Assembly (NCBI RefSeq): GCF_003984625.1
Contig: NZ_RWKH01000005.1
Coordinates: forward strand, 62,001-126,000
DNA: 64,000 nt
Source: Variovorax sp. DXTD-1
GTDB taxonomy: Bacteria > Pseudomonadota > Gammaproteobacteria > Burkholderiales > Burkholderiaceae_C
Reading direction: 5' to 3'
Positions within the stretch are counted from its first letter, which is position 1; each line of letters starts with the position of its first letter. The notes beneath the pieces are model-generated. The model was not told where the DNA came from and searched no databases. It was given only the letters and a program-made list of their open reading frames with translations. Of this stretch, positions 1 through 64,000 are shown one piece after another. The position numbers and the translations under genes were made by a program.

Positions 1-2
1 CC

Positions 3-293
3 GCCTTGCCGCGCCTGGCTGAATTCATCCTGCCCGGTGGCACGCGCGCGGCCTCGCTCGCGCATGTGTGCCGCACGGTGGCGCGGCGGGCCGAGCGCGC
101 GGTGGTGGCGCTCGGTGCCACGGCCGAACTCAACGACGCATTGCGCCAGTACCTCAACCGGCTCAGCGACCTGCTTTTTGTGCTCGCACGTGTGCTCAAC
201 CGCATGAACGGCGGCGACGACGTGTACTGGAAGAGCGAGCGCATGGCGCGCGCAGCGGCCGCCGATGCCAAAGACGAAGGAAGCCCATCATGA
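3..293 (+). CDS. PduO-type cob(I)alamin adenosyltransferase, C-terminal part
   Basis: Transfers the adenosyl group of ATP to cob(I)alamin, giving coenzyme B12, in the cytoplasm. Only the last ~96 residues are in the window; the reading frame is open from position 3 and the gene begins to the left. The remaining part has the family signature: FILPGGT early, AHVCRTVARRAER, then YLNRLSDLLFVLAR, which are the helices of the PduO/EutT-type trimer that hold the ATP- and corrin-binding residues. The stop codon overlaps the ATG of the next gene (ATGA), so the two are probably co-transcribed. The family call is firm; the start cannot be seen. Confidence 0.9.
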   Translation, partial: ALPRLAEFILPGGTRAASLAHVCRTVARRAERAVVALGATAELNDALRQYLNRLSDLLFVLARVLNRMNGGDDVYWKSERMARAAAADAKDEGSPS

Positions 294-652
294 AGATGAA
301 GACAACTGCCTACGCCTTTTCCGTTGCAGCAGCAGCAGCGGTACTGCTGTTGTCCGTGCCCGCCGTGCATGCGCAGAGCGCGGACAACCCGCCCAAGGCA
401 GAGCGTGCCCACACGCTCAATCCGCTGCCGCGCGACAGCAAGGTTGTGAACAGCGTGCAGCGCGGCACCAACGCCGCCGGCCGCGGCATCGATCGCGCGG
501 AAGACGCAACGCGGCGCGGTGTCAACAATGTATCGGAAAAAGCGAGCCGGCCTGTGCGCCGAGTCGGGGAGTCCTTTGGGCGGAAGCTGGCGCCGGGGTC
601 CAGTGGCCGCGCTGCGCCGCCGCCTGTGGGGCCGCAAGGGAACGCGCCCTGA
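290..652 (+). CDS. small basic exported protein, unknown function
   Basis: A 120-residue protein with a clear Sec signal peptide (MKMK, a hydrophobic stretch to about residue 25, cleavage after HAQ). The mature part is short, polar and rich in Arg, Gly and Pro (SVQRGTNAAGRGIDRAEDA and similar) with no recognisable domain. I chose the ATG at 290 because it overlaps the previous stop codon and starts the signal peptide; the frame is open further upstream but there it reads as a shadow of the adenosyltransferase. The coupling suggests translation together with that gene. Function unknown. Confidence 0.7.
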   Translation: MKMKTTAYAFSVAAAAAVLLLSVPAVHAQSADNPPKAERAHTLNPLPRDSKVVNSVQRGTNAAGRGIDRAEDATRRGVNNVSEKASRPVRRVGESFGRKLAPGSSGRAAPPPVGPQGNAP

Positions 653-662
653 TTGACGTGCT

Positions 663-930
663 TTGTTCAGGGCGGCGCCCCCGCCGACGGGGTACCTTTC
701 TCCGCGAATGTCCCCCGGCCTGCGGCCTCCTCCTTTATTTCGCTGCGCAAGGCACCCCGCCAGCGGGTGCGTTGTAAGGAGCAGTCGTTGATCAGCGGTA
801 CACCACGAGCGTGCCCCAGTGCACAGGGCATCGGGTGCTCCGCGCAGCGAAATAAAGGAGGAGGGGCGCAGCCCCGGGGGACATTCGCGGAGGGGAGTAC
901 CCGGTGGCCTTTGCACAAGCCCCGAACAAG
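663..930. repeat. dispersed inverted-repeat element, copy A, filling the 653-992 gap
   Basis: This 340-base gap has no convincing gene. It begins with GTTCAGGGCGGCG near 663, then carries two long arms that are reverse complements of each other, about 690-750 and 842-901. The arms share the run CGCGAATGTCCCCC and CCTCCTCCTTTATTTCGCTG (and their complements). The right part (about 821-930) recurs almost unchanged at 52159-52270, which also keeps the GTTCAGGGCGGCG start but has no left arm. RNA from copy A could fold into a hairpin of more than 50 base pairs. No transposase is present, so this looks like a non-autonomous or REP/MITE-type repeat. Confidence 0.75.
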
Positions 931-992
931 AGCGCCCCGAGCAAGAGCCGCCAAACAAGCCCCTGAACACCGCACAAAGCGATCAACCACAG

Positions 993-1514
993 ATGGCAAG
1001 AAACATAGAGATCAAGGCCCGCATCGACAGCGTGGAACGCGTTGCCCAATTGGCAGCCCAACTCGCCGATTCAGGACCCATCGAAATCGCACTGGACGAC
1101 ACCTTCTTCCGCTGCGAGAACACCGCCGACCGACTCAAGCTGCGCACCTTCGCGCCCGATCGCGCCGAGCTGATCTTCTATCGCCGTGCGAACAGCAGCG
1201 GCCCCAAGGAATCGTTCTATTTGATCTCGCCCACCACCACGCCCGACATGCTGCGCGAATCGCTCACGCTCGCCTGGGGCCAGGCAGGCCGCGTGCGCAA
1301 GCAGCGCCGGCTCTTCATCGTGGGCCGCACGCGCGTGCACGTCGACCGTGTGGAAGGGCTCGGTGAATTCCTCGAGCTCGAAGTGGTTCTGAAGGAAGGC
1401 GAATCGGCCGAGGCCGGCGTGGCAGAGGCCCATGCGCTCATGGCGCAACTCGGCATTGCATCCGACCAGCTGGTGCAGGGCGCCTACGTCGATCTGCTGC
1501 AGCAGGCCGCATGA
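993..1514 (+). CDS. CYTH domain protein (class IV adenylate cyclase-like)
   Basis: 173 residues, the size of a single CYTH (CyaB/thiamine triphosphatase) domain, a beta-tunnel that binds triphosphates with metal. The N-terminus MARNIEIKAR matches the family's opening strand, with Glu6 and Lys8 of the ExExK signature; the first Glu of that motif is Asn4 here, as in a subgroup of bacterial members. Further basic and acidic residues line up: KLRTF, LIFYRRAN, KQRRLFIVGRTRVHVDRV, LGEFLELEVVL. The start at 993 puts the motif right at the N-terminus. Annotated relatives are called class IV adenylate cyclase, but triphosphatase activity is equally possible. Confidence 0.8.
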   Translation: MARNIEIKARIDSVERVAQLAAQLADSGPIEIALDDTFFRCENTADRLKLRTFAPDRAELIFYRRANSSGPKESFYLISPTTTPDMLRESLTLAWGQAGRVRKQRRLFIVGRTRVHVDRVEGLGEFLELEVVLKEGESAEAGVAEAHALMAQLGIASDQLVQGAYVDLLQQAA

Positions 1515-1523
1515 GCGCTGTTG

Positions 1524-2162
1524 TCAGCGCCAGCCTGCGGCCTTGAGCTGGTCTGCGAGCTGCTCCGCGACTTTGGCGTATCCCTGCGCATTGGCATGGA
1601 TGCGATCGGAGCGCAGCGATGTGTCCGACAGCACGCTCGAATACACATTGGCAACCAGCAGCGCTTGCCCTGACTTCGCAACTTCCTCGTAGAACGGCGC
1701 ATCGCTCAGCGAGCCGACAGCCGCGCGCATGGCGTCGGGCGCCGGCGTGGCAAGCAGCGCGACATAAGGCGTGTGCGCACGTGCCTGGCTCACAAGCGAT
1801 GCGAGGTTCTCGCGCGTGGCCGAGGGCGACACGCCGCGCAGCATGTCGTTGCCGCCAATGCCGATCAGGATGGCGTCATAGCTTTCCGCGGCCAGCAGCG
1901 CCGGCAAACGCTCCAGCGCTCCCGCGGACGTGTCGCCGTTGATGCCCGCGTTCTCGATCTGCCAGCCGGTGAGCTCACCCAGTTTCACGGGCCACGCCGC
2001 GCCCGGCGGTGCGCCGTAGCCGAAGGTCAGGCTGTCGCCCAGCGCGAGCACGCGGGCATCCGATTTCAATGCGGCGGCGGAAGGCTTGCGCTTGCCGCAT
2101 GCGGCCAGTAGGGCGGTTGCGGGCGCGCCGGCCAGCAGGTGGAGGAGGTGTCGTCGCTTCAT
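1524..2162 (-). CDS. SGNH/GDSL-family lipoprotein esterase (TesA-like)
   Basis: A 212-residue GDSL hydrolase resembling arylesterase/thioesterase I (TesA). All family blocks are visible: ALGDSLTFGYG (nucleophile Ser), GINGDTS (oxyanion Gly), IGIGGNDM (oxyanion Asn) and DRIHANAQGY (Asp and His of the triad). The N-terminus is a lipoprotein signal: MKRR, a hydrophobic core, then LLAAC with the lipidated Cys at 21, so it is probably membrane-anchored in the periplasm. The frame is open beyond 2162, but that ATG gives the signal peptide. It converges with the CYTH gene, leaving only 9 bases between the stops. Confidence 0.85.
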   Translation of the reverse strand: MKRRHLLHLLAGAPATALLAACGKRKPSAAALKSDARVLALGDSLTFGYGAPPGAAWPVKLGELTGWQIENAGINGDTSAGALERLPALLAAESYDAILIGIGGNDMLRGVSPSATRENLASLVSQARAHTPYVALLATPAPDAMRAAVGSLSDAPFYEEVAKSGQALLVANVYSSVLSDTSLRSDRIHANAQGYAKVAEQLADQLKAAGWR

Positions 2163-2218
2163 GCTGCGCGTGAGCTTAAACGCAGTCGAGGAGGAACCGC
2201 GAGCTTGCGCCGCCCCGT

Positions 2219-2401
2219 TCAATCGGGACGTTTGAAGAACCGGTACAGGCCGGCAACCACCATCACGGCGCCCAGGAACGCGACGGCCGTCTGGCCGCCC
2301 TCGTAGCCGCCCACGCCAGCGGGCGGGCCCGTCATGAACCACCGCAGGAGCATGCCTCCACCCCAGATTACGCCGATGGCACCGATGATCTTGTCGCGCA
2401 T
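2219..2401 (-). CDS. small two-segment membrane protein, unknown
   Basis: About 60 residues with two hydrophobic segments (IIGAIGVIWGGGMLLRWFM and AVAFLGAVMVVAGLYRFF) separated by a short glycine-rich loop. I took the ATG at 2401; an upstream in-frame ATG at 2455 would add 18 arginine-rich residues that do not look like part of a membrane protein. It lies upstream of, and in the same direction as, the GDSL lipoprotein, 56 bases away. No family recognised. Confidence 0.5.
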   Translation of the reverse strand: MRDKIIGAIGVIWGGGMLLRWFMTGPPAGVGGYEGGQTAVAFLGAVMVVAGLYRFFKRPD

Positions 2402-2622
2402 ATTCGATGGATGGCGCCTCCAGCGCCTGATGATCTGTATACGCATTGTCCCCAAAGCCCTCGAGTTCGGCGCAAATCACCTGTGCAAAACCGGGATTGA
2501 AGGACAAAGCGCCGCCCCGATACCACCGCTTACCTCATTTCACCTGACGGCGACCTGATGTGCTCCGGGCAGACACAAGCGCCACTGACAATGGACTCGT
2601 CATCAACACGAAGGAGTTCCAG

Positions 2623-3072
2623 ATGATCATCAAGTCAAAGAGCATGGCCGTCGCTGCTGCGGCGCTCGCGATGTGCATGGCCGCGGGAAGCGCCTTCGCG
2701 CAAGACCGTGGCCACGATCGCGGCTATGACCGCGGCGACGATAGAGGCAATGGCCGCTATGAACAACAGCATCGCCAGTTCGATCGGCATGACAACCGGC
2801 GCGGCGACCGCAGTGATCGCTACAGCCGCGAGGACTACCGGGCGGGCCGCCACTTCGACCGCCGCGGTTATCCGCAACCGCATGCCGAATGGCGCCGCGG
2901 TGGTCGCGTGCCCCACGAGTACCGTGGCCGCAACTACGTGGTGAACGACTATCGCGCCTACCAGCTGCAGGCGCCGCCCCGCGGCTACCAGTGGGTGGGT
3001 GTGGGCGGCGACTATGTGCTCGCGGCCATTGCCACGGGCCTGATTGCCCAGATCATCGTGGGCAACCAGTAA
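2623..3072 (+). CDS. RcnB-family periplasmic protein
   Basis: A 149-residue exported protein ending in the RcnB signature (PPRGYQWVGVGGDYVLAAIATGLI), known from the periplasmic nickel/cobalt homeostasis factor RcnB. A signal peptide (MIIKSKS, hydrophobic core, cleavage after SAFA) precedes a long Arg/Asp/Gly/His/Tyr-rich low-complexity region of about 70 residues with RGxDRG repeats that could bind metal or stay disordered. The start at 2623 is fixed by AAGGAG 7 bases upstream. No RcnA-type efflux pump is nearby, so a metal role is only inferred from the family. Confidence 0.75.
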   Translation: MIIKSKSMAVAAAALAMCMAAGSAFAQDRGHDRGYDRGDDRGNGRYEQQHRQFDRHDNRRGDRSDRYSREDYRAGRHFDRRGYPQPHAEWRRGGRVPHEYRGRNYVVNDYRAYQLQAPPRGYQWVGVGGDYVLAAIATGLIAQIIVGNQ

Positions 3073-3081
3073 GCGCCAACC

Positions 3082-3342
3082 TCAGGCTGTCACGGTGGGC
3101 AGCGACTGGGCGCACACGTTGCGCCCGGTAATGGTGAGCCGCAGGCCGCCGCCGTGCCATTCGAGCCAGTTAAGGCTCACATACGCTTCGATGTCGCTGT
3201 CGTCGATGCGGTCGGCTTGGCGGCTTTGCAGCAACTCCACGGTGGCGGGCAACGCCCGTCTCAGCCGCTCGCGCCGTTCGGCGGCGTCGGCCGCCTTGAG
3301 GGCGGCCTTGGTTTGCTGTTGCTGCTGCGGGGTCGATGCCAT
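3082..3342 (-). CDS. small hypothetical protein with Gln-rich N-terminus
   Basis: 86 residues, start taken at MASTPQQQQQ (an ATG 24 bases upstream is also possible). The N-terminal half is predicted helical and charged (KAALKAADAAERRERLRR); the C-terminal half contains DSDIEAYVSLNWLEWHGGGL followed by a short strand-like stretch. It converges with the RcnB-like gene with 9 bases between. I do not recognise the family; coding character is supported by codon periodicity and the tight convergent spacing only. Confidence 0.5.
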   Translation of the reverse strand: MASTPQQQQQTKAALKAADAAERRERLRRALPATVELLQSRQADRIDDSDIEAYVSLNWLEWHGGGLRLTITGRNVCAQSLPTVTA

Positions 3343-3456
3343 TGCTGATCCGTTCCGGGAAGCCAAGGAATTAACCCGAATGTACGCTCCCTGTGTGAAG
3401 CCTCATGCTTCTTTTTAAAACCTGTTGCTCCGAGCGTCGAATACGTTGCATCCGCG

Positions 3457-4401
3457 CTAGATTTCGTAGTGCGAGCCCTTCGCTTCGCCGCCCAGAGCCT
3501 TTTCGACGACGGCTCGCGTCAACGTGGGTGCGAACGATTCGATGAACGCGTAGACGTACCTGCGCAGGTAGTTGCCGCGCCGCACCGCGAGCTTGGTCAG
3601 GTTGATGCCGAAGAGCCGGCCCGCATCGAGCGCACGCAACTGCGTGTCGCGCTCGGCCTCGTAGGCCACGCCGGCCACGATGCCCACGCCCATGCCCAAT
3701 TGCACGTAGGTCTTGATTACGTCGGCGTCCATGGCCGACAGCACGATGTTGGGTGCAAGCCCGCGCTGTGCAAACGCCTCGTCGATGCGCGAGCGACCGG
3801 TAAAGCCGGTGTCGTAGGTAATGAGCGGAAAGCGCGCCAGCGCCTCGAGCGTCAACGGCGCGTCGAGCAGCGCATGGCCCGGCGGCACCACCACCGAGTG
3901 CGTCCAGCGGTAGCAGGGCAGGGCCACCAGCTGGGGATAGTCGCCGAGCGCTTCCGTAGCAATGCCCACGTCGGCCTCGCCGTCGATCAGCATCTGTGCA
4001 ATCTGCTTGGGCGAGCCCTGGTGCAGGTGCAGCTTCACGCTGGGAAACTGCGCGCGAAATTCCTGCACCGCCACCGGCATGGCATAGCGCGCCTGCGAGT
4101 GCGTGGCCGCCACCGAGAGCAGCCCATTCTGCTGCGCCACGAACTCCTGCCCGGCATGCCGCAGGTTGCTGCTTTCCATCAGCATGCGCTCGATGATCGG
4201 CAGCACGTGGCCTCCTGGTTCGGTAAGCCCGGTGAGCCGCTTGCCGGCGCGCACGAACAGTTCGATGCCCAGTTCTTCCTCCAGCTCGCGGATCTGCCGG
4301 CTCACGCCCGGCTGGGAGGTGTGCAGCGTGTTGGCAACCTCGGTCAGGTTGAAGCCGCAACGAACGGCCTCGCGTACCGAGCGCAGTTGTTGGAAGTTCA
4401 T
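3457..4401 (-). CDS. cysB: CysB-type LysR transcriptional regulator
   Basis: A 314-residue LysR regulator of the CysB/Cbl branch, which activates sulfate assimilation and alkanesulfonate genes when sulfur is limiting and senses N-acetylserine. The N-terminus MNFQQLRSVREAVRCGFNL and the HTH NTLHTSQPGVSRQIRELEEE are diagnostic of CysB. The effector domain keeps ATHSQARYAMP, with the TH(S/T)QARY stretch that contacts the inducer. Length is close to that of other CysB proteins. It is divergent from the TetR gene at 4597; no cys structural genes lie in the window. Confidence 0.92.
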   Translation of the reverse strand: MNFQQLRSVREAVRCGFNLTEVANTLHTSQPGVSRQIRELEEELGIELFVRAGKRLTGLTEPGGHVLPIIERMLMESSNLRHAGQEFVAQQNGLLSVAATHSQARYAMPVAVQEFRAQFPSVKLHLHQGSPKQIAQMLIDGEADVGIATEALGDYPQLVALPCYRWTHSVVVPPGHALLDAPLTLEALARFPLITYDTGFTGRSRIDEAFAQRGLAPNIVLSAMDADVIKTYVQLGMGVGIVAGVAYEAERDTQLRALDAGRLFGINLTKLAVRRGNYLRRYVYAFIESFAPTLTRAVVEKALGGEAKGSHYEI

Positions 4402-4569
4402 CTGGCGCGAAGGGATCGGAGAGAGGGAAAACGGTGACGGGCCCGCAGCGGGTCGCCCGGCGATTCTCGGCAGAAGCGCTTATGCGGGGAACGATGCGTT
4501 TGTTGGTTTCACATGAGCAAATCATCTTTGCGGGCCTGCTGCATTGCGTCCGCACGCCGATTTGCAATT

Positions 4570-4585
4570 TCGCACGTATGTGCTA
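4570..4585. promoter_or_regulatory. palindromic operator upstream of tetR (site 1)
   Basis: TCGCAC-GTAT-GTGCTA, an inverted repeat with one mismatch, 11 bases before the ATG of the TetR-type gene at 4597. The same half-sites recur at 5241-5256 in front of the next gene. Two like palindromes, one before the regulator and one before its downstream neighbour, are the usual arrangement for a TetR autoregulator. Binding is inferred. Confidence 0.65.
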
Positions 4586-4596
4586 AAATTACTCGC

Positions 4597-5199
4597 ATGG
4601 ACGCCAAGACCCAGAAAAGCGAACTCACCCGCGCCGCCATCATCGGTGCGGCGATGGACGTTGCGTTGACCGAGGGTTTGGAAGCCATCACGCTCCAGGC
4701 CGTGGCCAGCCGCTTGGCGCTTTCCAAGAGCGGCGTGTTCTCCCGCGTGGGTTCGCGCGAGGCGCTGCAGAAGGCGGTGATCGAAGAGTACGGCCGCCGC
4801 TTCCTGGCCGACGTGTTCGTGCCCGCCATGCAAAAGCCCAAGGGCCTCGCACGGCTCAACGACATCGTCGACCGCTGGATTGCCCGCACCCGCGACATCG
4901 AGGCCGAAACCGGCTGCATCTACACGGCGGGCGCTTTCGAGTACGACGACCGCGAAGGCGAACTGCGCGACCTGCTGTTCAGCGAGGTCACGCGCTGGCG
5001 CGCCGCGTTGCGCCGCACGGTGCTGCAGGCGGTGGAAACCGGCGAGTTCCGGGCCGACACCGATGCTGCGCAGGTGGTCAGTGAAATCAACGGCGTCATC
5101 ATCGGCCTCCTGCATGACGCGCGCTTTCTGCGCGATCCACAAGCCGCCGACCGCGCGATGCGCACTTGGCAGCGGCTTCTTTCCAGCTACCGCGCCTGA
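4597..5199 (+). CDS. TetR/AcrR-family regulator
   Basis: A 200-residue repressor. The HTH lies at about residues 10-55 (ITLQAVASRLALSKSGVFSRVGSREALQKAVIEEY); in the recognition region SKSGVFSRVGSRE matches the subgroup whose C-terminal half is of TetR_C type. The start at 4597 follows a palindrome and skips an upstream in-frame extension that covers the promoter. The downstream 37-residue peptide and alpha/beta hydrolase run in the same direction and are preceded by a second copy of the palindrome, so the protein probably represses itself and that pair. The ligand is unknown, possibly an ester or fatty-acid-like hydrolase substrate. Confidence 0.85.
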   Translation: MDAKTQKSELTRAAIIGAAMDVALTEGLEAITLQAVASRLALSKSGVFSRVGSREALQKAVIEEYGRRFLADVFVPAMQKPKGLARLNDIVDRWIARTRDIEAETGCIYTAGAFEYDDREGELRDLLFSEVTRWRAALRRTVLQAVETGEFRADTDAAQVVSEINGVIIGLLHDARFLRDPQAADRAMRTWQRLLSSYRA

Positions 5200-5240
5200 G
5201 CCATCGGACGGGTGGTTTCTTCGTTTTCTTTGGATCAATT

Positions 5241-5256
5241 TCGCACAACCGTGCGA
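5241..5256. promoter_or_regulatory. palindromic operator upstream of peptide/hydrolase pair (site 2)
   Basis: TCGCAC-AACC-GTGCGA is a perfect 6+6 inverted repeat with a 4-base spacer, 17 bases before the ATG at 5274. It has the same half-site as the palindrome before the tetR gene, again flanked by an A/T-rich tail (TAAAA). It lies where a repressor would block transcription of the hydrolase unit. Confidence 0.65.
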
Positions 5257-5273
5257 TAAAAAGGAGCAGCACC

Positions 5274-5387
5274 ATGCTGATCATCGCCCTCTGCCTCGTT
5301 GTCTATGTGGGCGCCATCGGCGCCGAAACCGTCCGCGAAGCGTTGCACAGCCTGCCGCGCAGCAACGACGACTGGGTCTGGTTCTGA
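5274..5387 (+). CDS. 37-residue membrane peptide
   Basis: A very short gene: MLIIALCLVVYVGAIGAETV forms one hydrophobic helix, followed by a charged tail ending NDDWVWF. Support comes from AAGGAG 8 bases before the ATG, from its position directly behind a palindromic operator, and from a gap of only 16 bases to the alpha/beta hydrolase. It could act as a membrane partner of the hydrolase or as a leader peptide. Function unknown. Confidence 0.6.
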   Translation: MLIIALCLVVYVGAIGAETVREALHSLPRSNDDWVWF

Positions 5388-5403
5388 AGCGGGAGCCCAT
5401 TGA

Positions 5404-6333
5404 ATGACGAGCGCCAGCAGCACCTCTTCGTCCGCGGCAGCGCATGCCGCGCAATCGAACTACTACCGCCCCAGCCGCCTCATGCGCGCGGTGCGCTTCG
5501 GCCTGACCACCTCGGAGCGCCTTTGGCCCGCATTGGGCGTGCGGGCGGCCCATCGCATCTTCGGCACGCCGCTGCCGCTCAAGTGGCTCTACCGCGCGCA
5601 GGCGCCCGGCGCAGCATGGCGGCGTGAAGCCTGGAGTTTCGAGAACGCAAGCCTCGGGCTCTATCACCTCGCCACGCAGGATTCAGGCGCGGAATCTGCT
5701 CCCGTCGTGCTGCTGGTGCACGGCTGGGGCGGGCACGCGGGACAGATGCTGACCCTGGCGGAGGCCGTGGCCAACGCAGGCCTGCGGCCGGTGCTGCTCG
5801 AGCTCCCGGCCCATGGCCGGAGCGCCGGCATGATGAGCAACGCGCCGCAGTTCGCACGTGCCATCTCGTATGTGGTGGCAAGGCTCGTGGCAGACGGCCA
5901 TGCCCTCCGCGCCGTGGTCGCGCATTCGATGGGCGCCAACGCGCTCGGCGTGGCCGCCGCGCAGGGCCTGCGTGCGGAGCGCCTGGTGCTGCTCGCACCC
6001 CCGGCGTCGGCGCGCGAATTCACGCGCTACTTCACGCACACCTTCGGACTGAGCGAGAAGACGCGGCTCGCCATGCAGCGGCTGTTCGAGGCGCAGGAAG
6101 GCTTCTTGATGGCGCAGCTCGAACCGGCCGCCGTCGGGCCGCGCATCGTGCAGCCGACGCTGATCGTGCATGACCGCGACGACCGCGTGAACCGGTTCGC
6201 CGATGCGCAGGCCTACCGCGATGCGATCAAGGGGGCGCAGCTGGTGGCCACGCAGGGGCTGGGGCACCGCCGCATCCTCAAGGAAGAGGGAGTGATCCAG
6301 CAGGTGACGCGCTTCATTGCGCGTGCGGACTGA
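5404..6333 (+). CDS. alpha/beta-fold hydrolase
   Basis: 309 residues. The fold's landmarks are present: VVLLVHGWGGH at 101-111 (oxyanion region), the nucleophile elbow AHSMGA with Ser175, an acid candidate in VHDRDDRV (Asp257-Asp260) and His288 in GLGHRR. An N-terminal region of about 80 residues precedes the core, with a cluster RLMRAVRFGL that may be membrane-associated. There is no signal peptide. It is translated just after the 37-residue peptide and probably controlled by the upstream TetR. The substrate cannot be told from sequence; carboxylesterase or lipase-like activity is likely. Confidence 0.85.
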   Translation: MTSASSTSSSAAAHAAQSNYYRPSRLMRAVRFGLTTSERLWPALGVRAAHRIFGTPLPLKWLYRAQAPGAAWRREAWSFENASLGLYHLATQDSGAESAPVVLLVHGWGGHAGQMLTLAEAVANAGLRPVLLELPAHGRSAGMMSNAPQFARAISYVVARLVADGHALRAVVAHSMGANALGVAAAQGLRAERLVLLAPPASAREFTRYFTHTFGLSEKTRLAMQRLFEAQEGFLMAQLEPAAVGPRIVQPTLIVHDRDDRVNRFADAQAYRDAIKGAQLVATQGLGHRRILKEEGVIQQVTRFIARAD

Positions 6334-6381
6334 CCGAAGCCGCGCAGGCCGTGCGGGTTGCGCGGCCTGCCTGCCGGGCGC

Positions 6382-6660
6382 TCAGCGCGCCGGCGTGGGC
6401 GAGGCGTCGGGCAGTTCGATCTTGATGTCGAGCACTTCGAGGTCGTCCTGCTTTTCCAGGTGAACCTTGATGTCCTCGGCATTGATCTTCACGTACTTGG
6501 AGATCACCGCCATCAGCTCGCGCTGGAGGTCGGGCAGGTAGTCGGGGCGCTTCTTGCCGCTGAGGCTGGACCGCTCGTGCGCGAGGATGATCTGCAGCCG
6601 CTCTTTGGCGACGCTGGCCGTCTTCTTCTTTTCGCCGAGCAGGAACGAGAAAAAGGACAT
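6382..6660 (-). CDS. minE: cell division topological specificity factor MinE
   Basis: 92 residues. MinE displaces MinC from MinD and stimulates MinD ATPase, producing the pole-to-pole oscillation that keeps the Z-ring at midcell. The N-terminal amphipathic stretch (MSFFSFLLG) for membrane contact, the MinD-contact helix ([15 protein letters not shown]) and the C-terminal dimer domain ([27 protein letters not shown]) are in order. It is the last gene of minC-minD-minE, 3 bases behind minD. Confidence 0.97.
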
Positions 6661-6663
6661 GGC

Positions 6664-7479
6664 CTACTTGCCTCCAAAGATTCGCTTGAAGAAGCCCGGC
6701 TTTTCCGCGTCGACGAAACGCATCGGCTTGTCTTCGCCCAGGAAGCGCGCGACCACGTCGCTGTAGGCCTTGGCCACGTCGGTGTCCTTGTCGTGGATGG
6801 CGGGCACGCCCTGGTTGGACGCCTGCAGCACGCTTTCGGATTCGGGAATGACGCCGATCAGCTTGATGCGCAGGATGTCCTGGATGTCTTCCAGCGAGAG
6901 CATCTGGCCGCCGGCCACGCGGTTGGGGTTGTAGCGGGTGATCAGCAGGTGCTCCTTGATGGGGTCGCCGCCTTCCTTCGCCCGCTTGGTCTTGCTGCTC
7001 AGCATGCCCAGGATGCGGTCGGAGTCGCGCACCGAGGATACCTCGGGGTTGGTCACCACCAGTGCTTCATCTGCAAAGTGCATGGCCATCATCGCGCCGG
7101 TCTCGATGCCCGCGGGCGAGTCGCACACGATGTAGTCGAAGTCCATGGCAGCCAGGTCGTTCAGCACCTTTTCCACGCCCTCTTGCGTCAGGGCTTCCTT
7201 GTCGCGCGTCTGCGAAGCCGCCAGCACGAAGAGGTTGTCGCACTGCTTGTCCTTGATGAGCGCCTGGCTCAGGTTGGCTTCGCCCTGGATCACGTTGATC
7301 AGGTCGTACACCACGCGGCGCTCGCAGCCCATGATCAGGTCGAGGTTGCGCAGGCCCACGTCGAAGTCGATCACCGCCGTCTTCTTGCCCGCGAGCGCGA
7401 GGCCCGACGCAAAGCTGGCGCTCGTCGTGGTCTTGCCGACGCCGCCCTTGCCTGAGGTCACCACCACAATTTTGGCCAT
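6664..7479 (-). CDS. minD: septum site-determining ATPase MinD
   Basis: 271 residues. Membrane-cycling ATPase that recruits MinC. The deviant Walker A motif GKGGVGKTT is at the N-terminus, the switch region CDSPAGIE follows, and the C-terminal amphipathic membrane-targeting helix (KPGFFKRIFGGK) closes the protein. Two in-frame ATGs lie six bases apart; AAGGA touches the first and stands six bases before the second, which also gives the usual MAKIVVVTSG start, so I chose 7479. It is the middle gene of the min operon. Confidence 0.97.
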   Translation of the reverse strand: MAKIVVVTSGKGGVGKTTTSASFASGLALAGKKTAVIDFDVGLRNLDLIMGCERRVVYDLINVIQGEANLSQALIKDKQCDNLFVLAASQTRDKEALTQEGVEKVLNDLAAMDFDYIVCDSPAGIETGAMMAMHFADEALVVTNPEVSSVRDSDRILGMLSSKTKRAKEGGDPIKEHLLITRYNPNRVAGGQMLSLEDIQDILRIKLIGVIPESESVLQASNQGVPAIHDKDTDVAKAYSDVVARFLGEDKPMRFVDAEKPGFFKRIFGGK

Positions 7480-7537
7480 TGCCATTCCTTCTTGTTTCGA
7501 TTCGGTTGTTGGTCTTTAAGATTCGCCGCGTGCCCGG

Positions 7538-8314
7538 TCAGGGAATCGCGTCGATCACTAGCTTTTTGCCATCGAGGCGTATTTGCGCCGGCTTGCCGAG
7601 CACCGGGTCGGGCAGCGGCACTTCGTTGGTGCGGTAGATGCCCGCAATGGCTACCAGTTGCGCTTCCATGCAGGTCGAGAAGATGCGCGCCTCGGTGTTG
7701 CCGCGCGCACCGGCAATCGCCTTGCCGCGCAGCGGCGCATACACGTGCACGTTGCCGTCGGCGATGACTTCGGCGCCGAAGCTCACCACTGCCGTCACCA
7801 CCACGTCGCCGCCGCGGGCGTAGACCTGCTGGCCCGAGCGCAGCGGCTTGTCGATCAGCAGGGTGCCATTCGCCGGCACCGGCACTTCCCGAACGATCTG
7901 CGGGGCCTCGCTCGCGGTGGTTGCGGGCGCGGCCGGGGGTGCCGGGGCGCGAGGCGCGGGCGCCACCGGCATGGCCGTCAGCGAGAGGCCGGCGGCGCGG
8001 GCCGCGGCATTCTGGGCGTCGTTGCCCCCGCGCACCGCAATGGGTTGCGTCTGGTGGCGCGCCAAGAGGCCGCGCAGCGCCGCAAAGTCGAGCTCGGCTG
8101 GTCCCTCGCCGCTCTCTTCGTCGGGCTGGAGCTGCGAAAGGTCGATGACCACCGGCTCCTGCTCGAAGAAATCGGGCGAGTCGGCCAGTTGCGCGTCGAG
8201 TGCCTCGGCCAGCACGGCCAGGTCGGCCGTCTTGAGGATCACTGCAATCAGCGGCAGCGTGGCGCTTTTGAATTCGAAAACCGCCTTGGTGCGCGCGGCG
8301 GAGACATCGGCCAT
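7538..8314 (-). CDS. minC: septum site-determining protein MinC
   Basis: 258 residues. Inhibitor of FtsZ polymerisation carried to the membrane by MinD. An N-terminal FtsZ-inhibiting domain (FEFKSATLPLIAVILKTADL) is joined by an Ala/Pro-rich linker (about residues 118-150) to the C-terminal beta-helix that binds MinD, with PLRSGQQVYARGGDVVV, GNVHVYAPLRGKAIAGARGN and ARIFSTCMEAQLVAIAG. The ATG at 8314 gives the family's normal N-terminus; the frame extends 25 codons further without similarity. First gene of minCDE. Confidence 0.96.
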   Translation of the reverse strand: MADVSAARTKAVFEFKSATLPLIAVILKTADLAVLAEALDAQLADSPDFFEQEPVVIDLSQLQPDEESGEGPAELDFAALRGLLARHQTQPIAVRGGNDAQNAAARAAGLSLTAMPVAPAPRAPAPPAAPATTASEAPQIVREVPVPANGTLLIDKPLRSGQQVYARGGDVVVTAVVSFGAEVIADGNVHVYAPLRGKAIAGARGNTEARIFSTCMEAQLVAIAGIYRTNEVPLPDPVLGKPAQIRLDGKKLVIDAIP

Positions 8315-8435
8315 TGGAAAACGTCGGTGCGAAAAGCGTTGGAGTCTAACGGGCGCGGGCTTCGGGCCGGCGACCGGCCCCTTCATCAATCACCCGCAAC
8401 AACACTTCTTGCACGGCGTTTCACTTTTAAAAGGC

Positions 8436-9722
8436 TCAGGCGTTGCGCGCTCGGCCGAGCAGTGCGTAAAGAATGATCGCGCCGAAAGTGGCGGTTCCGA
8501 TGCCGCCCAGAGCGAAGTCGCCGAACTTCAAGGTGAAGTCGGCCGTGCCGATGATCAGCGTGATCGCGGCCACGATCAGGTTCTTGTTCTGCGAAAAATC
8601 GACCCGGTTGTCGACCCAGATCTTGGCGCCGGCAATGGCGATGAGGCCGAACACCACGATGCTCACGCCGCCCATCACCGGCAGAGGAATCGCCTGGATC
8701 AGCGCGCCGAACTTGGGACTGAAGCCCAGCACCAGCGCGATGACGGCCGCCACCACGAACACCGCCGTCGAATAGATGCGCGTGGCCGCCATTACGCCGA
8801 TGTTCTCGGCATAGGTGGTCACGCCCGTGCCGCCGGCGGCGCCGCTCACCACGGTGGCAATGCCGTCGCCGATGAACGCGCGGCCGATGTAGGGGTCGAG
8901 GTTGCGTCCCGTCATGGCGGTGACGGCCTTCAGGTGGCCCAGGTTTTCCGCCACCAGGATGATCGCCACCGGGGCAATCAGCAGCATGGCATTGGTCGTG
9001 AACACCGGCGCGGTGAAGGTCGGCATGCCGAACCAGGCCGCGTTGGCAATGCCGCTCAGGTCCACCGGCTTGCCCATGCCCAGGATGTTCGTCAGCACCG
9101 CATAGACCACGGTGGCAAGGATCAGCCCGACCAGGATCAAGAGGCGCTGCAGCATGCCGCGCGTGAACACCGCCACCAGTCCCACGCAGAGAAAAGTCAC
9201 GGCCTGCATCCACGAATCGAAATTGCTGGCCGCCATGTTCTTGACCGGCACGCTCGCCAGGTTGAGCCCGATCACCGCCACCACGGCGCCCGTGACCACC
9301 GGCGGCATGAAGCGCTCGATCCAGCCCGTGCCGACGGCCTGCACGATGGCGCCGATGAGGATGTAGATCACCCCGCAAGCCACGATGCCGCCGAGCGCCA
9401 CCGCGATGTTGGGGTTGGGCCCCTTGCCCGCATAGCCGGTGGCCGCGATCACCACGCCGATGAACGCGAAGCTCGAGCCCAGGTAGCTGGGCACCTTGCC
9501 GCCCGTCACCAGGAAGAAGATGAGCGTGCCGATGCCGCTCATCAGGATGGCGATGTTGGGGTTGAAGCCCATGAGGATGGGCGCCAGCACCGTGGCGCCG
9601 AACATCGCGATGACGTGCTGAATGCCCATGGCGCCGGTTTGCAGCCAAGGCAGGCGTTCGTCGGGCGCGATGACCGCGCCGCCGGCCAGTGTGGACACCG
9701 GCTTTTCTGTCCAGTTGAACAT
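8436..9722 (-). CDS. NCS2-family uracil/xanthine permease (UraA/RutG-like)
   Basis: 428 residues, with the many hydrophobic segments expected of the 14-helix NCS2 nucleobase:cation symporters. The family's substrate-site stretches are visible: QHVIAMFGATVLAPIL in the first segments, VAENLGHLKAV with the conserved Glu, and GDGIATVVSGAAGGTGVTTYAENIGV with the NxGxxxxT-type motif. The start at 9722 has GAGGAGA upstream. The similarity is greatest to the uracil branch. It stands alone between minC and the thioesterase gene, same strand. Confidence 0.9.
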   Translation of the reverse strand: MFNWTEKPVSTLAGGAVIAPDERLPWLQTGAMGIQHVIAMFGATVLAPILMGFNPNIAILMSGIGTLIFFLVTGGKVPSYLGSSFAFIGVVIAATGYAGKGPNPNIAVALGGIVACGVIYILIGAIVQAVGTGWIERFMPPVVTGAVVAVIGLNLASVPVKNMAASNFDSWMQAVTFLCVGLVAVFTRGMLQRLLILVGLILATVVYAVLTNILGMGKPVDLSGIANAAWFGMPTFTAPVFTTNAMLLIAPVAIILVAENLGHLKAVTAMTGRNLDPYIGRAFIGDGIATVVSGAAGGTGVTTYAENIGVMAATRIYSTAVFVVAAVIALVLGFSPKFGALIQAIPLPVMGGVSIVVFGLIAIAGAKIWVDNRVDFSQNKNLIVAAITLIIGTADFTLKFGDFALGGIGTATFGAIILYALLGRARNA

Positions 9723-9839
9723 TTCTTTCTCCTCTTGTTGGTCGGGCGTGATTGTGGTCGATGAACCTCGCGCTGAACACACCCGCCGGACGAGAAGCAA
9801 GAAGGAAGCCGCGGCGGCCGGAGCCCGCCGCGCCGTACC

Positions 9840-10262
9840 TCAGCGCGGCTGCAGCACCGCCATCGTGATGCGCGACACGCAGGTCAGCTCGCCCGCCTCG
9901 TTCGTCAGGTCGATCTGCCAGACCTGCGTGCTGCGGCCGCGGTGCACCGGCCGCGCGGTGCCGGTGACCCAGCCGCTGGTGACCGCCCGGATGTGATTGG
10001 CGTTGATGTCCAGGCCCACGGCCCGGTCGCCTTCGGGCGCCGAATAGTGCGCGCCGCACGAGCCCAGCGTTTCGGCCAGCACCACCGACACGCCGCCATG
10101 CAGGATGCCGTAGGGCTGGCGGGTGCGCTCGTCCACCGGCACGCGGGCGCGGATGAAGTCGTCGCCCACCTCCAGAAACTCCATGCCGAGCGTGGAAACG
10201 GCGGTGCCGACGTGGTTGCGGGTGAGCTCTTCGACCGAGATCTCTTTCTTCCAGATGCGCAT
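9840..10262 (-). CDS. hotdog-fold acyl-CoA thioesterase (PaaI/YdiI/EntH type)
   Basis: 140 residues, one hotdog domain. The catalytic signature YGILHGGVSVVLAET places His55 and Glu64 where EntH/YdiI-type enzymes have their His and catalytic Glu. GLDINANHIRAV and TGTARPVHRGRSTQVW follow in the conserved order. Members hydrolyse aromatic or short acyl-CoA thioesters, including 1,4-dihydroxy-2-naphthoyl-CoA or stalled aryl-CoAs; which applies here is not visible. It is divergent from the AsmA-like gene with an 84-base gap. Confidence 0.85.
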   Translation of the reverse strand: MRIWKKEISVEELTRNHVGTAVSTLGMEFLEVGDDFIRARVPVDERTRQPYGILHGGVSVVLAETLGSCGAHYSAPEGDRAVGLDINANHIRAVTSGWVTGTARPVHRGRSTQVWQIDLTNEAGELTCVSRITMAVLQPR

Positions 10263-10346
10263 TCGTTTTCTCCGGTACGGATGTGCTGGAAACTATAGCG
10301 ATGGCGGCTGACAATGGCAGTCTCCTTTGCGTGCTAACTTGCTGCG

Positions 10347-11693
10347 ATGAAGCGCCCTCTCAGACTCTGGCTTGCCGGCATTGCCGCGGTCCTGCTGCTC
10401 GGGGCCGGGGTGCTGGTGTGGGTGGTGAGCACCCGCTTGCCCAGCGACGAAGAGGTGGCGGTCCGGATTTCCGAAGCCTTCGAAAAGCGCTTTGGCGTTG
10501 GCCTGAAAGTGGGCAGTGCGCATTGGGCGCTGCTGCCGGCGCCCGTGCTCGTGCTTTCCAACGTCGCGACCGACCAGCCCCGCCCGATCACGCTGCGCCG
10601 CATCACCCTCCAGTTCAAGCTCGGTGAGCTGCTGCGCCGCGTCGTCGCCCTCGACGAGGCCGAGATCGAAAGCCTGGTGCTGCCGCGCGAATCGTTCCGC
10701 GCATTTCGCGGCAAGGGCCCCAAGCCGAAGGAGGGCGGCAATATCGTCGCGTTGCCCGCGCCCTGGACGCTGGCCCCGGTGCCGCTGGAGAAGCTGCGCT
10801 GGCGCGACGTGGTCTGGATCGACCGGCGCGACATCGCGCTGGCCTACGACGGCGAGATCAGCTTCGACGCCAACTGGCGGCCCCGCCAGGCGCGCCTCGA
10901 ACGCGCCGGCGCATCGCCTCCTGCCCGGCTGCGCCTGGACCGTGCCGCGGCAGGACAGGACCGGTGGCGCACCCGCATCGACGCGGGCGGCGGCACGTGG
11001 AACGGTGTCACTCTGCTGGAAACGCTGCCGGAAGACAGGCTGCGCGTGTCGGCCGAACTCGAACCTCGCCAGATCGACCTCGGAGGACTGGTGCAAGCCT
11101 TTGGCCGGCGCACGGCGGTCGCCGGCAAGGTTTCCGGCTTTTCCACGCTGGTGGCCGAGGCCGGCGACCTGGGTGGGCTGATCCGCGGCATGCGCACCCG
11201 CACCACCTTTTCGGTCCGCCCCGCCACGCTCACCGGGCTGGACCTGGCGAAGACGGTGCTCACCGCGGGCACCGAGCGCAGCGGCACCACGCCGCTCGAC
11301 GAGCTCACCGGCACCCTCGAAACGCAGGGCACCGAAGACGGCATCGTGCTGCGCTACACCAACCTCAAGGCGCGATCGGGCGTGCTCACCGCCAGCGGCA
11401 ACCTGCGGTTCTTCAATCGCAAGCTGGACGGCGAGCTGGCGGTCGATATCGTCGACGGCGTGGTGGGCATGCCGCTCAAGATCGGCGGCACCGCCAGCGA
11501 CCCCGAGATTTCGCTGACCGGCGGTGCGCTGGCCGGCGCCGCGGTCGGCACCGCGGTGCTGCCGGGCGTGGGCACGGCCATCGGCGCGCGCGTGGGACAG
11601 CAGGTGGAAAAGCTGTTCGGCGCCGAAGAGCCCGCAAAGAAGAAAAAAGCCCCACCGCCGCGGCCCCCCAAGCCACCTGCGGTGTCGCGCTGA
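10347..11693 (+). CDS. AsmA-family protein
   Basis: 448 residues. An N-terminal signal anchor (RLWLAGIAAVLLLGAGVLVWVV, shown as separate blocks) is followed by an AsmA-like beta-rich region (VGLKVGSAHWALLPAPVLVL, ITLRRITLQFKLGELL) and a C-terminal AsmA_2-type domain (LKARSGVLTASGNLRFFNRK). The end has a Gly/Ala-rich hydrophobic stretch (GALAGAAVGTAVLPGVGTA) and a Lys/Pro tail. AsmA-like proteins sit in the inner membrane facing the periplasm and are linked to lipid transport between the two membranes. It converges with the acyl-CoA synthetase gene, 4 bases apart. Confidence 0.85.
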   Translation: MKRPLRLWLAGIAAVLLLGAGVLVWVVSTRLPSDEEVAVRISEAFEKRFGVGLKVGSAHWALLPAPVLVLSNVATDQPRPITLRRITLQFKLGELLRRVVALDEAEIESLVLPRESFRAFRGKGPKPKEGGNIVALPAPWTLAPVPLEKLRWRDVVWIDRRDIALAYDGEISFDANWRPRQARLERAGASPPARLRLDRAAAGQDRWRTRIDAGGGTWNGVTLLETLPEDRLRVSAELEPRQIDLGGLVQAFGRRTAVAGKVSGFSTLVAEAGDLGGLIRGMRTRTTFSVRPATLTGLDLAKTVLTAGTERSGTTPLDELTGTLETQGTEDGIVLRYTNLKARSGVLTASGNLRFFNRKLDGELAVDIVDGVVGMPLKIGGTASDPEISLTGGALAGAAVGTAVLPGVGTAIGARVGQQVEKLFGAEEPAKKKKAPPPRPPKPPAVSR

Positions 11694-11697
11694 CGCT

Positions 11698-13506
11698 TCA
11701 ATCGCGCGGGCGTATCACCTGCAGGTCGTGGTGGGCGCCGGCATGCAGCCGTGCCACGTCGGCCGCGCGCCGCGTGAGCACCGCGCGCTGGTTGATGTAG
11801 CCCTTGTCGGTGATCTCGCCCGCATCGAGGCTCGGCGCCTCTGTAAGCACCAGCGCACGCGTGGGGCACTGAGAAGACCCCGCGCCCTCATCGCGCAGCG
11901 CGCGCAGCACGTCCGCAATTCGCGCGGCGAGTGCCTGCGGCGCAGCCTGGGGAGCGGCAAACACCAGCATGCCGATCTCGTCGCTGTCGTGGCCGGTGAG
12001 CACCACGTCCTGCGCATGCGGCGCCAGCATCGACACCAGCTTGACGCGCAGGGTACCCACCGACACCCAGGTGCCGCTCGAGAGCTTGAAGTCTTCGGCC
12101 ACGCGGCCGTTGAAGACCACGCCGCGTTCGGGCCGGCCGGCGTCGGTCAGGTAGCCCGCATCGCCGATGCGGTAGTAGCCCTCTTCATCGAACGCCTCCG
12201 CCGTTTCGCGCGGCGCATGGCGGTAGCCCGGAAACACCGAGACGCCCTTGACGCGCATCTCGAGCTTCTGCCCGTTGGGCACGAACTTGAGCTCGAGCCC
12301 CGGCAGCGGCGCGCCAATGCAGCCCGCCCCGTCGAGCTTCCAGTGCGCCGAGGTGATGGCGGGCGAAGTCTCGGTCGCTCCCCACGAGGTGGTGAGCCAC
12401 AGCGGCCGCTCGGGCCGCACGCGCTTGGCCACCGCTTCGAGCCGCTGCCAGGTCGAGGGCGCGAGCGCCGCCGCCGCATAGAAGGCCAGCCGCAGCCGCG
12501 AGAACACCTCGGCCGCGAGTGCATCGTCGGTTTCGAAAAACGGCAGCAGCATGTCGAACCCGCGCGGCACGTTGAACAGCAGCGTGGGCTTTACCTCGCG
12601 CAGGTTGCGCACGGTCTTTTCGATGAGCCCCGGCGCAGGCCGGCCCTCGTCGATGTACAGCGCGCCGCCGTGGCACAGCACCATGTTCAGGTTGTGGTTG
12701 GCGCCGAAGGTGTGGCTCCAGGGCAGCCAGTCGACCAGCACCGGTTTTTCCTGCGTGAGGAAGCGCCAGGTCTGCGTCATCATCTGCTGATTGGCACACA
12801 GCATGCGGTGCGTGTTGATCACCACCTTCGGCTTGCCCGTGGAACCCGAGGTCAGCAGGTACTTGGCGTGGGTGTCGGGCAGCACGGCCTGGTAGGCCTG
12901 CATCACGGCCGGTGTTTCGCTGGCTTCGAGAAACTGCGCAACGGGCAGGGCGCCGGCGTGTGCATCGGCATTGCGGCTGAACACCGCCACCGCCTCCACG
13001 CCGCAGCCCGCGAGCGCACCGCCGTACACCTTGGCATCCGATGCATAGATCAATGCCGGTTGCAGCGCCTGCAGCATGCCGTGCAGCCGCGACGGATCTT
13101 TTGCCATGCGCGAATAGGCGCTCGAGAGCGAGCACGCCGTGCGGCCGATGTGCATGGCCGCGAGCATCAGCACCGCATGGTCGATCGAATTATCCGAAAG
13201 GATCGCGATGGGTTTGCCCTCGGGCAGCTTCAGGTCGAGCAGCGCCTGCGCCACCGCACCCACGGCCTGGCGCAGCGCGCGGTAGTCGAGCCTGCGCCAG
13301 CCTTCGCCGCTCTCGTCGCGCTCCGCAAAGGCCAGCGCCTCGGGCGTTTCGCGCGCCCAGCGCTCGATCCATTCGCCGATGCAGCGCGCATAGGGCCGCA
13401 GGGCCACCGGTGAACGCAGCGCGAAGGAGCCGTCGTCGAAGTCGATGCGCACCGTGCGGGGCGGGGCAATCTGGCTCTCGTCCAGGAGGAAGTCGTCGTC
13501 GGTCAT
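11698..13506 (-). CDS. acyl-CoA synthetase of the feruloyl-CoA synthetase group
   Basis: 602 residues, an adenylate-forming enzyme: it activates a carboxylic acid with ATP and joins it to CoA. The ATP-binding P-loop is in YLLTSGSTGKPKVVINTH, the second core motif in LTTSWGATETSPAI, and the hinge/adenine motif in YYRIGDAGYLTDAGRPERGV. The N-terminal part (RYARCIGEWIERWA, FAERDESGEGWRRLDYR) and the length match feruloyl-CoA synthases used in hydroxycinnamate breakdown. No vanillin-forming hydratase/aldolase is adjacent. It is followed on the same strand (upstream) by the dehydrogenase, Bug and BKACE genes, so it may belong to that pathway. Confidence 0.8.
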   Translation of the reverse strand: MTDDDFLLDESQIAPPRTVRIDFDDGSFALRSPVALRPYARCIGEWIERWARETPEALAFAERDESGEGWRRLDYRALRQAVGAVAQALLDLKLPEGKPIAILSDNSIDHAVLMLAAMHIGRTACSLSSAYSRMAKDPSRLHGMLQALQPALIYASDAKVYGGALAGCGVEAVAVFSRNADAHAGALPVAQFLEASETPAVMQAYQAVLPDTHAKYLLTSGSTGKPKVVINTHRMLCANQQMMTQTWRFLTQEKPVLVDWLPWSHTFGANHNLNMVLCHGGALYIDEGRPAPGLIEKTVRNLREVKPTLLFNVPRGFDMLLPFFETDDALAAEVFSRLRLAFYAAAALAPSTWQRLEAVAKRVRPERPLWLTTSWGATETSPAITSAHWKLDGAGCIGAPLPGLELKFVPNGQKLEMRVKGVSVFPGYRHAPRETAEAFDEEGYYRIGDAGYLTDAGRPERGVVFNGRVAEDFKLSSGTWVSVGTLRVKLVSMLAPHAQDVVLTGHDSDEIGMLVFAAPQAAPQALAARIADVLRALRDEGAGSSQCPTRALVLTEAPSLDAGEITDKGYINQRAVLTRRAADVARLHAGAHHDLQVIRPRD

Positions 13507-13524
13507 ATGCGGTCGCTGCCGGGC

Positions 13525-13598
13525 CGCCCCAAAGCGAACCGCGCCTCCCCCACGGGGGGTGGCGAAGCACACGAAGTGGCAAGCCGGGGGGCAGTCAT
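13525..13598 (+). repeat. short GC-rich palindromic repeat (ACACGAAGTG family), copy 1
   Basis: Pattern: GGGCCGCCCC, a spacer, a CCCCC/GGGGG hairpin, ACACGAAGTG, then GGGGGGC. It fills the gap between the acyl-CoA synthetase start and the dehydrogenase stop. The same order of blocks is found near 18281, 21160, 29948 (reverse) and 43381. Confidence 0.7.
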
Positions 13599-13600
13599 TT

Positions 13601-14542
13601 CTAGTCGAGTCTGCCGGTGTCGGCTTTGGCGCGAATCAGGTCTAACAGCAGGATGTCCCGCGCGGCTTCCAGGTCGGAAACGCGCCGCGCACCCAGTTCC
13701 TCGGCCACGCCTTGCGTCACCTGCTGCTTGAGGTCAGGCGTCATCGACGGCGCACCGAGGTCCTTCCACCAGTCCTCGATCGGCCCGCCCAGGTGCGCGA
13801 GCACGTGTTCGATGCCGCCCGCACCGCCGGAGAGATGCAGGTTCATGAACGGCCCCATCACCGCCCAGCGCAGGCCCGGGCCGTGCGCAATGGCGGCGTC
13901 GATATCGGCCACGCTCGCCACGCCTTCGTTGACCAGGTGAAAGGCTTCGCGCCAGAGCGCGGCCTGCAGCCGGTTTGCAATGTGGCCCTTGATCTCGCGC
14001 TTCACGTGGATCGGCCGCTTGCCGATGGCCGCATAGAACGCCATCGTGCGTTCGATGGTTTCGGCCGAAGTGCGCTCGCCGCCCACTACTTCCACCAGCG
14101 GAATCAGGTGCGGCGGATTGAACGGATGGCCCAGCACCACGCGTTCCGGGTGCTTGCACTCGGCCTGCACCGCGCTGATGGCCAGCCCCGAGGAACTCGA
14201 CGCCAGAATAGCCTGAGCCGGTGCGGCCTCGTCCATGCGCCGGAACAGGTCCGTCTTGAAATCCAGCCGCTCGGGGCCGCTCTCCTGCACGAAGTCGGCG
14301 TGCGCCACGGCGTCTTCAAGCCGGGCGTGAAAGCGCAGCCGCCCGGCCGAAGCCCCGGCAGCCAGGCCGAAGCGTTCAAGCGTCGGCCAATGCGCGGCCA
14401 CCGCCGCGCGCAGCCGCGCCTCGGCATCGGGCGAGGGATCGGTGGCGTCCACGTCCAGGCCCTTTGCCAGGAAGAAGGAGGCCCAGCTGGCGCCGATGAC
14501 GCCCGTAGCAACCACCGCCACGCGTTTCGGAGTCAGTTCCAT
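13601..14542 (-). CDS. 3-hydroxyacyl-CoA / carnitine dehydrogenase-like oxidoreductase
   Basis: 313 residues, the length of single-unit 3-hydroxybutyryl-CoA and L-carnitine dehydrogenases, which oxidise a 3-hydroxy acid (or its CoA ester) with NAD. Features: a Rossmann N-terminus (VAVVATGVIGASW), LASSSSGLAIS, GHPFNPPHLIPLVEVVGG with the catalytic His, and the Asn in HIANRLQAALWREAFHLV. The C-terminal pattern GPGLRWAVMGPFM is typical of the carnitine-dehydrogenase side of the family. Odd: the first Gly of GxGxxG is Ala12. GAGG 8 bases upstream favours the ATG at 14542 over 14548. It lies between acyl-CoA synthetase and Bug genes in an apparent operon with BKACE. Confidence 0.85.
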   Translation of the reverse strand: MELTPKRVAVVATGVIGASWASFFLAKGLDVDATDPSPDAEARLRAAVAAHWPTLERFGLAAGASAGRLRFHARLEDAVAHADFVQESGPERLDFKTDLFRRMDEAAPAQAILASSSSGLAISAVQAECKHPERVVLGHPFNPPHLIPLVEVVGGERTSAETIERTMAFYAAIGKRPIHVKREIKGHIANRLQAALWREAFHLVNEGVASVADIDAAIAHGPGLRWAVMGPFMNLHLSGGAGGIEHVLAHLGGPIEDWWKDLGAPSMTPDLKQQVTQGVAEELGARRVSDLEAARDILLLDLIRAKADTGRLD

Positions 14543-14552
14543 TCGCATCGCC

Positions 14553-15545
14553 TCAGGAATCCGCCGTGAAGCCGATCTTCTTCACCAGCGGCCCCCAGCG
14601 CTCCGCCTCGGCCCGCTGCGAACGTGCCATCTCCTCGGCCGTGGAGCCCTGGGCGATCAGTCCGACCACGGCCAGGCTGTCAGTCACCACCTTTTCCTTG
14701 ATGGCCGCGTTGATCGCGGCATTGGCCGCGGCCACCACGCTGGCGGGGGTTTTGGCCGGTGCGTAGAAGCCGAACCACTCTTCGGTGGTCAGCTCGCCGA
14801 AGCCCTGTTCTGCAAAGGTCGGCACCTCCGGCGAGAAGGGCGAGCGCGCCTTGCCCGATGTGGCAATCAGCCGCAGCTTGCCGGCCTTGTGGTTGGGAAT
14901 GAAGTCGCCGCTGGGCGTGACCATGGCGGCAATCTGCCCGCCCACCACATCGGTCACGCCTGGGATCGAGCCGCGGTAGGGCACGTGCTTCAGGTCCACT
15001 CCGTTGTTCAGGCCCAGCAGCGCGCCGATGAAGTGCGGCGTGGAGCCGGCCGCCGGCGAGCCGTAGCTGGCTTGGTTCGGGTTGGCCTTGGCCCAGGCGA
15101 GAAAGTCTTTCACCGTGCGCACATCGGGCGGCACCAGCGGGCCGACCGCCAGGCCGTGGTGCATGACGGCGGCGATCGACACCGGCACGAAGTCCTTGCT
15201 CGGGTCGTAGCTGAGCTTGCTGTAGATGTGCGGATAGATCGAGGTGCACGAGAACGGCGACAGCGCCAGCACGCTACCGTCGGCCGGCGCGCTTTTCAGG
15301 GTTTCGAGCGCGATGCGGCCGCCCGCTCCCGGCTTGTTTTCGACCACCGCCACGTTGCGGGTATAGGCAGAGCCCGCGAGCTTTTCGCCCACGCGGCGCG
15401 CCACGCTGTCGCCCGAGCTGCCGGCCGGAAAGCCGTAGTAGATCTTGACCTGCTCGAGCGCCTGGGCCAGCGCGGCCAAGGGCGAGAGGGTGCCCAGCGC
15501 GGTGGCTGCGCCCAGCGTGTGGAGGAAGTGGCGGCGGTTGTTCAT
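14553..15545 (-). CDS. Bug/TctC-family tripartite tricarboxylate receptor protein
   Basis: 330 residues. Periplasmic high-affinity binding protein of the Bordetella uptake gene family. The signal peptide has a twin-arginine-like start (MNNRRHFLHTLGAATALG) with cleavage after LAQA. The mature protein opens with IYYGFPAGSSGDSVARRVGE, contains VENKPGAGGRIALETLK and HVPYRGSIPGVTDVVGGQI, the usual Bug landmarks for binding a carboxylate through main-chain groups. No TctA/TctB membrane genes are adjacent, as is common for orphan Bug proteins in this group. It is 10 bases from the dehydrogenase and shares the operon, so its ligand is probably the pathway substrate. Confidence 0.9.
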   Translation of the reverse strand: MNNRRHFLHTLGAATALGTLSPLAALAQALEQVKIYYGFPAGSSGDSVARRVGEKLAGSAYTRNVAVVENKPGAGGRIALETLKSAPADGSVLALSPFSCTSIYPHIYSKLSYDPSKDFVPVSIAAVMHHGLAVGPLVPPDVRTVKDFLAWAKANPNQASYGSPAAGSTPHFIGALLGLNNGVDLKHVPYRGSIPGVTDVVGGQIAAMVTPSGDFIPNHKAGKLRLIATSGKARSPFSPEVPTFAEQGFGELTTEEWFGFYAPAKTPASVVAAANAAINAAIKEKVVTDSLAVVGLIAQGSTAEEMARSQRAEAERWGPLVKKIGFTADS

Positions 15546-15606
15546 GGCATGTCTCCTGTTTTTTTGGCAGGTATCTGGCAAGGTTCTGCGGGGCCGATCG
15601 GCCGCT

Positions 15607-16530
15607 TCAACGCGGCGCGAACTCGGGGCGCGGCCCGCCTCTGCGCGGCAGTCCCATCATCTGCCTTGCTTCGGCCGGCGTGGCCACTTCCATGTCGAGC
15701 TCATGGATAACGCGCACGATGCGTTCGGTCAGCTGCACGTTGGTGGCGAGCTCGCCCTGGCGGAAATAAAGGTTGTCTTCCAGGCCCACGCGCGCATGCC
15801 CGCCCAGCAGCAGCGCCGCCACGTTGGCCTCCAGCTGCGAGGTGCCAATGCCGCTCACGCCGAAGATGCTGCCCTTGGGCAGGGTGTCGACCATCATCTG
15901 CAGGAAGCGCGGCGAATACGGCATCGCGTTCTGGAAGTTGCGGTGCACGTTCATCACCAGGTTGATGAAGTAGGGCTCGTCGTCGTGGCCCTCTCCGATC
16001 AGCGTGGTCGTGTCCTGCAGGATGTGCGTGGGGCTGAACACCTCCCACTCGGGCTTGATGCCGCGCGCCTTCATGCCGGCCGCCAGCTCGCGGCCGCGGG
16101 TAATGGGCGTGTCCATCAGGATCTGCCTGCCCTCGAAGCTCAGGTTCAGGGTGGTCGCATCCAGCGTGCACATCTCGGCGCCCGCGTCCATGCCCTTGAT
16201 GCGCTCTTCCCACGCAATCTCCCAGCGGTCGCCCGCCAGCGGCTTCACCATGTCGCCATGCACCCCGCCGCCGGTGGAGTTGTTGATGACGATGTCGCAG
16301 CCGGCGTTGCGGATGCGGCTGTTGATGTCGCGGTACACCTCGGCGTCGCAGGTGGCGCCGTCGTCGGGCCGCCGCGCGTGGATGGCCGCCACGCTGGCGC
16401 CCGCGTTCCAGCAGCGCAGCACGTCGGCCGCGATTTCGGCGGGTTGGGTGGGAAGGTGCGGGTTCTGCGATTTGTGCGCCATGCCGCCCGTGGGGGCAAT
16501 GGTCACGATCACTTTGCGCTTCGACGACAT
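15607..16530 (-). CDS. BKACE (DUF849) beta-keto acid cleavage enzyme
   Basis: 307 residues. BKACE enzymes condense acetyl-CoA with a beta-keto acid and release acetoacetate and a new acyl-CoA; the founding member acts on 3-keto-5-aminohexanoate. The TIM-barrel features are present: [60 protein letters not shown] and [10 protein letters not shown]. One metal position differs: in the usual HxH motif the first residue is Ala49 and only His51 remains, so this is a divergent clade or has altered chemistry. It is the first gene of the leftward unit and is divergent from a Crp-family regulator. Confidence 0.82.
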
Positions 16531-16635
16531 GCTCCGGGTCTCCTGGTGTCTTCGTTCATGAGGGGCGCGCTATTATTTTTTGGAGGCGCAGGCACACTCA
16601 GTCATTGCGACGACATTTGGAGTCAGGGTTTACGC

Positions 16636-16657
16636 GGCGCGGCCCCTTTTCCGCGCC
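16636..16657. promoter_or_regulatory. inverted repeat upstream of the Crp-family gene
   Basis: GGCGCGG-N8-CCGCGCC, a perfect 7+7 inverted repeat 18 bases before the ATG at 16676 and in the 145-base divergent region between BKACE and the regulator. It could be an operator, or a hairpin in the leader RNA. It does not resemble a Crp or Fnr site. Confidence 0.4.
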
Positions 16658-16675
16658 ATCAGGAGCTTTCTTTTC

Positions 16676-17383
16676 ATGTCCACGACGAAGCCGGCCATCA
16701 AGGCGGCATCGCTCACGATCGAGCAGTTGCTTCAGCGCTCGGCCTGGTTTCCGCTGCTCGACGAAGCGGCGCGCGAGCGCGTGCTCGACGAGATGCGCGA
16801 AGTCGAGGTTGCGGCCGGCGCCGCCCTGTGCCGCCGCGGCGATACGCCGCTGCACTGGTACGGCACGCTCGAAGGTCTGCTCAAGTGGTCCATCACCTCC
16901 AGCGACGGCCGCTCGGTCACCTTCGGCGGTCTCTCGGTCGGCTGCTGGTTCGGCGAAGGCACGCTGCTTCGCGCGGCCCCGCGCTCGGCCGACGTCATTG
17001 CGCTGCGGCCCAGCCGCGTGGCCCAGTTGCCGCTGGAGACTTTCGAGTGGCTGCACCGCACCCAGCGCGGCTTCGATCACTTTCTGCTGCGGCAGCTCAA
17101 CGAGCGGCTGCACTGGTTCATGGGCAACTACGCAGCGCACCGGTTGCTGGACGCCGACGGCCAGGTGGCGCGCGCGCTGGCGGGGCTGTTCCACCCGTGG
17201 CTGTACCCGGGCAGCGAGTTGCACCTGCAGACCTCGCAGGAAGAGATTGCCAATCTCTCGGGGGTGTCGCGGCAGCGGTGCAATGCGGCGCTGAGCCGGC
17301 TGAAGGAGGCGGGCTTTTTGCGCATCGAGTACGGCGGCATCACCGTGATCGACCTGGAAGGGCTGCGGCGGTTTATCGAGTAG
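16676..17383 (+). CDS. Crp/Fnr-family transcriptional regulator
   Basis: 235 residues. An N-terminal cyclic-nucleotide-binding beta-barrel (about 30-130), with WFGEGTLLRAAPRSADVIAL keeping the GE and R-S-A of the phosphate-binding cassette. There is no N-terminal Cys cluster, so this is not an Fe-S Fnr. A dimer helix follows, then a winged HTH near the C-terminus: SQEEIANLSGVSRQRCNAALSRLKEAGFL. AGGAG 10 bases before 16676 sets the start and rejects a 32-codon extension. Being divergent from the BKACE unit, it is the likely regulator of that unit; its effector is unknown. Confidence 0.85.
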   Translation: MSTTKPAIKAASLTIEQLLQRSAWFPLLDEAARERVLDEMREVEVAAGAALCRRGDTPLHWYGTLEGLLKWSITSSDGRSVTFGGLSVGCWFGEGTLLRAAPRSADVIALRPSRVAQLPLETFEWLHRTQRGFDHFLLRQLNERLHWFMGNYAAHRLLDADGQVARALAGLFHPWLYPGSELHLQTSQEEIANLSGVSRQRCNAALSRLKEAGFLRIEYGGITVIDLEGLRRFIE

Positions 17384-17399
17384 CTCCAGCCCGCCTTCA

Positions 17400-17559
17400 C
17401 TGCGCCTTCTCGCGAACAGTCTACAGCTGCTCCGACGACGTGCTCAAGCCCTTTGCGGGCCGCTCGAGGCCCTACGCGCTGCCGTACCCGGACGGACGAC
17501 ATGTGCCGCTACGCATGCGGGTGTTCATCGATTTCCTGATCGCACGGCGGGACGCATGA
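17400..17559 (+). pseudogene. LysR-family regulator, C-terminal remnant
   Basis: Behind the Crp-family gene, another frame encodes YALPYPDGRHVPLRMRVFID and ends FLIARRDA with a TGA at 17557. That is the recognisable end of a LysR effector domain, where a conserved R-(V/M)-F-(I/V)-D-F-L precedes the C-terminus. No start codon, HTH or effector domain lies upstream, since the preceding bases belong to the intact Crp-family gene. I read it as the tail of a LysR gene removed by a past deletion or replacement. Confidence 0.65.
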
Positions 17560-17562
17560 GGC

Positions 17563-18264
17563 TCACACGCCCAGCAGCTCTTCCAGCGCCTTCGGCTCGG
17601 CCAGCAGGTCGGCCGATGCCCCATGCCGCACGATCTGGCCCTTTTCCATCACCACCGCAAGATCGGTGTGCGCAAGCACCTTGCGGTAATCGCGGTCCAC
17701 GATCAGCGTGGCGATGCCGGTTGCGCGAATCTCGCCGATCACGCGCCAGATCTCGGCCACGATCAGCGGTGCGAGGCCCTCGGTGGCCTCGTCGAGGATC
17801 AGCAGGCGCGGATTGGTCATGAGCGCGCGGCCGATGGAAAGCATCTGCTGCTCGCCGCCCGAGAGCTGCTGGCCGCCATGCGAGAGCCGCTCGGCCAGCC
17901 GCGGAAAGGTGGCCATCACGCGGTCGAAGGTCCAGGCGCGCCGTCCGTCGATGCCCGCGCGCTCGCTCATCACGAGGTTCTCGCGCACCGAGAGGTTCGG
18001 AAAGATGCCACGGCCTTCGGGCACATAGCCGATGCCCAGGCGCGCCATCTTCTCGGGCGGCCAGCCCGTGACTGTGCGGCCATCGACCTGCACTTCGCCC
18101 GAGGCGGGCCGCACATAGCCCATCATGCTGCGGATCAGCGTGGTCTTGCCCATGCCGTTGCGCCCGAGCAGGCCCACCGACGTGGCGGCCGGTATGCCGG
18201 CATGCACGCCGCGCAGGATGTGGCTGTTGCCGTAGTAGGTGTTGAGATCGCGGACGACGAGCAT
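17563..18264 (-). CDS. livF: branched-chain-type ABC transporter ATPase LivF
   Basis: 233 residues, the smaller of two ATPases in a Liv/HAAT importer. Walker A GRNGMGKTT, the signature LSGGEQQ and Walker B LLILDEATEGLAP are intact. The start at 18264 gives the normal MLVVRDLNTYYG opening; the open frame before it belongs to a repeat. It lies at the end of a leftward transporter set (substrate protein, LivH, LivM, LivG, LivF) placed behind benzoate-CoA ligase and boxD, so the cargo is probably benzoate or a related aromatic acid rather than an amino acid. Confidence 0.93.
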   Translation of the reverse strand: MLVVRDLNTYYGNSHILRGVHAGIPAATSVGLLGRNGMGKTTLIRSMMGYVRPASGEVQVDGRTVTGWPPEKMARLGIGYVPEGRGIFPNLSVRENLVMSERAGIDGRRAWTFDRVMATFPRLAERLSHGGQQLSGGEQQMLSIGRALMTNPRLLILDEATEGLAPLIVAEIWRVIGEIRATGIATLIVDRDYRKVLAHTDLAVVMEKGQIVRHGASADLLAEPKALEELLGV

Positions 18265-18280
18265 GTCAGTGGCCTCCCGA

Positions 18281-18353
18281 CGGGCCGCCCCTAGGGAGGC
18301 CATTGCCCCCTCGGGAGGCAGCGAATACACGAAGTGATGAGCGTGGGGGCATC
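18281..18353 (+). repeat. ACACGAAGTG-family repeat, copy 2
   Basis: Between livF and livG: GGGCCGCCCCTAGG, a CCCCCTCGGGAGG hairpin, then ACACGAAGTG and GTGGGGGC, in the same order as in the other copies. It forms a second stem-loop in what is otherwise a tight operon, which may affect relative expression of the two ATPases. Confidence 0.7.
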
Positions 18354-19104
18354 AGTGGTCCTCTCCGAGATAGGCGGTGCGCACTTCGGGGTTTTCTCGA
18401 ATCGAGGCCGGGTCGCCCGTGGCGATGACCGTGCCGTTCACCATCACGGTGATGCGGTCTGCAACGCGGAACACCGCATCCATGTCGTGTTCCACCAGCA
18501 GGATGGCGTGCGTGGCCTTCAGCCGCGCGAGCAGGGTGAGCATGCGGTCGGTTTCCTCGGCGCCCATGCCCGCGAGCGGCTCGTCGAGCAGCAGCACGCG
18601 GGGCCTGGTGGCCAGGCACATCGCCACTTCGAGCTGGCGCTGCGCACCGTGGCTCAGCGTGCCGGCGATGCGCGGGGCTTCGTTCGAAAGGCCGGCGGCT
18701 TCGAGCGCCGCATCGGCCGCCGCATTGCTGGCCTCGCATTGCTGCGACGACTGCCACACTGTCCACGGCCGGGCCGTGGCGGCCTGGGCCGCGAGCCGGC
18801 AGTTCTCGTGCACGCTGAACTCCGGGAAGATCGTCGTGCGCTGGTAGCTGCGGCCCACGCCCGCGCGGGCGCGGCGCCATTGCGCGCGCTGCGTGACGTC
18901 GACGCCGTCGAGCGTGATGCGGCCTTCGGAGGCCTCGATCTCGCCCGAGAGCATGTTAATGAGCGTCGACTTGCCGGCGCCATTGGTGCCGATCACCGCG
19001 TGCACCTCGCCTACGTGCAGGTCGAGGGTGACGACGTTGACGGCGGTGAGGCCGCCGAAGCGGCGGGTGAGGCCAGTGACGGAAAGAAGAGCGCCTGCAT
19101 TCAT
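18352..19104 (-). CDS. livG: branched-chain-type ABC transporter ATPase LivG
   Basis: 250 residues, the larger Liv ATPase. Walker A GTNGAGKST, signature LSHGAQRQLE, Walker B VLLLDEPLAGMG and the switch His in LLVEHDMDAVF are present, together with the YQRTTIFPEFSVHENC stretch typical of LivG. It energises import with LivF. A repeat of about 120 bases separates it from livM upstream. Confidence 0.93.
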   Translation of the reverse strand: MNAGALLSVTGLTRRFGGLTAVNVVTLDLHVGEVHAVIGTNGAGKSTLINMLSGEIEASEGRITLDGVDVTQRAQWRRARAGVGRSYQRTTIFPEFSVHENCRLAAQAATARPWTVWQSSQQCEASNAAADAALEAAGLSNEAPRIAGTLSHGAQRQLEVAMCLATRPRVLLLDEPLAGMGAEETDRMLTLLARLKATHAILLVEHDMDAVFRVADRITVMVNGTVIATGDPASIRENPEVRTAYLGEDH

Positions 19105-19112
19105 AGTCTTGC

Positions 19113-19228
19113 TCCCTCTCCCCTCGGGGAGAGGGCTGGGGTGAGGGCACTGGGCGGTAGAAAGCGCAGGGCGACGGGCAGGACCGCAGCCCTCACCCTA
19201 GCCCTCTCCCGCTTGCGGGAGAGGGGAC
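19113..19228. repeat. CCCTCTCCCC-type paired palindrome, copy 1
   Basis: Two short hairpins face each other: CCCTCTCCCC-TCGG-GGAGAGGG followed by CTGGGGTGAGGG on the left, and CCCTCACCCTAGCCCTCTCC with its own inverted end on the right. The outer halves pair with each other across about 45 bases of spacer. Similar units lie at 23246-23364 and 31522-31626, always between genes of one operon. Confidence 0.75.
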
Positions 19229-19249
19229 AAATCCCGAACGCGGGGGCAG

Positions 19250-20221
19250 TCATGCAGCCTCCTTCGGCGAGATGCGCTTCACAAGACCGATCAGCCCCTT
19301 CGGCAGCCATGCCACGAACACGATGATCGCGATGCCCAGCGTCAGCTGCCAATGGTCCGCGAGCGGCCCCATCACCGCATGCGTGGAGAAGATCTCCTTC
19401 AGCAGCGTGAACGCAACGGCGCCGATGACCGCGCCGCGCAGATGTCCCAGGCCACCCAGGATCACCATCAGCAGCACCTCGCCCGAGTTGTGCCACGCCA
19501 TGAGCTCGGGGTTGACCACGCCGTCGCGCGAGGCCAGCAGAAAGCCCGCCAGCCCGGCCAGCGCACCCGCCAGCACGAAGGCCGCGAGCTTGTAGCCGTA
19601 CACCGGAAAGCCCGCCGCGCGCATGCGCTGCTCGTTCACCCGAATGCCCGCCAGCGCCGCGCCGAAGCGCGAACGGCGCACCAGCGCCAGGAGCCCGTAG
19701 GTGAACACCAGCGAAGCAAGCACCACATAGAACAGCACCATGCGGTTTTCCATGTCGAGCTTGCCGATGGCGGGACGCACATACATGTAGATGCCGTCGC
19801 TGCCGCCGCCGACCGCGGTGTCGTGGAACACGAAGAACGCCATCTGCGCGAAGGCCAGCGTCACCATGATGAAGTACACGCCGCGCGTGCGCAGGCTGAG
19901 CGCGCCCACGAACAATGCATAGAGCGCAGCAGCACCCATGGCCGCGGGCAGCAGCAACGCGAGGTTGCCGCCCTCGTTGCCCGAGGCCAGCACCGTGACA
20001 TACGCGCCGATGCCGTAGAACGCCGCATGCCCCAGGCTCACGAGGCCGGTCATGCCGACCAGCAATTCGAGGCTCAGCGCGAAGATCGACAGGATCATCA
20101 CCTTGACGACGAAGTCCGAGACGTAGTTGCCCATGAGCGGGCCCAGCACGCCGATGGCGATGGCGCAGATCACCGGCACGAGAAACGCGCCGCGCCGCAT
20201 GGAGGTGTGCGCTTGCGTCAT
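19250..20221 (-). CDS. livM: branched-chain-type ABC transporter permease LivM
   Basis: 323 residues with about eight to ten hydrophobic segments. LivM landmarks are present: GLVSLGHAAFYGIGAYVTVL near residues 60-80, SLRTRGVYFIMVTLAFAQM and the coupling stretch RAAGFPVYGYKLAAFVLAGA that contacts the ATPases. Its start overlaps the stop of livH (ATGA), so the two permeases are translated together. Confidence 0.93.
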   Translation of the reverse strand: MTQAHTSMRRGAFLVPVICAIAIGVLGPLMGNYVSDFVVKVMILSIFALSLELLVGMTGLVSLGHAAFYGIGAYVTVLASGNEGGNLALLLPAAMGAAALYALFVGALSLRTRGVYFIMVTLAFAQMAFFVFHDTAVGGGSDGIYMYVRPAIGKLDMENRMVLFYVVLASLVFTYGLLALVRRSRFGAALAGIRVNEQRMRAAGFPVYGYKLAAFVLAGALAGLAGFLLASRDGVVNPELMAWHNSGEVLLMVILGGLGHLRGAVIGAVAFTLLKEIFSTHAVMGPLADHWQLTLGIAIIVFVAWLPKGLIGLVKRISPKEAA

Positions 20222-21090
20222 GGCCGCCTCCCCATCAGCCCTTCAGGCTTCCAGATCAGCACGATGGCCATCAGCAGGTAGATGCCGATGCCGGCAAGGT
20301 CCGCGAAGAACACCTTGCCGAAGGTGTCGACAAAGCCCACCAGCAGCGACGCCAGCAGCGCGCCGGTGATCGAGCCGATGCCTCCGATCACCACCAGCAC
20401 AAAGCAGATGATGAGTACGCTCGCGCCCATGTTCGGATACACGGAAGACATCGGGGCCGCGATCATCCCGGCCAGCGCGGCAAGCGCCACGCCGGCCGCG
20501 AACACGATGCGGTAGAGCCGCTTCACGTCGATGCCCAGGCCGCGCACCATGTCGCGGTTGCTGGCGCCGGCGCGGATCATCATGCCGAGCCGTGTGCGGT
20601 TGACCACCCAGTACAAGGCCACCGCGAGCACGATGCACGCGGCCGACGCGAAGAGCCGGTACCACGGGTAGCTCATGACGTTGCCGAGCGCGAAGCTGCC
20701 GTCGAGCCACGCCGGCACCTTGACGCCGTGCACGTCGTTGCCCACGAGGATGGAGCGCAGCTCCTCGAAAACCAGGATGAGCCCGTAGGTCATCAGCACT
20801 TGCTGCAGATGGTCGCGCTGGTAAAGGTAGCTGAAGAAGGCCCATTCGAGCAGATAGCCGAAGATGGCCGCCAGCACCACGCCGGCCACCAGCATCAGCA
20901 GGAACTGGTCGCCGAACAGCGGCGCGAGCGTGAACGCCATGTACGCGCCGATCATGTAGAAACTGCCGTGGGCCAGGTTGATCACGCCCATGATCCCGAA
21001 GATCAGCGTGAGCCCCGAGGCCACCAGGAAGAGCAGGAGTCCGTACTGAACCGAGTTCAGGCACTGGACAAGGAAGGTGCCGAAATCCAC
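20218..21090 (-). CDS. livH: branched-chain-type ABC transporter permease LivH
   Basis: 290 residues, the partner permease. MDFGTFLVQCLNSVQYGLLL and FGIMGVINLAHGSFYMIGAY are the family's N-terminal landmarks, with about eight membrane segments in all; SNRDMVRGLGIDVKRLY is the cytoplasmic coupling region. It follows the binding-protein gene after a gap holding a repeat, and overlaps livM by 4 bases. Confidence 0.93.
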   Translation of the reverse strand: MDFGTFLVQCLNSVQYGLLLFLVASGLTLIFGIMGVINLAHGSFYMIGAYMAFTLAPLFGDQFLLMLVAGVVLAAIFGYLLEWAFFSYLYQRDHLQQVLMTYGLILVFEELRSILVGNDVHGVKVPAWLDGSFALGNVMSYPWYRLFASAACIVLAVALYWVVNRTRLGMMIRAGASNRDMVRGLGIDVKRLYRIVFAAGVALAALAGMIAAPMSSVYPNMGASVLIICFVLVVIGGIGSITGALLASLLVGFVDTFGKVFFADLAGIGIYLLMAIVLIWKPEGLMGRRP

Positions 21091-21159
21091 GTTAGATCAT
21101 CCCGGTAGAGGGCTCAGAGAAAGAGCGAGGCGCGCAGCGCCCGCGATGTTCGGGGGACA

Positions 21160-21246
21160 CCGCGGAACCGGCTTCGCCGGGCCGCCGGTGTCGCCCCCTC
21201 GAGGGGGGAGTCGAGCTACACGAAGTGAGCGAGGGACGGGGGTGGG
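21160..21246 (+). repeat. ACACGAAGTG-family repeat, copy 3
   Basis: Fills the gap between livH and the binding-protein gene: GCGGAACCGGCTTCGCCGGG, a CCCCCTCGAGGGGGG hairpin, ACACGAAGTG and a GGGGGTG end. The GGAACCGGCTT(T/C)GCCGGG part is shared with the reverse copy near 29948-30042. Confidence 0.7.
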
Positions 21247-22431
21247 TCACATCCTGCAGCCACGGGCCGGGTCCGCCAGCCCCTTGGCCGCGATGCTCAC
21301 CAGCCGGTTCTCCTTGCCTTCCACCTTGCGCAGATAGATGTCCTGCACGGGGTTGTGCGACTTGCTCATCGTGAACGCGCCGCGCGGGCTGTCGATCTTG
21401 GCCTTCTCGATGGCGGCCGTGAACTCGGCCTTCTTGCCGATGTCGCCCTTGGTGGCGGCCAAGCCCACGCCCAGCATCTGCGCCGCGTCATAACCCTGCA
21501 CCGCATACACGTCGGGCTGCAGCTTGAACGCCTTGGCATAGGCCACGCGGAACGCGTTGTCGCGCGCCGTGTTCAGGCCGTCGGCGTAGTGCAGCGTGGT
21601 CAGCATGCCCTGCGCGGCTTCGCCCTGCGCGTCGAGCGTGCCGTCGGTCAGGAAGCCCGGCCCGTAGAGCGGAATCGTCTTGTTGAGGCCGGCGGCCTGG
21701 TAGTCCTTGACGAACTTCACCGCGCCGCCGCCCGCGAAGAAGGCATACACCGCGTCGGGCTTGGCCGCGGCAATCTCGGTGAGCAGCGCCTGGAACTCGA
21801 CGTTCGGGAACGGCAGCGTGAGCTGCTTGTCGACCTTGCCGCCGGCCTTCTCGAAGCCTTCCTTGAAGCCGTTGACCGACTCCTCCCCGGCCGCGTACTT
21901 CCAGGTGATGGTCATGACCTTCTTCTTGCCCTGCTGCTTGGCCGCGACTTCGCCCATGGCGTAGGCCGGCTGCCAGTTGCTGAACGAGCTGCGGAAGATG
22001 TTGGGCGCGCACATCGGACCGGTGACCGCGTCGGCACCGGCGTTGGGCACGATGAGCACGGTGCCGCTTTCCTTCGCGGCCTTGGCCATGGCCATGGCCA
22101 CGCCGGAGTGCACGGTGCCCACGATCACGTCGACGTTGTCGCGCTTGATCAGCTTGTTGACGTTGTCGGTGGCCCTGGCCGGATCGGATTCGTCGTCGAC
22201 CTTGAAGTATTCGATCTCGCGGCCCGCGAGCTTGCCGCCCTGTTCGTCGACATAGAGCTTGAAGCCGTTTTCAATGGCCACGCCCAGCGCGGTGAAGGTG
22301 CCGCTGTAGGGCAGCATCAGGCCGACCTTGAGTTTGCCGGTGCCCTGGGCGCCGGCGGCGGATGCCAGTGCGGCGAATGCGATCGCGGTGAGCGCGAGGC
22401 GTGCTGTGCGAACCGGGGTGAATGGGGTCAT
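21247..22431 (-). CDS. ABC transporter periplasmic substrate-binding protein (Liv/HAAT family)
   Basis: 394 residues with a Sec signal peptide cleaved after AAGAQ. It has a Leu/Ile/Val-binding-protein type fold: KVGLMLPYSGTFTALGVAIE, YFKVDDESDPARATDNVNKL and VIVGTVHSGVAMAMAKAAKE line up with the aromatic-acid binding branch of the family, as does GADAVTGPMCAPNIFRSSFS. With LivHMGF it forms a complete importer. Placement behind the benzoate-CoA ligase makes benzoate-like acids the probable ligand. Its ATG overlaps the stop of the alpha/beta hydrolase gene, and a separate AGGAG precedes it. Confidence 0.9.
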   Translation of the reverse strand: MTPFTPVRTARLALTAIAFAALASAAGAQGTGKLKVGLMLPYSGTFTALGVAIENGFKLYVDEQGGKLAGREIEYFKVDDESDPARATDNVNKLIKRDNVDVIVGTVHSGVAMAMAKAAKESGTVLIVPNAGADAVTGPMCAPNIFRSSFSNWQPAYAMGEVAAKQQGKKKVMTITWKYAAGEESVNGFKEGFEKAGGKVDKQLTLPFPNVEFQALLTEIAAAKPDAVYAFFAGGGAVKFVKDYQAAGLNKTIPLYGPGFLTDGTLDAQGEAAQGMLTTLHYADGLNTARDNAFRVAYAKAFKLQPDVYAVQGYDAAQMLGVGLAATKGDIGKKAEFTAAIEKAKIDSPRGAFTMSKSHNPVQDIYLRKVEGKENRLVSIAAKGLADPARGCRM

Positions 22432-23234
22432 GGTGTTTGTCTCCTGTTTTTGGCAATGAAAGAAGTGGCCGCGACGATGACACGATCCGGCTGATCGCGA
22501 TGCGGGGAATGCCCGCATTCAGGGATTTCGAGCAGCTCGCATCCACTGACGCGCGCCGCAATGCCGTGGATCTGCGCGAGCGTGCCGTACTCGTCGTCGA
22601 TACCCTGGATGGCCAGCACCGGGCAGCGAATGGCGTCGAGCTCGGCCTCGATGTTCCATTCGCGAAACGGCGGATGCAGCCAGATGCGGTTCCAGCCCCA
22701 GAAGGCGGAGTCGGCACTGTCGTGGTAGCGGCCGAGCTTCTTCGCCAGGTCGGTGGAAACGTAGGCGGTGCGGGCCTGTTCGATGTTCGCGACGGTCACG
22801 TCTTCCACGAAGATGTGCGGCGCCAGGACCACGAGACCCTGCACCTTGTCGGGGAATCGCGAGGCATACAGCAGGCTGATCGAGCCGCCATCGCTGTGGC
22901 CGAAGAGCCAGGGCTTTTCATCATCGCCGAGCTGCAGTGCGGCGAAGAGGGCGGGCAACACCTCGTGCGCCTGGCGGTGCATGAAGTCGACGTCCCAGAT
23001 CTCGTTTTCTTCACGCGGCGTGGAGCGGCCATAGCCGGGGCGTGAGAAGACGAGACCGCGGGCGTTGGCGGCTTCGCAGACCTGCGTGGGGAAGTCCTTC
23101 CACATGGCGATGGAGCCGAGGCCTTCGTGGAGGAAGACGATGAGGGGGGCATCGGTGCGCTCGGGGGCGATCCATTGGCATTCGATGCGCACCGCGCGGT
23201 TGCGCCATTCAATGGTGGCGAAGTCGGTGCTCAT
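22428..23234 (-). CDS. alpha/beta hydrolase of the box gene cluster
   Basis: 268 residues. VFLHEGLGSIAMWKDFP, the nucleophile elbow FGHSDGGS with Ser114, GIDDEYG (acid) and ECGHSPHRD (His) give a complete triad; the HEGLGS oxyanion motif is typical of this subgroup. No signal peptide, so cytoplasmic. The stop overlaps the start of the binding-protein gene and the gene sits in the benzoate unit, so a role in aromatic breakdown is likely, for example hydrolysing an ester, a lactone or a CoA thioester side product. It is not one of the defined BoxABCD steps. Confidence 0.82.
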   Translation of the reverse strand: MSTDFATIEWRNRAVRIECQWIAPERTDAPLIVFLHEGLGSIAMWKDFPTQVCEAANARGLVFSRPGYGRSTPREENEIWDVDFMHRQAHEVLPALFAALQLGDDEKPWLFGHSDGGSISLLYASRFPDKVQGLVVLAPHIFVEDVTVANIEQARTAYVSTDLAKKLGRYHDSADSAFWGWNRIWLHPPFREWNIEAELDAIRCPVLAIQGIDDEYGTLAQIHGIAARVSGCELLEIPECGHSPHRDQPDRVIVAATSFIAKNRRQTP

Positions 23235-23245
23235 TGCATTGCTCC

Positions 23246-23364
23246 TTCCCCCGCTGGGGGAAGGTGGGGATGGGGGCTCGCGGCGCTGGCAGAGGCCATG
23301 CCTTTGCACAGGCCGCTTGCCCCCACCCCAGCCCTCCCCCAGGAGGGGAGGGAGAAAGACAGGG
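23246..23364. repeat. CCCTCTCCCC-type paired palindrome, copy 2
   Basis: Between benzoate-CoA ligase and the hydrolase: TTCCCCCGCTGGGGGAAGG, GTGGGGATGGGGGC on the left and CCCCCACCCCAGCCCTCCCC then AGGAGGGGAGGG on the right, again two small hairpins whose flanks pair with each other. The sequence has drifted from copies 1 and 3 but the layout is the same. Confidence 0.65.
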
Positions 23365-23370
23365 AGGCGC

Positions 23371-24921
23371 TCATGCCTGCCGCTCCCGCTCACGCAACCT
23401 GAACCTCTGAATCTTCCCCGTCGCCGTCTTCGGCAGCTCCTGCACAAATTCAAGAAACCGCGGGTACTTGTACGGCGCGAGCCGCTCCTTCACGAAGGCC
23501 TTCAGTTCCTCGTCCGCGACCGACTGGCCTTCCTTCAGCACGACAAAAGCCTTGGTCTTGGTCAGCCCGTCCGCATCTTCCTTGCCGATCACCGCGGCCT
23601 CGAGCACGGCCGGGTGCTGCATCAGCGTGGCTTCCACTTCGAACGGCGACACATAGATGCCGCTGACCTTCAGCATGTCGTCGCTGCGGCCGGCATAGGT
23701 GTAGTAGCCGTCGGCATCGCGCGTGTACTTGTCGCCGCTCTTGGTCCAGCCGCCCTGGAAGGTTTCGCGCGACTTCTCGCGGTTGCACCAGTACATGAGC
23801 GCCGCGCTCGGCCCGCGGATGTAGAGGTCGCCCACTTCGCCGTCGGGCACCGGGCGGCCGTCTTCGCCGCGCAGCTCCACCTCGTAGCCTTCCACCGGCC
23901 GGCCCGTGGTGCCGTAGCGCACGTCGCCGGGGCGGTTGGAGATGAAGATGTGCAGCATCTCGGTGGAGCCGATGCCGTCGATGATCTCGCAGCCGAAATG
24001 CGCCTTGAAGCGCTGTGCGATCTCGCCGGGCAATGCCTCGCCGGCGGAAGAACACATGCGCAGGGCCACGGCTTCGCGGGCCGGCAGCTTGGGCGATGCG
24101 AGCATGCCGGCAAAACCCGTGGGTGCGCCGAAGAACACCGTGGGCTTGTGCTCTACCCAGCGGCGGAAGGTGGCATCGGGCGTGGGGCGCTCGGCCATCA
24201 GCACGACGGTCGCACCGACCGACAACGGAAAGGTCAGCGCATTGCCCAGGCCATACGCAAAGTACATCTTCGCGGCCGAGAAGCACACGTCGTTCTCGGT
24301 GAGACCGAGCACCGGCTTGCCGTAGAGCTCAGCCGTCCACCACAGGTTGGCATGCGTGTGGACCGTGCCCTTGGGCTTGCCGGTGGAGCCGGAGGAATAG
24401 AGCCAGAAGCCGGGGTCGTCGGAAGCCGTAGCCGCGGCGGATGCCATCGGCTCGGCGGCGGCGATCAGGTTGTCGAACTCCAGCGCGCCTCCAGGCATCG
24501 CGCCCATGGGTTGCGAGACGATCAGCGTGTGCACTTCATGCGTGCCGCGGCCCATCGCCTCCTGCAGGCCCGCCAGCAGCGCACCCGACACCAGCGCGGC
24601 CTGCGCGCGGCTGTGGTCGAGCATGTAGGCGTAGTCGTCGGGCGTGAGCAGGGTGTTGACCGCAACGGGCACCACGCCGGCATAGAGGCAACCCAGAAAA
24701 CTCACGGGCCAGTCGCTGCTGTCGAGCATGAGCAACAGCACGCGTTCCTCGCGCCGCACGCCGGCAGCCTTCAGCGCGGCGGCCAGGCGGCGCGCGCGAT
24801 CTTCGAGCTGGCCGTAGCTCAACGTGCCGCGGTCGTCGATGTAGGCGATGCGTTGGGCGCGGCCGCGGTTGAGGGCGAACAGGTGTTCGGCAAAGTTGAA
24901 TCGTGCGGGCGGGCTTGTCAT
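23371..24921 (-). CDS. bclA: benzoate-CoA ligase
   Basis: 516 residues. Activates benzoate with ATP and CoA to benzoyl-CoA, the entry step of the box pathway. The P-loop FWLYSSGSTGKPKGTVHTH is at 172-190, AKMYFAYGLGNALTFPL (a hallmark of benzoate-CoA ligases) follows, then GIGSTEMLHIF, the hinge motif YAGRSDDMLKVSGIYVSP and the catalytic Lys in PKTATGKIQRFRLR near the end. Length matches the family. It lies between the hydrolase and boxD, transcribed leftward. Confidence 0.95.
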   Translation of the reverse strand: MTSPPARFNFAEHLFALNRGRAQRIAYIDDRGTLSYGQLEDRARRLAAALKAAGVRREERVLLLMLDSSDWPVSFLGCLYAGVVPVAVNTLLTPDDYAYMLDHSRAQAALVSGALLAGLQEAMGRGTHEVHTLIVSQPMGAMPGGALEFDNLIAAAEPMASAAATASDDPGFWLYSSGSTGKPKGTVHTHANLWWTAELYGKPVLGLTENDVCFSAAKMYFAYGLGNALTFPLSVGATVVLMAERPTPDATFRRWVEHKPTVFFGAPTGFAGMLASPKLPAREAVALRMCSSAGEALPGEIAQRFKAHFGCEIIDGIGSTEMLHIFISNRPGDVRYGTTGRPVEGYEVELRGEDGRPVPDGEVGDLYIRGPSAALMYWCNREKSRETFQGGWTKSGDKYTRDADGYYTYAGRSDDMLKVSGIYVSPFEVEATLMQHPAVLEAAVIGKEDADGLTKTKAFVVLKEGQSVADEELKAFVKERLAPYKYPRFLEFVQELPKTATGKIQRFRLRERERQA

Positions 24922-24973
24922 GCGTGTCTCCTGGGGCCGTGTTCTTTTCTTCTCGGGTCTTCTTGCTACAGAG

Positions 24974-26524
24974 CTAAAGGCCGAGTTGCGCGAGCACGCC
25001 GGGGCTCGCTTGCACCGCGCTGCGGCGGTGATAGAAGTCCAGCGCGCGCAGTCCGCCGAGCTCGGCGCCGCCACCCGCGCGGCCGGGGCCGCCGTGCAGC
25101 GACATCGGCATCACGTTGCCATGGCCGGTGTGGGCCTGCGCCACCTCGGGCGTGATCACGTGCACGCGTCCGTGGCTGGGCGCGACGGCAACCGCGGCCT
25201 GCGCCAGCGCGGCGTCGTCGCTGCCGTAGAGCGACGTCACCAGCGAGCCCTGGCCGCGGTGCGCCAGCGCGATGCCGTGCGCAAGGTCGCGGTAGGGCAG
25301 CAGCGTGGCAACGGGTCCGAACACTTCCACGTCGTGCACGCGCTGCGCCGCGTCGGCATCGCGCGCGCCCAGCAGCACCGGGCCGATGCAGGCGGCCACC
25401 GAGGGCTCGGCGTCGATCAGCGGCGTGTTGCGGCCGTCATGCAGCACGGTGGTCTGCGCGGACAGCGCTACCAGGCCCTCGCTCACCGCATTCAGCTGCG
25501 CGCGGCTCACGAGCGAGCCCATGCGCACACTCTCGTTGCGCGGGTTGCCCACCGTCACGTTCTTGAGCTTGGCGCCGATGGCTTCTACCGCGGCGTCGTA
25601 CACCTCGGCCGGCACCAGAATGCGGCGGATGGCGGTGCACTTCTGGCCCGACTTCACCGTCATCTCGCGCACCACTTCGCGCACGAGCAGGTTGAAGGCC
25701 TCGCTGCCGGGCGCCTCGCCGGGCAGCAGCAGGGCGCTGTTGAGGCTGTCGGCCTCGATGTTCACGCGCACCGATCGCTCGGTGACGGCCGCGTGCGAGC
25801 GGATGACCGCCGCGGTTTCGGCCGAGCCGGTGATCGAAGCCACGTCGAAGGGCTGCAGCGCATCCATCAGGCCGGCCGAGCTGCCGCAGATGACGGAGAG
25901 CGCGCCCGCGGGCAGCACGCCCGCATCGACCACGTCTTTCACCATGCGCTGTGTGAGCCAGGCGGTGGCCGTGGCAGGTTTCACGATCACGGGCACGCCC
26001 GAGAGCAGCGCCGGCGCCGCCTTTTCCCACAGGCCCCACGAGGGAAAGTTGAACGCGTTGATGAACAGCGCCACGCCATGCGTCGGCACCTGCAGGTGCT
26101 GCGACATGAACACCGGCTCCTTGCCGAGCTTCGCCGCATCGCCGTCGCGCAGCGCACGCACGTCGCCGAGCGCATCGCCCCATTTGGCGTACTGGCCCAG
26201 CGTGAAGATCGCGCCATCGATGTCGACGGCCGAGTCGTTCTTCACCGTGCCGGAGTTCGCGGTCGCAATCTCGCAATAGGTATCGCGGTTGGCCTGCAGC
26301 ACCTTCACGATGGCAGCAAGCAGCCCCGCGCGCTGGCGGTAGGTGAGGGCGCGCAGTGCGCCGCCGCCCTGTTCGCGTGCAAAGGCAAAGGCCGCGGGCA
26401 GGTCGAGCCCGGTGGCGTCGACGCGCACGAGCTCGGTGCCCAGCACCGGATCGAAAAGAGGCGTGCCGGCGCCCGAACCGCTTTGCCAGCGGCCTGCGAC
26501 ATAGTTGGAAAGGAGCTCGGTCAT
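24974..26524 (-). CDS. boxD: 3,4-dehydroadipyl-CoA semialdehyde dehydrogenase BoxD
   Basis: 516 residues. Oxidises the semialdehyde released by BoxC to 3,4-dehydroadipyl-CoA, using NADP. An aldehyde dehydrogenase fold with FINAFNFPSWGLWEKAAP (Asn159), ITGSAETAAVIRSH, general base Glu257 in VNIEADSLNSA and the catalytic Cys296 in KSGQKCTAIRR. The ATG at 26524 overlaps the stop of the DUF4863 gene (ATGA); the frame is open further but only as a shadow of that gene, so a longer fusion protein is not supported. Confidence 0.95.
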   Translation of the reverse strand: MTELLSNYVAGRWQSGSGAGTPLFDPVLGTELVRVDATGLDLPAAFAFAREQGGGALRALTYRQRAGLLAAIVKVLQANRDTYCEIATANSGTVKNDSAVDIDGAIFTLGQYAKWGDALGDVRALRDGDAAKLGKEPVFMSQHLQVPTHGVALFINAFNFPSWGLWEKAAPALLSGVPVIVKPATATAWLTQRMVKDVVDAGVLPAGALSVICGSSAGLMDALQPFDVASITGSAETAAVIRSHAAVTERSVRVNIEADSLNSALLLPGEAPGSEAFNLLVREVVREMTVKSGQKCTAIRRILVPAEVYDAAVEAIGAKLKNVTVGNPRNESVRMGSLVSRAQLNAVSEGLVALSAQTTVLHDGRNTPLIDAEPSVAACIGPVLLGARDADAAQRVHDVEVFGPVATLLPYRDLAHGIALAHRGQGSLVTSLYGSDDAALAQAAVAVAPSHGRVHVITPEVAQAHTGHGNVMPMSLHGGPGRAGGGAELGGLRALDFYHRRSAVQASPGVLAQLGL

Positions 26525-26994
26525 TGGGTGAACTTGATCTGCCCTTCGGGCAAGAGATAGAGAACGAGCGCGCGGCCTTGCGCCACGGTCGGGCGGTGCG
26601 CGGTGCCGGGGCCGTAGACGCACCAGCCCGCGGGCCGGCCGTCGAAGGTGGCGCCGGCACTGCTTTCGAGCGGCATGATCAGGTCGATCTCGCCATTGGG
26701 ATGCGTGTGGTGCGGCCCCGCGATGTCCTGCATGTCGACCACGTCGACGGAGAAGCGGTGCAGTGCGTCTTCGGCCTTGAACACGCGGCCGTAGCGGATG
26801 CCGCCGCCCTCGCGCTCGCACAGCCAGCCTTCGGCCACGCCGCCGATGCAGGCCTGGCGCAGCTGCTCGAAAGTGGCGGTGCCCACGCCGTGCGTGGCGT
26901 TCAGCCACTGGTCGAGCTGTTCGTCGAGCGGCCGGCCGGCAATTTCGGCGGTCAGGCCGGCAATCAACTGGTGAAATGCTTCCTTGCTGGACAT
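26521..26994 (-). CDS. DUF4863 protein (4-hydroxylaminobenzoate lyase-like)
   Basis: 157 residues. The central block GPHHTHPNGEIDLIMPLE resembles a cupin metal site, with His95, His96, His98 and Glu102, and is followed by WCVYGPGTAHRPTVAQGRAL. The family includes the nickel- or iron-type lyases acting on 4-hydroxylaminobenzoate and is often found in box clusters, where no step has been assigned to it. It is the first gene of the leftward benzoate unit, and boxD starts within its last codons. A role in removing a toxic or dead-end benzoyl-CoA derivative is possible but not shown. Confidence 0.8.
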   Translation of the reverse strand: MSSKEAFHQLIAGLTAEIAGRPLDEQLDQWLNATHGVGTATFEQLRQACIGGVAEGWLCEREGGGIRYGRVFKAEDALHRFSVDVVDMQDIAGPHHTHPNGEIDLIMPLESSAGATFDGRPAGWCVYGPGTAHRPTVAQGRALVLYLLPEGQIKFTQ

Positions 26995-27057
26995 TGGCGG
27001 GCTTCCTTTTGGAGGCTGGCTGGCAGGGTGGCGCCACAGCGAACTTATGAACTACAT

Positions 27058-27139
27058 TGCAGGATCGTTGCGCGTGCAGTATCTTGCTTGTGGTCGAACG
27101 ATAAGCACCGAGTCAAAAGGTGTCAAGCAATATAGTGCA
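27058..27139. promoter_or_regulatory. TGCA sites in the promoter region before boxR / DUF4863
   Basis: TGCA occurs at 27058, 27075 and 27136 (and again at 27190, over the boxR start), inside the 198-base region between the divergent units. BzdR/BoxR-type repressors are known to bind direct TGCA repeats. The A/T-rich stretch TATAGTGCATATATGG around 27136 overlaps a likely -10 region. Confidence 0.5.
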
Positions 27140-27192
27140 TATATGGTGTTTACCCTGAGCGCGCACAATCCCGGCCAAGAACGAGGACTTGC

Positions 27193-28143
27193 ATGAACGA
27201 GCATGGAGACGCGGTGCTGTCCACCGCGCACGACGGCAATCACGCCGGCAACGCCGCCGCCGCACCGGCCGGGGAGGCCAGGAACCCATTGCTGGCGGCA
27301 TTGGGGGACCGCGTGCGCAACCTGCGAGCGCAGCGCGGCCTCACGCGCAAGGCGGTGGCCATTTCGGCCGGCGTGTCGGAGCGGCACCTGGCGAACCTCG
27401 AATACGGCATCGGCAATGCGTCGATCCTGGTGCTGCAGCAGGTGGCGGGCGCGCTGCATTGCTCGCTGGCCGAGCTCGTCGGCGACGTGACCACCAGCTC
27501 GCCCGAGTGGCTGCTGATTCGAGAACTGCTCGAGAACCGCAGCGAAACCGACCTGCGTCGGGTGCGCCTGGCGCTGGGCGAACTGCTGGGCACGGCCTCT
27601 GTCGATCCGGCGCGGCACCGCCGCATCGCGCTGGTGGGCCTGCGCGGTGCAGGCAAGTCCACGCTCGGGCAAATGCTGGCCGACGACCTGGAGCTGCCCT
27701 TCGTGGAACTGAGCCGCGAGATCGAGAAGCTTGCGGGCTGCAGTGTGCGCGAAATTCACGACCTGTACGGCACCAGCGCCTACCGCCGCTACGAACGCCG
27801 CGCGTTGGAAGAAACGATCCAGATCTACAGCGAAGTGGTCATTGCCACGCCGGGCGGCATCGTGTCCGACCCCGCCACCTTCAACGAGCTGCTCGCGCAC
27901 TGCACCACCGTGTGGCTGCAGGCCGCGCCCGAAGAGCACATGGGCCGCGTGGCCGCGCAGGGCGACACCCGCCCCATGGCCGCCAGCAAGGAGGCGATGG
28001 AAGACCTGCGGCGCATCCTGAACGGGCGCGCCGCCTTCTATTCGAAGGCCGATCTCTCGGTGGACACCAGCGGCAAGACGCTGGCGCAGAGCTTCCAGGC
28101 GCTGCGGGCCGCCGCGCGCCAGTCGATCGGCATCGGCGCCTGA
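27193..28143 (+). CDS. boxR: BoxR, benzoyl-CoA-responsive regulator (HTH plus shikimate kinase-like domain)
   Basis: 316 residues. Residues 35-97 form an Xre-type HTH ([36 protein letters not shown]), and residues from about 143 a shikimate-kinase-like domain with a P-loop GLRGAGKST at 149-157, ELSREIEKLAGCS and TPGGIVSDPATF. This two-part design defines BzdR/BoxR, which represses box genes and releases DNA on binding benzoyl-CoA. It is the first gene of the rightward box unit, divergent from DUF4863/boxD. The N-terminal 30 residues are low-complexity. TGCA arrays lie on both sides of it. Confidence 0.94.
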   Translation: MNEHGDAVLSTAHDGNHAGNAAAAPAGEARNPLLAALGDRVRNLRAQRGLTRKAVAISAGVSERHLANLEYGIGNASILVLQQVAGALHCSLAELVGDVTTSSPEWLLIRELLENRSETDLRRVRLALGELLGTASVDPARHRRIALVGLRGAGKSTLGQMLADDLELPFVELSREIEKLAGCSVREIHDLYGTSAYRRYERRALEETIQIYSEVVIATPGGIVSDPATFNELLAHCTTVWLQAAPEEHMGRVAAQGDTRPMAASKEAMEDLRRILNGRAAFYSKADLSVDTSGKTLAQSFQALRAAARQSIGIGA

Positions 28144-28192
28144 ACTGAAGTTTTGAAAAAAAGCGATTCAGGCATTGACTTGCCTATTCGCA

Positions 28193-28247
28193 TGCAGCAT
28201 GATGCATGTCATCGGAACCAGAAGATGCATTATTCTTCCGGTTTGCA
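28193..28247. promoter_or_regulatory. TGCA array upstream of boxC (probable BoxR operator)
   Basis: Four TGCA sites at 28193, 28203, 28226 and 28244 within 55 bases, just before boxC. The first two have the spacing TGCA-N6-TGCA, one helical turn apart. This density is far above chance and matches the kind of direct TGCA repeats described for BzdR/BoxR operators. It suggests that boxC has its own promoter between boxR and boxC. Confidence 0.65.
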
Positions 28248-28272
28248 TCTGGCCCCCACAGGAGACTTCCGT

Positions 28273-29949
28273 ATGACCGAATCCACGACCCTTCAGGCGC
28301 CTCCGCGCGTCGACTACCGCATCGAACCCGCGCAGTACAAGCACTGGAAGCTCAGCTTCGACGGCGCGGTGGCGCGCCTGGTGCTTGACATCGCGGAAGA
28401 CGGCGGTATTCGCCCCGGCTACAAGCTCAAGCTCAACAGCTACGACCTGGGCGTGGACATCGAGCTGAACGACGCGCTCAACCGCGTGCGCTTCGAGCAC
28501 CCTGAAGTGCGCAGCGTGATCGTCACCAGCGGCAAGGACCGCATCTTCTGTTCGGGCGCCAACATCTTCATGCTGGGCGTCTCGAGCCACGCCTGGAAGG
28601 TGAACTTCTGCAAGTTCACCAACGAGACGCGCAACGGCATCGAAGACTCGTCGAAGCATTCGGGCCTGAAGTTCATCGCGGCCGTGAACGGCGCCTGCGC
28701 CGGCGGCGGCTACGAGCTGGCGCTGGCCTGCGACGACATCCTGCTGGTGGACGACCGCTCCTCGGCCGTGTCGCTGCCTGAAGTGCCGCTGCTCGGCGTG
28801 CTGCCCGGCACCGGCGGCTTGACCCGCGTGACCGACAAGCGCCATGTACGCCATGACCTCGCCGACATCTTCTGCACCAGCGTCGAAGGCGTGCGCGGCC
28901 AGCGCGCGGTCGAGTGGCGGCTGGTCGACGCGGTCGCCAAGCCGGCGCAGTTTGCGGCTGCCGTGCAAGACCGCGCCGCGCAGCTCGCCGCCGGCAGCGA
29001 TCGCCCCGCGGGCGGCAAGGGCGTGGCGCTGACCCGCCTGGAGCGCGAGGAAACCGCCGACAGCCTGCGCTATTCGAACGTCGAGATCCAGATCGACCGC
29101 AGCAAGCGCACGGCCACCATCACCGTCAAGGCGCCCACCGGCACGCAGCCGGCCGGCGTTGCCGACATCGAGGCCGCAGGCGCCGCATGGTGGCCGCTGG
29201 CCGTGTGCCGCGAGTTGGACGACGCCATTCTTCACCTGCGCACCAACGAGCTCGACATCGGCACCTGGCTGCTCAAGACCGAAGGCGACGCAGAGGCCGT
29301 GCTCGCGTCGGACGCCGTGATGCTCGCCCACAAGGACCATTGGCTGGTGCGCGAAACCATCGGCGCGCTGCGCCGCACGCTGGCGCGCCTGGACGTGTCG
29401 TCGCGCAGCCTGTTCGCGCTGGTCGAGGCCGGCTCGTGCTTTGCCGGCACGCTGGCCGAGCTGGCCTTTGCGGCCGACCGCAGCTACATGCTCGCGCTGC
29501 CCGACGAGGCCGAGCGCGCGCCGAAGCTCGTGCTCAACGAATTCAACTTCGGCTTCTATCCGATGGTGAACGACCAGAGCCGCCTGCAACGCCGCTTCTA
29601 TGAAGAAGCCGCGCCGCTCGACGCAGCACGCGCCGCCGCCGGCAAGCCGCTCGACGCGGACGAAGCGCTGAAGCTCGGCCTGGTGACCGCCGCGCCCGAC
29701 GACATCGACTGGGACGACGAGATCCGCATTGCCGTCGAAGAGCGCGCCGCCATGTCGCCCGACGCGCTCACCGGCCTGGAAGCCAACCTGCGCTTTGCCA
29801 GCAAGGAGAACATGGCCACCCGCATCTTCGGCCGGCTCACCGCCTGGCAGAACTGGATCTTCAACCGCCCCAACGCCGTCGGCGAAAAAGGTGCGCTCAA
29901 GGTCTACGGCACCGGCGAGAAAGCCGGCTTCGACCTCAATCGTGTATGA
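28273..29949 (+). CDS. boxC: 2,3-epoxybenzoyl-CoA dihydrolase BoxC
   Basis: 558 residues. Opens the epoxide ring of 2,3-epoxybenzoyl-CoA with two waters, giving 3,4-dehydroadipyl-CoA semialdehyde and formate. It contains two crotonase-like halves: the first with VIVTSGKDRIFCSGANIFML and AVNGACAGGGYELALACDDI, the second from about residue 300 with SLFALVEAGSCFAGTLAELA and NFGFYPMVND. The ATG at 28273 follows AGGAG and the TGCA array. Length and composition match BoxC. It is followed by boxB, boxA and maoC. Confidence 0.96.
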   Translation: MTESTTLQAPPRVDYRIEPAQYKHWKLSFDGAVARLVLDIAEDGGIRPGYKLKLNSYDLGVDIELNDALNRVRFEHPEVRSVIVTSGKDRIFCSGANIFMLGVSSHAWKVNFCKFTNETRNGIEDSSKHSGLKFIAAVNGACAGGGYELALACDDILLVDDRSSAVSLPEVPLLGVLPGTGGLTRVTDKRHVRHDLADIFCTSVEGVRGQRAVEWRLVDAVAKPAQFAAAVQDRAAQLAAGSDRPAGGKGVALTRLEREETADSLRYSNVEIQIDRSKRTATITVKAPTGTQPAGVADIEAAGAAWWPLAVCRELDDAILHLRTNELDIGTWLLKTEGDAEAVLASDAVMLAHKDHWLVRETIGALRRTLARLDVSSRSLFALVEAGSCFAGTLAELAFAADRSYMLALPDEAERAPKLVLNEFNFGFYPMVNDQSRLQRRFYEEAAPLDAARAAAGKPLDADEALKLGLVTAAPDDIDWDDEIRIAVEERAAMSPDALTGLEANLRFASKENMATRIFGRLTAWQNWIFNRPNAVGEKGALKVYGTGEKAGFDLNRV

Positions 29950-30042
29950 CCCCCAGTCTTCGCGCACTTCGTGTCGCTTCGCCAACCCCCTTCCAGGGGG
30001 CAACGCCAGCGGCCCGGCAAAGCCGGTTCCGCGGCGTTCCCC
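29948..30042 (-). repeat. ACACGAAGTG-family repeat, copy 4 (reverse orientation)
   Basis: Between boxC and boxB. Read on the minus strand it gives CCGCGGAACCGGCTTTGCCG, a CCCCCTGGAAGGGGG hairpin, then ACACGAAGTG and a GGGGGTC end, matching copy 3 in its longer left part. It is the only reverse-oriented copy in the window. Confidence 0.7.
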
Positions 30043-30084
30043 GCACAGACATCTCTCCAGCAACCCATCGATAAAGGTTTCGCC

Positions 30085-31512
30085 ATGAGCACGATCAACT
30101 ACAGCGAGAAGATCCCCAACAACGTCAACCTCGGCGAGGACCGCACGCTGCAGCGTGCGCTCGAAGGCTGGCAGCCCAACTTCATCAACTGGTGGGACGA
30201 CGTGGGCCCCGAGGGGTCGACCAACCACGAGGTGTACCTGCGCACGGCCGTGAGCGTCGATCCGCAGGGCTGGGCGCAGTTCGGCCATGTGAAGATGCGT
30301 GACTACCGCTGGGGCATTTTTTTGAACCCGGGCGACGCCAACCGCGAGATCCACTTCGGCGACCACAAGGGCGAGAAGGCCTGGCAGGACGTGCCGGGCG
30401 AACACCGGGCCAACCTGCGCCGCATCATCGTGACGCAGGGCGACACCGAGCCCGCATCGGTCGAGCAGCAGCGCCACCTGGGCCTCACCGCGCCGAGCAT
30501 GTACGACCTGCGCAACCTGTTCCAGATCAACGTGGAAGAAGGCCGCCACCTGTGGGCGATGGTCTACCTGCTGCACAAGCACTTCGGCCGCGACGGCCGC
30601 GAAGAAGCCGAGGCACTGTTGCAGCGCACCTCGGGCGACGAGAACAACCCGCGCATCCTGGGTGCCTTCAACGAGCGCACGCCAGACTGGCTCGCGTTCT
30701 TCATGTTCACCTACTTCACCGACCGCGACGGCAAGTTCCAGCTCTCGGCGCTGGCTGAAAGCGCGTTCGATCCGCTGGCGCGCACCACCAAGTTCATGCT
30801 GACCGAAGAAGCGCACCACATGTTCGTGGGCGAGAGCGGCGTCTCGCGCGTTCTGGCGCGCACCGCGCAGGTCATGAACGAGCTGAAGACCGACGACGCG
30901 CAGAAGGTGCGCGCCGCGGGCGCCATCGACCTGGGCACCATCCAGCGCTACCTGAACTTCCACTACAGCGTGACGATCGACCTGTTCGGTGCCGACCAGT
31001 CGAGCAACGCCGCCATCTTCTACAGCTCGGGCCTGAAGGGCCGCTACGAAGAAGGCAAGCGAGGCGACGACCACGTCCTCAAGGGCCAGACCTACAAGGT
31101 GCTCGAGGTCAAGGACGGCCAGCTCGTCGAGAAGGACGTGCCGATGCTCAACGCGCTCAACGAAGTGCTGCGCGACGACTTCATCAAGGACTCGGTGGCC
31201 GGCGTCGGCCGCTGGAACAAGGTGCTCGAGAAGGCCGGCATTCCCACCCGCCTGGTGGTGCCGCACAAGGCCTTCAACCGCCAGATCGGCGCGCTCGCCG
31301 GCATCAAGATGTCGCCCGAAGGCCGCGTGGTGAACGAGGTCGAATGGGCCGCGAAGAAGAACGAATGGCTGCCCAGCACCGAAGACTTTGCTTTCGTGGC
31401 ATCGTTGATGGGCCGCGTGGTCGAGCCGGGCAAATTTGCCGGCTGGATCTCGCCGCCGGTGATGGGTATCAACCGCCAGCCGGTGGATTTCGAATACGTG
31501 CGTTTCGGCTGA
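30085..31512 (+). CDS. boxB: benzoyl-CoA 2,3-epoxidase, oxygenase subunit BoxB
   Basis: 475 residues. Diiron oxygenase that epoxidises benzoyl-CoA with electrons from BoxA. The two ExxH iron motifs are present: VEEGRHLW (Glu152, His155) and TEEAHHMFVGE (Glu242, His245), with further Glu/Asp in the four-helix core. KVLEKAGIPTRLVVPHKAFN and GYVRFG-type C-terminal stretches also match BoxB. The ATG at 30085 follows GATAAAGG. The gene lies between boxC and boxA with intergenic repeats on either side. Confidence 0.96.
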   Translation: MSTINYSEKIPNNVNLGEDRTLQRALEGWQPNFINWWDDVGPEGSTNHEVYLRTAVSVDPQGWAQFGHVKMRDYRWGIFLNPGDANREIHFGDHKGEKAWQDVPGEHRANLRRIIVTQGDTEPASVEQQRHLGLTAPSMYDLRNLFQINVEEGRHLWAMVYLLHKHFGRDGREEAEALLQRTSGDENNPRILGAFNERTPDWLAFFMFTYFTDRDGKFQLSALAESAFDPLARTTKFMLTEEAHHMFVGESGVSRVLARTAQVMNELKTDDAQKVRAAGAIDLGTIQRYLNFHYSVTIDLFGADQSSNAAIFYSSGLKGRYEEGKRGDDHVLKGQTYKVLEVKDGQLVEKDVPMLNALNEVLRDDFIKDSVAGVGRWNKVLEKAGIPTRLVVPHKAFNRQIGALAGIKMSPEGRVVNEVEWAAKKNEWLPSTEDFAFVASLMGRVVEPGKFAGWISPPVMGINRQPVDFEYVRFG

Positions 31513-31521
31513 TTGGGTATT

Positions 31522-31626
31522 ACTCCCTCTCCCCGCGGGGAGAGGGCAGGGGTGAGGGTAGGCGGCGTCCCCACGACAAGCTGCTGCCCCCTCACCCTGA
31601 CCCTCTCCCCAAGGGGCGAGGGAAAG
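31522..31626. repeat. CCCTCTCCCC-type paired palindrome, copy 3
   Basis: Between boxB and boxA: CCCTCTCCCC-GCGG-GGAGAGGGCAGGGGTGAGGG shown as blocks on the left, and CCCTCACCCTGACCCTCTCC with AAGGGGCGAGGG on the right, about 30 bases apart. It is the best-preserved of the three copies and ends some 10 bases before the boxA start, so its hairpin lies near the boxA ribosome-binding site. Confidence 0.75.
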
Positions 31627-31636
31627 GAGAAACAAC

Positions 31637-32926
31637 ATGGATACGGCCGTTGAAGCCGGGGTCATCAAGCAGCACCTGATCGACCCCGAGATATGCATCC
31701 GCTGCAATACCTGCGAGGCCACCTGCCCCGTCAACGCGATCACGCACGACGACAACAACTATGTCGTTCGCGCCGACATCTGCAATGGCTGCATGGCCTG
31801 CATCTCGCCGTGCCCCACGGGTTCGATCGACAACTGGCGCACCATGCCCGTGGTGCGCGCGTACTCCATCGAGGAGCAGTTCACCTGGGAATCGCTGCCT
31901 GCGGAACTCTCGCCAGAAGAACTCGAAGCCGCGGGCGTTGCGGCCGGCAGCGGCGATGAAACCGAGGCGGCCGCTGCGCCCGCGCCGGCGCAAGCGCAAG
32001 CCACCGCCGAAGCCGTTGAGCCCGTCTTCAATTCCGCCCAGTACGGCGCCACCGTGCCGCCCTGGTCGGCCGCGCACGCCTACACCAATCTCTTTCCGCC
32101 GAAGTCTCCGACAACGGCCACCGTGGTCGGCAACTTCAACTGCACCGAAGCGGGCTTCGACAGCGAGACGCATCACATCGTGCTCGACTTCGGCGTGGTG
32201 CCGTTCCCGGTACTCGAGGGCCAGTCGATCGGCATCGTTCCGCCCGGTGTCGATGCCATCGGCAAACGCCACCATGCGCGCCAGTACTCCGTGGCCAGCC
32301 CGCGCAACGGCGAGCGGCCTGGCTACAACAACGTGTCGCTCACCGTGAAGCGCGTGACCGAAGACCACCAGGGCGAACCGGTGCGCGGCGTGTGCTCCAA
32401 CTATGTGTGCGACCTGAAGGTGGGCGACACAGTGCAGGTGGTCGGACCCTTCGGCGCTTCGTTCCTCATGCCGAACCATCCCAAGTCGCACATCGTGATG
32501 ATCTGCACCGGCACCGGCAGCGCGCCCATGCGCGCCATGACCGAATGGCGCCGCCGCCTGCGCAAGAGCGGCAAGTTCGAAGGCGGCAAGCTCATGCTGT
32601 TCTTCGGCGCGCGCACCCAGCAGGAGCTGCCGTACTTCGGTCCGCTGCAGTCGCTGCCCAAGGACTTCATCGACATCAACCTTGCGTTCTCGCGCACGCC
32701 GGGCCAGCCCAAGCGCTATGTGCAAGACCTGATGCGCGAGCGCGCCGCCGACCTGGCCGCGCTGCTGAAAGACGGCGCAAGCCATTTCTACGTGTGTGGG
32801 CTCAAGAGCATGGAGGAGGGCGTAGTGCTCGCATTGCGCGACGTGGCGAAGGAAGCGGGCCTGGACTGGGACACCGTGGGTGCCGCACTGAAGCGCGAAG
32901 GCCGGCTGCACCTGGAGACGTATTAA
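31637..32926 (+). CDS. boxA: benzoyl-CoA 2,3-epoxidase, reductase subunit BoxA
   Basis: 429 residues. Carries electrons from NADPH to BoxB. The N-terminus has two [4Fe-4S] ferredoxin motifs, Cys20-23-26-30 ([12 protein letters not shown]) and Cys49-52-55-59 ([12 protein letters not shown]). A variable Ala/Pro-rich linker follows (about 105-130), then a ferredoxin-NADP reductase domain with [14 protein letters not shown] for [13 protein letters not shown] for the NADP site and a C-terminal Tyr. GGAG precedes the ATG. It is followed by a MaoC gene 10 bases away. Confidence 0.96.
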
Positions 32927-32936
32927 GCTGCGGCGG

Positions 32937-33380
32937 ATGAAGTTCGCCGACTTCCATGCGGGGCAGGTCATCGAGGCCGGGCCTTACGTTGTTTCCGAGG
33001 TGGAGTTGGTCGGGTTTGCGCAAGCGTACGACCCGCAGTGGTTCCACACCGATGCAAAGGCCGCGGCCGGCAGCGCCTTTGGCGGGCTCATCGCGAGCGG
33101 ATGGCACACCTGCTCCATCGCGATGCGCCTCGTGGTCGATGCCGCGCTCGCGGGCTCCGAGTCGTTCGCGTCGCCGGGGCTCGAGCATGTGCGCTGGCCC
33201 CATCCCGTGCGGCCCGGCGATGCCTTGCGGCTCGTGGCCGACGTGATCGAGGTGCGGCGCTCGGAGAAGCGGCCCACGCTGGGCATCATGCGCTGGCGCT
33301 GGCGGCTCTTCAACCAGCGCGAGCTGATGGTGCTCGACGTCGAAGTCACGAGCCTATTCAGGCTTGAAGCGACCGGCTGA
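32937..33380 (+). CDS. MaoC-family enoyl-CoA hydratase
   Basis: 147 residues, a single-hotdog (R)-enoyl-CoA hydratase. The catalytic motif is in YDPQWFHTDAKAAAGSAFGG, with the Asp and His pair, followed by LIASGWHT. In this position, directly behind boxA, it probably hydrates 3,4-dehydroadipyl-CoA or an isomer in the following beta-oxidation-like steps, a role not fixed in the literature as far as I know. The hairpin at 33394-33425 ends the unit. Confidence 0.85.
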   Translation: MKFADFHAGQVIEAGPYVVSEVELVGFAQAYDPQWFHTDAKAAAGSAFGGLIASGWHTCSIAMRLVVDAALAGSESFASPGLEHVRWPHPVRPGDALRLVADVIEVRRSEKRPTLGIMRWRWRLFNQRELMVLDVEVTSLFRLEATG

Positions 33381-33393
33381 CGCTCCATGAAGA

Positions 33394-33425
33394 AAAGCCC
33401 GCAACGCCTGGGCGCTGCGGGCTTT
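33394..33425. terminator. hairpin terminator after the box operon
   Basis: AAAGCCCGCA, a 12-base loop, then TGCGGGCTTT: a perfect 10-base stem with A and T runs on both sides. It is 13 bases behind the maoC stop and 33 bases from the convergent gene's stop, so it can serve both. Confidence 0.8.
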
Positions 33426-33458
33426 CTGGCCGCTAGCGGCCTTCGAGTGCGAAGCGGG

Positions 33459-34016
33459 TTACTTCGTCACGTCGACCGCGCCCGAGCCCTTGGCCTTGCC
33501 GCTCGCCTTCGCGCCCACGCCGGCGCCCGAAGGCTTCACGGCCCCGCCGGCCGAACCCACCGCACCTGTCGCGCTGTTCAGCGTGCCGCCGACCGTGTTG
33601 GTCACCCCGCCGGCTGCATTGGTTGGGCCGCCCACCGCGCCGGTGGCACCACTCACGGCCCCGGTGGCACCACTCACGGCCCCGGTGGCACCGCCTACCG
33701 TGTTCGTTGCGTTACCTACGGCACCCGTTGCCCCGCCGACCACGCCTCCGAGCGTATTGCCCAGGCCGCCCGCTGCGCCGCTGGTGCCACCGCCGGCATT
33801 GCCGCTGGCAGAGGTGCCCGCCGTTGCGGCCGTTCCCGCACCTGCACCTGCACTGCCCTGGGCCGGTGCGGTCTTCACCGCGCCCGACGTGTTGACATCG
33901 GCATTCACGCCTACACCGACTCCAACGCCTTGTGCCTGTGCAAAACCGCTCAGTGCGAGCAGGCTTGCGAGCAAGGCGCCGACGACGATGGACTTGTATT
34001 GTTGTTGCTGCTTCAT
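33459..34016 (-). CDS. Gly/Ala-rich exported repeat protein
   Basis: 185 residues with a signal peptide (MKQQQQYKS, hydrophobic core, cleavage after AQAQ). The mature protein is almost entirely G, A, T, V, S and N, with seven-residue repeats of the type GATGAVS in the middle and VGGTLN/VGSAGGAV variants around. The C-terminus is basic (GKAKGSGAVDVTK). The DNA has a 21-base tandem repeat at 33640-33690 that codes for three of the units. No domain recognised; a surface, matrix or periplasmic filler protein is possible. The stop faces the box-operon terminator. Confidence 0.75.
   Translation of the reverse strand: MKQQQQYKSIVVGALLASLLALSGFAQAQGVGVGVGVNADVNTSGAVKTAPAQGSAGAGAGTAATAGTSASGNAGGGTSGAAGGLGNTLGGVVGGATGAVGNATNTVGGATGAVSGATGAVSGATGAVGGPTNAAGGVTNTVGGTLNSATGAVGSAGGAVKPSGAGVGAKASGKAKGSGAVDVTK
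33640..33695. repeat. 21-base tandem repeat inside the Gly/Ala-rich gene
   Basis: CCGGTGGCACCACTCACGGC(C) occurs twice exactly and once more in part, each 21 bases (seven codons) long, so a change in copy number keeps the frame. It encodes the repeated ATGAVSG unit on the minus strand. Confidence 0.85.
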
Positions 34017-34250
34017 AGGTAACTTTTCCTTTCGATTGAATGGTCGGATGACCAGAACCGGCTTTGGGCCAGTTCGGTCGCTACCGTGACCACACCCGCA
34101 TATGTCGCCGTGTGCGAAGCAGTCGCTCACTTGCGTGGGATGCCTCCGTCAGCGGAAAAGGGGGCTCGCGCGTTAACCCGCCGCGTTCCGCCGCAGATTC
34201 ACAACCGTTCGATCCGTAGGGGCAAATCGCATTCCTCTCGGCATGCTTCA

Positions 34251-34279
34251 TTTCATGCAACTAATAATGTTGCATGAAA
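34251..34279. promoter_or_regulatory. 11+11 inverted repeat over the start of the Rrf2 gene
   Basis: TTTCATGCAAC-TAATAAT-GTTGCATGAAA, a perfect inverted repeat with a 7-base spacer. The right half contains the ATG of the Rrf2 gene at 34274. Its size and A/T spacer fit an operator for a dimeric winged-HTH repressor, so autoregulation is likely; when bound, it would also block ribosome access to the start. Confidence 0.75.
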
Positions 34280-34735
34280 CGAGACAGCAAGCTTTCCGCA
34301 GTTCTCCACGTGCTGCTGCACATGGCCGAGACCGACGGGCCCGTCACCTCCGAATCGCTGGCGGTGGCCATGAACACCAACCCGGTCGTGGTGCGGCGGG
34401 TCATGTCGGGCCTGCGCCAGGCCGGCTTCGTGAGCTCGGCCAAGGGCCATGGCGGCGGGTGGGTGCTGTCGTGCTCGCTGGCGGCGGTCACGTTGGGCGA
34501 CATTCACAACGCGGTCGGCTCGCCCGCGCTGCTGGCCATGGGCAACCGCACCGAAAGCCCCGGCTGCGTGGTCGAGCAGGCCGTGAACGCCGCGCTCGAT
34601 GGCGCCTGCCAGGAAGCCGAGGCCTTGCTGCTCAAGCGATTCAACAGCATCACGCTGGCCGATCTGTCGAAAGACTTTCATCGCCGCATGACGGGCGGCG
34701 GCTTCACTCACAAGGACATTGAACATGCGCTATGA
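34274..34735 (+). CDS. Rrf2-family transcriptional regulator
   Basis: 153 residues. Winged HTH of the Rrf2 type at the N-terminus ([51 protein letters not shown]). It has Cys67, Cys98 and Cys112; the close cluster of three Cys used by IscR/NsrR to hold an Fe-S centre is absent, so it is more like the thiol-sensing YwnA/HypR side of the family, with Cys98 and Cys112 as candidate redox pair. The stop overlaps the next gene, a flavin oxidoreductase with CxxC, which it probably controls. Confidence 0.88.
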
Positions 34736-35627
34736 CGCTCTAGTCGTGGGCGGCAGCTTTGCCGGCCTTTCCGCTGCGATGCAGCTTGCCCGCGCGCGCA
34801 AGAAGGTGTGCGTGGTCGATGCCGGTGCGCCGCGCAACCGTTTCGCCGCCGCCTCGCACGGCTTTTTCGGCCAGGACGGCACACCGCCGCTGAAGATGAT
34901 TGCCGACGCGCGCGCCAAGGTGCTGGCGTATCCGAACGTCACCTTCATCGAAGGGAGCGTGGCGAGTGCACATGCCGATGGTTCAGGCGGATTCAGCGCG
35001 TCCCTGGAAGGCGGCCGGCAGCTATCGGCCGGCAAGATCGTTCTGGCGTTCGGCGTGCAGGACCGCTTTCCGGACATTGCCGGCGTGCGCGAGCGCTGGG
35101 GCACCAGCGTGCTGCACTGTCCCTATTGCCACGGCTATGAGTTCAGCGACAGGCAACTGGGCATCCTGCTCGAGAGCCCGCACGCGCCCGAGCATGCAAT
35201 GCTCATTGCCGAATGGGGGTCGGCCACGCTGTTCCTGAACGGCAACAACACGGTCGACGACGAGGTGCGCGCCAAGCTGCAGGCGCGCGGCGTGACCATT
35301 GAAACGGATCGCGTCGTGGCGCTCGAAGGGCCGGGGCAAGAGCTTTCGGCCGTGCGCCTCGAGGGCGGCCGCCTCGTGCCGCTCGACGCGCTGTTCCTGG
35401 CGCCCCGCACGCGACCGGGCAGCGCGTTGGCCGAACAACTGGGCTGCGCGTTCGACGACGGCCCATTCGGCCCGGTGATCCGCACCGACGCGATGAAGAT
35501 GACCACGGTGCCCGGCGTCTTTGCCGCGGGCGACGCCGCCATGCTCATGCACAACGCCACGCTGGCCTCCGCCGACGGCGTGATGGCGGGGGTGTCTCTG
35601 CACCGGTCGCTGGTGTTCGAAACCTGA
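34725..35627 (+). CDS. thioredoxin-reductase-like FAD/NAD(P) oxidoreductase
   Basis: 300 residues. FAD-binding N-terminus [20 protein letters not shown], a redox-active disulfide candidate in [12 protein letters not shown] (CxxC), and the second FAD motif [16 protein letters not shown]. This is the compact low-molecular-weight thioredoxin reductase-like layout, including members that oxidise small molecules to dithiols. AAGGA 8 bases before the ATG at 34725 supports that start over the TTG at 34719. It overlaps the Rrf2 gene by 11 bases and forms a two-gene operon with it. Confidence 0.85.
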
Positions 35628-35655
35628 CCCCGCCGAAACGGCCCCAAAATCCCTC

Positions 35656-35661
35656 TATAAT
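35656..35661 (+). promoter_or_regulatory. -10 element of the tRNA-Gly gene
   Basis: TATAAT exactly, 14 bases before the first base of the mature tRNA. No clear -35 was found at the ideal distance. Confidence 0.5.
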
Positions 35662-35675
35662 TCGACTCCTGAAAT

Positions 35676-35751
35676 GCGGGAATAGCTCAGTTGGTAGAGC
35701 GCAACCTTGCCAAGGTTGAGGTCGAGAGTTCGAGACTCTTTTCCCGCTCCA
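35676..35751 (+). tRNA. tRNA-Gly (GCC anticodon)
   Basis: 76 bases, a complete cloverleaf: acceptor stem GCGGGAA/TTCCCGC, D-loop with AGCTCAGTTGGTAGAGC, anticodon stem CAACC/GGTTG with loop TTGCCAA (anticodon GCC at 35709-35711), a variable loop, and a T-arm with GTTCGAG. The CCA end is encoded (35749-35751). It stands alone between the oxidoreductase and fahA. Confidence 0.97.
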
Positions 35752-35761
35752 CATTTCGTGC

Positions 35762-35788
35762 AAAAGGCCACCTCATCGGTGGCCTTTT
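35762..35788. terminator. bidirectional terminator of tRNA-Gly and fahA
   Basis: AAAAGGCCACC-TCATC-GGTGGCCTTTT, an 11-base stem with a T-run on each strand. It is 10 bases behind the tRNA and 21 bases past the stop of the leftward fahA gene. Confidence 0.85.
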
Positions 35789-35809
35789 CTTTTGGGCGCT
35801 GCAAAGTCT

Positions 35810-37132
35810 TCAGCCCCGTGCCGGCAGCACCGTCCCCCGGCTTTCGCCGAATCCGATGCGCGCATGCCCCGGCCTCTCGCACCAGCCGCGCAGCAGCACC
35901 GCATCGCCGTCTTCCAGAAAGCCGCGCTGCTCGCCGTTGGCCAGAGTGACCGGGCTTTGTGCGGCGCGCGTCAGTTCGATGATGGCGCCGGCCTCTCCGG
36001 GCCCCGGCCCCGAGATGGTTCCGCTGCCGAACAGGTCGCCCGGGTTCAGGGCGCAGCCGCCGACGGTGTGGTGCGCCACCATTTGCGCTACGCTCCAGTA
36101 CTGGTGCTTGAAGCTCGTGCGCGACAGGCGGGAGGGGCCGCTCCTGTCGCTCCGCGCCTTCTCGCTTTCGAGCCACACCTCGAGCCGGATGTCGATGGCG
36201 CCGCTTTCGCGGTTCGCTTCGCTTTCCAGATAGTCGAGCGGCTGGGGCTCGTTCGCGGGCCGCGTCCAGGCCTGGCGATACGGCGCCAGCGCCTCCATCG
36301 TCACGATCCACGGCGAGATGGTGGTCGCAAAGTTCTTCGCCAGAAAAGGCCCGAGCGGCGCCATTTCCCAGAACTGGATGTCGCGTGCTGACCAGTCGTT
36401 GAGCAGGCAGATGCCGAAGATGTGTTCTTCCGCATGCGCGAGCGGAATGGGCTCGCCCGCCGCATTGCCTTCGCCGATCCACACGCCGAGCTCGAGCTCG
36501 TAGTCGAGCCGCGCGCAGGCGTGGTACGTCGGCGCCTTGGCGCCCGGCGCCATCGTCTGTCCCATGGGGCGGTGAAAGCGCTGGCCGCTCACGCCGATGG
36601 TCGACACGCGCCCGTGGTACGCCGTGGGAATCCAGCGGAAGTTGGGCGTCACGTCCCCGTCGGGGTTCATCAGCCGGCTGATATTGAGCGCGTGGTCGAT
36701 GGAAGTGTAGAAGTCGGTGTAGTCGCCGATGCGCGCGGGAACCGTGTATTCGACCTCGGCTTGCGGCACCAGGCATTCGCGCACGGCGTTTCTCGTCACG
36801 ACCGGTGCGTCGCCCCGCAGCAATGCGAACACCGCGTGGCGCAGCGCCCGCCGTGCCGCGCCGCCGAGCGCGAAGAAGTCGTTGAGCGCCGGCAGCGCGG
36901 CGGCTCGGGCCGCATCGAGCGCGAGTCCGTCGAGCAGCTGGCGCGCCGAAAGCGCCGCCATGTCGAGCACCTGGTCGCCAATGGCGATGCCGCCGCGAAA
37001 CGGCTCCGGGCTGCCCGCACGGCGGAACACCGCATAGGGCAGGTTCTGGATCGGAAAGTCTGTTTCGGCGGCATTGGCCGTGTCGAGCCAGCTCCTGGCG
37101 CCGGCGTCATGTGTGTGGTTGAGCGCAATCAT
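35810..37132 (-). CDS. fahA: fumarylacetoacetase
   Basis: 440 residues. Splits fumarylacetoacetate into fumarate and acetoacetate, the last step of tyrosine/homogentisate breakdown. DYTDFYTSIDHALNISRLM (metal-binding Asp), PTAYHGRVSTIGVSGQ (catalytic His), LDYELELGVWIGEGN (metal-binding Glu pair), LLNDWSARDIQ (Asp) and TISPWIVTMEAL are all in order, and the length matches the full two-domain enzyme. The usual partner, homogentisate dioxygenase, is not in the window. It is the last gene of an operon with a cyclase-family hydrolase, an ABC importer and a TetR gene. Confidence 0.94.
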   Translation of the reverse strand: MIALNHTHDAGARSWLDTANAAETDFPIQNLPYAVFRRAGSPEPFRGGIAIGDQVLDMAALSARQLLDGLALDAARAAALPALNDFFALGGAARRALRHAVFALLRGDAPVVTRNAVRECLVPQAEVEYTVPARIGDYTDFYTSIDHALNISRLMNPDGDVTPNFRWIPTAYHGRVSTIGVSGQRFHRPMGQTMAPGAKAPTYHACARLDYELELGVWIGEGNAAGEPIPLAHAEEHIFGICLLNDWSARDIQFWEMAPLGPFLAKNFATTISPWIVTMEALAPYRQAWTRPANEPQPLDYLESEANRESGAIDIRLEVWLESEKARSDRSGPSRLSRTSFKHQYWSVAQMVAHHTVGGCALNPGDLFGSGTISGPGPGEAGAIIELTRAAQSPVTLANGEQRGFLEDGDAVLLRGWCERPGHARIGFGESRGTVLPARG

Positions 37133-37152
37133 TTTGTCTTGACGCCCCAGGC

Positions 37153-37959
37153 TCAAACCGATGCCATCAGCGCATCGTCGAAGATCGCGACCGCGCGTGT
37201 CCAGCCCGCGGATGCGCCGCGGATCTTGTGCGGAAAGCAGCTGATGAAAAATCCGGTGGGCGGCAGCACCTCCAGGTTGTGCAGCTTCTCGATGTGGCAG
37301 TAGCCGATGTCGCGGCCGGCCTTGTGGCCTTCCCAGATCAGCGAGGCGTCCTTCGTTTCGCCGTACTTCCTGGCGGTGTGCACAAAGGGCGCGTCCCAGC
37401 TCCATGCATCGGTGCCGGTCAGGCGCACGCCGCGCTCCAGCAGGTACATGGTGGCTTCGTAGCCCATGCCTGCGCCTGCCGAGACATAGTCGGGATTGCC
37501 GTAGCGCGAACCCGCGCGCGTGTTCACCACCACGATCTCCAGCGGGCTCAGCGTGTGGCCGATGCGCTTGAGCTCGGCTTCCACGTCGTCGGCCGTGACC
37601 ACGTAGCCATCTGCAAAGTGGCGAAAGTCGAGCTTCACGCCCGGCTGAAAGCACCATTCGAGCGGCACGTCGTGAATGGCGATGGCCGGCTTCTTCTCTC
37701 CCAGCGCCTTGTCCATCGTGGAGTGGAAGTGATAGGGCGCATCGAGGTGCGTGCCGTTGTGCGTGGAAAGCTGCACCAGCTCCACGGCCCAGCCTTCGCC
37801 GTCGGGCAGGTCTTCCTTCTTGAGACCCGGAAAGAAGGGCTCGATCTGCTCGTACGTTTGCTCGTGCGTGAAGTACTGGATCTTCGGCGCGAAGGCGGGC
37901 GGATCGGAGAGCACATCGTTCTCGAGAAAGATCGAAAGGTCGACAAACTTGCGTGGCAT
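37153..37959 (-). CDS. cyclase-family metal hydrolase (kynurenine formamidase-like fold)
   Basis: 268 residues. The family signature STHNGTHLDAPYHFHSTMD carries the HxxxD zinc motif (His and Asp); further conserved residues are in VVNTRAGSRYG and GVRLTGTDAWSWDAP. Members include arylformamidases, isatin hydrolases and polyketide cyclases, so the substrate is probably an amide- or lactam-bearing ring compound. It lies 20 bases before fahA and 44 bases behind an ABC permease, all leftward, so it likely acts on the imported compound. Isatin-hydrolase-like or arylformamidase action is a guess. Confidence 0.82.
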   Translation of the reverse strand: MPRKFVDLSIFLENDVLSDPPAFAPKIQYFTHEQTYEQIEPFFPGLKKEDLPDGEGWAVELVQLSTHNGTHLDAPYHFHSTMDKALGEKKPAIAIHDVPLEWCFQPGVKLDFRHFADGYVVTADDVEAELKRIGHTLSPLEIVVVNTRAGSRYGNPDYVSAGAGMGYEATMYLLERGVRLTGTDAWSWDAPFVHTARKYGETKDASLIWEGHKAGRDIGYCHIEKLHNLEVLPPTGFFISCFPHKIRGASAGWTRAVAIFDDALMASV

Positions 37960-38003
37960 GGCGGGGCTCCTTGCAGGGTATTGATGTTGGCGTGAAGGGT
38001 TCG

Positions 38004-38804
38004 TCAGGGCTGCTGCCAGCGCAGCAGCCGCTTCTCGGCAAAGGCCAGCAGCGCGTTGCTCACGAAGCCGATGAGCCCGAGCAGCACGATGCCGGCGAAA
38101 AGATCGCTGGCGCGAAACGCGCGCGCCGCGAGAAGAATGGCCTGGCCCAGGCCGCTTTGCGAAGCGATCATTTCGCCCACCACCGCAACGATGAGCGCAA
38201 TGGTCAGCGCGAGCCGCATGCCGGCCAGGATGTCGGGCATGGCATTGGGCAGGCCCATCTTCCAGACGAAGGCCGCGCGCGACATCTGCAGGCAGCGCGC
38301 CACTTCCGAAAGCCGCGGCTCCACGGCCGCAAAGCCGTGCACGGTGGCCAGCAGCACCGGCCACATCGCGCCGAAGGCCACCACGAACAGCACCATGCCG
38401 GGGTTCAGCCCGAAGATCGAAATGGCCAACGGCAGCAGCGCCGACGCGGGCAGGGGGCGAATGAATTCAAGCGTTGGCTGCACCCACGCGCGCACCGCGG
38501 GCGAAACGCCAATGGCTGCGCCCAGCAGCACGCCGAACAGAGAGGCCAGCAGCCAGCCTTGCACCATTCGGCCGACCGTCGCCTTCGTGAAGGCGAGCAA
38601 CTCTCCGTTGCCTCCGTTGCCGTTCGCGTCCGAGAGGTTGAGCCCTTCGAGTAGGCTCGCGAAGGTGGCTTGCGGTGTCGGCAGGAACACGCGGCTCACC
38701 CAGCCCGCGTTGCTTGCAACCCACCACAGTGCGATGAGCGCGCACAGCACGGCCAACGAGCCGAGCCATTCCGTGCCGATGCGGCGGCGGTTTTGTTCGC
38801 TCAT
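38004..38804 (-). CDS. ABC transporter permease (SsuC/TauC-like), second
   Basis: 266 residues, about six membrane segments. The permease coupling motif is in EVARCLQMSRAAFVWKMGLP followed by NAMPDILAGMRLALTIALI, which matches the EAA loop of SsuC/TauC-type permeases. Its ATG at 38804 overlaps the stop of the preceding permease (38801), so the two are translated together and probably form a heterodimer. Confidence 0.88.
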   Translation of the reverse strand: MSEQNRRRIGTEWLGSLAVLCALIALWWVASNAGWVSRVFLPTPQATFASLLEGLNLSDANGNGGNGELLAFTKATVGRMVQGWLLASLFGVLLGAAIGVSPAVRAWVQPTLEFIRPLPASALLPLAISIFGLNPGMVLFVVAFGAMWPVLLATVHGFAAVEPRLSEVARCLQMSRAAFVWKMGLPNAMPDILAGMRLALTIALIVAVVGEMIASQSGLGQAILLAARAFRASDLFAGIVLLGLIGFVSNALLAFAEKRLLRWQQP

Positions 38805-39571
38805 GGCAGCACCCCCATGCGCCGTGCCACCACGCGCTGCAGCAGCACCATGGCCGCATTGATCGCAAAGCCCACCACGCCGATCCAGCCCAGCCAGGCG
38901 AGCATCAGCGCAGGGTCGAAGCTCTGCTGCGCGATCATCATCGCGTAGCCCATGCCGTGCGGATTGGCCGCGATCTCCACCGTCACCGCCACCACCAGCG
39001 CCACCGCCACGCCGAGGCGGAGTGCGACGAACAGGCGCGGCACGATGGCCGGCAGCACGATCTTGAAGGCGCGCTCGCGCGGCGAGAGACCCAGCACGCG
39101 GCTCACTTCGAGCAGCCGGGGCTCGATCTGCTGCACCGCTGACTGCACCAGCACCAGGAGCGGCCAGAAGGTGGCGAACGCGACGATGGCCAGTTCCATG
39201 CGCACGCCGAAGCCGAAGGTCAGCATGGCGAGCGGAATCAGTGCGACCGAGGGCACCGGCCGCAGCACTTCGATGGAAAGCGAACCCAGCTGCGCCGCGC
39301 GGCGCGAGAGCCCGATCACCAGACCGAGTGCAATGCCGAGCACCGCGCCCACCAACAGGCCGAGCGCGGCCGTGCCCAGCGTGAAGCCCGTGGCCTGCCA
39401 CAGCGAGCCGTCGAGCGCCGCACCCATGAAGGCCTTGGCCGCGGCGCTCGGTGGCGCAAGCGCGTCGCTGCCCAATGCGGCCGCGCGGCGTGCGTACCAC
39501 TCGAACGCACCGACCAGTAGGGCCGGAAAGACCCATGGCCGCAGCCACCGAAAGATGCCGCGTTCAGTCAT
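38801..39571 (-). CDS. ABC transporter permease (SsuC/TauC-like), first
   Basis: 256 residues with about six membrane segments. The EAA-type loop is EVSRVLGLSPRERAFKIVLP followed by AIVPRLFVALRLGVAVALVV. It is paralogous to the permease downstream; two different permeases in one importer differ from the single SsuC of alkanesulfonate systems. Its start overlaps the end of the ATPase gene by 8 bases. Confidence 0.88.
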   Translation of the reverse strand: MTERGIFRWLRPWVFPALLVGAFEWYARRAAALGSDALAPPSAAAKAFMGAALDGSLWQATGFTLGTAALGLLVGAVLGIALGLVIGLSRRAAQLGSLSIEVLRPVPSVALIPLAMLTFGFGVRMELAIVAFATFWPLLVLVQSAVQQIEPRLLEVSRVLGLSPRERAFKIVLPAIVPRLFVALRLGVAVALVVAVTVEIAANPHGMGYAMMIAQQSFDPALMLAWLGWIGVVGFAINAAMVLLQRVVARRMGVLP

Positions 39572-40346
39572 GGCCCTGCTCGATGAAGGCGAACAACTCG
39601 CGGCGCAGCCGCAGATACTCCGGATGCTCCTTGGTCGTGAGCTGGTCGCGCGGACGCGGAATCTTCACGTCGATCATCCGCGCGAGGCTCGGCCGCCCCG
39701 GCCCGGGGTTGGCCTGCAGCGCGATCACGCGGTCGCCCAGATAAATGGCTTCTTCCAGGTCGTGCGTGACGAACAGCACCGTCAGCCCGTCGTCGCGCAC
39801 CAGCCGCGCGAGCTCGTCCTGCAGGCTCTGGCGCGTGAGCGCATCGAGCGCGCCGAAGGGCTCGTCCATCATCATGAGTTCGGGCTTTTGCGCCAAGCAG
39901 CGGGCAATCTGCGCGCGCTGCTGCATGCCGCCCGAAAGCTGCACCGGAAACTTCTGCGCGTGCTTTGCAAGGCCCACCTTGCCGAGCACGTCGGCAATGC
40001 GCGGCGCACGCTCGGCCGCGGGCACACCGGCGGCCTCGAGCGCCAGGCTCACGTTGCCTTCCACCGTGCGCCAGGGCAGCAGGGCACGGCCATAGTCCTG
40101 GAACACGAAGGCCACTTCGCGCGAAGGCTCCGTCATCTTCACGCCGTTGCGCCGCACTTCTCCGGCACTGGCGGTGACAAGGCCGCTGGCCGCGCGCAGC
40201 AGCGTGGTCTTGCCGCAGCCGCTCGGGCCGACGATGCAGACGAACTCGCCGCGCGCCACGTCGAACGAAGTGGGCGACAGGATCTCGCGCCCGCCGAGCC
40301 GGATCGCGACGCCGTCGAAGCGAAGAAAGTCGGCGGCAGCGTTCAC
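39564..40346 (-). CDS. ABC transporter ATPase (SsuB/TauB-like)
   Basis: 260 residues. Walker A GPSGCGKTT, the signature LSGGMQQRAQIARCL, Walker B LMMMDEPFGALDAL and the switch His in VTHDLEEAIYLGD are all intact. No ATG fits: the best start is a GTG at 40346 that overlaps the stop of the binding-protein gene (GTGA), giving VNAAADFLRFDG. It powers the importer with the two permeases. Confidence 0.88.
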   Translation of the reverse strand: MNAAADFLRFDGVAIRLGGREILSPTSFDVARGEFVCIVGPSGCGKTTLLRAASGLVTASAGEVRRNGVKMTEPSREVAFVFQDYGRALLPWRTVEGNVSLALEAAGVPAAERAPRIADVLGKVGLAKHAQKFPVQLSGGMQQRAQIARCLAQKPELMMMDEPFGALDALTRQSLQDELARLVRDDGLTVLFVTHDLEEAIYLGDRVIALQANPGPGRPSLARMIDVKIPRPRDQLTTKEHPEYLRLRRELFAFIEQGHD

Positions 40347-41287
40347 TTGGCAATCAGCTTCGCAACGTCGATGGAGGTCTTCAGCATGTCCTGGTCCTTC
40401 ATCAGGCCGACCCAGTAGCCCAGCTGCTTCTCGTTCACCGTGGCGCCCGGTGGCGAAATCTGGATCTTTGCGAGCACCTCGGGCGGCAGCTTGATGTACT
40501 TGCCAATGGCCACGCGCACCTTGGCGTCGTTCTTCGGCTGCTGCATGAAGGCCGCGGCCTCGACCAGCGATTCGCGGAACGCGCGCGCGGCGACCGGGTT
40601 CTTTGCCACCCACTCGCGCTTGGCCGCATGCACGATGGTCTGGTTGTTCTCCGGCAGGAAGGTGGAGTAGTACGAAGCCACGTAGCCCGCGCCGCTCTCG
40701 GTGATGCGGCTCATGAACGGGTCGGCCGACACCACCGCATCGACCGAGCCGCCGCGCAGCAGGTCGGCATGCTGCGGAAACGATGCCTCGACGAAGTTGA
40801 CCTTGCGGTAGTCCACGCCGCTGTCCTTGAGCCAGGCGCGAAAGGTCACGTGCAGGAACGCGCCGAGCCCGGGCACGCCGATCTTCTTGCCCACGCAATC
40901 CTGCGGGTTCTTGATGCCCGAGCCCGCGCGTGCCACCAGGCCAAAGCCGGTGATCGTCTTCGACGTGAGCCCGCCGCCCGCAACCAGGACAAGGTCGAGC
41001 CCGCCATCCACCGCCTGCAGGAACACCGAGGGCGTGGGCCCGCCGATCTGCAGCGAGTCGGACTGCAGCGCCGCGGGAATGGTGGAGTTGAGCGGAATGA
41101 ACTTGAGCTCCACCTCGAGGTTGCGCTTCTTGAAGTAGCCCTCTTCGGCGGCCACGAAGACGGAGGCGAAGTCCGACACGGCCGTGTAGCCGAACACGAT
41201 CTTCGGGTTCGATTGCGCGCGCGATGGCAGGGCCGCGGCGGCCGATGCGGCGCCCAGCACCGACAGCAGGGTGCGTCGTTTCATCAT
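40343..41287 (-). CDS. ABC transporter substrate-binding protein (NMT1/SsuA-like)
   Basis: 314 residues with a signal peptide (MMKRRTLLSVLGAASAAAAL, cleavage after SRAQ). The NMT1/THI5-like fold is shown by IVFGYTAVSDFASVFVAAEE, GGPTPSVFLQAVDGGLDLVL, CVGKKIGVPGLGAFLHV and VDAVVSADPFMSRI. Relatives bind sulfonates, pyrimidine precursors or aromatic acids. Neighbouring cyclase-hydrolase and fumarylacetoacetase genes suggest a ring compound. It overlaps the tetR stop (ATGA) and the ATPase GTG. Confidence 0.88.
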   Translation of the reverse strand: MMKRRTLLSVLGAASAAAALPSRAQSNPKIVFGYTAVSDFASVFVAAEEGYFKKRNLEVELKFIPLNSTIPAALQSDSLQIGGPTPSVFLQAVDGGLDLVLVAGGGLTSKTITGFGLVARAGSGIKNPQDCVGKKIGVPGLGAFLHVTFRAWLKDSGVDYRKVNFVEASFPQHADLLRGGSVDAVVSADPFMSRITESGAGYVASYYSTFLPENNQTIVHAAKREWVAKNPVAARAFRESLVEAAAFMQQPKNDAKVRVAIGKYIKLPPEVLAKIQISPPGATVNEKQLGYWVGLMKDQDMLKTSIDVAKLIAK

Positions 41288-42015
41288 GTCTTTTGTCTCC
41301 TGGGAGTGGTGGTTTTCTTTGGCGGGGCCTTCGGGCGCGGCAGCGCGGCACGCAGCCCGCCGACGATGAAGTTCACGAGCATTGGCGTGGCCGCCGGATC
41401 GCTGCGCACGTTCTCGCCGTGCGACAGCCGTTCGATGCGGCTGTCGTTCAGGTGATGCAGCAGGGCGCCCAGCGCAAACTGGTAGGCCCACGCCACCTGC
41501 CCGCGCGTGGCGTGCGGCATGGCGAGGTGCAGTGCGTCGATGTACGCCTCGGCCAGTGGATCGAAGTAGCCGCGCAGCACGCGGTCGGCTTCTTCGGTGG
41601 CGTGGTAGAGCTCGCGCGCCACCAGCAGCGCGTAGTACTCGCCCTCGGCACTGGCGCGCAGCGCAAGCACGGGGCCGGTGAAGGCTTCGATGATGCGCGG
41701 CAGCGTGCGCAGATCCGCCGGGTCGATGTGCACCGCCTTGAGGCCCGCCAGACGCTCATCGATGCTATGGCTCCAATGCTCGAAGATCGCGTGGAAGAGC
41801 TCGTGCTTCGGGCCGTAGTAGTAGCCCACCAGGGCCAGCGGCACGCCCGCCTCTTCGGCAATCTGGCGGATCGTGACCGCGTGATAGCCGTGCTGTGCAA
41901 AAAGCTTTTCGGCCGCCAGCAGGATGGCCTGCCGCCGGTCGGGCCGGGTGGCTTCGGCCACGGTGGCCGCAGCCCGGTGGGCGCTTCGTTTGGCGGGCGG
42001 GGTCCGGGTGTTCAT
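41284..42015 (-). CDS. TetR-family regulator of the importer/fahA operon
   Basis: 243 residues. The HTH (QAILLAAEKLFAQHGYHAVT, IRQIAEEAGVPLALVGYYYG) is of the TetR type; the C-terminal half is alpha-helical and matches the TetR_C group that keeps a long effector pocket. It is the first gene of the leftward operon and is divergent from the acetoacetyl-CoA synthetase, with two operator-like sites between. The N-terminal 25 residues are basic and low-complexity. The ATG at 42015 was chosen because the further upstream ATG lies within the operator sites. Confidence 0.85.
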   Translation of the reverse strand: MNTRTPPAKRSAHRAAATVAEATRPDRRQAILLAAEKLFAQHGYHAVTIRQIAEEAGVPLALVGYYYGPKHELFHAIFEHWSHSIDERLAGLKAVHIDPADLRTLPRIIEAFTGPVLALRASAEGEYYALLVARELYHATEEADRVLRGYFDPLAEAYIDALHLAMPHATRGQVAWAYQFALGALLHHLNDSRIERLSHGENVRSDPAATPMLVNFIVGGLRAALPRPKAPPKKTTTPRRQKT

Positions 42016-42023
42016 CGGGCGTA

Positions 42024-42060
42024 TTGAACGTCTGTACAAAACTATTGAACACACGTACAA
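42024..42060. promoter_or_regulatory. two TTGAAC-N4-GTACAA sites between tetR and the acetoacetyl-CoA synthetase
   Basis: TTGAAC-GTCT-GTACAA at 42024-42039 and TTGAAC-ACAC-GTACAA at 42045-42060. Each is an inverted repeat with one mismatch; the two are 21 bases apart, two helical turns, and are direct repeats of each other. This is a strong candidate for TetR operators acting on both divergent transcripts. Confidence 0.72.
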
Positions 42061-42115
42061 ACCCTGAGGTCAACCCCGATTGAGCGGCGTGGGATGCGGC
42101 ATTACGCTCGATGCC

Positions 42116-44203
42116 ATGCTCGCTCCCAACATTCCCCAGATCCGCCTCTACCAGGACTGGCTGCGCGACCAGCGCGGCCTCTCGTTCGACACCTACGACG
42201 CGCTGTGGCGCTGGTCAGTGACTGACCTGGACGCCTTCTGGCAGAGCATCTGGGACTACATGGGCATGTGGTCGCCCACGCCGCACACCGCGGTGCTGGG
42301 CGAAGCGCGCATGCCCGGCGCCACGTGGTTCCCGGGCGCGCAGGTCAACTACGCGCGCGAGGTGCTGCGCCATGCCGATGCGGCGCATGCGGCCGGCATG
42401 CCCGCCATCGTGAGCGACAACGAGCTCGGCGAAGTGCGCGAGATGTCATGGCCCGAGCTGCGCCGCCAAGTGGCTTCGGTTGCGCTCACGCTGCGCTCGC
42501 TTGGCGTGCGGCGCGGAGACCGCGTGGCCGCCTACATGCCCAACGTGCCCGAAACCATGGTGGCGTTTCTCGCATGCTCGAGCATCGGCGCAGTGTGGAG
42601 CGTGTGCGCGCCCGACATGGGCACGGCCGCCGTGGTCGACCGCTTTCGCCAGATCGAACCCACGCTGCTGATTGCCGCCGACGGCGTGCACTACGGCGCC
42701 AAGCCCATCGACCGCAGCGCCGTGGTGCAAGAGCTACGCGGCGCACTGCCCAGCGTGCAGAAGCTGCTGCTGCTCAGAACGCCGTGTGCCGCGCAACAGC
42801 TTGATGCCGATGTCGGCTGGCAAGACGCCATTGCGCGCAACGATGCCGAGGTGGCCGCCTTCGAGCCCGAGTGGCTGCCCTTCGACCACCCGATCTGGAT
42901 CGTCTATTCGAGCGGCACCACCGGCCTGCCCAAGCCCATCGTGCACGGGCAGGGCGGCATCATCATGACGATGTATGCCTGCGGGCTGCACAACGACGTG
43001 GGCGCGAGCTACGGTGCCAACAACTTCGGCGAGCGCTTCCACTGGTACAGCTCCACTGGTTGGGTGATGTGGAACTGCCAGCTCGGCGGGCTGGCCTTCG
43101 GCTCGACCATCGTCATCTACGACGGCCACCCGGCCGGCAGCAAGGAGAAGCCCGACTGGGCCGTGCTGTGGCGCTTTGTCGCCAAGCACCGCATCACCTT
43201 CTTCGGCGCCGGCGCGGCCTACTTCACCAACTGCATGAAGGCCGGCGTGGTGGCGGCCGAATGCGGAGACCTCACGCGCGTGCGCGCCCTGGGCAGCACT
43301 GGCTCGCCATTGTCGGAAGAAGTGCAGCGCTGGGGTACGGAGCAGCTGCTGGCCGCTAGAGAAGCGCTCGGACCAACGAGCGCCGCGCCGGGCCGCCCCA
43401 AGCAAGCGAGCGGCCCCCTCGGGGGGCAGCGAGGACACGAAGTGCCGGAGCGTGGGGGCGACATATGGTGGTGCAACATTTCAGGCGGTACCGATTTCTG
43501 CGGCGCGTTCGTCGGCGGCAACCGCGAGCTGCCCGAGGTGCCCGGCCAGATGCAGTGCCGGCAGATCGGCCATTCGGTCGAGGCATGGAACGAAGACGGC
43601 AAGCCCGTCATCGGCGAAGTGGGCGAGCTGGTCTGTACCAAGGCCATTCCGTCGATGCCGCTGTACTTCTGGGGCGACGAGGGCAATGCGCGCTACCTGT
43701 CGAGCTACTTCGACACCTACCCCGGCGTGTGGCGCCACGGCGACTGGATCAAGATCGGCGAAGACGGCGGCTGCATCATCTACGGCCGCAGCGACGCCAC
43801 CATCAACCGCCAGGGCCTGCGCATGGGCACCAGCGAGATCTACAGCGCCGTCGAGGGCCTGCCGGAGGTGCTCGACTCCATGGTGGTCGATCTCGAATAC
43901 CTCGGCCGCGAAAGCTACATGCCGCTGTTCGTGGTGCTGCGCCCCGGCGTGTCGCTGGACAACGCCATGCGCGCGAAGATCAACGACGCCATCAAGACAT
44001 CGCTTTCGCCGCGCTTTGCGCCCAACGACATCTTCCAGGTGGACGAAATCCCGCGCACGCTTTCGGGCAAGAAGCAGGAGCTGCCGATCAAGAAGCTGCT
44101 GCTCGGCCAGCCGATTGAAAAAGTGGTCAACCGTGAAGCAATGGCCAACCCCGGCAGTCTCGACTGGTACGTGGCCTTTGCCGCGCAGCGTGCCTCCGCA
44201 TAA
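42116..44203 (+). CDS. acetoacetyl-CoA synthetase carrying an in-frame repeat insertion
   Basis: 695 residues (family about 650). Activates acetoacetate with ATP and CoA. P-loop VYSSGTTGLPKPIVHGQGG, GWVMWNCQLGGLAFGSTIV, CNISGGTDFCGAF, GDWIKIGEDGGCIIYGRSDA and the C-terminal Lys region GKKQELPIKKLL are in order. Residues about 413-449 (DNA 43354-43463) are foreign: this stretch is the ACACGAAGTG-family intergenic repeat, translated in frame, just before the WWCNISGGTDF active-site strand. It lies opposite the fahA operon, whose product acetoacetate would be its substrate. Start: the ATG at 42116; a TTG at 42080 is possible. Confidence 0.85.
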   Translation: MLAPNIPQIRLYQDWLRDQRGLSFDTYDALWRWSVTDLDAFWQSIWDYMGMWSPTPHTAVLGEARMPGATWFPGAQVNYAREVLRHADAAHAAGMPAIVSDNELGEVREMSWPELRRQVASVALTLRSLGVRRGDRVAAYMPNVPETMVAFLACSSIGAVWSVCAPDMGTAAVVDRFRQIEPTLLIAADGVHYGAKPIDRSAVVQELRGALPSVQKLLLLRTPCAAQQLDADVGWQDAIARNDAEVAAFEPEWLPFDHPIWIVYSSGTTGLPKPIVHGQGGIIMTMYACGLHNDVGASYGANNFGERFHWYSSTGWVMWNCQLGGLAFGSTIVIYDGHPAGSKEKPDWAVLWRFVAKHRITFFGAGAAYFTNCMKAGVVAAECGDLTRVRALGSTGSPLSEEVQRWGTEQLLAAREALGPTSAAPGRPKQASGPLGGQRGHEVPERGGDIWWCNISGGTDFCGAFVGGNRELPEVPGQMQCRQIGHSVEAWNEDGKPVIGEVGELVCTKAIPSMPLYFWGDEGNARYLSSYFDTYPGVWRHGDWIKIGEDGGCIIYGRSDATINRQGLRMGTSEIYSAVEGLPEVLDSMVVDLEYLGRESYMPLFVVLRPGVSLDNAMRAKINDAIKTSLSPRFAPNDIFQVDEIPRTLSGKKQELPIKKLLLGQPIEKVVNREAMANPGSLDWYVAFAAQRASA
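43381..43463 (+). repeat. ACACGAAGTG-family repeat, copy 5, within a coding sequence
   Basis: GGGCCGCCCCAAGC, a CCCCCTCGGGGGG hairpin, then GACACGAAGTG and GTGGGGGC: the same blocks as the intergenic copies, but here inside the acetoacetyl-CoA synthetase gene. Its length preserves the frame and it contains no stop codon. Surrounding codons are normal for the gene. Confidence 0.8.
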
Positions 44204-44211
44204 TGGGCCGG

Positions 44212-44658
44212 ATGAAAAGACGTACCAGCCTTCTGCTGCTTTCCGCCGCTGCCGGCGCCTCCTTGCTGAGCGCCTGCGCATCGCCCTCTTCGGCGCCAAA
44301 GCCAACCGCGGCCTCGTCGCTGCGCGTGAGCGGCACCGTGGCCTATCGTGAGCGCATTGCGCTCGACCCCTCGGCAGAAATCGTCGTGCAACTGCTCGAT
44401 GTGTCGCGCACGGACGTCGCTTCGGTAACGCTCGCCGAGCAGCGTTTCAAGGCCAACGGCAAGCAGCCGCCCTTTGCCTACGAACTGCGGGTGGACGCCG
44501 CCCGCATCGATCCGCGCATGCGCTATGCCGTGTCGGCGCGCATCCTGCGCGGCGAGCAGCTGCTCTTCATCAACAGCGTTCAGTACCCGGTGCTCACGCA
44601 AGGCCAGGGCACCACCGTCGACCTGATGCTGGTGCAGGTCAAACCCGCGCCTCGCTGA
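44212..44658 (+). CDS. YbaY-family lipoprotein
   Basis: 148 residues. A lipoprotein signal (MKRRTSLLLL, then SLLSAC with the lipidated Cys22) leads into a YbaY-like domain: LRVSGTVAYRERIALDPSAE, IVVQLLDVSRTDVAS, LRVDAARIDPRMRYAVSARI and LLFINSVQYPVLT. The function of YbaY is uncertain; it is related to pilotin-like lipoproteins. An ATG at 44203 overlapping the previous stop is an alternative start. Confidence 0.82.
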   Translation: MKRRTSLLLLSAAAGASLLSACASPSSAPKPTAASSLRVSGTVAYRERIALDPSAEIVVQLLDVSRTDVASVTLAEQRFKANGKQPPFAYELRVDAARIDPRMRYAVSARILRGEQLLFINSVQYPVLTQGQGTTVDLMLVQVKPAPR

Positions 44659-44685
44659 GCCGTTCGCGAAAAGAAAAACCCCCGC

Positions 44686-46626
44686 TCAGGCGAGCAACTC
44701 GTAAAGCACCATGCGCGTCTGCCGGCCGCGCAGCTCGGCTTGCTCCTCGATGCGGCGCGTGGGCAGCCGTCCGCCCAGCGCCTCGAAGGTGGCTTCCGAC
44801 ACCAGCGTTTGCGTGCCCAGCTGCTTGTTGATGCCCTCGATGCGGCTCGCCACGTTGATCACGTCGCCAAAGGCGGTATAGGCCAGGCGGTCGTTCGACC
44901 CGAGCACGCCCGCAATCACCACGCCGGTATGAATGCCGATGCGCGTGCGGAATTCAGGCAGGCCTTGGGCGCGCCACTTGCGGTTGAGCTCGCCCATCTC
45001 GGCGTGCAGCCGAAGCGCCGCCGTGCAGGCCTGGTACTCCGCGTCCTTCAGGTCCGCGGGCGCACCCCACAGCACCATGATGCCGTCGCCGATGAACTTG
45101 TCGATCACGCCGCCGTGCTGCGCGAACACGCGCGCCGCAAGGTTGAAGTACTCCGTCAGCATGCCCACCAGCACATCGGGTTCGAGCGATTCGGAAATGC
45201 GGGTAAAGCCCTCGACGTCGGTGAACATCACGGCAATGCGGCGCGGCGAACCGCTGGGCGCCAGCGTGTGGCCTTCGGCAATGAGGCGGTTGATCACGTC
45301 CACCGGCACGAACTTGCTGAAGGCCTTGAGGCTTCGCGCCGATTCGTCCAAGGCCTGGTCCAGGTGCTGGATCTCGAGCACCCGGCTCGTTTCGCGCGGC
45401 AGGTTGTCCAGCTCCAGCAAGCCGATGCGCCGCGCGATGCGCGAGAGGTTCTCGACCGGAGACGTGACCAGCTTGGAGAGGCGCAGCGACAGCAGCAGCG
45501 TTGCCGCCAGGAACAGCACCGCCAGCAGCAGCCCCCACAGCACCGCGCGCCGCAGGCCGCCCAGCAGCATGTCTTCGGGAACCCAGCTCACCAGCTGCCA
45601 GCCGGTGGACGGAATACGTGAGGTTTGCACCAGGTAGCGCTTGCCTTCGAATGCGATGGAAAAGCTGGTGTCCTGCGGACCCGTTGCGCCGTCGGCAGCC
45701 ATGTGCTCGTGCAGTGCGCCGAGCACGCCGCCCTTGGCCGGCGCCAGTTCGCGGACCACGCCCGGCACGTCGCTGCGGGCGAGCACTCGATACTCGGCGC
45801 TCAGCAGGGCGCTGTTGCCCTGGCCGCTGCCACTGCTGAAGAGGCGCACGAATTCGGACAGCCGCCCCAGCGACACGTCGCCCGCCACCACCATCGCGCG
45901 TTCGCCGCCTTCGTCCGGGCCCCGATTGCTCGGCAGCGCGTAGGTCACGCCCAGTTCCTGTGCGGCGGCAAAAACGTAGGGCTGGGTCCAGATCGGGCCC
46001 TTGGCCTGGCGGGCCTGCAGGTACCAGCTGCGCTGCGTCGGGTCGTAGCTGCTGCGGTAGGCCTCGACGTGAGTCGTGCCGTAGCGTTGCCGCACGTCGC
46101 CGGGCGTGTTGGACGCCGGCTTGTACTGCCATGTTTCGGTGGTGAACGCCGGTCCGCGCGAAATCTGCCTTACGGCAAGCGCCGGGTAGCGCAACACCAT
46201 CAGCATCTGGCCGTCGTTGTCGGCCACGTAGGTGCTGTCGAGCTCGGGCGATTGCTGCAGCAGCGTCCACAGCAGCTCGGCGGTCTGGCCGGAGTTGTCG
46301 CCCGCGGGGCGCAGGTTGGGCGAGTCGCCGATAGCGCCCACCACCGATTCGGTCTTGGCCAGAAAGGCAAGCACCTTGTCTTCGGTGCGGTCGTGGTTTG
46401 CCTTGTGGGCCGATTGGCCGATGCTGGAAACCAAACGCTGCGAGCCCCAATAGCCCAGCGCCACCAGCAGCAGCGACTGGCTCAAGGCAACGGCGCTGAC
46501 GACTGTGCCCACGTCCACTCTGAAGCGGCGCGGCTTGCGATAGGGGCCGGTGGCCCTTGGCGATGTTGGTGTTGTCTCCACAAAAAAGCAAAAGACGGCT
46601 GCCCCGTCGAGGAATGCAGCGGACAT
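44686..46626 (-). CDS. membrane-bound class III adenylate cyclase with periplasmic sensor
   Basis: 646 residues. A membrane segment near 40-58, a periplasmic region of about 280 residues (dCache-like, with DNDGQMLMVLRYPA and QARQAKGPIWTQPYVFAAAQ), a second segment near 345-368, a HAMP-like linker, and a class III cyclase domain. The catalytic set is complete: FTDVEGFT and FIGDGIMVLWG (two metal Asp), Lys in VIDKFIGD and Asp in YTAFGDVINVASRIEG for adenine, with Asn and Arg. It should make cAMP on a periplasmic signal. The Crp-family regulator in the window is a possible but unproven target. Confidence 0.85.
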   Translation of the reverse strand: MSAAFLDGAAVFCFFVETTPTSPRATGPYRKPRRFRVDVGTVVSAVALSQSLLLVALGYWGSQRLVSSIGQSAHKANHDRTEDKVLAFLAKTESVVGAIGDSPNLRPAGDNSGQTAELLWTLLQQSPELDSTYVADNDGQMLMVLRYPALAVRQISRGPAFTTETWQYKPASNTPGDVRQRYGTTHVEAYRSSYDPTQRSWYLQARQAKGPIWTQPYVFAAAQELGVTYALPSNRGPDEGGERAMVVAGDVSLGRLSEFVRLFSSGSGQGNSALLSAEYRVLARSDVPGVVRELAPAKGGVLGALHEHMAADGATGPQDTSFSIAFEGKRYLVQTSRIPSTGWQLVSWVPEDMLLGGLRRAVLWGLLLAVLFLAATLLLSLRLSKLVTSPVENLSRIARRIGLLELDNLPRETSRVLEIQHLDQALDESARSLKAFSKFVPVDVINRLIAEGHTLAPSGSPRRIAVMFTDVEGFTRISESLEPDVLVGMLTEYFNLAARVFAQHGGVIDKFIGDGIMVLWGAPADLKDAEYQACTAALRLHAEMGELNRKWRAQGLPEFRTRIGIHTGVVIAGVLGSNDRLAYTAFGDVINVASRIEGINKQLGTQTLVSEATFEALGGRLPTRRIEEQAELRGRQTRMVLYELLA

Positions 46627-46758
46627 TTTGCGGTGGGTGCGCTAACAGGTGTCAGCGTAAGTGTGCAATGCGCTACTAACGCATCTAAGTTTTGGGCATA
46701 GGTGTGCAGAAATTCGCGGCCGTTGCAACACTTCAGCGGCGCAAGGGAACTATTTGGG

Positions 46759-47475
46759 TCAGCGCGCGTCGTGGAAAATTATTCCCAGCGTATGCCGCCG
46801 ACCTGCGCGCACGCGGCTCACCCCATGCCGCATCGTCACGCGGTAGGTGCCGCGCGTGCCCGCCACCGGCCGCTGGTTGACCGCGAAGATCACCGCCTCG
46901 CCCTGCGCGAGCGACACCACCTCGGCGCGCGACTGCATGCGCGGCCGCTGCTCGGTCAGCACGAACTCGCCCCCTGTGAAGTCTTCGCCCGGCCGGCTCA
47001 GCAGCACCGTGAGCTGCAGCGGAAACTGCAGGTCGCCGTACAGGTCCTGGTGCAGGCAGTTGTAGTCGCCCTCGTCATAGCGAAGCAGCAGCGGGGTGGG
47101 GCGCAACTGGCCCGCCGCATGGCAGCGCGCGAGATAAGAGGCGTGGTCCGCCGGGTAGTCGGCCGGTTGGCCCGTGGCCGCGGCCCATGCGTTGGCAAGA
47201 GGCGCCAGCCGCTCGTAAAGGGCGCTGCGCCACCCGGCGAGCAAGGGTGGCAGCGGGTTGGCGAAGTACTGGTACTCGCCCTGGCCGAAGCCGTGGCGCT
47301 GCATCACCACGCGGCTGCGGAAGTGGCCCGGCTCGTCGTACAGCGCGGCGAGTGCGGCGCATTCCTTGGGGGTGAGCAGCACGCCCGCGGTGGCGCAGCC
47401 GCGCGTGGCGAGTTCGGTTTCGATGCGCGGCCAGTCGAGGGCCGCAGCGGATTTTTCGGGAGAGGTCGTCGGCAT
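46759..47475 (-). CDS. 2-oxoglutarate/Fe(II) oxygenase
   Basis: 238 residues. The double-stranded beta-helix with the HxD...H iron triad is visible: NCLHQDLYGD (HxD) and VTMRHGVSRVRAGRRH (distal His, and Arg for 2-oxoglutarate). The prolyl hydroxylase-like stretch LQLTVLLSRPGEDFTGGEFV precedes it. Relatives include AlkB-like and prolyl-hydroxylase-like proteins. The substrate is unknown, and no partner is adjacent. Confidence 0.85.
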   Translation of the reverse strand: MPTTSPEKSAAALDWPRIETELATRGCATAGVLLTPKECAALAALYDEPGHFRSRVVMQRHGFGQGEYQYFANPLPPLLAGWRSALYERLAPLANAWAAATGQPADYPADHASYLARCHAAGQLRPTPLLLRYDEGDYNCLHQDLYGDLQFPLQLTVLLSRPGEDFTGGEFVLTEQRPRMQSRAEVVSLAQGEAVIFAVNQRPVAGTRGTYRVTMRHGVSRVRAGRRHTLGIIFHDAR

Positions 47476-47567
47476 GCGGGCAGTGTGCTGCCGCTGCGGC
47501 GGCGGCGCTGGCCGTTTCCGGACACCACTTCCGGCGTGCTTACCGGTCGCCTATATTCACTTGCCGC

Positions 47568-47972
47568 CTACAGCCACTTGCCGCTGCCCGTCGGCATCTG
47601 GATGTTGGTGGCCGGATCGCTGCCGCTCACCAGCGCGCCGATGGCAATGCTCAGCAGCGAGATGAAGATGCTCGCGAAGAACGCGGTCCAGAAGCCGGAG
47701 AGCTTGAATCCGCGCACCAGCGCGGCCACCAGCATGATCATCAGCGCGTTGATCACCAGCAGGAAGAGGCCGAAGGTCAGCAGCGTGAGCGGCAGCGTGA
47801 GCACGATCAGGAGCGGCTTGACCACGGCATTGGCCAGGCCGAGCAGCAGGGCGGAGATCACCAGCGCCGATGTGCTCTCGAACTTGAGGCCGCGGAAGAT
47901 CAGGCTTGCGACCCACAGCGCCAGCGCCGTGATGGCCCAGTGCACGAGAAAGGGGGCGAGGTTGTTCAGCAT
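47568..47972 (-). CDS. phage-holin-family (4TMS, superfamily IV) membrane protein
   Basis: 134 residues with four hydrophobic helices (LAPFLVHWAITALALWVASL, LVISALLLGLANAVVKPLL, LTFGLFLLVINALMIMLV, FWTAFFASIFISLLSIAIGA). The pattern AN.VVKPLLIVLTLPLTLLT is the hallmark of this common small family of chromosomal proteins, which despite the name is not linked to a phage here. Function unknown. Confidence 0.85.
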   Translation of the reverse strand: MLNNLAPFLVHWAITALALWVASLIFRGLKFESTSALVISALLLGLANAVVKPLLIVLTLPLTLLTFGLFLLVINALMIMLVAALVRGFKLSGFWTAFFASIFISLLSIAIGALVSGSDPATNIQMPTGSGKWL

Positions 47973-48041
47973 GGTGTGTGAAAGGCGGAAGAGGCGGAAG
48001 ACGGCCCGCCTGGTGGTTCAGGCCATCATATCTGCAGCGTC

Positions 48042-48950
48042 TCAGGATGAGTCGCGACGTGCCTCGGCGAGCAGCCAGTCGCTGAAGAACTTCAGCAGTG
48101 GCCGCTGGTCGGCGCGCTCGGGCGTCACGAGGTAGTAGTTGCGCTCGCCCGAGAGGGGCCGCGCGCAGGCGACCACGAGTTCGCCGCGCGCAAGCTCGTC
48201 GGCCACCAACATGGTCGGCATCAGCGCCACGCCCAGGCCGTGCGACGCGGCTGCGGCCAATATGGAAAACAGCTCGTAGCGCGGCCCGCCGCGCGCATTG
48301 GGCGCATCGATCTGCTGCGCGTCGAACCACTGGCGCCAGCCGTCCGGCCGCGTGCTCTGCTGCAGCAGCGGCATCTTCGCGATGGCCGCGGGCGCCACCG
48401 GCTTGCCACGCGGCAGAAGCGAAGGGCTGCACACCGGCACCACGTCTTCGTGCATGAGCAGCAACGCGTGCGTGCCTGCCCAGTTTTGTACCTGCGCGGG
48501 CGTGCCGGCGTACAGCGCGGCGTCGAACTCCGCATCGGCAAAGAGAAAGGGACGGGTGCGTGTCTCGATGTGCACCACCACGTCGGGCTGCAGCGCCGCA
48601 AAGCCTTTCAGGCGCGGCATCAGCCAACGGGTGGCAAAGGTGGGCACGGCCGCCAGCGACAGCGAGCCGCCTTCTCCCTGGTGGGCCATGGCGTCGAGCG
48701 TGTCGCGCTCCATGGCTTCGAGCCGCTTGGTGATCTGCCGCGCATACGCCGCACCGCTCGCGGTAAGAGCCACGCCATGGCGGGTGCGGCGGAACAGCGC
48801 CACGCCCAGGAAGGCCTCCAGCGTGCCGATCTGGCGCGACACCGCGCTTTGCGTAAGCGCGAGTTCCTGCGCGGCGCGGGTGTAGCTCTCGTGGCGCGCG
48901 GCGGCGTCGAAGCACACGAGAGTCTGCAGGGGGGGGATCTTGCGACGCAT
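48042..48950 (-). CDS. LysR-family regulator of the glutarate unit (GcdR-like)
   Basis: 302 residues. HTH FDAAARHESYTRAAQELALT with QSAVSRQIGTLEAFLG, of the GcvA-like type with MRRKIPPLQTLVCFDAAARH at the start. It is divergent from the glutaryl-CoA dehydrogenase and CoA-transferase genes, an arrangement known for the gcd locus of pseudomonads, where GcdR activates glutarate breakdown. The region 48951-49135 between them should hold the promoters; I see no certain LysR box. Confidence 0.82.
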   Translation of the reverse strand: MRRKIPPLQTLVCFDAAARHESYTRAAQELALTQSAVSRQIGTLEAFLGVALFRRTRHGVALTASGAAYARQITKRLEAMERDTLDAMAHQGEGGSLSLAAVPTFATRWLMPRLKGFAALQPDVVVHIETRTRPFLFADAEFDAALYAGTPAQVQNWAGTHALLLMHEDVVPVCSPSLLPRGKPVAPAAIAKMPLLQQSTRPDGWRQWFDAQQIDAPNARGGPRYELFSILAAAASHGLGVALMPTMLVADELARGELVVACARPLSGERNYYLVTPERADQRPLLKFFSDWLLAEARRDSS

Positions 48951-49135
48951 GTATGCCGCTAGTGTATGACTGGTGCGCGGTCGCTACCAATGGAAACACC
49001 TCTGCGCAGAGCCACAAGTTGTGCGTGGCACGCATATCTGGGTGAGGATTCATCGTTTGCGCCCGGCCCCTTGCATGGCTAGGATCGGCCCATTCCCCCT
49101 CGGTTTCTTTTTTCCCCTATTCCGGAGACAGCCAC

Positions 49136-50335
49136 ATGGCCGCCAAAGCGCAATTCCACTGGGACGACCCCCTTCTTCTCGACCAGCAACTGACCGACGA
49201 AGAACGCATGATCCGCGACGCGGCCAATGCCTACTGCCAGGAGCGCCTGGCGCCCCGCGTCATCGAAGGCTTTCGCACCGGCGAAACCGACCCCGCCATC
49301 TTTCGCGAAATGGGCGCGCTCGGCCTGCTCGGCCCCACGATTCCCGAGCAGTACGGCGGCCCCGGCCTGAACTACGTGGCCTACGGCCTGATCGCCCGCG
49401 AAGTCGAACGCGTCGATTCGGGCTACCGCTCGATGGCCAGCGTGCAGAGCTCGCTGGTGATGGTGCCCATCTTCGAATTCGGCACCGAAGCTCAAAAGCA
49501 GAAGTTCCTGCCCAAACTCGCCACCGGCGAGTGGATCGGCTGCTTCGGCCTGACCGAACCCGACCACGGCTCCGACCCCGGCAGCATGGTCACCCGCGCC
49601 AAGAAGGTGCCGGGCGGCTATTCGCTCAGCGGCGCCAAGATGTGGATCAGCAACTCGCCCATCGCCGACGTGTTCGTGGTGTGGGCCAAGGAAGTCAGCG
49701 AAAGCGGCATCGTGGGCCCGATCCGCGGCTTTGTGCTCGAAAAGGGCATGAAGGGCCTCTCGGCCCCCGCCATCCACGGCAAGGTCGGCCTGCGCGCCAG
49801 CATCACCGGCGAGATCGTGATGGACGGCGTGTTCTGCCCTGAAGAAAACGCCTTTCCCGAAGTGCAAGGCCTGAAGGGCCCGTTCACCTGCCTGAACAGC
49901 GCGCGCTACGGCATCTCTTGGGGCGCACTGGGTGCCGCCGAAGACTGCTGGCACCGCGCCCGCCAGTACACGCTGGACCGCAAGCAGTTCGGCCGCCCGC
50001 TCGCGGCCAACCAGCTCATCCAGAAGAAGCTGGCCGACATGCAGACCGAGATCACGCTGGGCCTGCAAGGCAGCCTGCGCCTGGGCCGCATGAAGGACGA
50101 AGGCACCGCCTCGGTCGAGATCACCTCGATCATGAAGCGCAACAACTGCGGCAAGGCCCTCGACATTGCCCGCCTGGCACGCGACATGATGGGCGGTAAC
50201 GGCATCAGCGACGAGTTTGGCGTGGCGCGCCACCTGGTGAACCTCGAAGTGGTGAACACCTACGAAGGCACGCACGACATCCACGCGCTCATCCTGGGCC
50301 GCGCCATCACGGGCATTGCGGCTTTCGCGAACTAA
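49136..50335 (+). CDS. gcdH: glutaryl-CoA dehydrogenase
   Basis: 399 residues. Oxidises and decarboxylates glutaryl-CoA to crotonyl-CoA with FAD, in lysine, tryptophan and benzoate-derived (dicarboxyl-CoA) breakdown. Acyl-CoA dehydrogenase motifs: [57 protein letters not shown], and the catalytic Glu in [19 protein letters not shown]. The GSDP stretch with a following Arg and the Arg in [10 protein letters not shown] are typical of glutaryl-CoA rather than simple acyl-CoA dehydrogenases. It precedes the CoA-transferase by 6 bases. Confidence 0.92.
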
Positions 50336-50341
50336 GCACGC

Positions 50342-51577
50342 ATGGCCAAGCCCGCAGCCCTGGACGGCATCAAGGTTCTCGATCTGTCCCGCGTGCTCGC
50401 GGGCCCGTGGTGCACGCAGATCCTCGCGGACCTGGGCGCCGACGTCATCAAGATCGAGCGCCCCGGCGTGGGCGACGACACGCGCACCTGGGGCCCGCCC
50501 TTCATCAAGGACGCGAACGGCAACGACACCGACCAGGCCAGCTACTTCACGGCCTGCAACCGCAACAAGCGCTCGGTCACGGTCGACATGGCCACGCCCG
50601 ACGGGCAGGCGCTGCTCAAGCAGATGGCGGCGCAGGCCGACATCGTGGTCGAGAACTTCAAGACCGGCGGCCTCGAGCAATACGGCCTCGACCACAAGAG
50701 CCTGCGCGCGGCCAACCCGCGGCTCATCTACTGCAGCGTGACCGGCTTCGGCCACGACGGCCCTTATGCCGAGCGGGCGGGCTACGACCTGATGATCCAG
50801 GCCATGACCGGCATGATGAGCATCACCGGCCGCCCCGACGGCGAGCCCGGCGGCGGCCCGCTGCGCGTGGGCGTCGCGCTCACCGACCTGTTCACCGGCG
50901 TGTACGCGAGCACCGCCATCCTGGCCGCACTGCAGGTGCGCGACCGCACCGGCGAAGGGCAGCACATCGACATGGCGCTGCTCGACGTGGGCATGGCCAT
51001 CCTCGCGAACCAGGCGAGCGCCTTTCTCAACACCGGCACGGCGCCGCAGCGACAGGGCAACACACACCCGAGCCTCGCGCCGTACCAGGACTTCCCCACG
51101 CTCGACGGCTCGATGCTGCTCGCCATCGGCAACAACGGCCAGTTCACGCGCTTCTGCGAAGCGGCCGGCCACCCGGAGTGGGCGGCCGATGCGCGTTTTG
51201 CCACCAATACCCTGCGCGTGAAGCACCGCGGCGTGCTCATTCCGATGATGGAAGAGCTCACGCGCACCCGCACCACCGCCGACTGGGTCACGCTGCTCGA
51301 AGACAAGGCCGTGCCCTGCGGCCCGATCAACGACATTGCGCAGGCTTTCGACGATGCACAGGTCAAGGCGCGCGGCTTGGCCGTCACGCTGCCGCGCGAT
51401 GCGGGCGACGGCATCAAAAGCATCACGGGTGTGGCGAGCCCGCTGCGCCTGACAGCCACGCCGCCCGTGCTGCGCCATGCCCCGCCGGCGCTGGGCCAGC
51501 ACACGCGCGAGGTGCTGGCCGAGTTCGGCATCGACGCCGCGCGCTTCGACACCCTGCGCGCGGCGGGCGTGGTCTAA
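50342..51577 (+). CDS. family III CoA-transferase, probably glutarate CoA-transferase
   Basis: 411 residues. CaiB/BaiF family. IKVLDLSRVLAGPWCTQILA, GADVIKIERPGVGDDTR, FTACNRNKRSVTVDMATPDG and the catalytic-Asp region GQHIDMALLDVGM are in the usual places. With gcdH it forms the glutarate unit (GcdG in pseudomonads; SugCT in mammals): the transferase makes glutaryl-CoA, using succinyl-CoA or another donor, and GcdH consumes it. It starts 6 bases behind gcdH. Confidence 0.88.
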   Translation: MAKPAALDGIKVLDLSRVLAGPWCTQILADLGADVIKIERPGVGDDTRTWGPPFIKDANGNDTDQASYFTACNRNKRSVTVDMATPDGQALLKQMAAQADIVVENFKTGGLEQYGLDHKSLRAANPRLIYCSVTGFGHDGPYAERAGYDLMIQAMTGMMSITGRPDGEPGGGPLRVGVALTDLFTGVYASTAILAALQVRDRTGEGQHIDMALLDVGMAILANQASAFLNTGTAPQRQGNTHPSLAPYQDFPTLDGSMLLAIGNNGQFTRFCEAAGHPEWAADARFATNTLRVKHRGVLIPMMEELTRTRTTADWVTLLEDKAVPCGPINDIAQAFDDAQVKARGLAVTLPRDAGDGIKSITGVASPLRLTATPPVLRHAPPALGQHTREVLAEFGIDAARFDTLRAAGVV

Positions 51578-51609
51578 GAAAGCAGGCAATCAAGCGAGGA
51601 GGGCAAGCC

Positions 51610-52041
51610 ATGCCGGACCCGATCCACAGCCCACCGTTCTCGGTGCTGCGCATCGATCATGTCGTGCTGCGCGTGAAGGACGCGGAGCGTGCCATTGCCT
51701 TCTACCGCGACGTGCTCGGCTGCGCGGTCGAGAGGCGCCGCGAACACCTGGGGCTCGTGCACCTGCGCGCCGGCACCAACCTCATCGACCTCGTCACGCT
51801 CGACGGCCCGCTCGGCAAGCAGGGCGGCGCCCTGCCCGGCAAGGAAGGCCGCAACGTCGACCACATCTGCCTGCGCATCGAGCCCTTCGACGAAGCGGCG
51901 ATCCGCGCGTTGATGGCACGGCACGGCGTGCCGGTAAACGGCGACGTGCAGAACAACTTCGGCGCCGAAGGCGACGGGCCTTCGATCTACATCACCGACC
52001 CTGACGGCAACGGCATCGAGCTCAAGGGTGCGGCGGGCTGA
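51610..52041 (+). CDS. VOC-family (glyoxalase-like) protein
   Basis: 143 residues, one vicinal-oxygen-chelate domain. IDHVVLRVKDAERAIAFYRD gives the first metal His, LGLVHLRAGTNLIDLV the second strand pair, NVDHICLRIEPF and the end IYITDPDGNGIELKG the third His and the metal Glu. Members include glyoxalases, dioxygenases and isomerases. It follows the glutarate CoA-transferase by 32 bases, with GAGGA before the ATG. Its link to that pathway is only by position. Confidence 0.82.
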   Translation: MPDPIHSPPFSVLRIDHVVLRVKDAERAIAFYRDVLGCAVERRREHLGLVHLRAGTNLIDLVTLDGPLGKQGGALPGKEGRNVDHICLRIEPFDEAAIRALMARHGVPVNGDVQNNFGAEGDGPSIYITDPDGNGIELKGAAG

Positions 52042-52075
52042 TTCTGTTTGCCGCGGTTTCAGGGTCGGCGCTGCT

Positions 52076-52270
52076 GTTCGTTCAGGGCGGCGCACCCGCC
52101 GACGGGAGCGTGATTCAGAGCGGAGGTTGATCAGCCACGCACCAGCAGCGTGTCTAGGTGCACAGGGCATCGGGTGCTCCCCGCAGCGAAATAAAGGAGG
52201 AGGGGCGCAGCCCCGGGGGACATTCGCGGAGGGGAGTACCCGGTGGCCTGTGCACACGTCCCGAACAGAC
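52076..52270. repeat. dispersed element, copy B
   Basis: Starts with GTTCAGGGCGGCG and CCCGCCGACGGG as copy A does. From 52159 it runs near-identical to 821-930 for over 100 bases: CACAGGGCATCGGGTGCTCC, then CGCAGCGAAATAAAGGAGGA, then ACATTCGCGGAGGGGAGTAC. The left inverted arm of copy A is missing, so copy B is either a deletion form or the ancestral form. It fills most of the gap between the VOC gene and the CopD-like gene. Confidence 0.75.
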
Positions 52271-52306
52271 CGCACACCATGCCGCGCACTTCACTCCAAC
52301 AGGCTC

Positions 52307-52765
52307 TTAGCCGGCACGCCCGACGATCGCCACGCCGAACACCACCACGCCGAGCACGAGGTTCAGGCTCACCAGCTTGCGCACCATGTCGAGCCGCCCG
52401 GCTGCGACGGGCCACGCGCTTTCGTCCACTGCGCGCCGCAAGGCCTTGAACACCGAGGCGCGGATGTAGACATAGATGCCCGCCATGACGATGGCAATGC
52501 CCATCATCGCCTCGACCCGCCAGTGCACGCCGCGGAAACCGCCCATCAGCAGGATCATGGCCACGCCGGTCACGAACAGCAGCGTGACCGCCGCATCCAC
52601 GCCGACGAAGAAGCGCCGGAGCGCCGCGGCCATCATGCGCAGGCGCAGCGGCGGCTCCAGCGTGGCGACGGCGGCGGGGCGCACCGCAAAGTGCAGGGTG
52701 GCCATGCCGCCGACCCAGAAGGCGGCGGCCAGGAGATGGATGAAAAGAAGGATGACGTGTTGCAT
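52307..52765 (-). CDS. CopD-family membrane protein
   Basis: 152 residues, four membrane helices. HVILLFIHLLAAAFWVGGMA has the His of the family's first helix, and VTLLFVTGVAMILLMGGF, MMGIAIVMAGIYVYIRASVF, LVSLNLVLGVVVFGVAIVG follow. CopD-like proteins are linked to copper import or haem-protein biogenesis; no copper genes are next to it, so the role is open. It converges with nothing on its left (repeat) and is divergent from the PEP-mutase family gene. Confidence 0.75.
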   Translation of the reverse strand: MQHVILLFIHLLAAAFWVGGMATLHFAVRPAAVATLEPPLRLRMMAAALRRFFVGVDAAVTLLFVTGVAMILLMGGFRGVHWRVEAMMGIAIVMAGIYVYIRASVFKALRRAVDESAWPVAAGRLDMVRKLVSLNLVLGVVVFGVAIVGRAG

Positions 52766-52864
52766 GGGGACCGATCAGAACACCGAAAGGCGCGAGTGCG
52801 CAATGTCGGCGCTGTTGCGTTAAAACTCCGTCTTTCGCACGCAAGAAAGAAAGACGAGGCTTCG

Positions 52865-53698
52865 ATGACCCGCACCATCGCGCAAAAGCGCGCCGACTTC
52901 CGCGCCCTTCATGAGAAGGGCTGCTTCGTCATTCCCAACCCCTGGGACACGGGCAGCGCGCGCTACCTCGAAGGCCTGGGCTTCAAGGCGCTGACCACCA
53001 CCAGTTCGGGCTTTGCATGGTCGCGCGGCAAGTCCGACGGCGCGATGCAACGCGGGTTGATCCTCGACCATCTGCGCGAGCTGGTCGTGGCCACCGACCT
53101 GCCGGTGAATGCCGATTTCGAGAACGGCTTTGCCGCCGATGCGCAAGGCGTTGCCGAGAGCGTGCGGCTTGCGGTCGAGACCGGCGTGGCCGGCCTTTCG
53201 ATCGAAGATTCAACCGGCGATGCCGCAAATCCGCTTTTCCCCATCGATGTGGCCGTGCAGCGGCTGCGCGCCGCGCGCCAGGCCATCGATGCGGCAGGCG
53301 GCGACACCTTGCTGGTGGGCCGCGCCGAGAATTTCTTCGCGGGCCGGCCCGAGCTGGACGACACCATCGCGCGGCTCAAGGCCTATGCCGAGGCCGGCGC
53401 CGATTGCCTCTACGCACCCGGCATCAAGACGCGCGAGCAGATTGCCGCGGTGGTTGCGGCGGTAGCGCCGAAACCGGTCAACCTGCTGGTCGGATCGACC
53501 AGCGAGCTCACCATGCAGGACATCGCAGAACTGGGCGTGCGGCGCGTGAGCGTGGGCGGCGCGCTCGCGCGTGCGGCGTGGGGCGGGTTCATGCGCGCCG
53601 CCCGCACGCTGGCGGAAGAGGGGCGCTTCGATGGCTTTGCGGGCGCCGCCACGGGCAGCGAGCTTGACGGTTTCTTTCGTCCGTTCGGAAAGAGATAA
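52865..53698 (+). CDS. isocitrate lyase/PEP mutase-family enzyme
   Basis: 277 residues. TIM-barrel carbon-carbon lyase family: FVIPNPWDTGSARYLEGLGF, ALTTTSSGFAWSRG, PVNADFENGFAADAQGVAES with the metal Asp/Glu, GLSIEDSTGDAANP and LYAPGIKTREQI. The KKCGH motif of isocitrate lyase is absent, so it is nearer oxaloacetate decarboxylase or 2-methylisocitrate lyase-like proteins; the exact reaction cannot be told. An uracil-DNA glycosylase gene follows 23 bases later. Confidence 0.85.
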   Translation: MTRTIAQKRADFRALHEKGCFVIPNPWDTGSARYLEGLGFKALTTTSSGFAWSRGKSDGAMQRGLILDHLRELVVATDLPVNADFENGFAADAQGVAESVRLAVETGVAGLSIEDSTGDAANPLFPIDVAVQRLRAARQAIDAAGGDTLLVGRAENFFAGRPELDDTIARLKAYAEAGADCLYAPGIKTREQIAAVVAAVAPKPVNLLVGSTSELTMQDIAELGVRRVSVGGALARAAWGGFMRAARTLAEEGRFDGFAGAATGSELDGFFRPFGKR

Positions 53699-53721
53699 GC
53701 GAAGAGGACCCCAGGGCCGTC

Positions 53722-54303
53722 ATGGATACGCTGCTTGCGGAAATCCGCAGCTGCAATGCCTGCGTGGCTCACCTGCCGCTGGGGCCGCGGCCGGTGGTGC
53801 AGGCCAGTGCCAGTGCGCGGCTGCTGATCGTCGGCCAGGCCCCCAGCATGACGGTGCACACCACCGGCGTGCCGTGGAACGACAAGAGCGGCGAGCAGTT
53901 GCGCCGCTGGCTCGGCATCGACCGCGAGGTGTTCTACGACCCGGCACGGGTGGCGATCATGCCGATGGGCTATTGCTACCCGGGCCGCGGCAGCAGCGGC
54001 GATTTGCCTCCGCGCAGGGAATGCGCTTCGCTATGGCATGAACGCCTGCTTGCGCAGATGAAGCACATTGAGTTGACGCTGCTCATCGGCCAGTATGCGC
54101 AGCGCCATTTCCTCGGCAGTACCAGCAAAGGCGGCGTGACGGAAACTGTCGAGGCCTTTGCGGAGTACGCACCGCGCTTCATCCCGCTGCCGCATCCATC
54201 GCCGCGCAACACGGGCTGGTTCAAGCACCATCCGTGGTTCGAGCGCGACGTGCTGCCGGTGCTGCGCGAGCGTGTGCGCCATGTGCTGGAAAAAGCTGGC
54301 TAG
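53722..54303 (+). CDS. Fe-S type uracil-DNA glycosylase-family protein
   Basis: 193 residues. Removes uracil or other damaged bases from DNA. Cys11, Cys14, Cys85 and Cys101 have the spacing of the [4Fe-4S] ligands of family 4/5 glycosylases (CxxC, then about 70, then about 16). Motif 1 is LLIVGQAPSMTV, where the usual GEAPG is GQAPS, and motif 3 is PLPHPSPRNTGW with the active His. The changes in motif 1 suggest altered base choice. Its stop overlaps the stop of the convergent 561-residue gene. Confidence 0.85.
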   Translation: MDTLLAEIRSCNACVAHLPLGPRPVVQASASARLLIVGQAPSMTVHTTGVPWNDKSGEQLRRWLGIDREVFYDPARVAIMPMGYCYPGRGSSGDLPPRRECASLWHERLLAQMKHIELTLLIGQYAQRHFLGSTSKGGVTETVEAFAEYAPRFIPLPHPSPRNTGWFKHHPWFERDVLPVLRERVRHVLEKAG

Positions 54304-55985
54304 CCGGGCTTTCGAACAGCCTTCTTCGGCGCCGCGGGCCGGCGCGGCGGCCTTGTCTCCAGCACCAGCTCGGCCGGCAGCGTGTCGTTCCATGACTCGG
54401 TGAAATAGGCGCGGTCGCTCGGCACGAGTTGCGGCAACGCTTCGCGCAGCAGGCCCAGCGACTGCCCGGCCGCTTGCAGGTCGCCCGCATGCGCCGCGTA
54501 CCAGGCGTGCTCGAAAAGCAGGCTGCAATGCTGCAGGCCCGGGTAGCGTCGGCGTCCCGCCAGGTGGTCGGCCAGCCGCGCTTGTGCCACCTCGACCCAG
54601 CGCGCCGGCCAGTGCGCCGCATCGAAGGCATCGGCAAGCGGCCCGGCGAGCTTGGAAATATCGGCCGGCTCCAATGGCTTTTGCGCGCGGAACTGCGCGA
54701 GCGTCGGTTGCGGCTCTGGACGGCAATGGCCGCGCGCGATGCGCATCAGGTAGATCGCGTTCCAGGCGGAGCGGCCCTGGCCGTCGGTATGGCCGCAGAG
54801 CCATTCACTGAAGGCAATCCACTGCACGGCGCGGCGCGTGGTGTCGGCATTGCCGTCGTGCGCAAGCGCCGGCAGGTCGGAGAGGCCGACGCGGTCGAAC
54901 AGCCATGCGGCCATGCCCATGTTGGCGGCCACGTGCTGCGCCGCGTCGAAGGAATGCGACTCGAAGGCTGCGGCCAGCGCCTCGCCGAAGCGGCGCAATG
55001 CCTCTTCGGCCAGTGCCGCGGCGGCGGGCTTGTCGTCGGCGGCAAGCCCGAGCGCGCGCGAGCGGCACACCAGCGCCCAGAGGTTGCACCACTCGAAGCG
55101 CACGTCGGGGTGGTGGCGCAGCACCACGCCGCGCGCCGCGTCGCCGGCCATGCCGCCCAGCAGCGATTCGGCGAGCGGCAGGTCGCGCGCGGTGTAGGCG
55201 CACCACGCCGAGACGATGCATTCCATCGCGCCTAGATAGTCGTTGCCCGCCACATGGTGCGCGAGGCGCTGCTTCTTGAGCGCCTGCAAGCGGCGGCGCG
55301 CCTGTTCGTTGTCGCCGAGCCGGCGCCACAGCATGGCCTCGTTGAGCGTGACCAGCGCGCGCTGAAAGTCGGTGGCAGCCAGCGTGCCAGCCAGGCGAAT
55401 CGATTCGAGCGCGCTGGCCGATTGCCCCGCTGCGCTGCTGCCGCCCGCGACCGGCGCCATGAGCCGGCCTTGCCGCGCCGCCTGCTGCGAGGCGACCAGC
55501 TGCTTCCAGAATGCGGCGTCTTGCAAATGCACCGCATCGGGCGGCATTGGTGAACCGGCTGCCGTCGAACCTTTCTTGCGCGAACGCAGCCCAAGGAAAG
55601 ACGCCACCTCGGCCGCCGTGGCGGCGCGGCCACCCACCAGCAGGCGAACACGCTTCGCCTCCGCCGCGGGCAACCAGAAGGGCCCCTGGCTGCGCCGCTC
55701 GTCGTTCAGGAAGCGCGGCTCACGCTGCGTGTCTTCGCCCCAGCCGACCTCGATGTTCCAAGCCTTGAAGTCGCGAAAGGCGCGGCTCACGACCATGCGC
55801 AGCGTGCTCGCGCCCGTGACTTCACCGCGAACGTCGGCCAGCCGCACGAGGCCGCCTTCGGCATCGTGCGCGTGCTTCATGCGCGCGAGCAGCCAGAGCG
55901 ACTGGAAGGCCGCGCGCCGGCCATCGACCGACTGCGGCGAAGTGAGTTCGATGGAAACAGAGACGGGGGCGGTGGATTTGGGCAC
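54300..55985 (-). CDS. 561-residue hypothetical protein with winged-helix-like N-terminus and helical repeats
   Basis: Not recognised. Residues about 20-110 look like a winged-helix segment (LWLLARMKHAHDAEGG, LRMVVSRAFRDFKAWNIEVG), then a linker, then from about 195 a long run of helix pairs (FQRALVTLNEAMLWRRLGDN, ARRRLQALKKQRLAHHVAGN, LPLAESLLGGMAGDAARGV) resembling TPR-like repeats. The C-terminal tail is basic (RPPRRPAAPKKAVRKPG). No membrane segment or signal. The layout recalls regulators with a DNA-binding head and TPR body, but no enzymatic domain is visible. The two stops overlap with the uracil-DNA glycosylase. Confidence 0.7.
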   Translation of the reverse strand: MPKSTAPVSVSIELTSPQSVDGRRAAFQSLWLLARMKHAHDAEGGLVRLADVRGEVTGASTLRMVVSRAFRDFKAWNIEVGWGEDTQREPRFLNDERRSQGPFWLPAAEAKRVRLLVGGRAATAAEVASFLGLRSRKKGSTAAGSPMPPDAVHLQDAAFWKQLVASQQAARQGRLMAPVAGGSSAAGQSASALESIRLAGTLAATDFQRALVTLNEAMLWRRLGDNEQARRRLQALKKQRLAHHVAGNDYLGAMECIVSAWCAYTARDLPLAESLLGGMAGDAARGVVLRHHPDVRFEWCNLWALVCRSRALGLAADDKPAAAALAEEALRRFGEALAAAFESHSFDAAQHVAANMGMAAWLFDRVGLSDLPALAHDGNADTTRRAVQWIAFSEWLCGHTDGQGRSAWNAIYLMRIARGHCRPEPQPTLAQFRAQKPLEPADISKLAGPLADAFDAAHWPARWVEVAQARLADHLAGRRRYPGLQHCSLLFEHAWYAAHAGDLQAAGQSLGLLREALPQLVPSDRAYFTESWNDTLPAELVLETRPPRRPAAPKKAVRKPG

Positions 55986-56043
55986 GCCCTGGATTGAACC
56001 TCAAATTGCACGGCAATGCCTGAAGGCCGAGGCCGTTTTTCTT

Positions 56044-56238
56044 TCAGTACCTGTCCCGCTCCGTCAGCGCTTGGACCTGGCTGCGCCCGATGCCCAGGTC
56101 TCGCAGCTCGTGGTCGCTCATGCCGGCCAGATGCTGCGAGTCGGCGCGGCTGCGGCGGTGCTCCGCAGCACGGCGGCGCCAGCTGCGCAGGGCATGCATC
56201 AGGCGTTGATGAAAGGGCGAGTGCGTTGGCGCTGTCAC
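56044..56238 (-). CDS. DUF1127-family small protein
   Basis: 64 residues with the DUF1127 end LAGMSDHELRDLGIGRSQVQALTERDRY given here in parts: HLAGMSDHELRDLGIG and RSQV. The start is a GTG at 56238 with AAGGAG 7 bases upstream; longer open frames reach to 56316 but would collide with the promoter of the LysR gene. DUF1127 proteins are small, basic, and some act in RNA turnover or phosphate control. Divergent from the LysR gene at 56329. Confidence 0.78.
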   Translation of the reverse strand: MTAPTHSPFHQRLMHALRSWRRRAAEHRRSRADSQHLAGMSDHELRDLGIGRSQVQALTERDRY

Positions 56239-56328
56239 GATGGGCTCCTTGTTGGGGAGCACCGATCTTGCGACGAGGCATGCTATTGTGGAAGTTGAGA
56301 TTTCTGACACTTCCAATCAGAATTCCTG

Positions 56329-57219
56329 ATGCGACAACTCAACCTCGACCAGCTTCGCACGCTCATCGCCATTGCGGACCTTGGCACTTTCTCTGCGGCG
56401 GCCAGTGCGCTGCACCTTGCGCAGCCCACGGTAAGCCTGCACATCAGCGAACTCGAATCGCGGCTGGGCACGTCTCTGGTGGTGCGCGGCAACCGCCGCG
56501 TCACGCCCACCGCGGCTGGCGCGGCATTGGTCGAGCGCGGTCGCAAGCTGCTGCGCGATACCGACGATGCCATCGAAGCCGTCAAGCGCCAGGCCGAGGG
56601 CCGCACCGGCCGCGTGCGCTTGGGTACTTCGACGGGCGTGGTGGTCGACCTGCTGCCGCAGGTGCTCGAGGCATTGGGTGTGGGGCATTCGGGTATCGAC
56701 GTGGAGGTGAGCATCCTCGGCTCGAACGACGCAATGTCTCGGCTGGCAGCGGGCACGCTCGATATTGGCCTGGTGGCGGTACCGCAGCCGCCGCTGCGCG
56801 ACCTGGTCGTGACGCCGTGGCGGGACCAGCCCATGATGGCCTTCGTGCCGCAGCGCTGGAAGGCGCCCAGGCGCGTGACGCCCGCATGGCTGGCGGCGCA
56901 GCCGCTGATCTTCAACGAGGCCACCACGCACATGTACCGGCTCACCATGGAGTGGTTTGCGGCGGCGGGCTTCGCGCCGCGCGCGCGCATCGAGTTGAAC
57001 TACGACGCGGCCATCCGCAGCCTGGTGGCGGCCGGCTATGGCGCCGCGCTGTTGCCGCTGCAGCAAACCACCGACGCGGCGCTGAACGAGCGCATGCAGA
57101 TCCTGCCGGTCACGCCCAGGCTCACGCGGCGGCTGGGCATTGCACACCGCCAGCGCGCCACGCTCGACGGCGCCACGCTCAGCGTGTTGAAGGTGCTGAC
57201 GGAGTTTCGCCAGCTCTGA
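56329..57219 (+). CDS. LysR-family regulator
   Basis: 296 residues. HTH FSAAASALHLAQPTVSLHIS and ELESRLGTSLVVRGNRRVTP at the start; the effector domain from about 90 to the end has GRVRLGTSTGVVVDLLPQVL and FNEATTHMYRLTMEWFAAAG. It is divergent from DUF1127 (91 bases) and convergent with the amidase gene (2 bases), so it may regulate either. No effector is suggested by sequence. Confidence 0.88.
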   Translation: MRQLNLDQLRTLIAIADLGTFSAAASALHLAQPTVSLHISELESRLGTSLVVRGNRRVTPTAAGAALVERGRKLLRDTDDAIEAVKRQAEGRTGRVRLGTSTGVVVDLLPQVLEALGVGHSGIDVEVSILGSNDAMSRLAAGTLDIGLVAVPQPPLRDLVVTPWRDQPMMAFVPQRWKAPRRVTPAWLAAQPLIFNEATTHMYRLTMEWFAAAGFAPRARIELNYDAAIRSLVAAGYGAALLPLQQTTDAALNERMQILPVTPRLTRRLGIAHRQRATLDGATLSVLKVLTEFRQL

Positions 57220-57221
57220 TT

Positions 57222-58259
57222 TCAGCTGCTGCGCGTGGCTTCGTTCGGAAGGCCTTCGATCGGGCACTCGGCGGTGCCGATGGTGCTGCGTGTGAACGAC
57301 TCCACCTGCTTGCGCGCCGCTTCGGGGTCTTCGATCCACTGCTTGTAGAAGTCGAACGGGCATTCGGCCACGCCCTTGTCGCCGTCGCCCGAGTTGATGA
57401 CGCCGGTGTAGCCGCGGTGCAGCAGCTTGAACAGGTGGTTCTGCGACTGGCCGTTCTTGCGCGCGTCGCGGATCAGCCCCATGGAAAGCTCGGCGTAGTT
57501 GATGCCCATTTCTTCCTCGCCGCATTCGCCGAGCGTGCGGCCGTCGAAGCCGACGATGGCCGAATGCCCGAAGTACGAGTACACGCCGTCGAAGCCCGCC
57601 GCGTTGGCCACCGCCACGTAGGTGTTGTTCATGAAGGCCATGGCTTTGGACACCAGGATCTGCTGCTCCTTGGCCGGGTACATGTAGCCCTGGCAGCGAA
57701 TGACGAGTTCGGCGCCGCGCATGGTGCAGTCGCGCCAGATCTCGGGGTAGTTGCCGTCGTCGCAGACGATGAGGCTGATCTTCATGCCCTTGGGGCCGTC
57801 GCTCACGTAGGTGCGGTCGCCGGGGTACCAGCCCTCGATGGGCACCCACGGCATGATCTTGCGGTACTTCTGGACGATCTCTCCCTGGTTGTTCATGAGG
57901 ATCAGCGTGTTGTAGGGCGCCTTGTCCGGATGCTGCTCATGGCGCTCGCCGGTCAGCGAGAACACGCCCCACACGTTGGCGCGGCGGCAGGCGTCGGCAA
58001 AGATGGCGGTCTCCTCACCGGGCACGGTGGCGGCGGTGTCGTACATCTCCTTCGCGTCGTACATGATCCCGTGCGTGGAGTATTCGGGAAAGATCACCAG
58101 GTCCATGCCCGGCAGGCCCTTCTTCATGCCGACCAGCATCTCGCCGATCTTGCGGGCGTTGTCCAGCACCTCGGCCTTGGTGTGCAGGCGGGGCATCTTG
58201 TAGTTGACGACCGCGACGCCCACGCAATCGCTGCTGCTCGAAATATCACCATGTCGCAT
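57222..58259 (-). CDS. amiE: aliphatic amidase
   Basis: 345 residues. Hydrolyses short aliphatic amides such as acetamide to the acid and ammonia; nitrilase superfamily. The catalytic residues are in place: Glu59 ([10 protein letters not shown]), Lys134 (YRKIMPW) and Cys166 ([13 protein letters not shown]), with the length of AmiE. The N-terminal [20 protein letters not shown] is characteristic. The AmiC/AmiR control genes are absent; a LysR gene lies convergently. A terminator-like hairpin belonging to the upstream gene lies 39 bases before the start. Confidence 0.95.
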
Positions 58260-58297
58260 GACGCTGCTCCTGAAGGATGGTTGAGAAACAAGAAAAA

Positions 58298-58330
58298 AAG
58301 CCCGGGCCGGTGTTCATCCGGCTCGGGCTT
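58298..58330 (-). terminator. hairpin terminator, minus strand
   Basis: On the minus strand AAGCCCGAGCCGG-ATGAACA-CCGGCCCGGGCTT followed by a run of seven T (58293-58299 as A). A 13-base stem with one G-T pair. It lies about 92 bases behind the stop of the leftward gene at 58422 and just upstream of amiE. Confidence 0.75.
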
Positions 58331-58421
58331 GTCTGCGGTGCGGCGGTGGGTGTCGTCGAAGCCGATTGTTCTCAACTCAGTGGGGGCTGCCCATACGTCA
58401 TTTCGCTGATTGCGGCGGCCT

Positions 58422-58925
58422 TCAGCGGGGGCGTGCGTAGTCCGATTCGATCCAGGCCGTGGCGCTGGAGGTAGTGAGCCTGAAGGCCGGCGAGACGTTG
58501 ACGCTGGCAAGCTCGGTGTCGTCCGCATCGTCATGCGCCGTGAGCGTGGCGGAGGGGCTGTCTTCGTCGGGCACGATGGCGAGCGACACGCGCACGCGCT
58601 GGTCGTTGCGCGCGGTGACGGTCACGCTCTTGTTGAGCGTGGCGTGCAGCTGCTGCTCATGGCGGCGGATGACTTCGGCGGCGGTCTTCACCAGTGTGGA
58701 GAACGCGGGGCCGTCGAGCGGCTTCGGGTTCTTCTTGTCGCGGCCCATGGTCCACGGGCCGACCAGCGCCGGCTCCGGGTCTCCGTGGCGCGTCATCTCG
58801 ACGGCCCAGCCGTCGTCTTCCTCGTTCTTGGTCACGCGAGCGGTCCATTGGCCGTCGCGCCAGAGGCGGGCTTCCTGAAGGGGGAGGGTGTCGTCGGAGT
58901 CGGTGGAATCTGTGGCTTCGGTCAT
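58422..58925 (-). CDS. hypothetical acidic protein, 167 residues
   Basis: Start chosen at the ATG at 58925 (MTEATDSTDSDDTLPLQEAR); the frame is open further upstream but only opposite the glutaminase. The sequence is acidic at the N-terminus, then WRDGQWTARVTKNEEDDGWA, EMTRHGDPEPALVGPW, TMGRDKKNPKPLDGPAFSTL and a helix VKTAAEVIRRHEQQLHATLN. Two strands with many Val/Thr follow. It may be a stress- or repair-linked protein, but no family is recognised. It lies 62 bases behind the glutaminase stop and ends at the terminator. Confidence 0.65.
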   Translation of the reverse strand: MTEATDSTDSDDTLPLQEARLWRDGQWTARVTKNEEDDGWAVEMTRHGDPEPALVGPWTMGRDKKNPKPLDGPAFSTLVKTAAEVIRRHEQQLHATLNKSVTVTARNDQRVRVSLAIVPDEDSPSATLTAHDDADDTELASVNVSPAFRLTTSSATAWIESDYARPR

Positions 58926-58987
58926 TCGGGTGCTTGTGTTCGTGTGCGGCTCATTTTCGCCCGCGCCAGCGAACGAGCACTCAGCGC

Positions 58988-59926
58988 TCAGAAGACCGAC
59001 AGCCCGGTGCGCGCAACGAAGAGCTCCAGCGCCTTCATGCCGAGCAGCGAGTTGCCCGTGGCGTCCAGCGTCGGCGACCAGACGCACAGCGTGAGCCGGT
59101 CGGGCACCACGGCCACGATGCCGCCGCCCACGCCGCTCTTGCAGGGCAGGCCGATCGAAAACGCCACGTCGCCCGCCGCGTCGTAGGTTCCGCAGGTGAG
59201 CATCAGCGAGTTGATGCGCCGCGCCTGCCGCTCGCCGGTGACCTCGGCCTGGCCGTCGATCGGATGCGCACCGTCGCGGCACAAGAACGCGGCCGCACGC
59301 GCGAGCTGGCGGCAGTTCATCCGCAGCGCGCATTGGTGAAAGTAGGTGTCGAGCACATCGGCCACGTCGTTGTCGATCTTGCCGAAGCTCTTCATGAAGT
59401 TGGCGAGCGCGATGTTGCGGAAACCGGTCGCGGCTTCGGAGCGTGCCACCTCGTCGTCGAAGGCAATCGGCTCGCCGCACAGGCTGCCCATCAACGCAAG
59501 AATGTCGGCCTTGGCGCTGCCGCCGGCGGCGAGCGCCTGGCTCACGAGCCGGTCGGCCACGGCGATGGCACCCGCATTGATGAACGGATTGCGCGGCTTG
59601 CCGTGCTCGTTCTCCAACTGCACCAGCGAGTTGAAAGGGTTGCCCGAGGGCTCGCGTCCGATGCGCTCCCACAGCGCGTCGCCCATGCGCCGCATGGCGA
59701 GCGTGAGCGTGAAGAGCTTGGACACGCTCTGGATCGAGAACGGCGTTTCGGCGTCGCCCGCAAAAGCCTCGGCGCCCTGGCAGGTGCGCAGCGCAATGCC
59801 GAGCTGCCGCGCATTGACGCACGCCAGCGCGGGGATGTAGCTGGCCACCGTGCCGGCGGTGCCCAGCAATGGGCGCAGCGTGGCGACGATGTCGTCGAGC
59901 ACCGGCTGGAAGTCTGTGTCCTTCAT
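58988..59926 (-). CDS. glsA: glutaminase
   Basis: 312 residues. Converts glutamine to glutamate and ammonia. Beta-lactamase-like fold with the SxxK pair at Ser67/Lys70 (FSIQSVSKLF), then GREPSGNPFNSLVQLENEHG, KPRNPFINAGAIA, and the Tyr in TCGTYDAAGDVAF, which activates the serine, and KSGVGGGIVAVVP. Length is normal. It starts inside the last codons of the DMT transporter gene (ATGA overlap), so the two are co-translated. Confidence 0.95.
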   Translation of the reverse strand: MKDTDFQPVLDDIVATLRPLLGTAGTVASYIPALACVNARQLGIALRTCQGAEAFAGDAETPFSIQSVSKLFTLTLAMRRMGDALWERIGREPSGNPFNSLVQLENEHGKPRNPFINAGAIAVADRLVSQALAAGGSAKADILALMGSLCGEPIAFDDEVARSEAATGFRNIALANFMKSFGKIDNDVADVLDTYFHQCALRMNCRQLARAAAFLCRDGAHPIDGQAEVTGERQARRINSLMLTCGTYDAAGDVAFSIGLPCKSGVGGGIVAVVPDRLTLCVWSPTLDATGNSLLGMKALELFVARTGLSVF

Positions 59927-60822
59927 GCCCGTGCCTTTCGCCGGTTGACCATCACGATGCCCAGGGCGACACCCACCAGCGCCAGCATGAGATGCAGCGT
60001 GAGCGGCTCGCTGAGCAGCACCACGCCGAACACCAGTGCGAACAGCGGCGTCAGAAAGCTGAACGACGACATCTGCGTGGCGGGATAGTGCCGCAGCAGC
60101 CACATCCACGTGAGATAGCTCGCGAACGCGCCGATCACGGTCTGCAGGCCGATCGAGGTCCACGCCCAGGCCGAATACGAGAAGCCCCACTTTTCGCCCA
60201 GCACCAGCGAGATCACCGGGCACACCGCCGCGGTCACGCCGACTTGATAGAACAAGGCCTTCTCGGCGCTTGCGGTGGCGAGCCGAGTGGTGCGCAGCGC
60301 CAGCGTGGTCAGGCCCCAGAGCATGCCGCCCACGAGCCCCATCGCATCGCCCAGCAACTGGTTGGAGCTCGAATGCCCGAAGCCCTCGCTGAACGCGAAC
60401 ACCACGGCCGCGAACGCAATGACGAGGCCCAGCCATTGCAAGCCCCGCAGGCGTTCGGCCGGTACCCAGCGCGGCAGCAGCAGCGACACCCAGAAAGGCG
60501 CGGTGTACAGGAACACCGTGAGCCGCGAGGCCGAGGTGTGCTGCAGGCCCAGGTAGATGCAGGCGAATTCGCCCGCGAACAGCAGCCCCACGAGCAGGCC
60601 GCCCGGCAGCGTGCCGTCGCGCTCGAAAAGCGGCACCCGGCGCGACACGCACCAGAGCCACAGCAGCGCCACCGCACCTGCCATGCGGATGGAGGCCTGC
60701 CAGAGCGGCGGCACTTCGGTGACGGTGGTCTTGATGAGAATCTGCTGCAGCCCCCAGAACGCGCAGCATGCGATGAGAAGGCCGATGGCGAGGGAGTCGA
60801 GGTGGGTCTTGCGCTGGATCAT
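59923..60822 (-). CDS. DMT/EamA-family transporter
   Basis: 299 residues, ten membrane helices in two EamA halves. FWGLQQILIKTTVTEVPPLW and ACIYLGLQHTSASRLTVFLY in the first half, then GGMLWGLTTLALRTTRLATA and SSFSFLTPLFALVFGVVLLS in the second, are typical. EamA proteins export metabolites such as amino acids; the overlapping glutaminase suggests glutamine or glutamate, but that is inference. The flavin reductase gene lies 8 bases upstream. Confidence 0.88.
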   Translation of the reverse strand: MIQRKTHLDSLAIGLLIACCAFWGLQQILIKTTVTEVPPLWQASIRMAGAVALLWLWCVSRRVPLFERDGTLPGGLLVGLLFAGEFACIYLGLQHTSASRLTVFLYTAPFWVSLLLPRWVPAERLRGLQWLGLVIAFAAVVFAFSEGFGHSSSNQLLGDAMGLVGGMLWGLTTLALRTTRLATASAEKALFYQVGVTAAVCPVISLVLGEKWGFSYSAWAWTSIGLQTVIGAFASYLTWMWLLRHYPATQMSSFSFLTPLFALVFGVVLLSEPLTLHLMLALVGVALGIVMVNRRKARA

Positions 60823-60830
60823 TCGTCGGG

Positions 60831-61340
60831 TCAGAGCGGATGCTCGGTGTAGAAGCGCCCGCCATGGAACAGCAGCGGCGAGGCGCCCGCGTTGTGCGTG
60901 CAGCGCTCCACTTCGCCGACGAAGATCACATGGTCGCCTTCGTCGTAGCGGCTGCGGTTGAAGCACTCGAAGCTCGCCGCGGCACCCGCCAGCACCGGCG
61001 CACCGCCGAGCCCTTCGGTAAAGGCCACGTCCGCCCAGCGGTCGATGTTCTTGGTGGCGAAGCGCTCGGCCAATTCCTTCTGGTTGGCCGCCAGGATGTT
61101 GATGGCGTAGTGCGAGCCGGTGCTGAGCGCCGGCATCGAGCCCGCGGCGCGCGCCAGGCTCCACAGCACCAGTGGCGGCGCAAGCGACACCGAGTTGAAC
61201 GAATTCGCCGTGAGGCCGACCAGCACGCCGTCGGCCGAACGCGCGGTGACGATGGTCACGCCCGTGGCAAACATGCCGAGCGCCTCGCGAAATTCTGCGG
61301 GCGAGAAGGTAGGGGGCTTGGCCCGGCGGGTGGTGGTCAC
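60831..61340 (-). CDS. flavin reductase-like protein
   Basis: 169 residues, one FMN-binding split-barrel domain of the flavin reductase (HpaC/NtaB) type. FATGVTIVTARSADGVLVGL, TANSFNSVSLAPPLVLWSLA, NILAANQKELAERFA and HVIFVGEVERCTHN with a final GGRFYTEHPL are the family landmarks. It supplies reduced flavin to a monooxygenase in related operons; none is adjacent. It is the first gene of a possible leftward set with the DMT transporter and glutaminase. Confidence 0.88.
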   Translation of the reverse strand: MTTTRRAKPPTFSPAEFREALGMFATGVTIVTARSADGVLVGLTANSFNSVSLAPPLVLWSLARAAGSMPALSTGSHYAINILAANQKELAERFATKNIDRWADVAFTEGLGGAPVLAGAAASFECFNRSRYDEGDHVIFVGEVERCTHNAGASPLLFHGGRFYTEHPL

Positions 61341-61445
61341 GAAAGAGGCTGTGCGTTGGAAGGCGAGGGACTATTCTGGCTTAGCGTACGCGCGGCTGCT
61401 CGACGCGCCGCGTAGCCCCGGCCGCAATCGCTGGTTCCGCGGCGT

Positions 61446-62675
61446 TCATCCGAAGAACCAGTAGCAGACCGCGATGGCCGCCACCACGCCCGCCAGCTCG
61501 GCCAAAAGCGCGCAGGCCACGGCATGGCGCGCCCGCTGGATGCCCACGGCGCCGAAGTACACGGCCAATACGTAGAAGGTGGTCTCGGTGCTGCCCTGGA
61601 TGGTGGCGGCCGCGAGCGCGGGGAAGCTGTCCACGCCCTGGGTCTTCATGGTTTCGATCAGCATCGCGCGCGCCGCGCTGCCCGAGAAGGGCTTGACCAG
61701 CGCGGTGGGCATGGCGTCGACAAAACGCGAATCCCACCCGCCCATGTCGACCAGCCAGCGCAGGCCGCCAAGCACGAAATCGAGCGCGCCCGAGGCACGC
61801 AGCACGCCCACGGCGCACAGCATGGCCACAAGATAGGGCAGCAGGTTCTTCGCGATGTCGAAGCCTTCCTTCGCGCCCTCGATAAAACATTCGTAGACCT
61901 TGATGCGGCGGATTGCGCCGGCCAGCAGGAACACGATGATCACGCCGAACAGCGCGAGGTTGCCCATCAGCGACGAGAGCGAGGCAATGGCCGCGGCCGA
62001 CAGGGTGCCCAGCAGCGCCATGAAGCCGCCGAGCAGCAGCGCGCCCGGCACCAGGTAGGCCAGCACCACCGGGTCCCACAGCCGCAGGCGCTGCACCACG
62101 GCCACCGAGAGCAGGCCCACCAGCGTCGATGCGCTGGTGGCCAGGAGGATCGGCAGGAACACCATCGTCGGATCGGCTGCACCCTGCTGCGCGCGGTACA
62201 TGAAGATGGTCACCGGCAGCAGCGTGAGCGACGATGCGTTGAGCACCAGGAACAGGATCTGCGCGTTGGTGGCCGTGACCGGGTCGGGGTTCAGCCGCTG
62301 CAGCTCGCGCATGGCCTTGAGGCCGATGGGCGTGGCCGCGTTGTCCAGCCCGAGCGCGTTGGCCGCGAAGTTCATGGTGATGAGCCCCAGCGCCGGATGG
62401 CCCGCGGGCACGCCCGGCATGAGCCGCCGGAACAGCGGCCCCAGCATGCGCGCGAGCCAGCCGACCAGCCCCGCCGCCTCGGCAATGCGCAGGAAGCCGA
62501 GCCACAGCGTGAGCGTGCCGAACAGCAGCACCATCACCTCGACCGCGAGCCGCGCCATGGCGAACAGGCTCTCGACGATGGCCGCAAAAACGGCCGGGTC
62601 GCCGCCCACCAGCCAGCGCCCGAGCGCCGCCAGCATCGCCATCCCGAAGAAACCCAGCCACAGGCCGTTGAGCAC
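61446..62675 (-). CDS. SpmA/SpmB-like nucleoside-recognition membrane protein
   Basis: 409 residues. The two halves correspond to SpmA and SpmB, which are separate proteins in spore formers: the N-terminal half with TMNFAANALGLDNAATPIGL and FLVLNASSLTLLPVTIFMYR, and the C-terminal half with FIEGAKEGFDIAKNLLPYLV, TALVKPFSGSAARAMLIETM and IQGSTETTFYVLAVYFG. About ten membrane segments. Sequence-named a spore maturation protein, but the organism is almost certainly non-sporulating, so the role is other, probably transport of a nucleoside-like or cation solute. Confidence 0.85.
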   Translation of the reverse strand: MLNGLWLGFFGMAMLAALGRWLVGGDPAVFAAIVESLFAMARLAVEVMVLLFGTLTLWLGFLRIAEAAGLVGWLARMLGPLFRRLMPGVPAGHPALGLITMNFAANALGLDNAATPIGLKAMRELQRLNPDPVTATNAQILFLVLNASSLTLLPVTIFMYRAQQGAADPTMVFLPILLATSASTLVGLLSVAVVQRLRLWDPVVLAYLVPGALLLGGFMALLGTLSAAAIASLSSLMGNLALFGVIIVFLLAGAIRRIKVYECFIEGAKEGFDIAKNLLPYLVAMLCAVGVLRASGALDFVLGGLRWLVDMGGWDSRFVDAMPTALVKPFSGSAARAMLIETMKTQGVDSFPALAAATIQGSTETTFYVLAVYFGAVGIQRARHAVACALLAELAGVVAAIAVCYWFFG

Positions 62676-62705
62676 GCGTTCTTTTCCTTTTTATGGCGTC
62701 GATCT

Positions 62706-63512
62706 TCAGGCCACTTCGATCAGCAGGTTCGGGCGAAAGCCCTCCTGCTCACCCTTGCCCTTGTAGCCGAGCGGGTTGGCAACCACGCGGCAGCCGTCCT
62801 TCACATAGTCGAACGGGCAGTGCAGGTGGCCGTGCAGCCACAGTTGGGCGCGAGGAAGCAGGGCGTCGAGTGAATTGCAGAAGCCGGCGGTGCCCGGTGT
62901 GAGGCCGTAGCGCGGGTCGGCGCTGGCAAGGCTCGGCGCGAAATGCGTGATGGCCACCGTGGTGCCGTCGAAAGGCTCGGCCAGCGCCTGTTCGAGCCAG
63001 GTTTGGCACAGCAGCGCCTGCTCGCGCATCGCACCGGCCATGAACGGCTGGCCGCTGCGCACCGTGGCGGCCTTTTCCAGGTAGAAATCGGCCGCACGCA
63101 TGGCCTTGCCGCGCTTCTTGAGCGCATCGGCCAGGCCGTCGGTGGGCGTCACCAGCGCATCGAAATCCGCCCAGAGCGTGGTTCCGATGAAACGGATGCC
63201 GCCGATGACGGCCGTCTCGCGCTCCAGCCACAGGATGTCGAGCTCGCTGCAAAGCGCGCGCAGGCGCTCGTGGGTTGCGTCGAAATCGGTGTTGTCGTAC
63301 TCGTGGTTGCCCGGCACGTAGATCACGGGCACCGGCCAGCCGTTGCGAGGCGAAAAGCGGCCAAGACCGAAGTCTGAGTCCGTCAGGCGGGAGCCTTCCT
63401 GGTAGGAGCCGATGTCGCCCGCCAGCACCAGCATGTCGGCGCCGGGCACCGGCTCGGCCTGGAAGCGGGGGTGAGACTCCAGGTGAAGGTCGGAGAGCAG
63501 TTGCAGCTTCAT
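62706..63512 (-). CDS. metallophosphoesterase
   Basis: 268 residues. Calcineurin-like motifs in order: LLSDLHLESHP (DxH), LAGDIGSY (GD), VPGNHEYDN (GNHE), ITHFAPS (His) and LWLHGHLHCPFDY (GHxH). These hold two metal ions. The substrate is unknown; related proteins hydrolyse phosphodiesters or cyclic nucleotides. Divergent from the small gene at 63638. Confidence 0.9.
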   Translation of the reverse strand: MKLQLLSDLHLESHPRFQAEPVPGADMLVLAGDIGSYQEGSRLTDSDFGLGRFSPRNGWPVPVIYVPGNHEYDNTDFDATHERLRALCSELDILWLERETAVIGGIRFIGTTLWADFDALVTPTDGLADALKKRGKAMRAADFYLEKAATVRSGQPFMAGAMREQALLCQTWLEQALAEPFDGTTVAITHFAPSLASADPRYGLTPGTAGFCNSLDALLPRAQLWLHGHLHCPFDYVKDGCRVVANPLGYKGKGEQEGFRPNLLIEVA

Positions 63513-63574
63513 CGTACGGCCAGTCTAGGGGAATGAGCCCATGCATAAAGCGCATGAAGGGGGGCTTCCAATAT

Positions 63575-63589
63575 TAGGGATAACCCCTA
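63575..63589. promoter_or_regulatory. TAGGG-ATAAC-CCCTA palindrome
   Basis: A 5+5 inverted repeat with a 5-base spacer, 48 bases before the ATG of the small gene at 63638, in the 125-base divergent region. It is A/T-flanked and lies where a -35/-10 would be expected. Confidence 0.45.
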
Positions 63590-63637
63590 TTCTTGGTACA
63601 TCAACCACTCCAGCGCAGCCGAGAGCAGCGCACTGTC

Positions 63638-63811
63638 ATGTTCAGCCTCATTGCCCAAGTGGCCCGTTTCTTCCGTTCTTCCAATGCCAACGCTTCGGTG
63701 AGCCATGCCGCAGCGCTGATGGAAAGCGCCGACGCCCGTGCCGGCCTCGACGCCCATCAGGCGCAGGAACTGCGCGTTGCGGCCAGCGCCTGGCTCTCCG
63801 TCATTCGCTAA
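63638..63811 (+). CDS. 57-residue hypothetical protein
   Basis: MFSLIAQVARFFRSSNANAS then an Ala-rich amphipathic helix (HAAALMESADARAGLDAHQA, QELRVAASAWLSVI). A TTG at 63593 is an earlier possible start; I prefer the ATG because it gives the compact form. No domain is recognised. The N-terminal stretch looks amphipathic, so peripheral membrane contact is possible. Confidence 0.6.
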   Translation: MFSLIAQVARFFRSSNANASVSHAAALMESADARAGLDAHQAQELRVAASAWLSVIR

Positions 63812-63826
63812 AAAACTAGCGGTGGA

Positions 63827-64000
63827 TCATCCGGGCACCTTCTGCCCGAGGATCGAATCCGCAAAGGCCGCCGCGGCGGAGCGCAACAGCGCGGTGCGTA
63901 GCCATTCGTGCGAATGCAGGTGCTGTGCGCGCCGGTGCCAGATGGCGTCAACGTGCACCATCGGCTGGTCGAAGGGCAGGTCGCGCAGCACCAGCTGGTC
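63827..64000 (-). CDS. LysR-family regulator, C-terminal end (cut by window)
   Basis: The minus-strand frame from the window edge to a TGA at 63827 encodes 57 residues including DQPMVHVDAIWHRRAQHLHS and HEWLRTALLRSAAAAFADSI. The pattern WHRRAQHLHSHEWLR is the last helix-strand part of a LysR effector domain. The gene starts to the right of the window; its end is convergent with the small protein, 15 bases apart. Confidence 0.78.
   Translation of the reverse strand, partial: DQLVLRDLPFDQPMVHVDAIWHRRAQHLHSHEWLRTALLRSAAAAFADSILGQKVPG

Follow-up and report, generated by a model that had tools for sequence, protein, structure and literature searches.

How does a repeat that also lies between genes come to be read as part of a core enzyme, and what becomes of the enzyme once it is there? 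The question is raised by a forward-strand open reading frame at 42080–44203 of the 64,000-nucleotide stretch of DNA analysed here (the window). This frame encodes an acetoacetate–CoA ligase (acetoacetyl-CoA synthetase, AACS): it is matched over its full length by the family model NF002937 (residues 18–704; 947 bits against a cut-off of 639) and also by TIGR01217 (673 bits, cut-off 521), and the solved structure 4WD1 is its best match both by structure (Z 46.9) and by sequence. Homology favours a start codon near position 42116. Overall, we find it very probable, as the best explanation of the locus, that a mobile repeat, here called element A, entered a tolerated loop of AACS in frame, with the function of the enzyme most likely kept.

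An insert ahead of the WWCNISGGTDF strand

Direct comparison with the nearest relatives, L011 and L012, places the insert at 43357–43465 on the forward strand, a segment of 109 nt where both relatives have 16 nt. The empty site of L012 reads CTGCTGGCCGC, then the 16 nt GGGCGCCGACAGCGTG, then TGGTGG, and the window has the same CTGCTGGCCGC (43346–43356) and TGGTGG on either side of its 109 nt. The first-pass annotation had set the insert at 43354–43463; it does lie there, with exact borders that the empty relatives shift slightly. The net gain is 93 nt, or 31 codons, giving a loop of 46 residues versus 15 in the nearest relatives, so that the protein is indeed longer than normal, by 31 residues and not by the approximately 36 first proposed. 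As had been read from the outset, the frame runs uninterrupted across the repeat with neither stop nor frameshift, and the codons of the conserved WWCNISGGTDF strand (43466–43498, forward strand) directly follow the insert on its 3′ side. A GCGCTCG/CGAGCGC inverted repeat, read from the sequence, occupies the 5′ end of the insert (43364–43383, forward strand), and the hairpin-forming core of element A lies at 43375–43459 in the sense orientation. With a net length divisible by three and no in-frame stop, this copy would be translated, as about 31 extra Gly/Pro/Ser-rich residues that include the stretches EALGPTSAAPGRPK and QASGPLGGQR.

That the segment is a repeat within a coding sequence, as claimed, is borne out by a 72.5-bit match to our covariance model R1 (G000:C44:105375–105459, where G000 is the window's genome and contig position equals window position plus 62000) and by its closest DNA match, a copy in the biotin carboxylase gene of the same genome that is 94% identical over 82 nt (E 1.1e-27). 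Among 60 genus-mates (Variovorax) searched, element A is absent from the AACS loop in every gene with a readable loop. We therefore regard the segment as a repeat inserted in frame, and reject the alternative raised with the original claim, namely that related strains would carry the same residues as conserved non-repeat sequence: the loop of the genus-mates has 15 residues. One genus-mate (G047/L010) has an unrelated AACS loop of 30 residues. In a tree of 161 AACS proteins built without the loop, the window gene groups, with good support, with L011 and L012, neither of which has the insert, and these sequences place the gain of the insert within the genus, and recently. A plasmid search using the AACS gene returned distant matches only.

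Element A and its copies

The short word ACACGAAGTG occurs exactly five times in the window, at 13569, 18327, 21218, 29965 (reverse strand) and 43435. By itself it is weakly above chance, as 12 of 100 shuffles reach five matches at one mismatch or fewer, and the repeat claim thus rests on the whole of element A. Besides the copy in AACS, the window holds an intergenic copy between ABC-transporter-like open reading frames (18267–18350, forward strand; R1 73.6 bits), a weaker and essentially intergenic copy (13506–13592, forward strand; R1 47.3 bits) and two degenerate, intergenic relatives that contain ACACGAAGTG, one on the forward strand (21160–21240, from sequence and open reading frames) and one on the reverse strand (29950–30030, from sequence). 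Our census of the genome, which is based on searches, gives seven strong copies (62–74 bits across the 84 positions of the covariance model) and a few weak ones. The view that the repeat is otherwise intergenic holds in so far as intergenic copies exist, but four of the seven strong copies sit in genes, the three besides AACS being in frame in recQ, in the mccA-like biotin carboxylase gene (MCC) and in purL. The twelve genomes with an AACS insert carry between 6 and 86 copies each.

Element A spans approximately 84 nt and has three stems: a variable outer stem whose loop, GCCGGGCCGCCCCAA, hardly varies, an invariant CCCCC-TC-GGGGG hairpin, and a further hairpin around CACACGAAGTG. In the 30 copies compared, compensatory changes in the variable stems fall on both sides in 70 cells, versus 25.8 ± 5.2 in shuffled and 10–32 in slid controls, for stems that were named by hand before being tested, so that the structure is not fully independent of the sequences used to test it. 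The consensus that RNAalifold itself derives is a different fold without covariation. The paired changes argue that a folded form is either selected or passed through during copying. A known RNA family is rejected as the identity of element A, for an Rfam search at gathering score gave a single tRNA across the window and no match at seven loci that bear inserts. Likewise rejected is selection of element A as an open frame, because its frames are stop-free in 0.786 of cases versus 0.807 in first-order Markov shuffles; with frames not unusually open, its translatability appears to be a by-product of a GC-rich sequence.

Comparison with orthologues, proposed at the outset for fixing the borders and finding any target duplication, was carried out at the filled and empty pairs of AACS, RecQ, MCC and PurL. 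The net gains over the empty relatives are 93 nt in AACS, 87 nt in MCC, 87 nt in RecQ and 81 nt in PurL, all multiples of three. No target-site duplication was seen at any of the four, a short target stretch being replaced instead, with the proviso that the empty sites come from related species in which small later changes could hide a duplication. The borders of element A differ between copies, with no constant ends at the four pairs, and since neither duplications nor constant ends are seen, transposition is a putative mechanism only. We suggest that, in the Comamonadaceae, element A acts as a small mobile repeat, non-autonomous and hairpin-forming, that would spread by transposition-like copying, and that in the lineage of the window's genome one of the resident copies entered AACS, replacing some 16 nt of a short surface turn.

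The other in-frame copies have histories of their own. The purL and biotin carboxylase inserts are absent from all six genus-mates checked. The recQ insert is common to the window's genome, G025 and G013 only, most others having a plain KSTP-type turn, and this patchy sharing points to within-genus recombination (allele exchange) or repeated loss. The three recQ inserts (L204, L345 and L346) are near-identical and lie in the zinc-binding region, in three Variovorax that are not nearest relatives, and the insert is missing from the closest relatives of the window's genome. In the recQ of G040 (L347), the turn is enlarged at the same place by a different, proline-rich stretch.

Elsewhere in the Comamonadaceae, roughly ten additional genes carry element A in frame, and it occurs in either orientation. 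Of 60 further copies, 29 passed a crude screen of frame composition for location within an open reading frame, several of these being doubtful because of a wrong strand or a position at the start of a gene. Host genes identified by Pfam or NCBIfam encode MoaE, GlnD, biotin carboxylase, a class I tRNA synthetase (valyl by sequence), PutA, MoeA, FdhD, MurD, a serine/threonine protein kinase and a P-type ATPase. Sites are reused across genera in purL (L206, L235, L279, L304, L306), biotin carboxylase (L205, L240, L257) and valyl-tRNA synthetase (L262, L273). The biotin carboxylase loop of L240 contains a family C-like repeat followed by two tandem copies of element A, all in frame. At the same purL site, L320 has a short tandem peptide repeat, MPTDMPVNMPVNMPMD, so that slippage may also enlarge this loop.

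A recurrent landing site and the fate of the enzyme

The AACS loop receives repeats far beyond the window. In a non-random sample of 146 AACS genes, 35 hold repeats in the loop, drawn from four unrelated families, and three have a match elsewhere; counted as motif matches, 81 lie inside the loop versus 3 outside. In 80 AACS genes from an evenly drawn sample of the family, the loop holds element A in nine and family C in four, and most loops are empty. Tandem copies of element A fill the loop of L088, L097 and L200. Family B (ATTCCCGC...GCGGGAAT) occupies it in L085, L102 and L110, family C (TTCGACAGGCTCAGC-like) in L096, L136, L160, L162 and L196, and family D (CCCTCTCCC...GGGAGAGGG) in L111. 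The family D repeat (CCCTCTCCCC-GGGGAGAGGG-GGGTGAGGG, palindromic) also has two copies in the window, at 19106–19156 and 31517–31567, and a D-type motif is present in the purL of L313. Two of the three matches outside the loop belong to a second AACS site, GDE/RYLS, where a reversed in-frame element A (PIVQPPGGEAAHPPRGSGSDLGRPGVEPG) is found in two Variovorax genomes (L061 and L059, the latter also appearing as L034). On the AACS tree, parsimony gives a minimum of 25 gains and losses for any insert, 5 for C, 3 for B, 1 for D and 19 for A, part of the last possibly reflecting inheritance with loss or allele exchange. The four unrelated families together with the window copy nevertheless require at least five separate events.

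Could the AACS repeats instead descend from one old insertion in the Comamonadaceae, kept in some lineages and lost in others, reshaped by gene conversion, and regained in the window by cross-genus recombination? We judge this unlikely. AACS copies of several genera are often closer to one another than to the sampled copies of their own genomes, as with G213 and G118 at 0.95, so that some of the shared presence may be descent or recombination and not new insertion, and the distribution of the recQ insert, in genomes that are not nearest to one another, indicates that inserts can spread or vanish by recombination. The window copy, however, belongs to the subtype resident in its host genome, not to those seen in the other AACS genes: its similarity is 0.85 to the biotin carboxylase copy of the same genome and at most 0.68 to AACS copies of other genera, which points to a source in the resident pool. 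Moreover, families B, C and D cannot be one insertion, being unrelated repeats at the same loop, and several clades contain an empty gene next to a closely related filled sister (L143/L194, L132/L088, L127/L136).

We therefore return to repeated insertion of mobile repeats. The simplest cause of the loop's reuse is tolerance on the part of the protein, given that repeats without relation to one another converge on it; a DNA target preference for the loop is also possible. A mobile palindromic repeat would insert widely, and its genic copies would survive only where they keep the frame and fall in tolerant loops, insertions elsewhere being mostly purged; the AACS loop would be hit repeatedly because it is one of the few places that tolerate extra residues. 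The structural model is consistent with such tolerance. In the AlphaFold model of the window AACS (mean pLDDT 84.6, good over most of the remainder), residues 422–446 fall below 50, and the loop lies between the helix at 401–417 and the WWCNI-bearing strand at 451–455, at a place where the solved 4WD1 has just a turn. The insert is thus predicted to form a disordered loop between helix and β-strand, ahead of the SGGTD motif.

The AACS gene, judged by its codons, stays under purifying selection, with a dN/dS to the nearest relatives of about 0.09 on both sides of the insert, most of the underlying divergence possibly predating the insertion. Downstream of the insert, 8 of the 27 changed codons on the window branch are nonsynonymous, versus 1 of 25 on the two sister branches (p = 0.025); the eight amino-acid changes are spread out and not clustered near the insert. 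This excess may reflect chance, slight relaxation or adjustment. The insertion might instead be adaptive, the repeat-encoded residues altering activity, regulation or partner binding under positive selection, and both the downstream excess and the repeated filling of the same loop in different lineages would fit. We hold this to be improbable, as the inserted peptides derive from unrelated repeats and have unrelated sequences, that of the window being predicted as disordered; most Comamonadaceae AACS loops are empty; the downstream excess is weak and unclustered with respect to the insert; and the frames of element A are no more open than composition predicts.

Still less probable is that the insertion disabled the enzyme and left an early pseudogene, open by chance. 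The proximity of the insert to the active-site strand and the downstream counts (8 nonsynonymous versus 19 synonymous, against 1 versus 24 in the relatives) would suit such a loss, but there is no stop or frameshift, the eight changes are far under the neutral ratio (dN/dS near 0.09), and in many distant genera otherwise conserved genes retain inserts at this loop. An assembly or contamination artefact, the other doubt raised with the original claim, is extremely improbable even for a 5.25-Mb draft of 92 contigs in which repeats can cause misjoins, because both junctions fall within a single open gene of a 235-kb contig, with the flanks on either side matching the same relatives, and because dozens of independent assemblies show element A in this loop and the recQ insert recurs in two other Variovorax genomes. 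Tolerated insertion is the reading that we retain, and the enzyme most likely keeps its function despite the insert.

Element A among known repeat systems

In-frame palindromic repeats as such are already known. In the open-access literature we found no description of Comamonadaceae as a host group of coding repeats, of the element A family, or of a shared AACS landing loop reused by several families. Repetitive extragenic palindromes (REPs) with a GTAG/CGTC tag are found, in several bacteria, in open reading frames for replication, repair and other proteins, where they encode 20–30 residues or more (PMC3733652), and element A is like them a palindromic repeat that decorates open reading frames; the main text of that study names no Variovorax, Acidovorax, Delftia or Burkholderia. 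Such REPs are defined as palindromes of 20–40 nt bearing the tag (PMC3733652), whereas the element A consensus, taken from alignment A1, has 84 nt and no tag. They are further marked by a RAYT gene flanked by repeats, and the one Y1_Tnp (RAYT-like) transposase gene found in the window's genome (L119, contig C1) has no copies of element A in its flanks. We therefore reject a RAYT-driven REP as the identity of element A. L119 lies between methyltransferase-like and glutamate synthase-like genes.

The 107-bp Correia/NEMIS and the ERIC/RU elements are small non-autonomous repeats that likewise fuse in frame with genes (PMC2229807, PMC2759123). Terminal inverted repeats, TA ends and target duplications characterise them; for element A, by contrast, no target-site duplication of the kind expected of a miniature inverted-repeat element (MITE) was seen at the four filled and empty pairs. 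By the features tested, element A is thus neither a GTAG/CGTC REP nor a typical MITE.

More broadly, whether selfish repeats supply proteins with usable sequence can be tested directly on the AACS loop, and filled and empty genes in close relatives, with at least four unrelated families in a known fold, amount to a natural experiment on what a loop will tolerate. Where stretches such as AGPPQGAKAPSGGSEPHEVGERGG appear in proteins of the Comamonadaceae, they derive from repeats, and both alignment and annotation will be misled by them. We would tentatively go further: the Comamonadaceae may hold a standing supply of unrelated hairpin repeats that re-enter the same core-enzyme loops (AACS, PurL, biotin carboxylase, RecQ, ValRS), such that loop evolution there would be largely repeat-fed, possibly with a site bias at the DNA level.

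Coding palindromes have previously been considered peculiar to Rickettsia and a small number of other groups, whereas here they occur in free-living bacteria of soil and water. The Rickettsia palindromic elements (RPE; Ogata et al. 2000, 2002) and the Wolbachia coding palindromes lie in frame in conserved protein genes and also between genes (as described in PMC2229807 and PMC10969869), and element A resembles RPE in being a small, structured, palindromic repeat, both inter- and intragenic, that adds a few dozen fold-compatible residues. The likeness is one of behaviour: element A is multicopy between and within genes, in frame, absent from orthologues and foldable into stem-loops. It differs from RPE in being approximately 84 nt long and not 105–146 nt, and in its host, a free-living, GC-rich Betaproteobacterium. 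Also unlike RPE, in the hosts of element A one and the same protein loop is reused by several unrelated repeat families.
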